Positions 1 through 51,574 of a stretch of 51,574 nt of DNA are shown piece after piece. The notes under the pieces are model-generated. The model was not told where the DNA came from. It did not search any database and was given only the letters and a program-made list of their open reading frames with translations. The stretch is from Dehalococcoidia bacterium (lineage in GTDB: Bacteria > Chloroflexota > Dehalococcoidia > UBA2979): the NCBI GenBank assembly GCA_029246995.1, contig JAQWMB010000007.1, forward strand, positions 1 to 51,574, given 5' to 3'. Each line of letters starts with the position of its first letter. Position 1 is the first letter of the stretch. The position numbers and the translations under genes are program-made.

Positions 1-562
1 AAGCTGCACTTATTATAATTCCAGATCTTGAAATTCCAGGAATAAATGCAAGCGCCTGAATAAAGCCTAATAACAAGTATGATTGAAAATTAAGAGTATT
101 TATTTCAGACCTATCAGTTTGATGAAATTTATCTGCAAAAAATAAAATAATTGCACCCACAGTTAATGCACTTGATACAACGTATATATTTCTTAAATTT
201 CCAGCAATAAAATCATAAAAGAAAAAACCAATAAAAACTGCAGGAAGAGTCGCAATACTTAAATTCAAAAGCATTTTACCATCTTGATCCCAATGCCCTA
301 AATGTAACTGATGTTTCTTGAAATTAGAGAAAAAAGATACAAAATATTTTTTCCAATCCTGAAAAAAATATGCAACAATTGCAGAAGCTGAACCCATATG
401 TAATAAAATATGTAAGGATAAGTCTTGAAAAGATGCCTGATAATGCTCTTGAAATAAATTAGCAATAATTATTAAATGAGCTGAGGAAGACACAGGAAAA
501 AATTCAGTAATTGACTGTACCAACGTTAATAATAATAAATTAATTATTGCAGATGCATCCAT
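1..562 (-). CDS. uppP: Undecaprenyl-diphosphatase UppP/BacA, partial (C-terminus beyond window edge)
   Basis: Hand translation of the minus strand from ATG at 562: MDASAIINLLLLTLVQSITEFFPVSSSAHLIIIANLF...FIPGISRSGIIISAA, with the UppP motifs EFFPVSSSAHL and PGISRSG. Missing from the ORF track because it runs off the edge. Confidence 0.93.
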   Translation of the reverse strand, partial: MDASAIINLLLLTLVQSITEFFPVSSSAHLIIIANLFQEHYQASFQDLSLHILLHMGSASAIVAYFFQDWKKYFVSFFSNFKKHQLHLGHWDQDGKMLLNLSIATLPAVFIGFFFYDFIAGNLRNIYVVSSALTVGAIILFFADKFHQTDRSEINTLNFQSYLLLGFIQALAFIPGISRSGIIISAA

Positions 563-565
563 AAA

Positions 566-1402
566 TTAATCACGATCAATAAACTTTAGAGCATAGCGCC
601 CATCTTTTTCGGATAGTTTGGCTAAAGTTAATACGGGCCAGTGAACACCAGTTACTAAACTATCTTTTTCTATGGCTAAGCTAGCTATCTTTTTCCTGGA
701 TGCGCGTGCTTGTGGTCTGTCCCAATCAAAAATTGGATGCCAATCTTGATGAATAAGATGCTGAGGATGATGTGCTCCATCTCCAACAATAAGAAGTGAT
801 TCTCCACCCGATTCTAGTAATTGAACTGTATGTCCAGGTGCGTATATCATTGTTAAAAATTCATTAACTTTATAATCTCCAACAAAAGTTTTGATTTGAT
901 TATTGTCAATAAGAGGATTAATTCTACTCTGCACTTTTTCTTTTAATGGATGATCATTGCCTTCATAATTGATCCACCAGTCAAATTCTGGCTCGGCAAT
1001 AATATGCATAGCGTTAGGAAATGTAATATTACCATCCTTATCTAAATTCCATCCCACATGATCGAAATGTAAATGTGAATGTACTACAAAATCTATATCT
1101 TCAGGCTGAACGCCTTTTTCAGACATTCTAACCAAAAGCTCTGCACAAGATTCAGTATTTGGTTCTGCATCTCTATGCCCATAAGCAGTATCAATAAGTA
1201 GTTTACTATCAGCTGATTCAACTAAAAATGAGCTAAAATTAAATGGAATTAATTCATCTGTACTTTTCAATCCAAGCGCATGAGTCCATTCCGATTCATC
1301 TACCCCATCAAATAAAATTTTTGGGTCTCGAAATGTTGCGCCATCAGATAATTGAGAAATCTGTAAATCCCCTAGAGTAAATGTTGCTGAAATGTTAGTC
1401 AT
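566..1402 (-). CDS. MBL-fold metallo-hydrolase
   Basis: HSHLHFDHVGW metal-binding motif, GDGAHHPQH; RBS gtgagga before ATG. Confidence 0.88.
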   Translation of the reverse strand: MTNISATFTLGDLQISQLSDGATFRDPKILFDGVDESEWTHALGLKSTDELIPFNFSSFLVESADSKLLIDTAYGHRDAEPNTESCAELLVRMSEKGVQPEDIDFVVHSHLHFDHVGWNLDKDGNITFPNAMHIIAEPEFDWWINYEGNDHPLKEKVQSRINPLIDNNQIKTFVGDYKVNEFLTMIYAPGHTVQLLESGGESLLIVGDGAHHPQHLIHQDWHPIFDWDRPQARASRKKIASLAIEKDSLVTGVHWPVLTLAKLSEKDGRYALKFIDRD

Positions 1403-1548
1403 AATTTCCTCACTTAAAACAATTATTATGAAAAATATAAATATATATGCTGTATCTATTTCATTTTAATAATCAGATATGATTAAATTATAGGGTCAAT
1501 TTAATTTTATCAACTTAAGAATATTTTATTTTAGAGAAAAGAATTATC

Positions 1549-2466
1549 ATGCCACAACCAACAGCATATCTAAATGGAGATTTTGTAGATTTAAATGATG
1601 CAAAAATTAGTATAGTGACACATGCATTTAATTATGGGACAGGAGTATTTGAAGGAATTAGAGGTAATTGGAATGAAGAAAATCAGCAATTATACATTTT
1701 TAAATTAAAAGAACATATTAATAGAATATTAAATAGTGCAAAAATAATGCGTTTTGAACCGGAGCTTAGCAATCAACAAATGTGTGAAATTATAATTAAG
1801 TTGGTTGAAAAAAACGATTATAAAGAGGACATATACATTCGACCTATAATCTATAAGTCGTCTGAAATAGTAGGACTTCGTATGCATAAATTAGAAGATG
1901 ATTTCCTTGTATACATTGTTCCATTTGGAGATTACCTTGATCCAAGTAAAGGAATTAATTGTGGCACATCTTCGATTAGAAGAATTGATGATTCCATGGT
2001 ACCTGTGAGAGCAAAGGTAACAGGGATTTATGTAAATAATTCCATGGCAAAAACAGAAGCATTTCTAAATGGTTATGATGAAGCAATTATGTTAAATATG
2101 GATGGTCATGTTTCTGAAGGTACAGGTGAAAATATTGCTATTATTAAAAATAATAAAATTATCAGTCCTAGCGTTTCTGATAATATTTTAGAAGGAATCA
2201 CTTTAGAAACAGCTCTTGATATTGCAAAAAAAGACTTATCCTTAGATATTGAAAGAAGGACAATTGATAGATCAGAATTATATATTGCTGATGAGGTCCT
2301 CATGACCGGTACTGCTGCGCATATTACACCAGTTGTCAGTATAGACAAAATGAAAATTGGTAATGGTAAGCCAGGACCAATATCAAAAAAATTACAAGAA
2401 AAATATTTTGCTATCATTAAAGGCCAAGACAACGATTATGGTGAATGGCTGACAAAAATATTTTAA
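1549..2466 (+). CDS. ilvE: Branched-chain-amino-acid aminotransferase
   Basis: THAFNYGTGVFEGIRGNW, VSEGTGENIAIIKN, DEVLMTGTAAHITPVVSID: class IV aminotransferase motifs. Confidence 0.93.
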   Translation: MPQPTAYLNGDFVDLNDAKISIVTHAFNYGTGVFEGIRGNWNEENQQLYIFKLKEHINRILNSAKIMRFEPELSNQQMCEIIIKLVEKNDYKEDIYIRPIIYKSSEIVGLRMHKLEDDFLVYIVPFGDYLDPSKGINCGTSSIRRIDDSMVPVRAKVTGIYVNNSMAKTEAFLNGYDEAIMLNMDGHVSEGTGENIAIIKNNKIISPSVSDNILEGITLETALDIAKKDLSLDIERRTIDRSELYIADEVLMTGTAAHITPVVSIDKMKIGNGKPGPISKKLQEKYFAIIKGQDNDYGEWLTKIF

Positions 2467-2502
2467 TTTTTTCTTATCAAATAAGCTGTTAGGTAAAAAA
2501 AA

Positions 2503-3399
2503 TTGAAAACAATTAGACCAAATATCAGCTTGGCCAATCTTACTGGTATTATACTGATTCCTTGGCCTATATTTGTCTCAATATTCCTATTAAGATATCT
2601 AGAACAATTAAAAGAAGAACTTGTTATCATCTCTATATTTCTTTGGCTTTCTATCTTAGTTAGCTGCATTTATATTCTATATATTTTTGTATCTTTTCTA
2701 AGTTTAAAATACATAATAGAAAAAAATGGCCTACATATTAAATTTGGTATTAATGAATATAGGATCCCCTTAAATAATATTCAATCTATAATAGAAATAC
2801 CCAACTCATTCAGCACAAAAGATAAAAAAGGCATACAGTTCTTGAATTTTTTTATGGGTAGAATCAATTATGATCAAACAGAAGCATTGTCTTTTTTATC
2901 TATAGCTAAAAATAACACAATAATTCAAATAAAAACTATCAATAAGCAATATTTAATATCAGCACCATCATACAAAGCATTTCGAGAAAACATTGCAATG
3001 AATCGAATTATTGGTCAAGAAATAAAAAATATAGAAACAAACTATAAAAGAAAAGGCTCATTTCAAAAAATTATTAGTAAAGAATACCTCATTTATTTCA
3101 TACTTTCTTGCGGGATAAGTTTGAGTGGGCTCATTATAGGATGGAAAAAAAGTTTGTATTACCCTGAAATCATCGAGGTTAATTTTCCACTTAATCATTT
3201 TAATAATTTACGAGAGTATATTAATTTAAATACCATTCTTGATTTCAACAAAATGATTATTGTAATTTTTTTGATCAATTCCATTATTGCATTTGTAATG
3301 AAATATTTATTTAACAATGGACATAGATCGCTGCATTTAATTACCATTTTAATTAATGTAATTATTCTAGTTATTTTTGTTTTTGCTATCAAGATTTGA
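2503..3399 (+). CDS. Membrane protein with bacterial-PH-like domain
   Basis: Two N-terminal TM segments, then YIIEKNGLHIKFGINEYRIPLNNIQSI (bPH-like) and C-terminal TM segments. TTG start. Confidence 0.5.
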   Translation: MKTIRPNISLANLTGIILIPWPIFVSIFLLRYLEQLKEELVIISIFLWLSILVSCIYILYIFVSFLSLKYIIEKNGLHIKFGINEYRIPLNNIQSIIEIPNSFSTKDKKGIQFLNFFMGRINYDQTEALSFLSIAKNNTIIQIKTINKQYLISAPSYKAFRENIAMNRIIGQEIKNIETNYKRKGSFQKIISKEYLIYFILSCGISLSGLIIGWKKSLYYPEIIEVNFPLNHFNNLREYINLNTILDFNKMIIVIFLINSIIAFVMKYLFNNGHRSLHLITILINVIILVIFVFAIKI

Positions 3400-3405
3400 G
3401 AGTAT

Positions 3406-4866
3406 ATGAATATGAATATGAATAGGCAAAAAATAAACTATTTTATAATATTTATCCATTTTTTAATATCTGGGATTGTCACAATTAGTTGCATTGAATC
3501 AGAAAAATCTATAATACAAAAAAATGATCAATATTCAAGTGAAATAACTTTTAATAATGCACCTAGTATTATTAAAAAAAATAATTCTACAATCAATAAT
3601 TCCTCTGAAGAATTTTTAAAGATAAGTGACCAAGAAATTATTAAAATTGCAGCTTGCGTCGATATGCAAGTGCCTTGTAATGCAAACCGTGAGCAAGCTG
3701 CAAAAGCAATATTGTTCATGGGTAATAGTCAAAATAAATTATTTATTAAGCCATTAATTGATATACTTTGGATAGAAAATAGTTTTAAAGATATTATTAA
3801 CGAGGCATTAAACAAGCTAACTGGAAAATATTTCAGTATAGCTTCAGAATGGGAATCTTGGTCAGTCAAACAAGATTTTCTTCAAATGCCAGACAATTAT
3901 GTAGAAATAAAAAGTGAAATATATTCAAAAATTGACAAGCAATACTCAAAAATAATTAAAAATGAATACAATACACACATACCAATGGAAACTCTTAAGT
4001 GGATAGGTGCTAGCGCTCAAGTCATACCAGAAATAAATAGCTCTAAATTAATCAGTAGCAATGAACAAAATTATCTTAAAGATGACGATCTAATTATTGG
4101 TATAAATGTGAATGGTAAAGACTACGCGTATCCATTAAAAATTTTAAGATGGCATGGCATTATTAATGAAGAAATTAGTGATAAGAGTTTTGTAATAGTT
4201 TATTGTCCAACCATGAACATTGCTACAGTATTCGAAAATAAGCCTGTCGGGAATTTAAGTTTATCTAGCTTATTCCTGGATCAACAATGTTTGATGCAAA
4301 ATGATGATGGCGTACTGATAAATGCTGAAAATGGTATTTACAATAATGGATATAAACAACTTAAACGAATGCCAATGATACAAACTACTTGGAAATTTTG
4401 GAAAACCTATCATCCAAATAGCAAAGTTCTTTCTAAAGATACTGGCTACTTAATTGATTATAATGATAATGAAATCCCATATTGGATCAGCATTATTAAT
4501 CCAAAAAATATTGAGCTTGAATATGTCAAATATAATCAAAATTCTACATACAATTCCCTTGTTCAATATGAATATCAGGGACAAAGTGTTAGTCATTTAT
4601 TGTATAGAGTATATGATTATCGCATTATCTATGACAATTTTACTAATCAAAAAATTTTAACAATCATCTTTGATAATGGGATAGGAGCCAGAACATTTCT
4701 TGCCCCTCCTAAAGAAATCACTCAGATATCTTATACGAATAAAAATGGCTGGTTAGCTAAAGATATTGATAATATCTATTGGTTTATTAGTAGCAATGGG
4801 CTGATTAATCAGGATGATAGCTCTTTTTATTCTGAAATATCTAATTATATAAGTATAAAAACATAA
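3406..4866 (+). CDS. Lipoprotein with divergent DUF3179-like domain
   Basis: Lipobox-like VTISC; DDDLIIGINVNGKDYAYPLKILRWHGIINEEI...VIVYCPTMNIATVF...IQTTWKFWKTYHPNSKVLSKDTG resembles DUF3179. Confidence 0.65.
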   Translation: MNMNMNRQKINYFIIFIHFLISGIVTISCIESEKSIIQKNDQYSSEITFNNAPSIIKKNNSTINNSSEEFLKISDQEIIKIAACVDMQVPCNANREQAAKAILFMGNSQNKLFIKPLIDILWIENSFKDIINEALNKLTGKYFSIASEWESWSVKQDFLQMPDNYVEIKSEIYSKIDKQYSKIIKNEYNTHIPMETLKWIGASAQVIPEINSSKLISSNEQNYLKDDDLIIGINVNGKDYAYPLKILRWHGIINEEISDKSFVIVYCPTMNIATVFENKPVGNLSLSSLFLDQQCLMQNDDGVLINAENGIYNNGYKQLKRMPMIQTTWKFWKTYHPNSKVLSKDTGYLIDYNDNEIPYWISIINPKNIELEYVKYNQNSTYNSLVQYEYQGQSVSHLLYRVYDYRIIYDNFTNQKILTIIFDNGIGARTFLAPPKEITQISYTNKNGWLAKDIDNIYWFISSNGLINQDDSSFYSEISNYISIKT

Positions 4867-4904
4867 GTGAAGTATAATTAATCTTAAAAAAAAGTCCTTA
4901 AGTA

Positions 4905-4933
4905 TTGATTGCTAGGCCATAGAATAAGATACT
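4905..4933 (+). promoter_or_regulatory. Candidate sigma70-like promoter of the ilvB leader (TTGATT-17 nt-GATACT)
   Basis: -35 TTGATT at 4905-4910, 17-nt spacer, -10 GATACT at 4928-4933; expected TSS close to the leader ORF ATG at 4942. Confidence 0.4.
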
Positions 4934-4941
4934 TTATAGTT

Positions 4942-5028
4942 ATGTTAGTAAGTAAAATTAATAAAAATTCTTTCTTTATTTTAACTGCGTTTCTCTACGT
5001 CAGTTTACTCGTGCCTGTTTTATTGTAA
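4942..5028 (+). CDS. Candidate BCAA-rich leader peptide upstream of ilvB
   Basis: ORF translates as MLVSKINKNSFFILTAFLYVSLLVPVLL*; 13 of 28 residues are Leu/Val/Ile and 7 of the last 9 are Leu/Val. An RNA hairpin begins 3 nt after the stop. Confidence 0.5.
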   Translation: MLVSKINKNSFFILTAFLYVSLLVPVLL

Positions 5029-5030
5029 AC

Positions 5031-5054
5031 AGCGCTCTGCAATGTAGGAGCGCT
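5031..5054 (+). promoter_or_regulatory. Candidate attenuator hairpin downstream of the leader peptide
   Basis: Perfect 7-bp inverted repeat AGCGCTC-(N10)-GAGCGCT; followed by TTTAAAC, so only a weak U-tract. Confidence 0.45.
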
Positions 5055-5125
5055 TTAAACAAACCTAATCTATTAGGACAGATAACACATATTAATGATG
5101 AAAAAATAATTATAAAGGAAATTAG

Positions 5126-6805
5126 ATGATCGGCGCAGACATAGTATTAGAATCTTTAAAAAAAGCTAATATTGATACCATTTTTGGTTATCCTGGTGGT
5201 GTAGTTTTACCATTATATGATCGTTTTCCGTTCCATAAAGAAATTCGTCATATATTAGTAAGACATGAGCAAGCAGCTGGGCATGCAGCTGACGCATATG
5301 CAAGAGTATCAGGTAAAATTGGTGTTGCATTAGCAACTTCAGGACCTGGAGCAACTAATTTAGTTACTTCAGTACAAAATGCAATGATGGATTCAGTCCC
5401 TACGCTATTTATTACTGGAAATGTAGCGCGAAATTTAATTGGCAAAGATGGCTTTCAAGAAGCAGATGCAACTGGAATTTTTATGCCAACAGTCAAACAT
5501 AATTATTTAGTAACAAATGCAAATGACTTAGCACCAACATTCGCTGAAGCAATCTATATTGCTACAACCGGTAGGCCTGGGCCAGTGCACATAGACATAC
5601 CGAAGGATGTTTTTTTGGAAGATGCTGAATTTAATTGGCCTAAGACTATTAATTTAAGAGGGTACAAAATTAATGATGAAGTTGATAGTGAACAACTAGC
5701 TGAAGCTGCAGAATTAATAAATGCTTCAGAAAAACCAATAATTTTTGCTGGTCATGGAGTAATTATTTCTAACACAAGTAACTTATTGAAAAAATTATGT
5801 GAAAAAGGTGATATTCCTGTCATAACTACACTTCTTGGAATTGGCTCAATGCCTACTGACCATCCACTTCATTATGGATGGATGGGTATGCATGGATCAT
5901 ATCACGCAAACATAGCTGCCTCAAATGCAGATACTATTATTGCTTTAGGCATGAGAATGGACGATCGAGCATTAGGTCGCTTTGCAGATTTAAATCATAA
6001 TGCAAAAATAGTTCATATAGACGTTGATCCTGCAGAGCATGATAAAAATCTTAAAGCAACAGTTCCAGTGGTGGGTAATTTATCAACTACTTTACCAAGT
6101 TTAATCAATAATATTGAAGAGACTAATCACGCTGATTGGATACAGTGGATAGAAAAAATAAAATCTGAGCATGCAGATTCAATGTCAATTCCAAATACAG
6201 ATAAATTATCTGTACAGTATGTTGTAAACTCAATAGCTAAAGAAAATAAAAAAAATGAACTTGTTGTAGTGACTGGTGTTGGCCAACACCAAATGTGGGC
6301 CGCACAACATATGAATATTTCTAAGCCTAGACAACTAATTACTTCAGGTGGATTAGGAACAATGGGATTTGAAGTACCTGCAGCATTGGGCGCGCAAGTT
6401 GCCAATCCAAATGCCAAGGTTTGGTCAATATGTGGAGACGGTGGGTTCCAAATGACATTCCAAGAATTAGCAACTATTGTTGATGAAAAGCTACCTATTA
6501 AATTTGCAATTATTAATAATGGATACCTAGGTATGGTGAGGCAGTGGCAAGAATTATTTTATAAAGAAAATTTAGTTGATGTTAATATGAGCCAACCTAA
6601 TTTCATGAAAATTGCTGAAGCATATGGGATTACAGGGATTGAAGTAACAAAAAAAGAACAGGTTTCTAAGGCAATTATTCAAGCCAACAAAATTGAAGGT
6701 CCAGTTCTCATTGATTTTAAAGTTGAATCTGAAGGTAATGTATGGCCAATGGTACCTGCAGGTGCATCATTGAGTGAAACCGTCGAATCAGCAAAGGAAT
6801 TATAA
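5126..6805 (+). CDS. ilvB: Acetolactate synthase large subunit
   Basis: GADIVLESLKKANIDTIFGYPGGVVLPLYD, RHEQAAGHAADAYAR, TSGPGATNLVT, GDGGFQMTFQELATI. Confidence 0.96.
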   Translation: MIGADIVLESLKKANIDTIFGYPGGVVLPLYDRFPFHKEIRHILVRHEQAAGHAADAYARVSGKIGVALATSGPGATNLVTSVQNAMMDSVPTLFITGNVARNLIGKDGFQEADATGIFMPTVKHNYLVTNANDLAPTFAEAIYIATTGRPGPVHIDIPKDVFLEDAEFNWPKTINLRGYKINDEVDSEQLAEAAELINASEKPIIFAGHGVIISNTSNLLKKLCEKGDIPVITTLLGIGSMPTDHPLHYGWMGMHGSYHANIAASNADTIIALGMRMDDRALGRFADLNHNAKIVHIDVDPAEHDKNLKATVPVVGNLSTTLPSLINNIEETNHADWIQWIEKIKSEHADSMSIPNTDKLSVQYVVNSIAKENKKNELVVVTGVGQHQMWAAQHMNISKPRQLITSGGLGTMGFEVPAALGAQVANPNAKVWSICGDGGFQMTFQELATIVDEKLPIKFAIINNGYLGMVRQWQELFYKENLVDVNMSQPNFMKIAEAYGITGIEVTKKEQVSKAIIQANKIEGPVLIDFKVESEGNVWPMVPAGASLSETVESAKEL

Positions 6806-7384
6806 TTGAAGCACACAGTAGTAGCATTAGTTGAAGACAAGCCAGGGGTATTGAACAGAATTGCTTCTCTATTTAGAAGAAGAGGATTCAACATTGACTC
6901 TTTAGCAGTCGGCACCACTCATGAAGAAGGCATTTCAAGAATGACTATTGTTATCGAAGGAAATGAAAATATTGCTGATCAATTAGAAAAACAGCTTTTT
7001 AAACTCATTGATGTTATTAAAGTTGAAAACTTCACTAACCAAAATGCAATTACAAGAGAATTAGCTCTTATTAAAGTTAAAGCAAGTACCCAAAATAGAA
7101 GGGAAATATTAGATATTCTAGAAGTCTTTCGTGCTCAAGCTATAGATTTATCAACAGCTAGCCTCGTGATACAAATTGTTGCTCATAAAGATACAATCGA
7201 TGCACTGATAGATAATTTATCTCGTTTTGGAATATTAGAAATGGTACGCACAGGGCGTATTGCAATGCGAAGAGGGTATACTACTACTACAGATGAAGTA
7301 ATTGAATACTTTGATGATTCATCAAAATTTCATTCTCAAATTGGAAGATTATCAAATGGAGACTTTCCATTCGTAAGTGATTAA
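6806..7384 (+). CDS. ilvN: Acetolactate synthase small (regulatory) subunit
   Basis: ACT domain KHTVVALVEDKPGVLNRIASLFRRRGFNIDSLAVG; TTG start adjacent to the ilvB stop. Confidence 0.95.
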   Translation: MKHTVVALVEDKPGVLNRIASLFRRRGFNIDSLAVGTTHEEGISRMTIVIEGNENIADQLEKQLFKLIDVIKVENFTNQNAITRELALIKVKASTQNRREILDILEVFRAQAIDLSTASLVIQIVAHKDTIDALIDNLSRFGILEMVRTGRIAMRRGYTTTTDEVIEYFDDSSKFHSQIGRLSNGDFPFVSD

Positions 7385-7404
7385 AATTATTTTAGGAGTA
7401 AATT

Positions 7405-8400
7405 ATGGCTACAATATATTATGAAAATGATGCTGACTTATCAGTATTAAAAGATAAGAAAATAGGAATTATAGGTTATGGTTCTCAAGGACATGCGCAT
7501 GCATTAAATTTAAAGGATTCAGGCGCTAATGTTTCTGTTGGATTATATGCAAATTCTCCATCATGGGCAAAAGCAGAAGAAGAAGGATTAACTGTTGGAT
7601 CAGTAGATGAGGTTGCTAAAGATTCAGACATCATTATGATGCTCGTCCCTGATCAAATTCAAAAACAAGTTTTTGATGAGCATATCGCTCCATATCTTGA
7701 ACCAGGCAATACCATAATGTTTGCTCATGGATTTAATATTCACTTTTCACAAATTGATGCACCAGAAGGTATAGATGTTTCTATGATTGCTCCAAAAGGA
7801 CCTGGCCATTTGGTTCGTAGAGTATACGCGGAAGGTAAAGGTGTTCCAGCTCTAGTTGCTATTCATCAAGATGCATCAGAATCTGCTCTAGCAACTGCGT
7901 TAGCCTATGGCAAAGGCATTGGTTCTACACGTGCTGGTATTCTAGAAACTACTTTTCAAGAAGAAACTGAAACGGATCTTTTTGGTGAACAAACTATTCT
8001 TTGTGGAGGAGTAACATCTCTAGTAAAAGCAGCTTATGAAACTTTAGTTGAAAGTGGATATCAAGCTGAATCCGCGTACTTTGAAACACTGCATGAATTA
8101 AAATTAATTGTCGATTTAATGTATGAAGGCGGTATGGAATATATGCGCTATTCTGTGTCGGAAACAGCAGAATATGGAGACTATACACGAGGACCGAGAG
8201 TAGTCGATGAAAATGTAAAAAAAGAAATGAAAAAAATATTAACAGAAATTCAAAATGGTGAGTTTGCTCGTGAATGGATTATTGAAAATCAAGCAGGTCA
8301 ACCTAAATTTAAAGCTCTAAGAGAAAGGAATATTCAACATCCTATTACAAATGTTGGTAAAGAAATAAGAGCCATGATGGGTTGGTTAAATCAAAAATAA
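7405..8400 (+). CDS. ilvC: Ketol-acid reductoisomerase
   Basis: [52 protein letters not shown]. Confidence 0.97.
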
Positions 8401-8440
8401 ACAATTTATAACAATTTGTATTTAGTTAAGGAAAAATAGG

Positions 8441-9988
8441 ATGTCAGCATCTGATAAAATATATATATTTGATACCACATTAAGAGATGGAGAGCAATCA
8501 GCAGGAATCGGCTTTACAAAAGAAGATAAACTACAAATTGCGCATACATTAAGAAAACTAAATGTTGATATTATAGAAGCAGGTTTTCCGGCATCATCAA
8601 AAGGCGACTTAGATGCAGTCTCGGCAATTGCTCGAGAAATTAAAGGACCAGTAATATGTGGATTAGCTAGAGCAAATGACAATGATATAGATGCAGTTTG
8701 GGAAGCTGTCAAATTAGCCGAAAGTCCTAGAATCCATGTTTTCTTATCTTCAAGTGACATTCATATGGCACAACAACTGAAAAAAAACAAAGAAGATGTA
8801 CTTGCAATGGCTAGGTATTCCGTATCAAGAGCAGCAAAATATTGTTCTGATGTAGAATTTTCACCAATGGATGCCACTAGATCAGATCATGAGTTTGTTT
8901 ATCAACTTGTGCAAGCTGCAATTGAAGAAGGCGCAACAACAATAAATATCCCTGACACAGTTGGTTATGCAATTCCTGAAGAATTTGGAAACTTTATTGG
9001 GTCATTAAAAAATAAAGTTAAAGACATACATAAAGCAAGAATTTCAGTTCATTGTCAGAATGACTTAGGAATGGCAACTGCAAATTCTATCGCTGGGATT
9101 ATGGCAGGTGCGAGACAAATTGAAGGAACCATTAATGGTATTGGAGAGCGAGCAGGTAATGCTTCTTTAGAAGAGGTCATCATGGCAATAAGTACAAGGA
9201 AAGATTTAATGAAAGTTCACACGGAAATTAATACTGAAGAAATATTTCCATCTAGTAAATTAGTTGAAAGACTTTCAGGGATGCTTGTTCAATCTAACAA
9301 AGCAATTGTTGGGAAGAATGCATTTAGACATTCTTCAGGTATTCATCAAGATGGTGTTTTAAAAATGCGAGAAACATACGAAATAATCGACCCAAAAAAT
9401 ATTGGATTAAATGATGACCAATCAATTGTATTAACTAAAGTTTCTGGCAGGCATGGATTAAAAGCAAGATTGGACGATCTAGGTATCAGTATAAATGAAG
9501 ATGACTTTGACCAAATTTTTAGTGCATTCAAAGAAGTTGCTGACAGAAAAGATGAGGTTGATGACAGAGATCTTGAAGTCATTTTATCAGAATTAGGTAA
9601 TTTAGATTTTGAAGAGCAATGGTCACTTGAAAGTGTTCAAGTTTCCACTGGTGATAATCAAAAACCAACAGCATCTGTAGAATTAAAAGATAGTGAAGGT
9701 AATTTATATAATGATGCAGCAAATGGTGATGGTCCTATTGATTCTATTTGTAAGGCTATTAACAGAATAGTTAAAGTTGAAAATCAGCTAACTGAATACA
9801 GAGTTAAATCAGTTACAGAAGGCATAGATGCTCAAGGGGAGGTTTCAGTTCGTGTAGTCGCAAATAAGCAAAGTTTTGCTGGCAATGCTGCACATACTGA
9901 TATTTTAGTTGCAAGTGCAAGGGCATATATGAATGCATTAAATAAACTTATCATTTATAATATGAGAAGAAGTCACGAGGAAGGATAA
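8441..9988 (+). CDS. leuA: 2-isopropylmalate synthase
   Basis: [53 protein letters not shown]-terminal LeuA dimer domain. Confidence 0.95.
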
Positions 9989-9993
9989 AAAAT

Positions 9994-11397
9994 ATGAGTA
10001 CAAAAAAAACGCTAGCTCAAAAAATCTGGGATAACCATACTGTACATAAAGAAAATGGGATTCCTGATTTATTATTCATTGATCTTCATCTAATTCATGA
10101 AGTGACTTCACCTCAAGCTTTTGAAAGTCTAAGAATTAATAATAGAAAAGTACGCAGACCAGATCTATCTATTGCAACCATTGATCATAATGTTCCTACA
10201 ACAGACCGAACGCTTCCTAATCCAGATCCATTATCTATTAAACAAATTGATGCTCTAAGAGAAAATGCAAAAGATTTCAACATCCCTCTTTTTGATATTT
10301 TTGATCCTAGGCAAGGAATAGTTCATGTGATTAGCCCTGAACAAGGCTTAACCCAGCCGGGAATGACAATAGTCTGTGGTGATAGCCATACTTCAACGCA
10401 TGGAGCTTTTGGATCTTTAGCATTTGGTATTGGAACTTCTGAAGTTGAGCATGTTTTAGCTACTCAAACATTACCTGCGCCCATACCCAAAATGATGCAA
10501 GTGCATATTAAAGGGAGAGTTAATAAAGGTATTACAGGAAAAGACATAGTTCTAGCAATCATAAATAAAATTGGAGTTGATGGTGGGATTGGCCATATTA
10601 TTGAATTCACTGGTGAAGCAATTCGCAACCTTTCCATGGAAGGCAGAATGACAATATGCAATATGACAATTGAGGCTGGAGCACGAGCAGGATTAATAGC
10701 ACCAGACAAAACAACTTTTGATTATGTAAAAAATAGACCTTTGGCACCTAAAGGTGAAAAATGGGATGAGGCCATAGAATATTGGGAAACATTATATTCA
10801 GATCCAGATTGTGAATTTGACAGCTACGTAGAATTAGATGGTCAAGAAATAGAACCATTTGTTACTTGGGGCACAAATCCAGCTCAAAGTTCACCTATAT
10901 CAGGGTCGATTCCTGATCCTAGCTCCATAGAAGATCCAGCAGCAAAAGAAACTGCAGAGCGAGCATTATCTTATATGGACTTAGAAGCAGGGACCAAAAT
11001 TAGTAAAATCGAATTAGATAAAATTTTTGTAGGCTCATGTACAAACTCAAGAATAGAAGACTTACGAGCAGCATCAGAAATCTTAAAAGGTAATAAAGTA
11101 GCAAAAACAATTCAAGCTATTGTCGTGCCTGGTTCAGGATTGATTAAAAAACAAGCTGAAGAAGAAGGGTTAGATAAAATCTTTATCGAAGCAGGTTTTG
11201 AATGGAGAGAAGCAGGTTGTTCTATGTGTCTAGGAATGAATCCAGATATATTAAAACCTGGCGAAAGATGTGCCTCAACTTCAAATAGAAACTTTGAAGG
11301 AAGACAAGGTCAAGGTGGTAGAACACATTTAGTTAGCCCTGAAATGGCTGCTGCTGCTGCCATAGCAGGTCATTTCACTGATGTTAGGAATATATAA
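9994..11397 (+). CDS. leuC: 3-isopropylmalate dehydratase large subunit
   Basis: [58 protein letters not shown]. Confidence 0.96.
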
Positions 11398-11398
11398 A

Positions 11399-12001
11399 AT
11401 GAAATCCATTAATACAATTCAAAGTATCGTACTACCGCTAAATAGAGCAGATGTAGATACCGATCAAATTATGCCAAAGCAATATTTAAAAAGAATTGAA
11501 CGCTCAGGATATGGACCATTTACATTTGATGAGTGGAGAAAAGATCCTAAATTTGTTCTCAACAATCCCCTATTTCAAAAGGCAGAAATATTATTAGCAC
11601 AAAGAAATTTTGGTTCAGGTTCTTCAAGAGAACATGCTGTATGGGGTCTTGAAGATATAGGAGTGCGTGTAGTTATTGCTCCTAGCTTTGCAGATATTTT
11701 TAATTCTAATTGTGGTAAAGTAGGCATCCTTTGCATTCAACTGGAACAAGAAATTGTTAATGAACTGATGTCTTTAGCTGAGAGTGATACAGGATTAGAA
11801 TTATCAATAAATCTAGAAAAACAAACAATTTTAAATGAGAATAATAATATTAAAATTAATTTTACAATTGACAATTTTTTAAAACATAGATTACAAAATG
11901 GGCTTGATGAAATAGGAATGACAATGCAAAAAGAAGATTCTATCAAAGCATTTGAAGAAACTAGATCCAAGATTTATCCATCAACTAAATCTATTATTTA
12001 A
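11399..12001 (+). CDS. leuD: 3-isopropylmalate dehydratase small subunit
   Basis: DVDTDQIMPKQYLKRIERSGYG, NFGSGSSREHAVW. Start set at ATG 11399 (MKSINT) rather than the track's 11381. Confidence 0.94.
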   Translation: MKSINTIQSIVLPLNRADVDTDQIMPKQYLKRIERSGYGPFTFDEWRKDPKFVLNNPLFQKAEILLAQRNFGSGSSREHAVWGLEDIGVRVVIAPSFADIFNSNCGKVGILCIQLEQEIVNELMSLAESDTGLELSINLEKQTILNENNNIKINFTIDNFLKHRLQNGLDEIGMTMQKEDSIKAFEETRSKIYPSTKSII

Positions 12002-12018
12002 TAGATAAAATAATCAAT

Positions 12019-12747
12019 ATGAAATTGATAGGTACAGGAAAGTTTGCAAATGTTTTTAAATCAAATCAATATGCATTAAAAATCTTACATGATCATCAAA
12101 TCAATCAAGTTAATACATTAAAAATTCAACAAGAATGCATCCTTTTAAATGCACTAAAAAAAACTGATCTACCTATCGCAAAAAATGTCAAAGTAATAGT
12201 CAATGAATTAGGCATAGTTTGTGGCATGCAATATAAGTATATAAATGGCATAGAGGTCAAAAATTTTTCATTCTCTAATCAAACACGTAAAAATTTCAAT
12301 CAATCATTACTAAAATTCTTTAAACAAATGAAAACAATAAATAACTTTGAAAAAAATGCCTTGAATAAAAAAAAAATAGATATTTCCAAAGAAATTTACA
12401 TAAATTTAATTAAAAAAAATGAACAAAACTTTAGCATAAATAAAATAAATCAAATCAAATCAAACATCGAAAAATTCACAAAAAAAGATAAAAATTATAA
12501 AATAGAAACATCTTTAATTCATGGTGATATCAATAATAAAAATATACTAGTCGATAAAAATGGATTTATAACAGGAGTTATTGATTGGTCCGAACACATG
12601 CAGAATGATACTGCTTATGACTTAGCTGGGGTATTAGTTTATTTTGGTGAAGGATCATTGAAGTACATATTAAATCATATGAACTATAGCGAAGAGATGG
12701 ATGAAAGAATAAACTACTATGCAAGCATGGAGTATTTATTTCGTTAA
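12019..12747 (+). CDS. Aminoglycoside/choline-kinase-like phosphotransferase (APH fold)
   Basis: HGDINNKNILVDKNGFITGVIDW matches the HGDxxxxNxxx...xxxIDW catalytic and metal-binding motif. Confidence 0.75.
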   Translation: MKLIGTGKFANVFKSNQYALKILHDHQINQVNTLKIQQECILLNALKKTDLPIAKNVKVIVNELGIVCGMQYKYINGIEVKNFSFSNQTRKNFNQSLLKFFKQMKTINNFEKNALNKKKIDISKEIYINLIKKNEQNFSINKINQIKSNIEKFTKKDKNYKIETSLIHGDINNKNILVDKNGFITGVIDWSEHMQNDTAYDLAGVLVYFGEGSLKYILNHMNYSEEMDERINYYASMEYLFR

Positions 12748-12761
12748 TGAATTGAGTGATT

Positions 12762-13859
12762 ATGAAGCAATATAAATTATTAGTTTTACCTGGAGATGGG
12801 ATAGGCCCTGAAATTATTGATGAAGGTTTAAAATTAATTCAGCAAATTGAAAAAAGTGAACAAATTTCTTTTGTAATCACCAAAGAGTTGGTTGGAGGTT
12901 CTGCGATAGATGAATATGGTGAAGCAATTAAAGATGAAACAATTGCAATAGCTAAACAATCTGATGCAGTCCTTTGGGGTGCAGTTGGTGGGCCAAAATG
13001 GGATAATCCTTCCGCTTCAGTTAGACCAGAACAAGGTTTATTAAAAATTCGTTCTGAACTAAATTTATGGGCTAATCTAAGACCAGTTAAAATTTGGGGT
13101 GAATTAATTAATTCTTCATCTATTAAAAAAGAAAAATTAATGAATGTAGATATCTTAGTAATTCGAGAACTTATTTCTGGTGCATATTTTGGTAAACCAC
13201 AGGAAAGAAGAATCCATAATGGAAAAAGGGAAGCTGTTGATACAATTTATTATAACGAAGATCAAATAGCTAATATTGCCCATCTAGGTTTCAAATTAGC
13301 TAGAAAAAGAAAAGGAAAATTACACTCAGTAGATAAAGCAAATGTACTTGAATCATCTAGGCTTTGGAGAGAAGTTGTACATGAGATACAACAACAATAT
13401 ATAGATGTAGATTTTCAAGATATTTTAGTTGATGCTGCAACAATGCATCTAATTCGTCAGCCAAGTGACTTTGATGTAATGATAGCATCTAACTTATTTG
13501 GAGACATAATTACTGATGAGGCTTCTATGCTATCGGGCTCACTAGGAATGCTACCATCTGCATCATTATCAGACATTTCAGAAAGTGGAATTGGTGTTGG
13601 ACTCTATGAACCAATTCATGGGTCTGCTCCAGATATCGCTGGTCAAGGTATTGCTAATCCAATAGCAATGTTTCTTTGCATAGCTATGCTCTTTAGATAT
13701 TCGTTAAATTTAGAAAATATTGCAATAAAAATAGAATCAAGTGTAGCAAAAGTCATAGAAGCAGGTTTGCGTACACAAGATATCGCAGAAGATTCCAAAG
13801 ATGCTGTTAGCACAAAACAAATGGCAAATGCTATCATTGAACAGTATACAATGATTTAA
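12762..13859 (+). CDS. leuB: 3-isopropylmalate dehydrogenase
   Basis: LLVLPGDGIGPEIIDEGLKLI, ELISGAYFGKP, NLFGDIITDEASMLSGSLGMLPSASL. ATG 12762 preferred over GTG 12756. Confidence 0.95.
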   Translation: MKQYKLLVLPGDGIGPEIIDEGLKLIQQIEKSEQISFVITKELVGGSAIDEYGEAIKDETIAIAKQSDAVLWGAVGGPKWDNPSASVRPEQGLLKIRSELNLWANLRPVKIWGELINSSSIKKEKLMNVDILVIRELISGAYFGKPQERRIHNGKREAVDTIYYNEDQIANIAHLGFKLARKRKGKLHSVDKANVLESSRLWREVVHEIQQQYIDVDFQDILVDAATMHLIRQPSDFDVMIASNLFGDIITDEASMLSGSLGMLPSASLSDISESGIGVGLYEPIHGSAPDIAGQGIANPIAMFLCIAMLFRYSLNLENIAIKIESSVAKVIEAGLRTQDIAEDSKDAVSTKQMANAIIEQYTMI

Positions 13860-13922
13860 ATCGTACTTTCTTTCTTCTAAATTAATTAACAAATATAATA
13901 TATAAATATAAGGAATAAAATA

Positions 13923-15503
13923 TTGAATGAACTGACTTTATACGACACAACCCTTAGAGATGGATTAGGAATGGAAGGTATTTCTCTTTCATTAAAAGAT
14001 AAGCTATCTATTGTAGAAAAACTTGATGCCCTAGGTATCCATTTTATTGAAGGGGGATTCCCTGGTTCAAATCCTAAAGATGCAGCATTTTTTCAGTCTG
14101 TAAAGAAATTAAAGTTAAAAAAATCAAAAATTGTAGCATTTGGCTCAACTAGAAAACCAAATTCTGATCCTAAAGAAGATGCATCTTTAAAAGCATTAAT
14201 AGATGCAGATACTACATTTATTACAATAGTTGGAAAATCATCATTGAGTCAAGTAACAGAAGTGCTACAAACAACTGATGAAGAAAATATAGCAATGATT
14301 AAAGAATCAGTAGATTACCTAACATCTAAAAAAAAGAAAGTTATTTTTGATGCTGAACATTTTTTTGATGGCTTTAAAGAGAATAAAGATTATACACTCA
14401 AAACCATTCAAGCTGCTTCGCAAGCAGGTGCTAGTACGTTGGTGCTCTGCGATACAAATGGTGGCACATTATCTAGTGAAATTCAAAAAATAACCAAAGA
14501 AGTTGTTGAAATGAATATTGGAGAAATTGGCATACATGTTCATAATGACACGGATATGGCTGTTGCAAATACTATTATAGCAGTGCAACAAGGTGCAACG
14601 CATATTCAGGCATGCCTGAATGGCTGGGGAGAACGAACTGGTAATGCTAATATCATATCTGTAATAGCTAATTTAAAACTGAAATTAGAGATTGATGTAA
14701 TCTCTGATCAACAGTTATCTGAATTAACAAAAGTTGCACATTTTGCTGATGAACTTGCAAATATTATACCTAATAATCGACAACCATATGTAGGGAAAAG
14801 TGCTTTTGCACATAAGGCTGGGTTACATGTAGCAGCTATAACAAAATCGTCAGGAACATATACGCATATTGAACCAGAATTAGTTGGAAATCAAGAAAGA
14901 ATTCTAGTTTCTGAATTTTCTGGTCGTAGAAATATTGAAGAGAAAATAAAAGAATTAGATATTAAGATTGATCTAGAAAATGAAGAAACTTCAAAAATAC
15001 TTAAGAATATAAAAAATTTAGAAGCTAAAGGTCTTCAGTATGAAGCTGCAAGTGCATCATTTGAGCTTGTAGTCAGAAAAATTAAAGATAATTATCGATC
15101 TCCATTCATAGTTGAAGATTTTTTAGTTGTAGAAAGAAAACAAATTACTGAAAACAAAGATTCAAATGAAATTATTTCAGATGCAATGGTTAAGGTTAGA
15201 GTAGGAGAAGAGGTATACCAATCTGCTGCAAATGGTAGTGGACCTGTAGATGCTCTTGATTCTGCATTAAAAAGTGCACTAGTAAATTTCTATCCTAATT
15301 TAAATATAATACATCTAATAGATTACAAAGTAAGAATTTTCAATCCAGCTCAAGGTACAGCTGCAGGCGTAAGGGTATTTATTGAGTCTTCAGATTCAAA
15401 ACAATCATGGAGTACAGTAGGCGCATCAACAGATGTTATAGAAGCATCATTTGTGGCATTACAAGACTCATATGAATATTGGTTAATTCATAATAAGATG
15501 TAA
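13923..15503 (+). CDS. cimA: Citramalate synthase (CimA family)
   Basis: LTLYDTTLRDGLGMEGISLSLKDKLSIVEKLDALGIHFIEGGFPGSNPKDAAFF is CimA-type; DGSG/LeuA-dimer C-terminus; TTG start. Confidence 0.9.
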   Translation: MNELTLYDTTLRDGLGMEGISLSLKDKLSIVEKLDALGIHFIEGGFPGSNPKDAAFFQSVKKLKLKKSKIVAFGSTRKPNSDPKEDASLKALIDADTTFITIVGKSSLSQVTEVLQTTDEENIAMIKESVDYLTSKKKKVIFDAEHFFDGFKENKDYTLKTIQAASQAGASTLVLCDTNGGTLSSEIQKITKEVVEMNIGEIGIHVHNDTDMAVANTIIAVQQGATHIQACLNGWGERTGNANIISVIANLKLKLEIDVISDQQLSELTKVAHFADELANIIPNNRQPYVGKSAFAHKAGLHVAAITKSSGTYTHIEPELVGNQERILVSEFSGRRNIEEKIKELDIKIDLENEETSKILKNIKNLEAKGLQYEAASASFELVVRKIKDNYRSPFIVEDFLVVERKQITENKDSNEIISDAMVKVRVGEEVYQSAANGSGPVDALDSALKSALVNFYPNLNIIHLIDYKVRIFNPAQGTAAGVRVFIESSDSKQSWSTVGASTDVIEASFVALQDSYEYWLIHNKM

Positions 15504-15525
15504 ATATCCATGTTGTTTGGATATT
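15503..15525 (+). terminator. Possible stem-loop terminator after cimA
   Basis: Inverted repeat AATATCCA-TGTTGTT-TGGATATT overlapping the stop; no strong U-tract. Confidence 0.3.
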
Positions 15526-15565
15526 AAAGACTCAAATCAGATAACATAAACTGAAGATTTTTTAT

Positions 15566-15778
15566 TTATAATCTTAGCTTACCATGAGATGGTTGACGTC
15601 GACGAAGCTTACCAAAAGCAAGTTCTTCTTCCTTTTTAATATCTTCAGGATCAGCGACTTCATTCTCATGAACATATCCACATTGTACACAAGTAGAAAA
15701 CTCGCCAAAAGTATCATCTTCAGCAAGCATAAAACCAGTACACCTTGGACATAGTTTGGGTGGTAAAGTATAAACCAT
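15566..15778 (-). CDS. Small zinc-ribbon protein (~70 aa)
   Basis: ATG at 15778 gives MVYTLPPKLCPRCTGFMLAEDDTFGEFSTCVQCGYVHENE... with CPRC/CVQC and SD GGAGG upstream. The track's longer start (15826) lies inside the riboswitch. Confidence 0.75.
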   Translation of the reverse strand: MVYTLPPKLCPRCTGFMLAEDDTFGEFSTCVQCGYVHENEVADPEDIKKEEELAFGKLRRRQPSHGKLRL

Positions 15779-15935
15779 TACAGACCTCCATAAACCCGGC
15801 ACCCCACCGGCATTCGGTCTGTTCAATTGCCTACGAAGTTAGCTGACGGATTCGGATGGAACAGTCACCCGCTCAAAAGAGTTCACCCCAAAATGGTTCC
15901 TCCGCTTTTTTAATATGTAGTCGCAAAAAAATTAG
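15779..15935 (-). ncRNA. c-di-AMP riboswitch (ydaO-yuaA type) leader
   Basis: Minus strand GCGGAGGAACCATTTTGGGGTGAACTC...GCGGGTGACTGTTCCATCCGAATCCGTCAGCTAACTTCGTAGGC...GAACAG matches ydaO hallmarks (GGGGTGAA; CCGAAtCCGTCAGCTAACcTCGTAGGC). Confidence 0.85.
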
Positions 15936-15940
15936 GCAAG

Positions 15941-15969
15941 ATATAAACTGACTACATTGCTACTGACAA
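15941..15969 (-). promoter_or_regulatory. Candidate promoter for the riboswitch leader (TTGTCA-17-TTATAT)
   Basis: Minus strand -35 TTGTCA (15969-15964), 17-nt spacer, -10 TTATAT (15946-15941). Confidence 0.45.
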
Positions 15970-16065
15970 GTTTAAACTAATCAATCAAAAAAAATCAAGT
16001 TATGTTCATAATGAATTGATAAAATATCTTTTAATATAATTTAAAAATAAATCTATCAATGAATT

Positions 16066-17658
16066 ATGAAAAATAAATTAAAAACAGTTCATATTTTGTT
16101 TCTATTAGTCTTTCTTATAATGGCTTCTTGCAAAGCTATAGGTACTGCAATACCTGATAAAAAAATTAATACGGAAGACGCGATAAAAGAAAAAATCCAG
16201 AGAGAAAAAATACCAATAGGCAAGCCAATCATTCCTTCTAAAAACTTCACAAAAAATATACAAAATAATGAGAACTTAGCAATGAACCAGTCAATTCTTG
16301 AAAAATCATTAAGCATAGTCCTTGTTAAAGTTACATTAATTGATGAAAATAATAAATTAATTGTAAGAGAAGGCAATGGTGTAATTGTAAATCAGAAAGA
16401 ATTAATAATAACTGTCAGCAAAAGTCTGATTAATCTTTCTGAAATCAATGAAAAATATCAATTAGAGTCAATTGAAGTTAGTCTTTTTTATAGTAAAAGT
16501 AACGAAAATAACTTAATATACAATGCCAAAATTGTTATAGAGGACCAATTCAGTACCACATTTATAAAAATTGACGAAAAAGATCCAAATAAGATAAAAC
16601 AATTTATTGATTCGACAACTGAAACAATCTTCAACTCTTTTATTACAACTAATATTAATCAAACATTGCAAGTAATTAATATAGAAAAAACAGTTAATGA
16701 AAAACAAGAATATCTTAATTTTACAACAGTTCAAATTACAGGTAAGCATAGTAGTGAGCGCAAAAAATACACAGAGTGGCTTACAATCAATACTGAATTG
16801 CCTAATTCATTTTTTGGTTCACCTGCCTATAACCTAAAAGGCGAAATGATCGGAATTATAGACTTAATTGAGTATAGTGAAAATATTCCAATGACTTTTA
16901 TTACGACATTTTATTTATCTGATGAAGATATTGAAAATATATCATCAAGTGATAAAAATATATCTACAATTCTAAATATGCAATTTAAAAATGCTAAAGA
17001 TGATCTAGGCAATAAAAAAATAATTTCAAACCCTGTTTTCTCAATAAGTTCAATAAAGGAAAATGGAGTATTAAATTTGTATGATTACAACTTCAAATTT
17101 GATAAAAAAATATATGAATTATATTACTCATATGGAACTCAAGGTATCAAAGCTAATGATCTTATAAGAGAAGAATGGTATTTAAATAATGTATTACAAG
17201 AAAATCTTTCTTCCAAATATAAATGGCAAAATCAAAATGCCTTCTTTACTGATGTCATCAAATTCCCTTTCCCATTAGGAATGCCAGCTGGATTATGGAA
17301 AACAACAATTTTCTTAAATGATATTAAAATGGCAGAAAGCAAATTATACATTGAAACAAATTTACCAAAAAAGGAATTTTCTGAATTTCAAATTATAAAA
17401 AAATCACCAGATACATACATACTATCTTTCGACTATTCTAATATTATTTATGATGGAATTTTATCTTTTATAATTTATCAAGATGATCAAATTTACCATC
17501 AATCAAAAAACTTCCCTTTTATTAAAAAAGGTGATGGTAATTTAAAAATCTTGTATCATAATAATGATGTGGATAATGATCTGGATAATATAGAAGTGGA
17601 CTTTTTTATAAACTATGATTTCATAGGTAATACAAAGAGCGGAGAAAAGAATGAATAA
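16066..17658 (+). CDS. Lipoprotein with possible degenerate trypsin-like domain
   Basis: Lipobox-like LIMASC; REGNGVIVNQKELIITVSKSL and SFFGSPAYNLKGEMIGIID resemble the strands around the catalytic His and Ser of trypsin-like proteases. Confidence 0.45.
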   Translation: MKNKLKTVHILFLLVFLIMASCKAIGTAIPDKKINTEDAIKEKIQREKIPIGKPIIPSKNFTKNIQNNENLAMNQSILEKSLSIVLVKVTLIDENNKLIVREGNGVIVNQKELIITVSKSLINLSEINEKYQLESIEVSLFYSKSNENNLIYNAKIVIEDQFSTTFIKIDEKDPNKIKQFIDSTTETIFNSFITTNINQTLQVINIEKTVNEKQEYLNFTTVQITGKHSSERKKYTEWLTINTELPNSFFGSPAYNLKGEMIGIIDLIEYSENIPMTFITTFYLSDEDIENISSSDKNISTILNMQFKNAKDDLGNKKIISNPVFSISSIKENGVLNLYDYNFKFDKKIYELYYSYGTQGIKANDLIREEWYLNNVLQENLSSKYKWQNQNAFFTDVIKFPFPLGMPAGLWKTTIFLNDIKMAESKLYIETNLPKKEFSEFQIIKKSPDTYILSFDYSNIIYDGILSFIIYQDDQIYHQSKNFPFIKKGDGNLKILYHNNDVDNDLDNIEVDFFINYDFIGNTKSGEKNE

Positions 17659-18319
17659 AAAAATAGCATTAATTGGTGGAACTGGGCCTGAAGGTAGGGG
17701 GTTAGCAAAAAGATTATCTATAACTAAGAATGAAATCTTTATTGGCAGCAGAGATGAAATAAGAGGCAGAGAGGTTGCTCAAGAATTAAAAAATGAATTA
17801 ATTAATAATTATCCAAATATAAACATAGATGGTGGAGATAATATTGAAATGGCTCGACTAGCTGAAATAGTAATAATCGTCGTTCCTTATTCTGCACACA
17901 AGGCAACACTACAACAAATTAAAAATGTGCTCGCAGATAAAATTGTAATCGATGCAGTAGTACCAATGGAATTTAAGAAAGGGCCTAGATCGATTGATGT
18001 AGAAGAAGGCTCAGCAACAGAAGAGGCTGCTGCAATTTTAGTTGACTCAACAGTGATTGGAGCATTCCACAATCTATCTGCAGATACACTTTTAAATTTG
18101 GACAAAATAGTTCAAGGAGATGTTTTAATTACTGGTAATGATAAAGATGCTAAAAAAATAGTTGGAGAATTATCAGAAGAAATTAGCTCAGTACGTTCAG
18201 TTGATGCCGGACCATTAAGATATTCCAAATATGTTGAATTATTAACTGTTTTATTAATTGGAATAAATAGTAGATATAAATCCCATTCTAGCCTTTCAAT
18301 TACTGATATTAATATATAG
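17651..18319 (+). CDS. npdG: F420-dependent NADPH oxidoreductase (NpdG-like)
   Basis: KIALIGGTGPEGRGLAKRLS...GSRDEIRGREVAQEL; IIVVPYSAHKATL; SADTLLNLDKIVQGDVLITGND. Confidence 0.85.
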   Translation: MNKKIALIGGTGPEGRGLAKRLSITKNEIFIGSRDEIRGREVAQELKNELINNYPNINIDGGDNIEMARLAEIVIIVVPYSAHKATLQQIKNVLADKIVIDAVVPMEFKKGPRSIDVEEGSATEEAAAILVDSTVIGAFHNLSADTLLNLDKIVQGDVLITGNDKDAKKIVGELSEEISSVRSVDAGPLRYSKYVELLTVLLIGINSRYKSHSSLSITDINI

Positions 18320-18342
18320 CAATATAATTTAGAAAATTAATT

Positions 18343-19098
18343 ATGCAAGAACAAATAAAAATAATAGGTATCCCAAACTTTCCAATAGTAAAAAATAATG
18401 ACAGTTTGTTAGATATAATAATTAATAAAATTGAGGAAGAAAATATAAAGCTTGATGATAATGATGTACTAGTTATCACTCAAAGAATTTGTTCCATCGC
18501 AGAAGGTAGAGTCAAAAATCTCAATAATTTTAAACCAAGACAATTTGCAATTGATTGGGCAATAAAATATAAAAAAGACCCTAGATTAATCGAGGCAGTG
18601 CTACAAGAATCAAAAAGTATTATTAGAAGTCAAAATGGCTTACTAATTACAGAAACTAAACATGGATTTATCTGTGCAAATTCAGGTATAGATAACTCAA
18701 ATGTAGAAGGTGTCGAGAATATATGTTTATTACCAGAAGACCCTGACAAAACATGTCGACAAATCAGAAATAAAATAAAAAAAAATTTAAATAAAGATAT
18801 TGCTGTTATTATGACTGATACTTTTGGAAGACCATGGCGCATGGGACAAACCAATATTGCAATTGGCGTAGCTGGAATCAATCCAATTAATAGCTATGTT
18901 GGAAAACAAGATATTTTTGACAGAACACTAAATTTTACTGAAATTTGTATAGCAGACGAAATAGCCGGTGCAGCAGAATTAATTATGGGTAAAACGAAGA
19001 AAATTCCAGTAGCAATACTTAAAGGATACAACTACAATTCTGATGCAGACTCAATTGCAAGTGTAATAAGAGATAAAAATAGCGATCTATTTAGATAA
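18343..19098 (+). CDS. cofE: Coenzyme F420-0:L-glutamate ligase
   Basis: VLVITQRICSIAEGRV, GFICANSGIDNSNVEG, VIMTDTFGRPWRMGQTNIAIGVAGI: CofE signatures. Confidence 0.92.
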   Translation: MQEQIKIIGIPNFPIVKNNDSLLDIIINKIEEENIKLDDNDVLVITQRICSIAEGRVKNLNNFKPRQFAIDWAIKYKKDPRLIEAVLQESKSIIRSQNGLLITETKHGFICANSGIDNSNVEGVENICLLPEDPDKTCRQIRNKIKKNLNKDIAVIMTDTFGRPWRMGQTNIAIGVAGINPINSYVGKQDIFDRTLNFTEICIADEIAGAAELIMGKTKKIPVAILKGYNYNSDADSIASVIRDKNSDLFR

Positions 19099-19103
19099 AA
19101 GTC

Positions 19104-19346
19104 ATGAAAAAAGATATAACAAAGATCATTACTAGCCAACTCCAAGATGAGAAAGATCCACGCTTCACTTTTTGGCTTTTAGTGCCTGGCATATTTTTTA
19201 CATTCATTTGGTCCTTATGGATAGCTGTTAATCATACAGAAAACCAGTTATCTATATTCTTATTTAATCTATTTTGGCCAGGAATAATAATATTTAGCCT
19301 CACAAGTATCATTGCAATCTTGGGCTGGCAATTGGATATTGACTAA
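19104..19346 (+). CDS. Small membrane protein (two predicted TM helices)
   Basis: 80-aa ORF between cofE and holA with two hydrophobic segments. Confidence 0.6.
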   Translation: MKKDITKIITSQLQDEKDPRFTFWLLVPGIFFTFIWSLWIAVNHTENQLSIFLFNLFWPGIIIFSLTSIIAILGWQLDID

Positions 19347-20335
19347 TGATTTACATAGTCGTTGGAAATGAAGAATTCTTGATTAAAGAAAAAGCTAAAT
19401 CAATAATATTAGATACAGAAATAATAGATAATCTAAATGTTGATCGCATTGACGCCGAAAAATTAAAATTTCATGAACTACTTTCTAATTTAAATACTTT
19501 ATCGCTATTTAATGAACAAAAAATTTCAGTCGTTGAAAATTTCTTTTCTAACTTTAATAAAAAAAACAAAAAAGATGACTTAAAGAAATTTTACGACCAA
19601 CTTTTAGAAATCCCATCAAATTCAATAGTCATTTTTACTGAATATCCTAAAGAAAATAAAAGAAGCTACATAGCAGATTATCTTACCCCATCTAATCAAA
19701 TCTTCAAATTAATTGCACATAATGAGAAAATAAAATTCTTTGAACTAAATAAGTTAAAAAATTTTGGAAATAATAATGAAGTGGAAAGATGGTTTCAAGA
19801 AAAATGTAAAAACTCATCTATTAAAATTGAAAATCAAGCTATCAAGGAGCTTGTAAGCTTAAAAGGAAATAATCTACGATCTTTATCAAATGAAATTAAT
19901 AAACTACATTCATTTTCAAAAGGCAGCACTATCACAATGAAGCATGTCAAAGAACTAACAAATGAATGGAAAGAATACAATATATTCCCAATTATTGATT
20001 CAATAGTGAATGGAAAAGGTAGACAAACAGAAAAAGAAATGAATGCAATGATATTAAAAGGAGATATATCTAGGCAAGAAATTTTTTATAGAATTGCAAG
20101 ACAAACATCTGTGTTTATTAAAGTTGCAGAATGCAAATCATTACCAAAATCACAAATTTCTGAAAAAGTTGGCATACATGGTTATAGGCTACAAAAAATT
20201 ATGGACCAAATCCAATATGATATGGAATACTATAAGAGAAATTTAGAAACCATTAAGTCTTATGATATGAAATTGAAATCGGGAGTTATTAATGAACAAA
20301 TAGCATTAGATTTACTCATTAATGATTTAAATTAA
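19346..20335 (+). CDS. holA: DNA polymerase III delta subunit
   Basis: MIYIVVGNEEFLIKEKAKSI; LKGNNLRSLSNEINKL; FPIIDSIVNGK: HolA-like pattern. Confidence 0.8.
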   Translation: MIYIVVGNEEFLIKEKAKSIILDTEIIDNLNVDRIDAEKLKFHELLSNLNTLSLFNEQKISVVENFFSNFNKKNKKDDLKKFYDQLLEIPSNSIVIFTEYPKENKRSYIADYLTPSNQIFKLIAHNEKIKFFELNKLKNFGNNNEVERWFQEKCKNSSIKIENQAIKELVSLKGNNLRSLSNEINKLHSFSKGSTITMKHVKELTNEWKEYNIFPIIDSIVNGKGRQTEKEMNAMILKGDISRQEIFYRIARQTSVFIKVAECKSLPKSQISEKVGIHGYRLQKIMDQIQYDMEYYKRNLETIKSYDMKLKSGVINEQIALDLLINDLN

Positions 20336-20339
20336 ATAA

Positions 20340-20969
20340 CTACCAATTTCTTATTGATGTCACTAATCGACCTTGCACATTAAAATCATTTGGCTTAACA
20401 AAAAAAGCCTTCATCCTTTTATTCATTGGTTCTAATTTAATCTTGTTATCTAATTTATAGATTCTTTTAAAAGTTGTTGCATTATCAGATTTAATCCAGA
20501 CTGCTACCATATCACCATTATCAAATTGATTTGTTTTCTCTAAAATTATAATATCACCGTCCTGAATTAAAGCATCAATCATTGAATTACCTTTAATCTG
20601 TAAAGCAAATAAGTCAGATTTAGTACCTACCTGTTCACGTGATAACTCTATTGAATTTGAAAAATTATCTGTCACGCCTTCTTCAGGTAGGACAATAGGC
20701 TTACCTGCTGCAATTTTACCAAGTAAAGGAATACGAACAGTATGAGATCGCATGTTATTGGTCCCAAGTAATTCGATACCTCTAGAAATTTCTTTATCAC
20801 GTCTAATAAGTCCTTTTTCTTCCAGTTTCTTTAAATTGTAGTCGACAACAGATGTAGAAGAAATATCACAGTGGTTCTGTATATCACGTATGGAAGGTGG
20901 ATAGTCTTTTTCAAGAATAAAATCTTTTAAAAAGTTAAATATTTTGCTCTGCTTAGAAGTTAAATCCAT
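20340..20969 (-). CDS. lexA: LexA repressor
   Basis: LTSKQSKIFNFLKDFILEKDYPPSIRDI; cleavage site AAGKP; FALQIKGNSMIDALIQDGDIIIL. Confidence 0.95.
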   Translation of the reverse strand: MDLTSKQSKIFNFLKDFILEKDYPPSIRDIQNHCDISSTSVVDYNLKKLEEKGLIRRDKEISRGIELLGTNNMRSHTVRIPLLGKIAAGKPIVLPEEGVTDNFSNSIELSREQVGTKSDLFALQIKGNSMIDALIQDGDIIILEKTNQFDNGDMVAVWIKSDNATTFKRIYKLDNKIKLEPMNKRMKAFFVKPNDFNVQGRLVTSIRNW

Positions 20970-20996
20970 AAATTCTCATTTCTTTACAAAAAAAAC

Positions 20997-21010
20997 AACA
21001 CATATGTTCT
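20997..21010 (-). promoter_or_regulatory. Candidate SOS box upstream of lexA
   Basis: Minus strand AGAACATATGTGTT, near palindrome resembling GAAC-N4-GTTC with one half-site imperfect. Confidence 0.45.
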
Positions 21011-21109
21011 AATACATATATATTATGCTAATGCAACTTAACTTAAAACGCAAGTACAATAAGTAACTAGCTATTATAAAATATAATAACTTTGAGAAAG
21101 GAAAAAATA

Positions 21110-21865
21110 ATGGCACCTAGCGGGTTAGAAGATTTATTTGGGAATGAAGTTTCAGATGGGCCGAATGTTGAAGAAGGTGACTTATTGCGGGCAATGGTTA
21201 TTGCAGGACATCCAGATGACTCTGATGTAGGCGCAGGGGGGATAACTGCTAAGCTAGCTGCAGCAGGATGGGAAGTAAGAATCGTTGTTGCTACAGATGG
21301 CTCAAAAGGCTCCAGTGAAGAAAATGTTAATCAAGAAGAATTGATAAGCAAAAGAATTATTGAACAAAATAATGCATCAAAGCAACTTGGTGCTAAAGAT
21401 GTACGATTCTTAAATTTTGTTGATGGAGAGCTAGAATATAACAGAACATTAATTGAGAAAATTACAAAAGAAATAAGAATTTTTAAGCCATATGCTGTTT
21501 ATACCCATGATCCTGAAGCAATCATAATTAATAATTCATTTGTAAGTCATAGCGATCATCGTGCTACAGGACTAGCAACAGTTGACAGTGTTTATCCAAC
21601 TGCCAGAGATAGATTAAATTTTCCTGACCATTTAGAGGAAGGTCTAGAAACGCACAAAGTACGTGAGCTCTTTTTGTGGGGAACTAACCAATCAAATCTT
21701 GAAATTGATATCTCTAATTTTTTTGAAAAGAAAATTGATGCTTTAAAGGAACATAAGAGCCAATTTGATTTTACGGAAGAAATGCAGAATAGATTCTTAG
21801 AACGATGGAAAAATGAAGAGGGCAAATACACTGAAAAATTTAGAAGAATTGTTTTTCATAGATGA
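21110..21865 (+). CDS. PIG-L/LmbE family deacetylase
   Basis: AMVIAGHPDDSDVGAGGITAKLAAAGWEVRIVVATDGSKG; HSDHRATG. ATG 21110 with RBS GAAAGGA preferred over the track start 21092. Confidence 0.88.
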   Translation: MAPSGLEDLFGNEVSDGPNVEEGDLLRAMVIAGHPDDSDVGAGGITAKLAAAGWEVRIVVATDGSKGSSEENVNQEELISKRIIEQNNASKQLGAKDVRFLNFVDGELEYNRTLIEKITKEIRIFKPYAVYTHDPEAIIINNSFVSHSDHRATGLATVDSVYPTARDRLNFPDHLEEGLETHKVRELFLWGTNQSNLEIDISNFFEKKIDALKEHKSQFDFTEEMQNRFLERWKNEEGKYTEKFRRIVFHR

Positions 21866-22848
21866 AAATAAATAATCTGAGCATAAAATTTTGTCCTGAA
21901 TGTGGTACTAAGCTTATTAAGCAAGTATCAGCAGGTCAGCCAAATCAATGTCAAAATTGCAATAAGCCTATCTATCTAGATCCTAAAGTTGCTGTGGGTG
22001 GCGTAGTTATTAATGATAAAAAACAAATCTTACTTGTAAAAAGAAACACAGAGCCAAATATTGGTGAATGGTCATTCCCTGCAGGCTTTATGGATCCAGG
22101 TGAAATTATTGAAAATGCTTTAAAAAGAGAGGTTTTAGAAGAGACTCAAATAGATATAGAAATAAAAAAATTAATTGGCGTATATAGTTCAAATGATGAG
22201 CAAGTCATATTTATTGCCTTTTTTGCCCATGCTCTTTCAAAATCTTTATCGATTAGCGATGAAATCCAAGAAGCAAAATTTTTTGCGCTCGCCAATATAC
22301 CAAAACTTGCTTTTGAACATGATAAAAAGATTATTAGAATAGCTCAAGATATCATAGAAAATAATGAACAAGACAATGGAAAAATTTTTAACTTATCTCT
22401 ACTACAAAAGCGCGGGATTGAAGCAGAAGTATTAATTCCATTCATTCGTAACTTAGAACAAGAGATTGGCAAAGAACAGGCGCATCAGTTGGCCCGAATA
22501 GCAATAAAAGAGATCGCAAAAAAACAAGGAAGGGAATTTTCTAAAGCAGTATTGAGAGATGACTTAAAAGGATTCCAAACAATTCAAGAAACTTGGTCAG
22601 GAGCAGATGATGATATTACATATGAGGTACTTAATGAGACAAAAGATCAATTTAATTTTAATGTAACAAGGTGCAGATTTGCTGAAATGTATAACGAACT
22701 TGGTGCGGAAGATTTAGGTTATATTCTTTCATGTGGTAGAGATTTTTCATTATCAGAAGGTTACTCAGAGAAAATTGAACTATCTAGGACACAAACAATA
22801 ATGCAAGGGGCTAAGTTCTGCGATTTTAGATACAAGAAAGTGAATTAA
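21862..22848 (+). CDS. Zinc-ribbon + Nudix hydrolase fused to L-2-amino-thiazoline-4-carboxylate hydrolase-like domain
   Basis: CPECGTKL...CQNCNKP zinc ribbon; Nudix box GFMDPGEIIENALKREVLEETQ; C-terminus FNVTRCRFAEMYNELGAEDLGYILSCGRDF resembles the ATC-hydrolase family. Confidence 0.75.
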   Translation: MKINNLSIKFCPECGTKLIKQVSAGQPNQCQNCNKPIYLDPKVAVGGVVINDKKQILLVKRNTEPNIGEWSFPAGFMDPGEIIENALKREVLEETQIDIEIKKLIGVYSSNDEQVIFIAFFAHALSKSLSISDEIQEAKFFALANIPKLAFEHDKKIIRIAQDIIENNEQDNGKIFNLSLLQKRGIEAEVLIPFIRNLEQEIGKEQAHQLARIAIKEIAKKQGREFSKAVLRDDLKGFQTIQETWSGADDDITYEVLNETKDQFNFNVTRCRFAEMYNELGAEDLGYILSCGRDFSLSEGYSEKIELSRTQTIMQGAKFCDFRYKKVN

Positions 22849-24080
22849 AATTTAACATTTTCAGAAGTTTTATATGCAAAATAAAATAAAATACAAGAAA
22901 TTACAGACATTAAACTGTAGATAACAAATGGAATCGCATACGAATTAGTTATATCAAACATCCAACCACCTAAAATTGGTGCGACAATTTGTCCGCCAAA
23001 AGCAAAAGCTAATACCAAGCCAGAAATAGCACCATAATGTTTTATACCAAACGTCTTTGTCAAAATTAATGCCTCCAACATTGGGACAAAAATACCCCCA
23101 CCACCCCAAAGTAAAACAAAAGCAATTAAAAAAATAAACTTCGTAGAAAAAACAATAGTTAGCATAGCAAGCCCTTGCAAAAGCCCTACTAAGATTGCTA
23201 AAAAGAAAATATTATTAATTCTATCAACTAAAAGACTACCTGGAATACGACCTAATGCTCTAATTAAAGAGCTAACACCAAGAAAAATAGCTGCATTAGT
23301 AATACCTTCATTTAATAAAAAATCTAACCCAAGTAAATTAACTGCACCTTGACCCATGAAGAAAAAAACAAATCCAATTGTAACAATCCAAAATGTTAAT
23401 GTTTTTTTAGCAGCATCCAGGTTCATGCCTGTTAAAGCTTGTTCATCATCTAAATTGTTAGATGACCCAACTGATAAAAGTCCACACTCTTTAGGTTGGT
23501 CTTTTATTAAAAACAATGCAAAAGAAATATTGAATAAAGGAAATAAGATACTTGCTGAATATAATGTAAACTGCCAGGAATATAATTCTGTTAAGAATGT
23601 GAAGAATGGAAGCATAACGCCTCCTAAGCCTAAGCCAGTTGTCACTAAGCCTAACGCAGCACGTCTGTGTGTTACAAACCACCTTGTAATCAGCCAACTA
23701 AATGTTATTGGCAGTACGAATGGTCGTGCAACACCAACAATTAACCATCCAACTAAAACAATATAGATATTTGGACTACTTGCAGTCACTATAAATCCTA
23801 ATGATGCAATTAAGCTGCCAATTATTAAAGATTTTCTCGCACCGTGCTCATCCATAAATCTTCCAATAGAAGAGCTACACACAGCTGAAAGAGCTTGCCC
23901 TGCAGTAAAGCATAGAATGACGGGCAATCTACCGATAGAAAAATATTCAGCGATTTCTGGAATATAAACAGCTATTGCCCAAAACATATAACCAGCTGCA
24001 AGCATATTAGATATAATTCCTATAACAACAACGACCCAAGCATAATGCACAGGCACATGCTTAATAAGGAATTTGATCAT
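22845..24080 (-). CDS. MFS transporter
   Basis: About 12 hydrophobic segments; GRFMDEHGARK; GRIPGSLLVDR. Confidence 0.88.
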   Translation of the reverse strand: MIKFLIKHVPVHYAWVVVVIGIISNMLAAGYMFWAIAVYIPEIAEYFSIGRLPVILCFTAGQALSAVCSSSIGRFMDEHGARKSLIIGSLIASLGFIVTASSPNIYIVLVGWLIVGVARPFVLPITFSWLITRWFVTHRRAALGLVTTGLGLGGVMLPFFTFLTELYSWQFTLYSASILFPLFNISFALFLIKDQPKECGLLSVGSSNNLDDEQALTGMNLDAAKKTLTFWIVTIGFVFFFMGQGAVNLLGLDFLLNEGITNAAIFLGVSSLIRALGRIPGSLLVDRINNIFFLAILVGLLQGLAMLTIVFSTKFIFLIAFVLLWGGGGIFVPMLEALILTKTFGIKHYGAISGLVLAFAFGGQIVAPILGGWMFDITNSYAIPFVIYSLMSVISCILFYFAYKTSENVKF

Positions 24081-25372
24081 ATCTTGCCTTTTTTTGTGGT
24101 ATCACTTATCTTTATTAAAGAAAGCTTAGCAACTCTTAATCCATCCATGGCTTTTACGGATAATTCAAAAGAATCAATGAATATTTTGTCATTTACTCTT
24201 GGAATTTTTCCATAATTCTCTATAAAATAACCGGCTACAGTCTTTGCTGCAGTATCACTTTGTTTCATATCTATCTTCTGAATCAACACATCAATCGAAT
24301 CAAGCCCATCTAAAATTGTTTCTTTCAAATTAGTTCTAGTTGCTTGTTCATATTTCTGATATTCAAAACCATCTTTAATTTCTCCAAAAATCTCATCAAT
24401 TACATCCTGAAGTGTAACAATGCCATCAGTACCACCGTATTCATCAACGACAATTGCAAACTGTGTATTCCTTTGTCTCATTTGTACAATTAATTCATTC
24501 AAGTCTATTTGAGCTGGCACAATCAATGATTCTCTAATATTTAGCTTCCAATCATCAATTGAAGGTGAAGCATATAGATCACGAACATGCAAAACACCAA
24601 CTATATTATCTAAGTCATTTTCAAATACTGGATATCTAGAATGACGATACTTGAATATTAAACTTTGAATATCATCCAGACTAGAATGTCTAGAAATAGC
24701 AATCATCTCTGTTCTAGGAATCATTACATCTACAATATTTAATTCACTAAATCTTAATACTTTATTAAGTAATATCTTCTCATCAGGATGCAATATTCCA
24801 GCATCAGCACTAGCTTGAATTAATAAGCCAAGTTCATATTGATTAATATTTGTATGCTCAATGGGAGATCTCTCCACATTAAACAAACTTAAGAATTTCC
24901 ATCCACTTTCATTTAATAAAATAATAAATGGCTTGAAAATAATTCTAAACAATCGCAACGGTGTTGCTACAAACAAAGCTGTCCTTTCAATGTATTTTAA
25001 AGCATATCCCTTTGGCGCTAATTCACCAATAATGACATGCATTGCAGTAATAATAGCAAACATAATCAATATACTGAATCCATGACTTTCAAAGCCATTA
25101 AAATGATTACTCAATATGCGATGTAACCCATTTTCTCCATACCATCCTAAGGCCAAACTAAAAATTGTAATACCAAGCTGGCATGCAGCTATATATGAAT
25201 CAAGATGATTTAATGCATCCATCAAGGCATTAGCACCTGGTTTATTTTCTGATTGCATTTGCTGAACTCTAGTTTTTCTAATAGAAACTAAAGCAAATTC
25301 AGCAGCAACAAAAAAACCATTGCCTATAACTAAGAGGAGTAATACCAAGATAACTAAAAGAATGTCAATCAT
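24077..25372 (-). CDS. CNNM/CorC-HlyC family membrane protein with CBS domains
   Basis: NGFFVAAEFALVSIRKTRVQQ; VMIPRTEMIAI; VDEYGGTDGIVTLQDVIDEIFGEI. Confidence 0.92.
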   Translation of the reverse strand: MIDILLVILVLLLLVIGNGFFVAAEFALVSIRKTRVQQMQSENKPGANALMDALNHLDSYIAACQLGITIFSLALGWYGENGLHRILSNHFNGFESHGFSILIMFAIITAMHVIIGELAPKGYALKYIERTALFVATPLRLFRIIFKPFIILLNESGWKFLSLFNVERSPIEHTNINQYELGLLIQASADAGILHPDEKILLNKVLRFSELNIVDVMIPRTEMIAISRHSSLDDIQSLIFKYRHSRYPVFENDLDNIVGVLHVRDLYASPSIDDWKLNIRESLIVPAQIDLNELIVQMRQRNTQFAIVVDEYGGTDGIVTLQDVIDEIFGEIKDGFEYQKYEQATRTNLKETILDGLDSIDVLIQKIDMKQSDTAAKTVAGYFIENYGKIPRVNDKIFIDSFELSVKAMDGLRVAKLSLIKISDTTKKGKI

Positions 25373-25456
25373 TTTTATAATTTCATATTATTAATAGAAT
25401 AAGATACCGATAAATAAATTATTCAACTATCAATATTATATTACTTTCACGGATTA

Positions 25457-26650
25457 CTAAATCGTTATTCCCAATACATTGGATAATTCTCTAAGAGTAG
25501 GTATAGCAGTTTTATGTTCTAATTCACCAGCTAGAATTTTATCTGTAATCTCGAAAATTACTTCTAAGGCTGAAACTGTATCAAAGTCTTCATCCATTGC
25601 GTCCATAAATGAATTTCTAAAAGGCTGTACTGCGAGTTGATCAGGTGGCCCACCAACCTCATTCACTGCCTTTATCAGTAAGTCATTTTTTAAAGAAAAG
25701 GAATGCAGAATTTCCTCATTAAATTCTATACCAGATCTATAATGATTGCTTAACAAATACATTCTAATAGTATTACTTGAAAATCCTTTTTCAATTAAAT
25801 CACTTACTCTAATTAAATTACCTAAAGATTTAGACATTTTTTTACCATCAATATTCAAAGAACTAACATGCATCCAATTTTTACAATAAGGCGCAATCCC
25901 AGTAAATGATTGCGATTGTGCAACTTCACATTCATGATGAGGAAAAATAAGGTCATAGCCACCACCATGAATAGTTACTTGGTCTCCAATAATTTCATTA
26001 ACCATGGTAGAGCACTCAATATGCCAGCCTGGTCGTCCATATGACCAGGGAGATTCAAAAGATGCCTCTTGAAAAATTTCTGGCTGCCATAACAAAAAAT
26101 CCAATTTATCTCTTTTAAGATGTTCCGGTTCTTCAGGCATAGTGTCCGTTCGCTCAAGTTGTCGTAGATCTTCTGTATTTTTATTAATTAAATGACCAAA
26201 ATTACTAAACTTAGTATGATCAAAGAACACATGGCCATTAGCAACATATGCAGTATCTAATTTTATAAGTTGTTCAATTTGTGTGATTATTTGAGCAATA
26301 AACTCTGAAGATAAAGGAAATTTATCCGGCCTAAGTACATTTAATGAATCCATTTCATTAAGATATATGTTGTGATTCATTTCAGTTAATTCAGCAATGG
26401 ATATCTTGTTTTCTTTAGCTTTTTTTATCATACCATCGTCTATATCAGTAATATTTTGTATGTGATGAATTTCATAACCACAAAACTCTAAATATCTTCT
26501 TACAGTATCAAAAAAAACGTATGTAAGCGCATGACCTAAGTGGCCAACATCATAGGGTGTTACCCCACATACATACATATTAATTAAAGTATTTTTCTCA
26601 AATTCAAAAGGTCTAATCTGTCTTATAATCGGATCGTATACTTTTAACAT
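25457..26650 (-). CDS. MshC-like cysteine ligase / short CysRS paralogue
   Basis: MYVCGVTPYDVGHLGHALTYVFFD, IQNITDIDD, GRPGWHIECSTM, FPHHECE, KMSKSLGN. 397 aa with no C-terminal CysRS extension. Confidence 0.75.
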   Translation of the reverse strand: MLKVYDPIIRQIRPFEFEKNTLINMYVCGVTPYDVGHLGHALTYVFFDTVRRYLEFCGYEIHHIQNITDIDDGMIKKAKENKISIAELTEMNHNIYLNEMDSLNVLRPDKFPLSSEFIAQIITQIEQLIKLDTAYVANGHVFFDHTKFSNFGHLINKNTEDLRQLERTDTMPEEPEHLKRDKLDFLLWQPEIFQEASFESPWSYGRPGWHIECSTMVNEIIGDQVTIHGGGYDLIFPHHECEVAQSQSFTGIAPYCKNWMHVSSLNIDGKKMSKSLGNLIRVSDLIEKGFSSNTIRMYLLSNHYRSGIEFNEEILHSFSLKNDLLIKAVNEVGGPPDQLAVQPFRNSFMDAMDEDFDTVSALEVIFEITDKILAGELEHKTAIPTLRELSNVLGITI

Positions 26651-26740
26651 TCATTACCTCATATTTTTCTCCAAGTTAACAATGCGAACATATCAATAAT
26701 AATTCAGTTTAACTCTGAGATCTAAAAAAAATTACAATTA

Positions 26741-27091
26741 TTATTCAATTGGAATGAATAAAGAATGTCTTTCTTTACCATCAACTGAAGCAGATTGATG
26801 TCCTTTACCATGAATATCTTCTACTAGAAATATTTCACCTGCCATTATTATACGTACTTCTCCGTCACTTGCCGTTATTTTCACTGCTGCGTCTAGATTA
26901 ACGATATATTGGCGTCTCGGAGCAGGATGCCAATCTAGGTCATATGCGCCAATTGTACGTCGAAAAATTATTCCATTAGCAGGCATTCTTTCTGACAGCT
27001 GACTATAACCTTTATCTTCTGCCCATTCAATTTCAATATCTCTGAAGTGTGACTCACCATGATCATCGGCGTAAAGGTTATGTATATGCAT
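26741..27091 (-). CDS. Cupin-like small protein
   Basis: 116-aa beta-rich ORF DLDWHPAPRRQYIVNLDAAVKITASDGEVRIIMAGEIFLVEDIHGKGHQSAS. Confidence 0.65.
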   Translation of the reverse strand: MHIHNLYADDHGESHFRDIEIEWAEDKGYSQLSERMPANGIIFRRTIGAYDLDWHPAPRRQYIVNLDAAVKITASDGEVRIIMAGEIFLVEDIHGKGHQSASVDGKERHSLFIPIE

Positions 27092-27225
27092 TTCGATTTT
27101 CCTTTTCTTACTAATATATTGCTGATTATTTTTTTAACTTTTTTGATTTAACAATGAACAATGACAATTATTCTAGAAACAGTATTAGAAGTTTTTACTA
27201 TTAACATGCTATTACATTAATAGTA

Positions 27226-27302
27226 TGGGGTGGGTGGAGGGGATTGAACCCTCGATCTCCAGGGCCACAACCTAGCGACTTAACCACTCGTCCACACCCA
27301 CC
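27226..27302 (-). tRNA. tRNA-His(GTG)
   Basis: Minus strand G(-1) GTGGGTG TG GACGAGTGGTTAAGTC G CTAGG-TTGTGGC-CCTGG AGATC GAGGG-TTCAATC-CCCTC CACCCAC C CCA. Cloverleaf folds by hand; anticodon GTG; G-1:C73 pair; encoded CCA. Confidence 0.93.
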
Positions 27303-27361
27303 ATAAAAGATGATTATCACATTACTACAGCTATCAGTAAAGAATAAACAAAATTAAACTT

Positions 27362-27850
27362 CTATGAAAGCTCACTATATTTACCTTGATAATACACCAA
27401 AGGCTTTAAAGATTCTAATTCTAAACTAAAGTTAGTAACTTCTCCAATAACAATAGAATGATCTCCACCAGGAAACCAATCTACTACCTTGCATTCTGTC
27501 CAGCCAATTGTATCTGATAAAATTGGGCTACCATTTTGACCAATTGCATACTTAAAATTGCCCATTAAATTTTTTTGTTCATCTGAAGAACTAGCAAAAA
27601 ATTGCGATGCATCTTTTTGATTTTCTGATAAAAAGTTTACAGAAAATAAACCAACATCTTTTAAAACTTTATGTGAGCTAGCTTTTTTTGCAATACAAAC
27701 AAGTAATAACATAGGATCAAGCGATACTGATGTAATTGAGTTTGCAGTTATGCCTCTTGGTTCATTATCAAAAGTCACTCCTACAACTGTAATGCCCGTA
27801 GGAAAATTACCAAACAAACTTCTAAATTGCTCGACACTATTATTAGACAT
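27362..27850 (-). CDS. Flavin reductase-like FMN-binding protein
   Basis: FRSLFGNFPTGITVVGV...GITANSITSVSLDPMLLLVCI...SHKVLKDVGLFSVNFLSE. Confidence 0.88.
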   Translation of the reverse strand: MSNNSVEQFRSLFGNFPTGITVVGVTFDNEPRGITANSITSVSLDPMLLLVCIAKKASSHKVLKDVGLFSVNFLSENQKDASQFFASSSDEQKNLMGNFKYAIGQNGSPILSDTIGWTECKVVDWFPGGDHSIVIGEVTNFSLELESLKPLVYYQGKYSELS

Positions 27851-27989
27851 AATCCCAAACTCCTAAAAAATCCTTTAAATCAATTAAAGTTTCTCTTAAA
27901 TAATGTAACAGTTTATACTTAATAATATTATTGTATGTCTTTTTTATATAATTAGCGTATAAAAAATCTACCTTTTTAAGTGATACAAA

Positions 27990-28100
27990 ATGAATGAAAA
28001 TCAAAAGAATAAAATGGGTCTGACTAAGCTGAATCAAGACCCCGCATTACCTACTGGTATTTGGTTAACTGCTATAACGGATTTATTGGGCTTTCTTTGA
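27990..28100 (+). pseudogene. Short ORF resembling an MgtE C-terminal tail (possible gene remnant)
   Basis: MNENQKNKMGLTKLNQDPALPTGIWLTAITDLLGFL*; resembles the MgtE segment K-L-x-x-DPALASGPF-x-T-x-x-D-x-LG. Confidence 0.45.
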
Positions 28101-28129
28101 TATCTGACTCTTGCAACAATTTTATTAAA

Positions 28130-28927
28130 TTATCTTGTAGCTTTATGTAATCTTGAACGTAAATCTTGAACTGAAATATTATTCTCTTCGTTCCATTTAC
28201 TGGCTGTTAATGCCTGTCCAGTCAGATCATTATTTGTTCCATTAACAAGATGTAACACTAAATCATCACAAATATTAACAGGTAATATTCCATCTAATTT
28301 TGGCTGTTCCATTTTTCCTAAAAATTTTTCAGAACTATTTGTCAGACCACCAGGTGCTACTGAATTACAAGAAATATTTTGTTTGACATTTTCTAAAGAA
28401 ACAATTTGCATCATAGCTTCCATAGCAAATTTTGATGCACTATAAGGACCGTATTGCTGATAAGCCCTTCTACCCAATCCTGAGGATATCATTACGATAT
28501 GGCCATGCATTTGATTACGCATAACCGTCAATGTTTCTCTCGTAAAATAAAAAACTCCATTTAAATTGATATCCAATATTGTTTTCCAATTATCTGAATC
28601 CATATTATGTATAAATCGATCATCTGAATTTTCAATATAGCGCATACCAACTGCAGCATTATTTACTAAAATATCTATAGATGAAAATTCACTTGATATA
28701 CTATTTATAGTATCTTTGACAAAGTTCTCGTCACTTTGATCACCAATAAAGCCTATTGCATTTACACCTAAATTTTTAATTTCATTTATTGAACTATCCA
28801 CTTCCTTTTTTGTTCTCCCAATTATAGATATATTACATTTCTCATTCGCTAATTTTAAAGCAATTGACTTACCAATTCCCCTACTCCCACCAGTTATAAT
28901 TGCAAGTTTGTCTTCTAGTAAATTCAT
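28130..28927 (-). CDS. SDR family oxidoreductase
   Basis: KLAIITGGSRGIGKSIALKLA; NNAAVG; YGPYSASKFAMEA. ATG 28927 (MNLLEDK) with RBS GAAAGAGG preferred. Confidence 0.88.
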   Translation of the reverse strand: MNLLEDKLAIITGGSRGIGKSIALKLANEKCNISIIGRTKKEVDSSINEIKNLGVNAIGFIGDQSDENFVKDTINSISSEFSSIDILVNNAAVGMRYIENSDDRFIHNMDSDNWKTILDINLNGVFYFTRETLTVMRNQMHGHIVMISSGLGRRAYQQYGPYSASKFAMEAMMQIVSLENVKQNISCNSVAPGGLTNSSEKFLGKMEQPKLDGILPVNICDDLVLHLVNGTNNDLTGQALTASKWNEENNISVQDLRSRLHKATR

Positions 28928-29011
28928 TTTACCTCTTTCATATGAAATGAATATTAATGGCTTACATTTATTAAAGCATAAAGCGATATAATAACTCAAC
29001 AGGATAAAACA

Positions 29012-31975
29012 ATGCTAGAAAAAATTTTGACAAAAACTATTCCAATTGAAAAAGAAAACAAAAGTTTAATTGAAGATTTATATACGGTCATTGATGATGA
29101 AGCTGATCTCAAATTTGATAATGCATCTCGGATGATGTATTCAACCGATGCATCAATTTATCAAATGGAGCCTATTTGTATCATATTCCCAAAAAATGCC
29201 TCAGCAGTCAGTAAAATAGTTGAAATTGCCAATAAACATAATGTCCCAATTGTTCCTAGAGGGGCCGGTACAAGCTTAGCAGGGCAAGCAATCAATAATG
29301 GAATAATGATTGATTTCAGTAAATATATGAATAATGTTATTGAGGTGAATACAAAAGAGAAATGGGCAAAGGTTCAGCCTGGTATAGTAGTATCAGAATT
29401 TAATAAAATACTAGAACCATATGGTTTACAATATGCAATAGATACATCTACAAAAAATCGTGCAACAATTGGTGGTGGTATTGGAAATAATTCCTGCGGT
29501 ACGCATTCAATAATTTATGGTAAAACTATTGACCAAGTTCAACAATTACAAATGGTTTTATCAGATAGTACAATAACTACTTTTGAAAATATTAATTACA
29601 AAGATTTATCTACAAAAACAAAACAGAACAAATTAATTACAGGGATATATCAAGAGCTACCAAAAATTGTAGAAAAATACAATAAAGAAATTCAAACACG
29701 ATTTCCAAAAATAGACAGGAGAGTCTCTGGATATAACCTAGACGCATACGCGCATGAACAACATACTGGGAATGAAAAGAAATTATTTACAATTCTTAAT
29801 AAAGATGAACCTCTAGATCTTACTAAAATTATAGTTGGGTCTGAAGGAACATTAGGTATTGTCACAGAAGCAAAACTACGTTTAGTTGATCTACCTAAAT
29901 ACAAAGCTTTAGTTGTATCTACCTACAATTCAATCATTGACGCCGCAGAAGCTACAAATAATTTACTAGAATTCGCACCAGCTGCGATTGAATTAGTTGA
30001 TAAAAATATTATTCATGGATGCATAGAGAATCCAGGCTTTAGACATCTTGTAGATTTCTTAGAAGACAAACCAGAAGCAATGTTAATAGCTGAATTTTTT
30101 GGTGAGACTAAAGATTTACTGCAAGAAAAAATTAATGCTGTTTCATTAAATCAAAGCAGGAATAAAAATATCAATCAAATACTAAAAGTTACTGATTTAT
30201 CTAAGCAAGATAATATTTGGAAAATGAGACAAGCTGGCCTTGGTCTTTTGATGAATATTAAGGGAGATGCTAAACCACTTGCATTTGTAGAAGACACAGC
30301 AGTAGCACCGAAGGATTTACCAAAATTTTTATTTGACTTTCAAAAAATTATTGATGAACATCATACAACTGCAGGATTTTATGGACATGCAAGCGTAGGA
30401 TGCTTGCATATTAGACCAATGATTAATATTAAAAAATCTGATGAACTCACAAAAATGCACAGCATCGCTGAAAAAGTTGCAGACTTAGTTTTACAATACG
30501 ATGGATCACTTTCTGGAGAGCATGGCGATGGCATTTTAAGAGGAGTATTCACAGAAAAAATGTTTGGAAAAGAAATTACGCAAGCATTTAGAGATATAAA
30601 AAATATTTTTGATCCAAATCAACTTATGAATCCTGGTAAAATTATTGATACACCAAAATTTTCAAGTAATCTTAAAATTTCACCTACAAGAAATATGTTA
30701 AATCCGGTAACCAAATTAGATTTTAGTGATGAAGAGAGCTTTAGCAGTCTTGTTGAACAATGTAATGGGCAGGGAGCATGTAGAAAATTTGAAGGAGTTA
30801 TGTGTCCATCATATATGGCTACAATGGATGAAGAGCATTCGACAAGAGGTCGCGCAAATTTAATTAGAGAGTTACTAACAGACACAAGCGATCAAAATAC
30901 ACTATTAGATAATAGATTAATTGAAGCACTCGATCTTTGCGTTGGTTGCAAGGCATGCAAGATTGAATGTCCATCACAAGTAGACATGTCGAAATTGAAA
31001 ACTGAGATCATGCATCAATATCAACAAAAAAATGGTACGTCTTTGCGAACGAAACTTTTAATTAATATTAATAAACTAGCAAAAATTGGAAGTCATTTTC
31101 CAAAATTAGCTAATCTTCTAGCAAATAATCGTTTATTGAGAATCAAAGTACATTTTTTTCTAGGTATCCATAAGAATGCCAAGCTTCCAAAATTAACAAG
31201 AGAGACTTTTTATAAATGGTCAAAGCATAACAATCAGTATATATCGAATAAAAAAGTACTACTATTCATTGATACATTTACAAATTATTTTGATCCAAGT
31301 ATAGGAAAAGCTGCCGTAAAATTAATCAACTCACTTGGCTATGAAGTAGAAATTGCAGAGCAACAATTCTGCTGTGGACGCCCTGCTATATCAAAAGGCC
31401 AACTCAATCTTGCAAAAGAGTTAGCAGAACATACAGTAAAAGAACTACGGATATATTCTGAAAAAAATACCTCAATAATTTTTCTTGAACCTTCATGTTT
31501 TTCAGCTATTCAAGATGACTACAAAAGTCTAATTGATATGAAACAACATGAGAAAATTATAAAAAATTCTATGCTATTTGAAGAATTTATTATTAAGCAT
31601 GAACAAAGTCATCCTGGTTCTTTAAAATCAATTTTAAATATTGATAATGATTCTGTTGCTATCCATCCTCACTGTCATCAAAAAGCATTAGGTAAAGGAA
31701 ATATTACATCTGAATTACTAAACTCGACACTAGGCATAGATGCTTATCAAATTGAATCAACTTGCTGCGGAATGGCAGGTTCTTTTGGAATTGAAAAAGA
31801 GCATTATGAAATCTCAAAAAATATTGCCGAACTAGGTTTAATCAATCAAATCAATCAGCTTAATAATACTAAAACGATTGTAACAACAGGTACCTCATGC
31901 AGGCAACAAATCTTACAACATGCAAATATACAAAGCATGCACCTTGCAGAATATTTATCAAAAAAAATTAAATGA
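29012..31975 (+). CDS. FAD-linked oxidase / Fe-S oxidoreductase fusion (GlcD/D-lactate dehydrogenase type)
   Basis: VPRGAGTSLAGQAI; GSEGTLGIVTEAKLRL; CVGCKACKIECPS; CCGRPAISKG; CCGMAGSFG. Confidence 0.9.
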   Translation: MLEKILTKTIPIEKENKSLIEDLYTVIDDEADLKFDNASRMMYSTDASIYQMEPICIIFPKNASAVSKIVEIANKHNVPIVPRGAGTSLAGQAINNGIMIDFSKYMNNVIEVNTKEKWAKVQPGIVVSEFNKILEPYGLQYAIDTSTKNRATIGGGIGNNSCGTHSIIYGKTIDQVQQLQMVLSDSTITTFENINYKDLSTKTKQNKLITGIYQELPKIVEKYNKEIQTRFPKIDRRVSGYNLDAYAHEQHTGNEKKLFTILNKDEPLDLTKIIVGSEGTLGIVTEAKLRLVDLPKYKALVVSTYNSIIDAAEATNNLLEFAPAAIELVDKNIIHGCIENPGFRHLVDFLEDKPEAMLIAEFFGETKDLLQEKINAVSLNQSRNKNINQILKVTDLSKQDNIWKMRQAGLGLLMNIKGDAKPLAFVEDTAVAPKDLPKFLFDFQKIIDEHHTTAGFYGHASVGCLHIRPMINIKKSDELTKMHSIAEKVADLVLQYDGSLSGEHGDGILRGVFTEKMFGKEITQAFRDIKNIFDPNQLMNPGKIIDTPKFSSNLKISPTRNMLNPVTKLDFSDEESFSSLVEQCNGQGACRKFEGVMCPSYMATMDEEHSTRGRANLIRELLTDTSDQNTLLDNRLIEALDLCVGCKACKIECPSQVDMSKLKTEIMHQYQQKNGTSLRTKLLININKLAKIGSHFPKLANLLANNRLLRIKVHFFLGIHKNAKLPKLTRETFYKWSKHNNQYISNKKVLLFIDTFTNYFDPSIGKAAVKLINSLGYEVEIAEQQFCCGRPAISKGQLNLAKELAEHTVKELRIYSEKNTSIIFLEPSCFSAIQDDYKSLIDMKQHEKIIKNSMLFEEFIIKHEQSHPGSLKSILNIDNDSVAIHPHCHQKALGKGNITSELLNSTLGIDAYQIESTCCGMAGSFGIEKEHYEISKNIAELGLINQINQLNNTKTIVTTGTSCRQQILQHANIQSMHLAEYLSKKIK

Positions 31976-31989
31976 TTTAGGATGAACCT

Positions 31990-33144
31990 ATTAATCAAAT
32001 ATCAATTCAATTAACAAGATTATCAATAGGATTATTTTGGGCATCATTATATTTATATGTACCAGTATTACCAATTCATGTAGAAAATATTACTGGAAAT
32101 TTAGAAATTGTTGGAATAATTCTAAGTGCATATGCCATCGCTCAATTAACTCTCAGAATACCAATTGGACTATTAGCTGATAAGATTGGTAAAAAAAAAT
32201 TAAGCTTAATTGCAATTTTTTTATCTAGTGCTGGTGCAGTATTACTGATGTTTTCAAGTACTGGGATCACACTATTTTTATCTAGGACATTAACTGGGCT
32301 TGCAGCCGCAGGGTGGGTACCAATCAGTGTGTTATATAGCTCGTATTTCAAAGATGATAATGCAGACCGCTCAATGTCACAAGCAGTAATGATAAATTCA
32401 ATTGGCTTACTAAGTTCTACATATTTTGGTGGACTCATAGCTGAAAATTATGGAATAGACACTGTATTTATTATCTCTGCTATTTTTGGAGTCATTAGTG
32501 GTGTATGCATGCTTTTCAGTCAGGAGCCTCATCAAATTAATGTCAAACCTCAGAAAATTTCATTAAAAAAAATAATTAATAAAAGATTATTAGGAATTTG
32601 CGCAACTGGATCATGTTTATTTTATTTAACATTTTCTACTATTTATGGCTTTATACCTATTTACCTTACAAATATTGGCGCATCAGAAACTATGATTGGC
32701 GTAACAATATCTTTATCGTTAACAGCATCACTGATTGGTGCTGGCTCTTTACCAAAGATTAATCAACTAATGAATAATAGAAAGGCAATATTATTTACAT
32801 GGATTCTTATGATTACAACAACTATTTTCACTCCAATATTTCATACATTAATCATCATCATTCCATTACAGTTCATTGGTGGTTTTGGAAGAGGGATTAT
32901 GACAGCACTATTAATGTCTCTAGTAATTAAACAATCAAATTATCAAAATAGATCTACTTCAATGGGAATATATCAATCACTATATTCAGTAGGTATGTTT
33001 CTTGGGCCTTTCGTATCTGGGATTATTGCAGGAATGATCGGAGTAGAGAGTATTTTCTATTTTGCAGCTTTAATATGTTTTATTGGTATGATTATTGGAA
33101 TGTTCATTACAGATACACTTGAAATAAATGAGATCAGAAATTAA
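31990..33144 (+). CDS. MFS transporter, longer than the track ORF (noncanonical start or frameshift)
   Basis: Open in frame from after TAG at 31978-31980: INQISIQLTRLSIGLFWASLYLYVPVLPIHVENITGNLEIVGIILSAYAIAQLTLRIPIGLLADKIGKKK..., which supplies the missing N-terminal TMs. No in-frame ATG/GTG/TTG before 32248. Confidence 0.7.
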   Translation: MNQISIQLTRLSIGLFWASLYLYVPVLPIHVENITGNLEIVGIILSAYAIAQLTLRIPIGLLADKIGKKKLSLIAIFLSSAGAVLLMFSSTGITLFLSRTLTGLAAAGWVPISVLYSSYFKDDNADRSMSQAVMINSIGLLSSTYFGGLIAENYGIDTVFIISAIFGVISGVCMLFSQEPHQINVKPQKISLKKIINKRLLGICATGSCLFYLTFSTIYGFIPIYLTNIGASETMIGVTISLSLTASLIGAGSLPKINQLMNNRKAILFTWILMITTTIFTPIFHTLIIIIPLQFIGGFGRGIMTALLMSLVIKQSNYQNRSTSMGIYQSLYSVGMFLGPFVSGIIAGMIGVESIFYFAALICFIGMIIGMFITDTLEINEIRN

Positions 33145-33181
33145 CTTAACTAAGTAATTGAATTTTAACAAAGAGGATTTT

Positions 33182-34090
33182 ATGAAAATAGCTATTACAG
33201 GTTCGACTGGTTTAATTGGAAGAACATTATCAAAAAAATTATCAAAAAATGACCATGAAATTTTAAATATAACAAGAGGTGACCATAATAAAGAAGATGT
33301 CATGTGGGATCCATCTAATGAATGGATTCAAGAAGGTCTTTTTGAAGGAGTTGATGTAATTATTAATTTATCAGGACAAACGATTGGTGGACGACTCACT
33401 AACAATGCAAAGATAAATATCTACCAATCTCGTGTAAATCTCACGAATCTACTCGTCAAAGAAATCATAAAATATCCTCAAAAACCAAAACATCTTATAA
33501 GTGCTTCTGCGATTGGTTATTATGGTAATCGATATAATGAAGAAATCTTTGAAAATTCATCACCTGGCTCAGGTTTCTTGGCTACTTTGCCTATTGAATG
33601 GGAAAAGGCTGCTAATGCAATTGCTACACACGGAGTAAAGGTCACAAATCTACGTACAGGATTAATTATGACTAATAAGGGTGGATTTCTAACAAAGCCA
33701 ATTATTCCTGGTTTTTCATTATTAACTTTGTTCAAATTAGGCATTGCTGGCAAGCTCGGTAATGGTAAGCAATGGATGTCATGGATAAGCCTTACTGATG
33801 CAGTCAATGCAATTGAATTCATCATAAATAATGAAGTAGAAGGTCCTGTTAATTTAGTGAGCCCAATTCCAGTAACTAACTATGAATTTACAAAAACTTT
33901 AGGAAAAGTAATTCGTAGACCGACAATTATACCTGTTCCCGGCATGCCTTTAAAAATGATATTTGGTGAATTTGCAAAAGATGGCTTACTAGGTGGACAA
34001 AAAGCTTATCCGAAAAAATTAATTGATAATGGATTTGAATTCAAATATTCAAAAATTAAAGAAACACTTGATTTTGAATTATTTAATTAG
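33182..34090 (+). CDS. TIGR01777-type NAD-dependent epimerase family protein
   Basis: MKIAITGSTGLIGRTLSKKL; INLSGQTIGGRLT; SASAIGYYGNR; MSWISLTDAVNAIEFII. ATG 33182 with RBS AGAGGA preferred. Confidence 0.85.
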   Translation: MKIAITGSTGLIGRTLSKKLSKNDHEILNITRGDHNKEDVMWDPSNEWIQEGLFEGVDVIINLSGQTIGGRLTNNAKINIYQSRVNLTNLLVKEIIKYPQKPKHLISASAIGYYGNRYNEEIFENSSPGSGFLATLPIEWEKAANAIATHGVKVTNLRTGLIMTNKGGFLTKPIIPGFSLLTLFKLGIAGKLGNGKQWMSWISLTDAVNAIEFIINNEVEGPVNLVSPIPVTNYEFTKTLGKVIRRPTIIPVPGMPLKMIFGEFAKDGLLGGQKAYPKKLIDNGFEFKYSKIKETLDFELFN

Positions 34091-36338
34091 ATGACGCAGA
34101 TTCTAATTTTGAAGGCCACCAATTCTTATCTCCCAATTTTGAAACAATTGCTGGAACAATAATCGTTCTTGTAATAAAAGTATCCATAATAACACCGACT
34201 GAAACTGCAAAACCTAATTGAAATAAATCAATCAGCGGCAATGTCATAAAAACAGCAAAAGTGCCAGCTAATATTAAACCGGCTGAAGTGATAACACCGC
34301 CAGTTACAGATATGGCATCCTTGACTGCAATATCTAATGGTTTCTTTTGAGCCTCTTCTTTAATTCTAGACATTACGTAAATATTATAATCAACACCCAA
34401 TGCATTTAGGAAAACAAAGACATAAAATAATGTGCCTGGACTAATTCCTGAATGACCAAAAACATACTCAAAGAAAATCAGTGAAATACCTAAGGTTCCA
34501 GCAAATGTAACAAGAATGGTTAAACATAAATATATTGGAGCAACTAAAGAACGTAGTAAGATAGCAAGAATAATTGCAATAGATAAAAGAACTAAAGGTA
34601 ATACAATCAAATTATCTCTATTAATAGCAGTTCTAGTATCTGTTGCTTCTGCAGTTTCACCACCATATGCCATATATGTCGAAGTAAGTTTTAATTCATC
34701 AAGTGAATTTTTTGATATATTACGCAGTTCATTTATTGAATTTAAGGAGACAGATGAAAAAGGATTGTCATCGAAAACAATATCAAATCTGAAAACCTTT
34801 GTATCTTCAGACATAAATCTTAATGCACTATTTTTAAGATATAAATTATTTTGATTATTAATATCAGTAAAAAAAACAGCATTGATATCATTTTTGTCAA
34901 AAGGACCATTTATGCCAAAAGGCCTTGATATTGTCGAAACATCGGCAACATTAGGATGATTATAAATATCCACCGCAATTTTATCAATAATATTTATGCT
35001 TTCCTTATTAAAATCATCTTTAGTTACAAGATATGCATAAGAAGGAGAAATCTCACCAGCAGGAAAACCATTTCTAAGCATTTGAAAGCCTTTTACTGAT
35101 TCGGTTTCTGCTGGCAAACTTGCTAATGAATCATAATTAGGATTATAGAGAAGTAAGCCAGAAGATAGAATTGCTAATACGGCAATGCTTACAGATATAA
35201 CTTTCATAGGTCTTTCTAATACCCATGCAGCAATAACACCATAGACTCGCTTCTTAATAACTGGATTATCCTGATATCTTGGGATAATTGGCCAAAAAGA
35301 AAATCTACCTAATATCAATAACAATGCAGGAACAAAAGTAATTGCTGCAATCATCATAAGAAATAATGCAATTGCTAAAATTGGACCTAGTGCAGAAGAA
35401 CTACCTAAACTGGCCAATAATAAAATTGCTGATGCAACTAAAATTGTACTTCCAGAAGATAAAACAGCTGGCCCAACAGCTTTAACAGTGATGTTCATTG
35501 CTTCATGTTTATCTTTATATTTTAATAATTCTTCTCTATATCGTGAAGAAATGAAGAGACAGTAATCTGTGCCTGAACCAAAAAGAATAATTGTCATAAT
35601 GCCTGTAGCTTGTCCATTAACATTGATGCCAAATTGTTTCAATATTAATGCACCTACGGCACCTGCAACAAAATATACAAAACTTACAGCAATTAATGGT
35701 ATAAATGGAATCACTGGAGATCGATAAATAATAACTAGCAATACTAAAACTAGTATTGCACTAGCAAGTAACAAAAAAACGTCGATAGTAGCAAACACTG
35801 CGACTAAGTCACTGATCAAACCCCCAGGGCCACCTACATTAATTGCTAAATTCTCAGTTCTATATTGATGCGCATATTCTCTAATGTCTTTTACTAAATT
35901 AGTAAACTCGTCTGAGCTAGGTTCACCAATTAAATTGACTATCATATTCATAGTAGTACCATCAGGTGAAATTAATTCAGAACTTGCCGCAGGTACATTA
36001 TAAATAGAGATTACTCCACCAACAGAATCAGGTAACTGATCTGAGGCTAACCACCTATTAATATTTTCCCCTGATTGATAATCATCTTCAGAAAGACCAT
36101 TTTGATTAGCAAATATTATCATTAGAGGTATACCATCAGATGGAAAAGCCTCGCGAGATACTTCTAGTGCTAGAGTTGAATCAGCGCCTTTAGGTAAGAA
36201 ACTAGAAGCATTATTTTCTGTAACATCAATTAGCGATGGACCTAATGATGCCAAAAAAACTAATAGAAACCAAAGAGATACTGTGACCCATTTACCTTTT
36301 GCATCTGTAACAAAATTGGATAAAATCTTCATAATCAA
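34083..36338 (-). CDS. MMPL-family RND transporter
   Basis: Two 6-TM halves; FGSGTDYCLFISSRYREEL; LNALGVDYNIYVMSRIKEEA. Confidence 0.9.
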   Translation of the reverse strand: MIMKILSNFVTDAKGKWVTVSLWFLLVFLASLGPSLIDVTENNASSFLPKGADSTLALEVSREAFPSDGIPLMIIFANQNGLSEDDYQSGENINRWLASDQLPDSVGGVISIYNVPAASSELISPDGTTMNMIVNLIGEPSSDEFTNLVKDIREYAHQYRTENLAINVGGPGGLISDLVAVFATIDVFLLLASAILVLVLLVIIYRSPVIPFIPLIAVSFVYFVAGAVGALILKQFGINVNGQATGIMTIILFGSGTDYCLFISSRYREELLKYKDKHEAMNITVKAVGPAVLSSGSTILVASAILLLASLGSSSALGPILAIALFLMMIAAITFVPALLLILGRFSFWPIIPRYQDNPVIKKRVYGVIAAWVLERPMKVISVSIAVLAILSSGLLLYNPNYDSLASLPAETESVKGFQMLRNGFPAGEISPSYAYLVTKDDFNKESINIIDKIAVDIYNHPNVADVSTISRPFGINGPFDKNDINAVFFTDINNQNNLYLKNSALRFMSEDTKVFRFDIVFDDNPFSSVSLNSINELRNISKNSLDELKLTSTYMAYGGETAEATDTRTAINRDNLIVLPLVLLSIAIILAILLRSLVAPIYLCLTILVTFAGTLGISLIFFEYVFGHSGISPGTLFYVFVFLNALGVDYNIYVMSRIKEEAQKKPLDIAVKDAISVTGGVITSAGLILAGTFAVFMTLPLIDLFQLGFAVSVGVIMDTFITRTIIVPAIVSKLGDKNWWPSKLESASSN

Positions 36339-36421
36339 ATATTTTCTCTATGAAGAAGAGCTTAAACATAGTTTTCCTATAAGCTAGTGTGAATGTTTAA
36401 AAAAAATTACTATTTCTTTTA

Positions 36422-37645
36422 TTAACCTCTAGGTAGACCAAGGCCTCTAGTTGCAATAATATTTCTTTGAATTTCATTAGCACCACCAAAGATCGTACGA
36501 ACTACAGAGTGAGCATATTCACGAGTGAAATATGCGTCCATAGGTGCTTTACTTTCTTCCCATAAATTTCCATACAATCCAAAAACCTTTGTGCCAGTAT
36601 TTGATAATCTTTGAGAAAGTTCAGAATTAAAAATTTTTGAAACAGATGCTTCATAGTTTGGAACAATTTCATTAGACTGCAATGAAACTATTCTAAATGA
36701 AAAATTAAAAAGTACTTCCGATTCAATATATCGATCAGAAATTGCATTACGAAATTTTTTTAAGCCATTAATAAAAACATCATTGACGGCATTCTTTGAA
36801 AATTCTATCAAATCTTCAATTCTTTTTCTTGTATGTACAGCACCTGAAATATTGGATCTTTCATAATCTAACAATGTCATAGCAACATACCAACCTCTAT
36901 TTTCGGGTCCAATAATTTGCATCTGAGGCACTTCAACATTTTCATAGAATGTCTCATTGGTTGAATGCTCCCATGCCATATCAATAATTGGATTTACAGA
37001 TAATCCAGGGGAGCTTTGATCCATGACAAAAAAACTAATACCTCTGTGTTTAGGCGCTTCTGGATCAGTTCTAAATAAACCAAATATCCAATTAGATTTG
37101 TGAGAGCGTGAGGTCCAAAGTTTTTGGCCATTAATTATATATTGATCACCATTTTTTTCTGCCCTAGCTTGCAATGAAGCAAGATCAGAACCAGCTCCAG
37201 GTTCTGAAAAACCTTGCGCCCAAAGCATTTCTCCAGATAATGTTGGTTGCAAGAAAGTTTTTTTCTGTTGGTCAGTCCCATGAATTAAAATAGTAGGACC
37301 AAGCATTGAAACTCCTTGACCGCCTACCGTTGGAGCATCGTGTAAAGCCATCTCTTGATGCAAGATAAATTGATCGATTGGTGAAAGACCAGCCCCACCA
37401 TATTCTTTTGGCCAATGTGGTGCTACCCAACCTTTTTTTTGTAAAACTTCCATCCATGTTTTAGCAGATTTTTTTTGATCCTCATCACCTAAAACAAAAA
37501 AATTCTGCCAGTCACCAGCTTCTAATCCAGTAGGAGGTTTAGAATTTTTATAGTAATTTGGTAAATTGCTATCAATATAGCTAACGACTTCATTTCGAAA
37601 TGTTTGTTGACTTATAGAATCAGACCAATCCACATCTTGCTCCAA
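36422..37645 (-). CDS. Acyl-CoA dehydrogenase family protein
   Basis: GWVAPHWPKEYGGAGLSPIDQFI; FSEPGAGSDLASLQARAEKNGDQYIINGQKLWTS; GGANEIQRNIIATRGLGLPR. Confidence 0.92.
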   Translation of the reverse strand: MEQDVDWSDSISQQTFRNEVVSYIDSNLPNYYKNSKPPTGLEAGDWQNFFVLGDEDQKKSAKTWMEVLQKKGWVAPHWPKEYGGAGLSPIDQFILHQEMALHDAPTVGGQGVSMLGPTILIHGTDQQKKTFLQPTLSGEMLWAQGFSEPGAGSDLASLQARAEKNGDQYIINGQKLWTSRSHKSNWIFGLFRTDPEAPKHRGISFFVMDQSSPGLSVNPIIDMAWEHSTNETFYENVEVPQMQIIGPENRGWYVAMTLLDYERSNISGAVHTRKRIEDLIEFSKNAVNDVFINGLKKFRNAISDRYIESEVLFNFSFRIVSLQSNEIVPNYEASVSKIFNSELSQRLSNTGTKVFGLYGNLWEESKAPMDAYFTREYAHSVVRTIFGGANEIQRNIIATRGLGLPRG

Positions 37646-37660
37646 AAAAATTAAAAGAAC

Positions 37661-38422
37661 TTATCGACGACTAGCTAAGGAATAAAAAGATAACAAAACT
37701 AATAAAGTCACCAATCCAGCGATAATGATAGTTCTATTATTGGAACCTTCATCATTATTTTCAATTATAGTTTTTCCTTCGTTCATGGGCTTGATGACTG
37801 TTGTTGATTGTTTCTTAGTATTGTCGTTAGATGGCTTAACCTTAGAAGCACTCTCATTTGTAGAAGCTTGAGACATTGCAGATTTCTCTTTTGTTGCTTC
37901 ATTAACCAAACTAGGTGTTGTTTTAGCTTCTTTCTCTTCTGTATCTTTTGGTTTTTCAGGAGGCCCAGGTAAAGCAGGATAAGCTTGCTGCTTTTTTGAA
38001 TCAATATTATCATTATTGGAATCCTTTGATGATTCACCACTTTGTCCTGATTGATTGATTAAAGTTAAATTCAAGCCAGTTGCTGATTTTGGGGCACCAC
38101 CTTTACGCCAAAGAATAGTTTCATTGGCCACTTGTCCATTTACCTTAAAACTGATTTTTGAACCTTCAAATGCACTGCATTCACCTTCATCAACATATGC
38201 TAAAAAAATATAACCAGTCGAACTGTTAGGTTCTACTAAGATTTTTGCTTCTTTACAATCTTGATCATTTACTAATATTTTGATATCAGCTGTTACACTA
38301 GAAGCAACACCAAAAACTGTCATGGGCGCTTGAGCATGTGAAATGGTCATTGAAAAAAAGAAAGAAAATAGTAAAGATAATAAAATTGAAAAACTAATAA
38401 ATTTTATATTAATATTTAACAT
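37661..38422 (-). CDS. Secreted/anchored protein with Ser/Thr/Lys-rich linker and C-terminal TM
   Basis: N-terminal signal peptide, low-complexity middle, C-terminal RTIIIAGLVTLLVLLSFYSLASRR*. Confidence 0.6.
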   Translation of the reverse strand: MLNINIKFISFSILLSLLFSFFFSMTISHAQAPMTVFGVASSVTADIKILVNDQDCKEAKILVEPNSSTGYIFLAYVDEGECSAFEGSKISFKVNGQVANETILWRKGGAPKSATGLNLTLINQSGQSGESSKDSNNDNIDSKKQQAYPALPGPPEKPKDTEEKEAKTTPSLVNEATKEKSAMSQASTNESASKVKPSNDNTKKQSTTVIKPMNEGKTIIENNDEGSNNRTIIIAGLVTLLVLLSFYSLASRR

Positions 38423-38632
38423 TGCAACTCTTTCTATTACATTAATCTACCAAAAAAATAAATTACAGTAAGTCTTCAAAGCAGGAAAAAATTAATTTTT
38501 TCTGACTATAGAATAAATAAAATCTAGAGTTAAAAAAGATACTGAAATCATAATGATTAATGTAGCATTCTGGCAAATAAAGGTACTGCAAGTATCTAAC
38601 ATGTTAGCTCCAAGTTAATTTTAGCATAGCAT

Positions 38633-39376
38633 CTATAAAATTTGGCTCAAAAACAATTTAGTTCTATCCTCTTTAGGATTAGTAAAAAAATGTTCGGGAG
38701 TACCTTCTTCAACCAATAATCCTTCATCAAAAAAATAAAATCTGTCTGCAGCTTCTCTTGCAAAACCCATTTCATGGGTGACAACAATCATTGTCATTCC
38801 AGAAGCTGCTAGCTCTTTCATTACATCGAGTACTTCTTTTATCATTTCTGGATCAAGTGCCGAAGTTGGTTCATCAAATAACATAATCTTTGGTTGCATT
38901 GCTAATGCTCTTGCAATAGCAACACGTTGTTGTTGACCCCCTGATAATTGAGCAGGGAACTTGTCTGCCTGTTCAGGAATTCCAACTCTTTCTAAGAGCG
39001 GCATTGCAATTGACTCAGCTTCATCTTGTGAAATACCTTTAACTTTCTGAGGGGCTAGAGCTATATTTCTTTTTACTGTTAAATGTGGGAATAAATTAAA
39101 TTGTTGAAAAACCATACCTACATTAGAACGAATAGTTTCTAAGTTTTTAATATCATCATTTAACTCGGTACCATCAACAATAATCTTACCGTCATCATGT
39201 TTTTCTAGTTGATTAATAGTTCGTATAAAAGTAGATTTACCAGAACCAGAGGGTCCTAATATAACAACAACTTCTCCTTCATGAACTTCCATTGATACAC
39301 CTTTTAAAGCATAAAAATCACCGAACTTCTTTTTGACATTATCAGCTTTAATAATAATTTTATTACTCTTACTCAT
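38633..39376 (-). CDS. aapP: Amino-acid ABC transporter ATP-binding protein (AapP/GlnQ-like)
   Basis: Walker [10 protein letters not shown], signature [16 protein letters not shown], Walker [13 protein letters not shown]. Confidence 0.92.
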
Positions 39377-40561
39377 TTAGCCCTCCTGGTTTAATCCTAA
39401 ATCTTTTTCAATGCTAAAACTTAATCTAGACATACCAAAAGATACAATCCAAAACAATAACCCTATAAACATATAAATTTCGTTATACTGTCCAATAAAT
39501 TCAAATTGTGCCAATGCTGATTTTCCTGATCCTAATAATTCTCTGAATGCTAATCCTGCAGCTAATATTAAAGTAGTATCTTTCCATAAAGCAATGAATT
39601 GGCTTACTAATGCAGGTATAACTGCTCGAATAGCTTGAGGCAAAACAATTAATGAAGTGGTTTGGTATCCATTCATACCAAGTGCCTTCGATGCTTCAAT
39701 TTGTCCAATAGCTACAGATTGAAGTCCACCACGAATGATTTCTGCTATATAAGCTGCAGTAAAAGCTGACAAAACAATCATAACTCTCAAAGCTATATCG
39801 ACTTTATTTGCAAAGATATCAGGTAATAAATCAGGAATTACCAAATAAGCAAAAAATAACCAAGCTACTAACGGTGCTGCTCTAATGACTTCAATATAAA
39901 ACGTACAAGAATATCTCACTACGGGTAATGAACTTGCTCGACCTATTGCAAATATAAGTCCAAAAATAAATCCAAAAATAATGCCTACCCAAGCAAGCAT
40001 AATATTTAAAAAATATCCTCCCCATTTAGTAGTTTCTACGCCTCCAAAAATTTTAAGAAAAACTACAATTAAAGGCAAGGTAATTGCCCAACCTAAAATA
40101 TTTAAAGTATTTTGGTTCAATTTAAAAATACGGTTTGCTGGTAAATTATAACCAATAAATAAACAAACAAGACTAAGTGCCAATAAAAATGTAATCATTA
40201 TATTGTTTACTGGATTAATGAGAAAAAGGATAAATAAGATCAGGGGAGAAATATTAAATAAATGCTTAGTTTGAAATCTACTTATATTTTTGTAAGTAAT
40301 GCCAGACATGAAGGCTACCCAAAAAATAGAAATCCATATCCTCCACTCAGCTTCTTTAGGAAAAGGCCCTAACAAAAGCAACCTAAGATTTACATCAACA
40401 ACTTTCCAATCAGCAGAAATAAAAACAAAAATTGATAATGACCATACAAAATAAATAGTAAGACTCATAGCGCAAAAAGAGAGTAAAATATTTAACTTAG
40501 AAGAGAATAAATTTTTAATTAACCAACTATTCGAGCGAACTATAAAACTGTTCATTATCAA
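39377..40561 (-). CDS. aapM: Amino-acid ABC transporter permease (AapM-like)
   Basis: HisM-type EIIRGGLQSVAIGQIEASKALGMNGYQTTSLIVLPQAIRAVIPALVSQFI. Confidence 0.88.
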   Translation of the reverse strand: MIMNSFIVRSNSWLIKNLFSSKLNILLSFCAMSLTIYFVWSLSIFVFISADWKVVDVNLRLLLLGPFPKEAEWRIWISIFWVAFMSGITYKNISRFQTKHLFNISPLILFILFLINPVNNIMITFLLALSLVCLFIGYNLPANRIFKLNQNTLNILGWAITLPLIVVFLKIFGGVETTKWGGYFLNIMLAWVGIIFGFIFGLIFAIGRASSLPVVRYSCTFYIEVIRAAPLVAWLFFAYLVIPDLLPDIFANKVDIALRVMIVLSAFTAAYIAEIIRGGLQSVAIGQIEASKALGMNGYQTTSLIVLPQAIRAVIPALVSQFIALWKDTTLILAAGLAFRELLGSGKSALAQFEFIGQYNEIYMFIGLLFWIVSFGMSRLSFSIEKDLGLNQEG

Positions 40562-41595
40562 TTCCCTACTAATGCAACTTTTTTATTGAAGTAATTCATA
40601 ATAATTGAAATCAAAAAACTCATTGATTGGTAAGTGAGTATGATTACTATAAACATTGGTATCGCATGACCAGCTTTATTCATAATGATTCCACTAACTA
40701 GAAAAAGATCAGAATAACCAATAACAACTGCTAAACTTGAATTCTTCGTTAGATTAAGATACTGATTCGTTACAGGTGGAATAATAATTCTTAGTGCTTG
40801 AGGTAATATGATTAGCCTAAGGATTTGAAAGCTGTTTAGACCTAATGCTTGAGCAGCTTCAGTTTGTCCTTTAGGCAATGCTTGTATCGCACCTCTAACA
40901 ATTTCTGCAATAAAAGATGCCGTATAAATTACTAGACCTAAAAGAATTGCTAAAAATTCTGTTGAAATAACAAAACCAGAAGTATAACTAACAACATTAT
41001 TTGTTGATGTAGTAACAACTGGCCTGATAATATCAATTATTACACCGCCTTCAAAGAATAATATTTCCGGCAAAGCAGTGCCTCTATTTGAAATTAATAC
41101 TATATCAAATATATTTATATATTCCTTAATAGTTGGTAGCGCAAGAGTAAATGACCACCAAAAAATAATCTGTAATAATAATGGAATATTTCTTATAACC
41201 TCCACATATGCAGTAGCAATCTTTCTTACTAGCCAATTACTTGATAGCCTTGCGACACCTACAAGAACTCCAAGCAATGTGGATAAAGCAATACCAACTA
41301 TAACTAAACGAATTGTATTAAAGACTCCAGTCAAATAAGCATTAATCCGTGTATTTGTTGGTGAATAATCAGTTAACCATTGATTAGCAAGCGCAAATCC
41401 TGCTTCATTTGTTAAAAAATCAAAACCAAGTTCAAGTTTTGAAGCTTTAACAAATAAATAAATGCTAATTAATCCAAGCAAAATAAGATAAATGCCTTGT
41501 AGAGTATAGTTTCTTCTCTTATTTGTTCTAAAAAAGAAATCTTTGATCACAAAATACCTTAATAGTAATGTAGAAACAATAATAATAATGGCCAC
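40558..41595 (-). CDS. aapQ: Amino-acid ABC transporter permease (AapQ-like)
   Basis: EIVRGAIQALPKGQTEAAQALGLNSFQILRLIILPQALRIIIPPVTNQYLNLTKNSSLAVVIGYSDL. Confidence 0.88.
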   Translation of the reverse strand: MAIIIIVSTLLLRYFVIKDFFFRTNKRRNYTLQGIYLILLGLISIYLFVKASKLELGFDFLTNEAGFALANQWLTDYSPTNTRINAYLTGVFNTIRLVIVGIALSTLLGVLVGVARLSSNWLVRKIATAYVEVIRNIPLLLQIIFWWSFTLALPTIKEYINIFDIVLISNRGTALPEILFFEGGVIIDIIRPVVTTSTNNVVSYTSGFVISTEFLAILLGLVIYTASFIAEIVRGAIQALPKGQTEAAQALGLNSFQILRLIILPQALRIIIPPVTNQYLNLTKNSSLAVVIGYSDLFLVSGIIMNKAGHAIPMFIVIILTYQSMSFLISIIMNYFNKKVALVGN

Positions 41596-41656
41596 ATAAT
41601 TACATAGAAACTATATAACAATATGACCATTATTCATAAATTAAGAAAGCAGAAAA

Positions 41657-42718
41657 TTACCTCATTGGTGGTGCATAAATTAATCCACCATTTTTCCATG
41701 AAGCATTTAAGCTACCTTCTCGAGCAAGACCAATTGGTTCAATAGTTCTAGCATATATTTCACCAAAATTACCAACTTGTGATATCACATCTTGCATAAA
41801 AGTGATTGAAATACCTAAATTGAATTCAGTTGGCTCTGCACCTGCTCCTAATAATCGAGCAACGTCCTTATTTTTAGGACTTGCTGCCTGTGCAGCAACA
41901 TTAGAGCTATCAACGCCAAATTCTTCTGCTAAAATTGTACCAAGTACAACCCAGTCAACAATTTGTGACCATAATGGATCATCTTCTCTTGTTACTGGAC
42001 CTAATGGTTCTTTAGATAGTGTATCAGGAAGAATCCTCAAAGCTGCGGAACCACCACCATCAGCAGGATAAGCACTTCTTTGACCAGCAAGGTTAGATTT
42101 ATCACCTGTCCAGCCATCACATCTATCTTGTAAGAATGCTGCTTGTGACTCAGCGTCATTTTCCACTGCTAATGCAGTATATGACAAGCCCCTGTCAGCA
42201 AAGAAATCTTCCAAATTCTGCTCAGTAGTTGTCCCAGTTGTTACACAAATAGTACCACCATTCAAATCAGCAGTTTTTTGGAATGATGAAGCAGCCTTCA
42301 CCATCATGCCTTGACCATCATAAAACGTAGTATGAGCAAATGTTGTTTTTAAATTAATATCTCTACTCGCAGTCCAAGTAGTTGTTCTAATAAGAACATC
42401 TATCTCTTTCGCAGCAAGAATATCAAAACGTGCTTTTGCTGATGCAGGAACAAATTTAACTTTAGAAGCATCACCTAATACTGCTGCAGCAATAGCCTTA
42501 CAATATTCTACGTCGTTACCTTCCATAACTCCATCTGGATTCATATAACCGAATCCAGGTTGGCTATCTTTAACTCCACAGTTTAAGACACCACGATCAG
42601 TAACTTCTTTAAGAGTAGCACTTCCTGTAGAACTAGTATCATCACTAGAACATGCAGCAAGAGCAATTCCAAGGACAGCAAATGAAGCAAGCGCTGCCCT
42701 AAATAACTTAGATCCCAT
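41657..42718 (-). CDS. aapJ: General L-amino-acid-binding protein (AapJ-like), apparent lipoprotein
   Basis: TLKEVTDRGVLNCGVKDSQPGFGYMNPDGVMEGNDVEYCKAIAAAVLGD; lipobox ALAAC. Confidence 0.92.
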   Translation of the reverse strand: MGSKLFRAALASFAVLGIALAACSSDDTSSTGSATLKEVTDRGVLNCGVKDSQPGFGYMNPDGVMEGNDVEYCKAIAAAVLGDASKVKFVPASAKARFDILAAKEIDVLIRTTTWTASRDINLKTTFAHTTFYDGQGMMVKAASSFQKTADLNGGTICVTTGTTTEQNLEDFFADRGLSYTALAVENDAESQAAFLQDRCDGWTGDKSNLAGQRSAYPADGGGSAALRILPDTLSKEPLGPVTREDDPLWSQIVDWVVLGTILAEEFGVDSSNVAAQAASPKNKDVARLLGAGAEPTEFNLGISITFMQDVISQVGNFGEIYARTIEPIGLAREGSLNASWKNGGLIYAPPMR

Positions 42719-42868
42719 AAGAATCTCCTCTCTCGTTATCTAGGAGAATTGATCAGTATATAAATAAATTTATTCTTTGAAATCCCCCAGGAAAATTATT
42801 TTACCATTAATTAAAACGTTTAATCTATGAATCAATAGATTAATCGAGACAAATCTGACAAATAAGTG

Positions 42869-44899
42869 TTACTGAAATATAGCTCTGACTTGAGATGCAG
42901 TCATACCAGCACTTGTTGCTTCATCATACATCATAGAAATAATTCTTTTATCTAAAGTTGTAAAAAAATCATTCGACCCCTGAAGTTGATAGAAAACACT
43001 TTCACTATATTTGTAAGAATCATTTAATAGACCAAGTCCTTGAGTCATTTCTTCTTGAAGAATATTCCTGATTTCTTGATATCTAATCGATCCTGATGCA
43101 TCATTAATTACTAATGCTCTGGAATAAAAAATATCTTCAGCTTCAGGCTTATTCCAAACAGTGGCTAAGCCACGAAAGTTAATATTATCAACAAAAAAGT
43201 ATGGACTAATACTAGAAAGAATACTCCTTGATCCAATATAAACATTATAGTTTGGGTTCCTGGAGTCGGCTGATATATTAATGGATGGAGTGAGAGAATT
43301 TAATTCATTAACAATTTTTAAAAAAGCATCATAAAGTTGTTCATCATACTCACCTTCCAAATGGATCCTTACATCTTGTTCCCACTTGAGAAGTTTTTCT
43401 GCATCTTTAGAAAATTCTCTTCCATATGCTATTTCAATAAAATAATCGATTTCTTCCTGAGTGTAAGAAGAATACTTTGTTTCCTCAAAGCTACTAATTT
43501 GATTTTGACCATATTTATTAGTGACTTCCATATTTGCTAGTTTTTGATTAGGTTTTTGTAAAACATTGATTAAGTCTAAAATATTCATTTTTGATTTGAT
43601 GATAGGATGATAGAATAAAGCAATAGCATCAAGGTCAATCGGTAAAAAATCTTCCATTAGATTTATAGAATGAAAAAGACTCATCGTATATCTGAAAGTA
43701 GAACCTTCCATTCCAAGTCCATTAATGATTCCTCGCTTAATATTATGATTCCAATATCTAATACAATTTTGATCAGTATTCAAATATAAATTAAACTTTG
43801 CAATATCACCTGATTGATTATAAATTAATCTTTGAAAACTGCTACACCTATTTCCTTCAGCCCCATTATTAATTAAATATTGTTGATCACCAGAAAAAAT
43901 ATTAAAATTTGCTTCCATTAAATTATTTTGTAAGATTTTTATTTCAAATGTATTAATAACTTTTCGTAAATCAATAACAGTTTGACTAATAAATTTTCTT
44001 TGTTCAAGATTGGATCCATTAATTGCAATGAATATATCATCATTCCATTTCATTACATTAGGGACATCAAGAGCGCTATTTTGCATACTTGCTTGAAGTT
44101 CTAATAAAGAATTAAATTCTATATTAGTAAACGCAACATCTAACATGAGAGCCAAGGTTGTAGGAGTAAAATTGGGAGTAGATATAGGATTTAAATCAGA
44201 AACACTGGTAGCTAATTTATCTTTTTCAAAATTAACTTCTGGAGCTTGAGGTACTTTTTTGGATATAGAAGTAATAGATTTTTGATTATTAGCTTTTAAA
44301 CTAGATAAATCAAAACGAGAGATAGTGTTTGCATTATGAAAAGAATCAGTAGATAACAATGATAAGCAATCTTCATTATTATCTTTAATTACTATAATCG
44401 TATTTTGAGTATAATTAATGACATACTGAGAACCAAAAGGAAGAATGTTTGTATCATTTTTTTCTGTAATTAAAGGGATTTCTTGCATATTTTCATCTAA
44501 ACCATATATAAAAAAATCTTGATCTGCAAACTGTGCATCTAAAAGAATCGAACCTATTAAATCAAAACGAAAATATTTTATAGGCAAACTATCACATTTG
44601 CTTCCTTCTATATTCCTTTGAAATAGCTTCGAATCATTATTGGATATAGATGGCTGAGGATTATCAGATTGAGAATTTGTTTCTATAACCTCTTTTGAAT
44701 TCTCAGGTTTTTCTGAATACACAGATATTACTTGTTTATTAGAAATACCATTCATTAAATTAGATTTTGGAAAAGCGCCTTCATCATTGGTATCAAAAAA
44801 AAATAAAGATATAATCGCAAATGAACCGACAAAAAGAATAATAGAAACAAAAAAACCAATTAAAATAATTCGTTTACGATTTTCATTTATTTGAAGCAT
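42869..44899 (-). CDS. Membrane-anchored protein with two DUF2927-like regions
   Basis: N-terminal TM; EEMTQGLGLLNDSYKYSESVFYQLQGSNDFFTTLDKRIISMMYDEATSAGMTASQVRAIF and the similar IKRGIINGLGMEGSTFRYTMSLFHSINLMEDFLPIDLDAIALFYHPII. Confidence 0.55.
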   Translation of the reverse strand: MLQINENRKRIILIGFFVSIILFVGSFAIISLFFFDTNDEGAFPKSNLMNGISNKQVISVYSEKPENSKEVIETNSQSDNPQPSISNNDSKLFQRNIEGSKCDSLPIKYFRFDLIGSILLDAQFADQDFFIYGLDENMQEIPLITEKNDTNILPFGSQYVINYTQNTIIVIKDNNEDCLSLLSTDSFHNANTISRFDLSSLKANNQKSITSISKKVPQAPEVNFEKDKLATSVSDLNPISTPNFTPTTLALMLDVAFTNIEFNSLLELQASMQNSALDVPNVMKWNDDIFIAINGSNLEQRKFISQTVIDLRKVINTFEIKILQNNLMEANFNIFSGDQQYLINNGAEGNRCSSFQRLIYNQSGDIAKFNLYLNTDQNCIRYWNHNIKRGIINGLGMEGSTFRYTMSLFHSINLMEDFLPIDLDAIALFYHPIIKSKMNILDLINVLQKPNQKLANMEVTNKYGQNQISSFEETKYSSYTQEEIDYFIEIAYGREFSKDAEKLLKWEQDVRIHLEGEYDEQLYDAFLKIVNELNSLTPSINISADSRNPNYNVYIGSRSILSSISPYFFVDNINFRGLATVWNKPEAEDIFYSRALVINDASGSIRYQEIRNILQEEMTQGLGLLNDSYKYSESVFYQLQGSNDFFTTLDKRIISMMYDEATSAGMTASQVRAIFQ

Positions 44900-44923
44900 A
44901 AACTTACCAATTACAAAACAAAT

Positions 44924-47773
44924 TTATGAAACTAAAGATTCGATCGGCGGGCAACTACAAAATAAATTTTTATCACCAAATGCATTATTAATTCTACTAA
45001 CTGGAGCCCAATATTTATTACTACGAATAGATGCCAATGGAAACGCAGCTTCTTCTCTTGAATAGCAATGTTTCCATTCTAAAGCAAGAGCCATTTCAGC
45101 TGTATGTGGAGCATGAATGATAGGGTTGTCATCAATAAGCCAAGTCCCATCTACTATTTTCTTTATTTCATTTGAAATGTTAATCATTGCATCACAAAAT
45201 CTATCAATTTCTGTCTTGCTTTCAGATTCGGTAGGTTCAATCATAAAGGTATTAGTAACAGGCCATGACATTGTAGGCGCATGAAATCCATAATCGATCA
45301 GACGTTTTGCAATATCTTCAGCATTTACAGATGAGCTTTCTTGAAAAACTCTTAGATCAACAATACATTCATGTGCAACCAATTCATTAAGCCCCTTATA
45401 CAGAATTTTAAAATGAGGTTCAAGCTTTTTGGCTATATAGTTTGCATTCAAAATTGCAATTTTAGTTGCTAATTGTAATTTTTTATAACCCATCATTTTC
45501 ATATAAACCCAGGATATAACTAATATACTTGCGGAACCCCAAGGCGCTGCAGCTACAGGGCCAATTCCAGAATCAGGACCAGCATGCTTAATAACAGGAT
45601 GATTCGGTAACAAATGTGATAATTCTTTTACTACACCGATTGGACCAACTCCAGGACCACCTCCACCGTGAGGTATAGAAAAAGTTTTATGTAAATTAAA
45701 ATGAGCAACATCAGGTCCAATATTACCAGGCTTACAAATACCGACTAACGCATTTAGATTGGCTCCATCCATATATACTAAACCACCATTATTATGAATA
45801 ATCTCACATATTTCTTTAATTGTGCTTTCAAAAACACCATGAGTTGAAGGATATGTGATCATTAAGCATGCTAAATTATTTTTATACTCCTCTGCTTTTT
45901 GAGAAAGATCATCAATATCAATATTGCCATCTTGATCGCAAGCGACAATCACAACATCAAGACCTGCCATTTTTGCACTTGCTGGATTTGTGCCATGAGC
46001 AGAGGATGGTATTAAGCAAACCTTTCTATTTAATGAATTATTTTCATGATGCCATTTATTAATAACTAATAAACCGGCATATTCACCTTGAGATCCTGCA
46101 TTGGGTTGAAAAGAAACAGAATCAAAGCCAGTTAATTCTGTGAGCATTTCAGAAAGATCGCCAATGACTTCTTGATATCCAACAGATTGATGCGTTGGAG
46201 CAAATGGATGTAAGTTAGCAAATTCAGGCCAAGATATTGGTATCATAGATGAAGCTGAATTCAGCTTCATCGTACAAGATCCAAGAGCAATCATTGATTG
46301 ATCAAGAGCAATATCTTTCTTTTTTAACCTATTAAGATATCGCATCATTTCAGTTTCTGAGTGATACTTGTGAAATGTAGGATGATCTAAAAATTTTGTT
46401 TCCCTAGTCAATGATTTATCAAAATAATAATCTTGGTTAATAAATTTATCCATGACAATATCTACAGATTGTTCTGAAAAAATTTCGATCAATAAATTAA
46501 CATCTTGAATATTAGTAGTTTCATCTAATGATACACCAATTTGTAAATCATTAATTTTTCTAAGATTAACTTCATGCTCTTCAGCTCTATGCATAATAAT
46601 ATCAGTCTTATCATTTGTAAAAATTGTTAAAGTGTCAAAAAAGTTTTCATTTATAATTTGATAACCATGCTTAGATAGATTTTTCATTGTTAAATAAGTC
46701 ATAAAATTCACTTTTTTAGCGATTCTATTTAATCCTTTAGGGCCATGATATACAGCGTAAAAGCCAGCAATGACAGCTAGTAAAACTTGAGCAGTGCAAA
46801 TATTACTTGTTGCTTTTTCTCTTCTAATATGTTGCTCTCTAGTTTGTAATGCCAACCTTAAGGCAGGCTTACCTAATTCATCAACAGATAAGCCTACTAA
46901 TCTTCCAGGTAGAAGTCTTTTGAATTCTTGTCTTGTAGAAATAAAAGCTGCATGAGGCCCACCATATCCTAAAGGGACACCAAACCTTTGCGCACTACCA
47001 AAAGCAATATCTGCATCCATTTCTCCAGGGGTTTTTAACATAACAAGACTCAGTATATCTACACTCATTGAGACTAAGGCGTTACTTTCATGGACTTTAT
47101 TAATAAAATCTGAAAAATCATGAATTCTTCCAAGAGTATCGGGATTCTGTACAATCGCACCAAAAAAAACATCACCATTAAAATCATTGAGATCGCCAAT
47201 GACAAGATCCAGGCCTAAAGATTTTGCACGCACTTCTACAACAGCAATCGTCTGAGGATGACAATATTTAGAAATTAACAATGCATTCCTATCATTTTTA
47301 TCAGATCGATACATAATTTGCATAGCTTCAGCTGCCGCAGTTGCTTCATCTAAAAGAGAGGCATTGGCAATGTCTAGATCTGTCAAATCAACAATTAAAT
47401 GCTGAAAGTTAAGTAGTGCCTCTAATCTACCCTGAGATATTTCAGGTTGATATGGAGTGTAAGCTGTATACCATCCAGGATCTTCTAAAACATTCCTTTT
47501 AATAACTGCCGGTAGAATTGAATCATTATAGCCCATACCTATATAATTTTTGAAAATTTTATTCTTTGACGCAATTTCTTTGAGCACTGTATGCACTTCA
47601 TATTCTGAAAAAAATTTATCATCATATTCTTGCTGATCATAAATTGCACTTGGTAATGCATCCTTAATAAGATCATCTATTTCTTCATATCCTAAGTAAT
47701 TAAGCATATCATCAATTTCTAATTGATTAGATCCTATATGCCTATCTGAGAAAAGCTCTTCTAATTGATTCAA
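44924..47773 (-). CDS. gcvP: Glycine dehydrogenase (decarboxylating), full-length P-protein
   Basis: SDRHIG; GYNDSILPAVIKRNVLEDPGWYTAYTPYQPEISQGRLE; DGANLNALVGICKPGNIGPDVAHFNLHKTFSIPHGGGGPG. Confidence 0.97.
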   Translation of the reverse strand: MNQLEELFSDRHIGSNQLEIDDMLNYLGYEEIDDLIKDALPSAIYDQQEYDDKFFSEYEVHTVLKEIASKNKIFKNYIGMGYNDSILPAVIKRNVLEDPGWYTAYTPYQPEISQGRLEALLNFQHLIVDLTDLDIANASLLDEATAAAEAMQIMYRSDKNDRNALLISKYCHPQTIAVVEVRAKSLGLDLVIGDLNDFNGDVFFGAIVQNPDTLGRIHDFSDFINKVHESNALVSMSVDILSLVMLKTPGEMDADIAFGSAQRFGVPLGYGGPHAAFISTRQEFKRLLPGRLVGLSVDELGKPALRLALQTREQHIRREKATSNICTAQVLLAVIAGFYAVYHGPKGLNRIAKKVNFMTYLTMKNLSKHGYQIINENFFDTLTIFTNDKTDIIMHRAEEHEVNLRKINDLQIGVSLDETTNIQDVNLLIEIFSEQSVDIVMDKFINQDYYFDKSLTRETKFLDHPTFHKYHSETEMMRYLNRLKKKDIALDQSMIALGSCTMKLNSASSMIPISWPEFANLHPFAPTHQSVGYQEVIGDLSEMLTELTGFDSVSFQPNAGSQGEYAGLLVINKWHHENNSLNRKVCLIPSSAHGTNPASAKMAGLDVVIVACDQDGNIDIDDLSQKAEEYKNNLACLMITYPSTHGVFESTIKEICEIIHNNGGLVYMDGANLNALVGICKPGNIGPDVAHFNLHKTFSIPHGGGGPGVGPIGVVKELSHLLPNHPVIKHAGPDSGIGPVAAAPWGSASILVISWVYMKMMGYKKLQLATKIAILNANYIAKKLEPHFKILYKGLNELVAHECIVDLRVFQESSSVNAEDIAKRLIDYGFHAPTMSWPVTNTFMIEPTESESKTEIDRFCDAMINISNEIKKIVDGTWLIDDNPIIHAPHTAEMALALEWKHCYSREEAAFPLASIRSNKYWAPVSRINNAFGDKNLFCSCPPIESLVS

Positions 47774-47789
47774 AACTACCCTCTTAAAT

Positions 47790-48158
47790 TTAATTCTTCG
47801 AATTTATATATGATTGATAACTATCTTCATCCATTAAATCATTTACTGCATCTATTGAAATCAATGCTAGTTTAAAAATCCAACCTGCTTCATAAGGCTG
47901 CTCATTTATTAATTGTGGAGAATCTAAAAGTATTGAATTTACTTCAATAATTTCTCCGGAAACTGGAGCATATATTTCGCTAGCTGCTTTAACAGACTCA
48001 ATAACTGCAATTTCATCACCAACTTTAAAATTATCTCCAATATTAGGGAGATCAACAAAAACAATTTCGCCAAGTTCAAGTTGTGCAAAATTGGTAATAC
48101 CAACTTTTGCATCACTTCCCTCTAATTTTACCCATTCATGTTCTTTAGAAAATCTCAT
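47790..48158 (-). CDS. gcvH: Glycine cleavage system H protein
   Basis: RFSKEHEWVKLEGSDAKVGITNFAQLELGEIVFVDLP; IESVKAASEIYAPVSGEIIEVN. Confidence 0.96.
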   Translation of the reverse strand: MRFSKEHEWVKLEGSDAKVGITNFAQLELGEIVFVDLPNIGDNFKVGDEIAVIESVKAASEIYAPVSGEIIEVNSILLDSPQLINEQPYEAGWIFKLALISIDAVNDLMDEDSYQSYINSKN

Positions 48159-48161
48159 TTA

Positions 48162-49277
48162 TTAGCTTGCTTTCTTATTTGTTTTTATATATTTATGTGA
48201 AATAAATGGCAGAGAGACCACTTTACCTGGACGACTTTTACCTCTAATATCAAAATAAATTTCATTACCTAAATGAGCATGATTATACTCAACAAAAGCT
48301 AAGGCGATTGACTTTTGTAAAATTGGGCTGAAACATCCACTAGACACTATGCCAATTTTTTTTCCAGATACATCATTAATAACAGTGTCTTTTCTTGGTA
48401 TAAATTTTTCATCAGAAGTAACACCTATTTTTGTTACATTAGGTTCATTTAATAGTTCATTAAAAATAATCTCTGAACCAGGAAATCGATTCGAAGAATG
48501 TCTCGTAATTAACCATGAAAGCTTTGCTTTCACAGGAGTAATAGTTGCAGATAATTCATTACCATATAAACAAAGACCTGCCTCAATTCTTAGAGAATCC
48601 CTCGCTCCGAGACCTGCTAATTTTACATCATCAAAAGCTAATAATTGACTAACGAAATTTAAAACAGCATGATTAGGTAAACTAATTTCAAAACCATCTT
48701 CACCAGTGTAGCCTGACCTAGAAATAAAAAAATCTTGATTATTGAAACTAATCGGCAACCCGTTCATAAAAACTAGTTTTTCGTGACCTTTGAAAATCTT
48801 TGACAGAATCTTCTCACTCATAGGACCTTGCAAAGCAATTAAAGAATATTCTTCTAATAAATTAATACTTACATCAATCATTGACTTCTTCAAATAATCT
48901 ACAACCTTTGACTTATTTATGGCATTTACAATCAATCTCAAAGAATTATTTCTTTTTGTAATAATCAGATCGTCAATAACTCCACCATATTGATTAGTTA
49001 ATACAGAATAAACTGAGCGATTCTCAGCTAAATTATTAATATCAGTAGGAATTAAAGCTTCAAATTGCTTAACCACATCCATTCCACTCAAATCAATTTG
49101 TCCCATATGCGAAACATCAAATAGCGAACATTTCTGACGAGTATGAATGTGTTCATTAAGAATCCCAGGGGCATAATGCAGCGGCATTTGAAACCCAGAA
49201 AATTCTACGAAATTAGCTTCATATTGCTGATGCAATGAGAATAATGCTGTTGCGTCATTTTTGTTTTTCAATGGCAT
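48162..49277 (-). CDS. gcvT: Glycine cleavage system aminomethyltransferase (T protein)
   Basis: LFDVSHMGQIDLSG; ISRSGYTGEDGFEI; LGARDSLRIEAGLCLYG. Start proposed at ATG 49277 because the track start overlaps the likely -10 element. Confidence 0.93.
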   Translation of the reverse strand: MPLKNKNDATALFSLHQQYEANFVEFSGFQMPLHYAPGILNEHIHTRQKCSLFDVSHMGQIDLSGMDVVKQFEALIPTDINNLAENRSVYSVLTNQYGGVIDDLIITKRNNSLRLIVNAINKSKVVDYLKKSMIDVSINLLEEYSLIALQGPMSEKILSKIFKGHEKLVFMNGLPISFNNQDFFISRSGYTGEDGFEISLPNHAVLNFVSQLLAFDDVKLAGLGARDSLRIEAGLCLYGNELSATITPVKAKLSWLITRHSSNRFPGSEIIFNELLNEPNVTKIGVTSDEKFIPRKDTVINDVSGKKIGIVSSGCFSPILQKSIALAFVEYNHAHLGNEIYFDIRGKSRPGKVVSLPFISHKYIKTNKKAS

Positions 49278-49283
49278 ATAATC

Positions 49284-49312
49284 GTTATACTGAATTACAT
49301 GCAATACTTCAA
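49284..49312 (-). promoter_or_regulatory. Candidate gcvTHP promoter (TTGAAG-17-TATAAC)
   Basis: Minus strand -35 at 49312-49307, 17-nt spacer, -10 at 49289-49284, 6 nt before ATG 49277; suggests a leaderless mRNA. Confidence 0.45.
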
Positions 49313-49371
49313 GGAAATTAAAAAAATCTAAATGATAATAATTATGAAACCAACAGTTTTTAAATTAATAG

Positions 49372-49653
49372 TCAACAAGCACCACCAGCAACAGCTGGTA
49401 CAATTGAAATTTCATCATTATCTTTAAGCTGAGTACTAAGTTCATCTAAAAATCTTACATCTTCTCCATTGACATATATGTTAACAAATCTACGAATAGT
49501 GCCATCTTCTTCACAAATACGTTCTTGCATACCAGGAAAATCTTGTTCAAGAGTCTCTATGACTTCTTTAACATTAGATGCAGTAATTTCAACTAAATCT
49601 TTATTAGATGTTAAAGAACGCAAAGGTGTCGGTATTTTTACTTTTATTGCCAT
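49372..49653 (-). CDS. ThiS/MoaD-family sulfur-carrier-like protein (CysO-like) with masked C-terminus
   Basis: 93 aa; RRFVNIYVNGEDVRFLDELSTQLKDNDEISIVPAVAGGAC* closely resembles the CysO-type C-terminal region, with two residues after GG. Confidence 0.88.
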   Translation of the reverse strand: MAIKVKIPTPLRSLTSNKDLVEITASNVKEVIETLEQDFPGMQERICEEDGTIRRFVNIYVNGEDVRFLDELSTQLKDNDEISIVPAVAGGAC

Positions 49654-49665
49654 AATTACCCTTAA

Positions 49666-49908
49666 TTAACCTGTAACTACATCGCCTTCAAGTGGATCTA
49701 TTCGAACGCCTTTATCTGAAATCCAATTTAAAGCATTACTAATCTCTTCATCATCACCAACTAGTTCTAAAATAACCCACCCAATACTGTCATCAACATC
49801 TGCCATTCGAATACTGGTCACAACATCAAATTCATGACCTAGTTGATAAACCAAAGGTTCTTTTACTGTTTCAGTTGAAAAAGTAAATCTTACTTTTTTA
49901 CTAGCCAT
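49666..49908 (-). CDS. Stand-alone NIL-domain protein
   Basis: VRFTFSTETVKEPLVYQLGHEFDVVTSIRMADVDDSIGWVILELVGDDEEISNALNWISDKGVRIDPL: NIL/ACT-like pattern. Confidence 0.85.
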   Translation of the reverse strand: MASKKVRFTFSTETVKEPLVYQLGHEFDVVTSIRMADVDDSIGWVILELVGDDEEISNALNWISDKGVRIDPLEGDVVTG

Positions 49909-49933
49909 TCATACTACTTTCACTAAAAGTATC

Positions 49934-51163
49934 TTAACCTAATTTATTAAATTCAGCCATAAATTCTTCAGCATTTGGAGGAATCATAATTGGTGGATTC
50001 ATCTCATCCTTTACTGCTTCTATCGTTTTCAAGCCTGCACCAGTAATAAAAAGAACCGTCTCCTCGTCTGTATTAATAACACCAGATGCAACTAATTTTT
50101 TTAAACAAGCTACAGATACTCCTCCAGCCGTTTCTGCAAAAATACCTTCTGATTCAGCAAGTAACTTGATTCCATCTACAATTTCTTCATCAGATGCCAT
50201 TTCTGCAGCACCATTAGTTTCTTCCATAACTTTTAAAGCATAATAACCATCCGCAGGATTACCAATTGCTAACGATCTAGCTATAGTTTTTGGTTTTTGT
50301 GGAATAAAATTGACACTACCATTTTTAAAAGCAGTAGAAATTGGCGAACATCCTGATGCTTGAGCCCCACTCATTCTAGTATTTAAATCTTTTATTAATC
50401 CAATATTTCTAATTTCATTAAAACCCTTCCAGATCTTAGTAAATAAAGAACCAGATGCCATAGGAACAACACAATGATCAGGTGCCCTCCATCCCAATTG
50501 TTCTGCTACTTCGAATGCTAAAGTTCGAGAGCCTTCAGCGTAATACGGCCTCATATTAATGTTTACAAAAGCCCAATCATTTGATGCAGCCAATTCAGTA
50601 CAAACTCGATTAACGTCGTCATAATTACCATCAATCATTGTCAAAATTGGATTATAAATTGAACTACCAATCACTTTACCAGATTCCAGATCATCAGGCA
50701 TAAAAACTAACGCACGCATATTTGCTTTAGCAGCATGAGCAGAAACAGAGTTGGCTAGATTGCCTGTAGAGGCACACGCGAGATCTTGATAACCAAATTG
50801 CCTTGCACGTGCTATAGCCATACTAACAACACGATCCTTAAAAGACCAAGTAGGATTAGCAGTATCATTTTTAATCCATAAATTTTTCATGCCAAGATGT
50901 TCTGCTAATTTCTTTGATTTGATTAATGGAGTAAAACCAGCCCCTATATCTACTTTATATTCAGGATCGCAGGGCAACAATGAAGCATATCGCCATAAAG
51001 ATTCTGGCCCATTTTCAATAGATTTTTTTGAAGTATTTAATTTAATTTGCTTATAATCATAGTCAACTTCTAAAGGTCCGAAGCAAAACTCACAAGAATA
51101 TATAGCCAAAAGTTCAAACTTTCTACCGCACTCTCGACATTTCAATGCAACTTCATATGACAT
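49934..51163 (-). CDS. thrC: Threonine synthase-like PLP enzyme with N-terminal zinc ribbon
   Basis: CRECGRKF...CEFCFGPLEVDYD; GAGFTPLIKSKKLAEHLGMKNLWIKNDTANPTWSFKDRVVSMAIARA; ACASTGNLANSVSAHAAKA. Confidence 0.88.
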   Translation of the reverse strand: MSYEVALKCRECGRKFELLAIYSCEFCFGPLEVDYDYKQIKLNTSKKSIENGPESLWRYASLLPCDPEYKVDIGAGFTPLIKSKKLAEHLGMKNLWIKNDTANPTWSFKDRVVSMAIARARQFGYQDLACASTGNLANSVSAHAAKANMRALVFMPDDLESGKVIGSSIYNPILTMIDGNYDDVNRVCTELAASNDWAFVNINMRPYYAEGSRTLAFEVAEQLGWRAPDHCVVPMASGSLFTKIWKGFNEIRNIGLIKDLNTRMSGAQASGCSPISTAFKNGSVNFIPQKPKTIARSLAIGNPADGYYALKVMEETNGAAEMASDEEIVDGIKLLAESEGIFAETAGGVSVACLKKLVASGVINTDEETVLFITGAGLKTIEAVKDEMNPPIMIPPNAEEFMAEFNKLG

Positions 51164-51229
51164 AACTATCCAATCAAAGAATTAGAACGAATCATCAAAT
51201 ACAAAGAACAATTTTGTGAAGTATTTTGC

Positions 51230-51332
51230 TCATCGTTCCGTATAATACTCGGTCGGCTGTAGCACCTTCGCTATAAAATAACTATGGTTGCCGTGGTTTC
51301 TAAGGTCCGATTCCCTCCACCACTCTAGATGA
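51230..51332 (-). ncRNA. SAM-I (S-box) riboswitch
   Basis: Minus strand TCATC-TAGAGTGGTGGAGGGAATCGGACCTTAGAAACCACGGCAACCATAG...GCGAAGGTGCTACAGCC...CCG..CGG-AAC-GATGA. Carries S-box hallmarks (GGTGGAGGGA, AAACCacGGCAACC, AAGGTGCTA); P1 TCATC/GATGA and P4 CCG/CGG identifiable. Confidence 0.9.
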
Positions 51333-51412
51333 TGTACTAATTTATAAGAATTAAAGTACATTATTGAGATTACAACCATATAAAAGAAATGGTCAAGTCC
51401 ACGACAAAAAAA

Positions 51413-51574
51413 TTAATCAATTAAAGGAGGCATCTTAAGGTTTGCTGACACAATACCATTGTCAAAACTAAAGGATACTATTCTTGCATCCTCAGGAATT
51501 TCAAATGAAATCCAGCCTTCCAAATCAGAACCTGCTGCTAAGATTTTATTTGCAAGTCCCACTTCAAATCCTGC
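51413..51574 (-). CDS. Partial CDS, possible DUF4352-type C-terminus
   Basis: Hand translation: ...AGFEVGLANKILAAGSDLEGWISFEIPEDARIVSFSFDNGIVSANLKMPPLID*; the 'xxLEGWISFEIP' segment resembles DUF4352. Confidence 0.55.
   Translation of the reverse strand, partial: AGFEVGLANKILAAGSDLEGWISFEIPEDARIVSFSFDNGIVSANLKMPPLID

Follow-up and report, generated by a model that had tools for sequence, protein, structure and literature searches.

A canonical c-di-AMP riboswitch and its unusual target, a conserved and apparently undescribed zinc-ribbon gene of Dehalococcoidia

The window analysed here is a stretch of 51,574 nucleotides from a Dehalococcoidia draft genome. On its minus strand an aptamer of the ydaO/yuaA (c-di-AMP) class lies 33 nt upstream of a gene for a 70-aa zinc-ribbon protein (Table 1). 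The next gene downstream, cimA-like, is convergent and the gene upstream, lipoprotein-like, is divergent, so there is no further minus-strand gene nearby after the riboswitch. The zinc-ribbon gene is the sole positional target, as the initial annotation had proposed.

Table 1. Features of the riboswitch locus, in window positions
Feature	Position	Strand	Basis and remarks
cimA-like gene, convergent neighbour, not a target	13923..15503	+	window gene calls
70-aa zinc-ribbon gene, CPRC-x16-CxxC, near-invariant basic C-terminus GKLRRRQPSHGKLRL	15566..15778	-	ORF (MVYTLPPKLCPRC...GKLRL; ATG 15778-15776, stop ends at 15566), profile matches, alignment
GGUCUGU, 3' strand of predicted SD-occluding helix	15780..15786	-	fold; covers 3' end of GGAGG
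Shine-Dalgarno (SD) GGAGG	15785..15789	-	sequence; 6 nt before ATG
c-di-AMP (ydaO/yuaA, RF00379) riboswitch aptamer	15812..15948	-	cmscan, 72.8 bits, full length; sole site in genome
ACAGACC, predicted anti-SD strand	15816..15822	-	pairs with GGUCUGU; overlaps pseudoknot strand by 4 nt; identical in congener G002
GAACAG, pseudoknot 3' strand, in tail after P1	15819..15824	-	fold and loop complementarity
P1 helix 3' strand GGCAA	15827..15831	-	fold and Rfam alignment; covariation
Hairpin loop CUGUUC, pseudoknot 5' strand	15859..15864	-	complementary to GAACAG in tail
P1 helix 5' strand UUGCC	15935..15939	-	fold and Rfam alignment; covaries in orthologue alignment A4
Lipoprotein-like gene, upstream, divergent	16066..17658	+	window gene calls

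The identity of the aptamer has been corroborated. Infernal (cmscan) matches it to RF00379 well above the gathering score of 38 (E = 4.5e-15), over model positions 1-134 of 134 and with 0 non-standard pairs flagged. The extent first given for the locus was otherwise correct, but its right edge at 15935 leaves out the greater part of P1's 5' strand; the aptamer match runs on to 15948. A scan of the whole draft genome (G000; 1.19 Mb in 31 contigs, 89% complete) found this RF00379 site only. No sigma-70 promoter cleared the scan immediately upstream of the aptamer, and the sole terminator-like site detected at the locus falls inside the coding region.

The crystallised ydaO RNA has a loop, CUCCUUCG, that is complementary to its tail, CGAAGGAG (sequence from PMC5393176), and this pseudoknot has a counterpart in the window, with the loop CUGUUC and the tail GAACAG. 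In the congener G002 the helix is 9 bp long, and a loop/tail complement is present, with varied sequence, in most relatives. However, over the whole set the mean length of 6.52 only slightly exceeds the 6.14 of tail-permuted controls (permutation maximum 6.43). Support for the pseudoknot therefore comes mainly from its position and from the crystallised RNA. Covariation supports the helices: among 28 orthologous leaders, compensatory changes occur at 14 of the 27 predicted pairs, and the two core segments hardly vary at all. As a riboswitch it is an ordinary, canonical member of the ydaO class. It shares the full-length aptamer, the cores GGGGUGAA and CCGAAUCCGUCAGCUAAC, P1 and the pseudoknot with the riboswitches of kimA (ydaO) in Bacillus subtilis and nlpC in Corynebacterium glutamicum. 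What differs is the target, which is neither a transporter nor a peptidase or Rpf gene.

A source of ligand is encoded as well. The draft genome has one DAC protein, of the CdaA type (E = 2.9e-42), whose gene stands in the order argF-cdaA-cdaR with a YbbR-like cdaR. The search for a cyclase, which had been recommended as a check, thus succeeded, and a cyclase is present in 14/14 genomes tested.

Would homologues of the small protein in related genomes lack the riboswitch? This outcome had been named as one that would refute the association. It was not found. Among 45 genomes of the order, 40 have a full orthologue, and in all 40 an RF00379 aptamer lies directly upstream on the same strand. The remaining five are four genomes with neither a full orthologue nor an aptamer and one (G016) with aptamers and no complete orthologue. 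Wherever a genome of the order has exactly one RF00379 match (n = 15), the match precedes the zinc-ribbon gene (15/15). Named records among the relatives are Chloroflexi/Dehalococcoidia metagenome assemblies. In a sample of 295 genomes from the class, the protein occurs in 111, RF00379 in 127 and both in 110, although this overlap (110/111) is confounded by descent. Direct inspection of class loci found the aptamer before the gene in 54/60. The six without it are L204, L220, L225, L221 and L224 (both of family f17) and L235, a second gene copy; the genome concerned in this last case (G645) has two copies, L203 and L235, one with a riboswitch and one without. A phylum-wide sample gave no strong match to the protein outside the class. 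Nor did gene-neighbour analysis of the zinc-ribbon loci find a conserved operon partner, which makes the zinc-ribbon gene itself the constant element.

One family of the class, f17, has lost the riboswitch. The protein is kept, and the aptamer is absent in 16/16 loci (in 14 of them also at a relaxed threshold). Riboswitch control is therefore not indispensable. At most f17 loci the place where the aptamer would be is occupied by a conserved TTGACA promoter element and, after it, a CRP/Rex-like palindrome, TGTG-N8-CACA (L224, L228-L231, L236, L238-L244 and L249; also L225 of f23). Similar TCACAA blocks occur near the promoter at one f23 locus and in some riboswitch-bearing members of the order.

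Most known targets of c-di-AMP riboswitches are transporters, osmolyte systems or enzymes of the cell wall. From the class, about 114 further RF00379 sites were retrieved, and the next gene there encodes a GT20 trehalose-phosphate synthase (12 sites), a membrane glycosyltransferase-2-like protein (11), a radical SAM protein that we take to be KamA-like, that is lysine-2,3-aminomutase-like, from its sequence and a radical-SAM match (10), a VTT/DedA-like membrane protein (9) or an MFS-like transporter (7). The sites before GT20 trehalose-6-phosphate synthase genes include L049, L061, L137, L154, L267, L278 and L283. Trehalose-phosphate synthase and lysine-2,3-aminomutase-like targets fit osmolyte synthesis, and for the latter N-acetyl-beta-lysine would fit as the osmolyte. 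A search of the window genome for the trehalose-phosphate synthase that is under riboswitch control in relatives gave no homologue, but this is weak evidence of absence in a draft that is 89% complete.

Tiny Cys4 proteins unlike that of the window recur behind other sites. There is an EAM-L-EED...CxxC...CxxC type (7 loci), an RRCPEC...YCPGC...PEWR type (4 loci) and a CPRCDQPL...CGGCG type (2-3 loci), in addition to single cases at L143 and L146. Unrelated proteins of this kind stand directly behind riboswitches at L132, L134, L140, L141, L143, L146, L147, L148 and L152, and further such loci are L155, L156, L268, L304, L305, L311, L312 and L319. Small proteins with two CxxC pairs follow 15/114 riboswitch sites and 14/936 random positions (odds ratio 10, Fisher p = 3e-8). 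However, the p value is indicative only, because one of the 15 cases (L279) resembles a spurious frame, the sites are not independent of phylogeny and the random comparison set does not consist of gene starts.

The protein of the window (MVYTLPPKLCPRCTGFMLAEDDTFGEFSTCVQCGYVHENEVADPEDIKKEEELAFGKLRRRQPSHGKLRL) had been described as a zinc ribbon of about 70 aa, and the ORF does encode 70 residues with a Cys4 ribbon. All 82 distinct family members have 16 residues between the CxxC pairs and satisfy the TFIIB-type criterion of paired CxxC motifs at ribbon spacing. All 82 likewise end in RQRRRQPSHGKLRL or a variant of it differing by one to two residues. This conserved C-terminal peptide is basic, near-identical and 14 residues long; the linker between it and the ribbon is variable, acidic and modelled as a helix (residues 44-58). 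The closest profile is PF08271 (TFIIB zinc ribbon; E = 1.6e-5), but its 24.8 bits fall short of the Pfam gathering cut-off of 29; PF02150 (TFIIS/Rpb9-type zinc ribbon; E = 0.0026) is also below its curated cut-off. By its sequence, then, the protein looks like a TFIIB-type zinc ribbon without being filed as a member of PF08271. It has the CPxC-x16-CxxCG ribbon in common with TFIIB, TFIIS and Rpb9, but it stands alone, ends in a basic peptide specific to the family and has none of the other transcription-factor domains found in those proteins.

The AlphaFold2 model of the protein is of moderate confidence (mean pLDDT 70.7). Its best fold match is ZifS (TTHA0897) of Thermus thermophilus (PDB 8yoz; probability 1.00, E = 0.013), likewise a stand-alone small zinc-finger protein. 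Identity is 28% over 56 columns, with a TM-score of only 0.43 and an rmsd of 5.0. Eukaryotic RNA polymerase subunits with zinc ribbons come next. No match of the fold search, ZifS and these subunits included, fell below E = 0.001. ZifS was not recovered by a sequence search with the zinc-ribbon protein, and no paper on it was found in the literature searched. No Pfam, NCBIfam, PHROG, PDB-sequence, viral-contig or plasmid match gives the protein a name, and as far as could be checked the family is undescribed. No paper was found that joins a c-di-AMP riboswitch with a zinc ribbon, or c-di-AMP with Dehalococcoidia, although the target tables of Nelson et al. (2013) were outside the search. The riboswitch is standard; the target is unusual, deeply conserved and apparently undescribed.

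These observations suggest the following explanation. A canonical ydaO-class riboswitch in the mRNA leader would control one small gene, whose product would consist of an N-terminal TFIIB/TFIIS-like zinc ribbon, a short helix and a nearly invariant basic C-terminal peptide. Binding of c-di-AMP would change synthesis of this protein, by class precedent lowering expression when c-di-AMP is high, although the direction in the window is open. What computation establishes is the aptamer and its pseudoknot, the cyclase, the arrangement of the genes and the conservation of the pair in the order and most of the class; ligand binding and the response of expression have not been shown and are inferred. 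With that qualification, we put the probability that the riboswitch controls the zinc-ribbon gene at about 0.8. Given the promoter elements and palindromes described above, the gene seems to be tightly controlled in each lineage, which we take as pointing to a regulatory product.

What might such a protein do? So nearly invariant a C-terminal peptide in so small a protein suggests one conserved partner. The protein may bind a conserved machine that contains nucleic acid, RNA polymerase or the ribosome, and so tune gene expression to the ionic and osmotic state of the cytoplasm. This part of the explanation is tentative, with somewhat less than an even chance of being right. There are no binding data, the choice of partner is inferred, and a zinc ribbon followed by a basic tail does no more than hint at RNA, DNA, ribosome or polymerase binding. 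The earlier idea of an uncharacterised effector of c-di-AMP or osmotic signalling holds as a regulatory statement, given a real aptamer, a sole target and conservation in the order and class. Its osmotic half is only circumstantial, depending on the osmolyte genes of relatives that share the riboswitch.

Perhaps the aptamer is genuine and the protein acts instead on the transport of ions or osmolytes, for instance as a small regulatory partner to a transporter or an osmolyte enzyme, and not on transcription or translation. The trehalose-phosphate synthase, KamA-like, DedA/VTT and MFS-like genes behind other riboswitch copies in the class would be in keeping with this, as would the link of c-di-AMP elsewhere to potassium and osmolyte balance (PMC9960051). 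However, no conserved neighbour ties the protein to any transporter, and its most conserved part is a basic peptide, which we infer to be more typical of nucleic-acid contact. A transport role is possible but unlikely.

A second doubt concerns the switch itself. In 28/60 class leaders the aptamer is separated from the start codon by an intrinsic terminator, and control in many relatives is therefore probably by transcription attenuation. A T5 run in the same interval is absent in 30 leaders of the order. In the window, ACAGACC and GGUCUGU are predicted to form a 7-bp helix (pair probability 0.80-0.87, folded without constraint), and neither strand has changed in the congener G002, where the intervening leader has diverged. 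With no terminator after the aptamer and this predicted SD-occluding hairpin, control is probably translational. There is a precedent in the c-di-AMP riboswitch of C. glutamicum nlpC, which is reported as most likely to act on translation (PMC9960051).

What if the riboswitch in the window's genus is an ON switch? The ligand would then stabilise the pseudoknot, ACAG would be withdrawn from the SD-occluding helix and the ribosome-binding site would open. The four-base overlap of GAACAG with ACAGACC is in favour of this, because with ACAG common to both the pseudoknot and the SD helix cannot both form fully, and both helices are retained in G002 despite its diverged leader. On the other hand, the members of this class described so far are regarded as OFF switches (PMC9960051). 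Strand overlap alone does not set the direction either, since the terminator stems of family f10 appear, by eye, to overlap the pseudoknot strand similarly. Moreover, an order-wide switch helix between the pseudoknot strand and a segment near the SD is not supported above permuted partners (permutation fraction 0.20). An ON switch is doubtful on this evidence. Nevertheless, the overlap of the pseudoknot strand with the SD-occluding strand leads us to leave the direction in the window open, despite the OFF precedent.

That the aptamer is now a mere relic, or has switched to another ligand, and stays with the gene by linkage only is very improbable: the organism does have a small genome with a single copy, and the identity of the ligand is without an assay, but the aptamer core is conserved over the class while the surrounding genes change, all genomes checked have a cyclase, and one-copy genomes of the order always keep their copy before the zinc-ribbon gene.

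Riboswitch control of the zinc-ribbon gene is thus the reading we prefer, and the protein is probably a principal output of c-di-AMP signalling in a large, mostly uncultured group of Chloroflexi-type bacteria. A wider proposal is that c-di-AMP in Dehalococcoidia acts largely through tiny zinc-ribbon proteins, that of the window being the core output that couples it to transcription or translation. We rate this at slightly under even odds. Both the family's standing as the most constant target in the order and the repeated presence of other tiny Cys4 proteins behind the same riboswitch point towards c-di-AMP effectors of a new kind, and they provide a brief list of candidate genes for testing in a group with few cultures. 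Elsewhere in the window, also on the minus strand, a SAM-I riboswitch (51227-51335; 62.5 bits) lies directly upstream of a threonine-synthase-like gene (49934-51163), and the only tRNA is a tRNA-His (GTG; 27226-27301).
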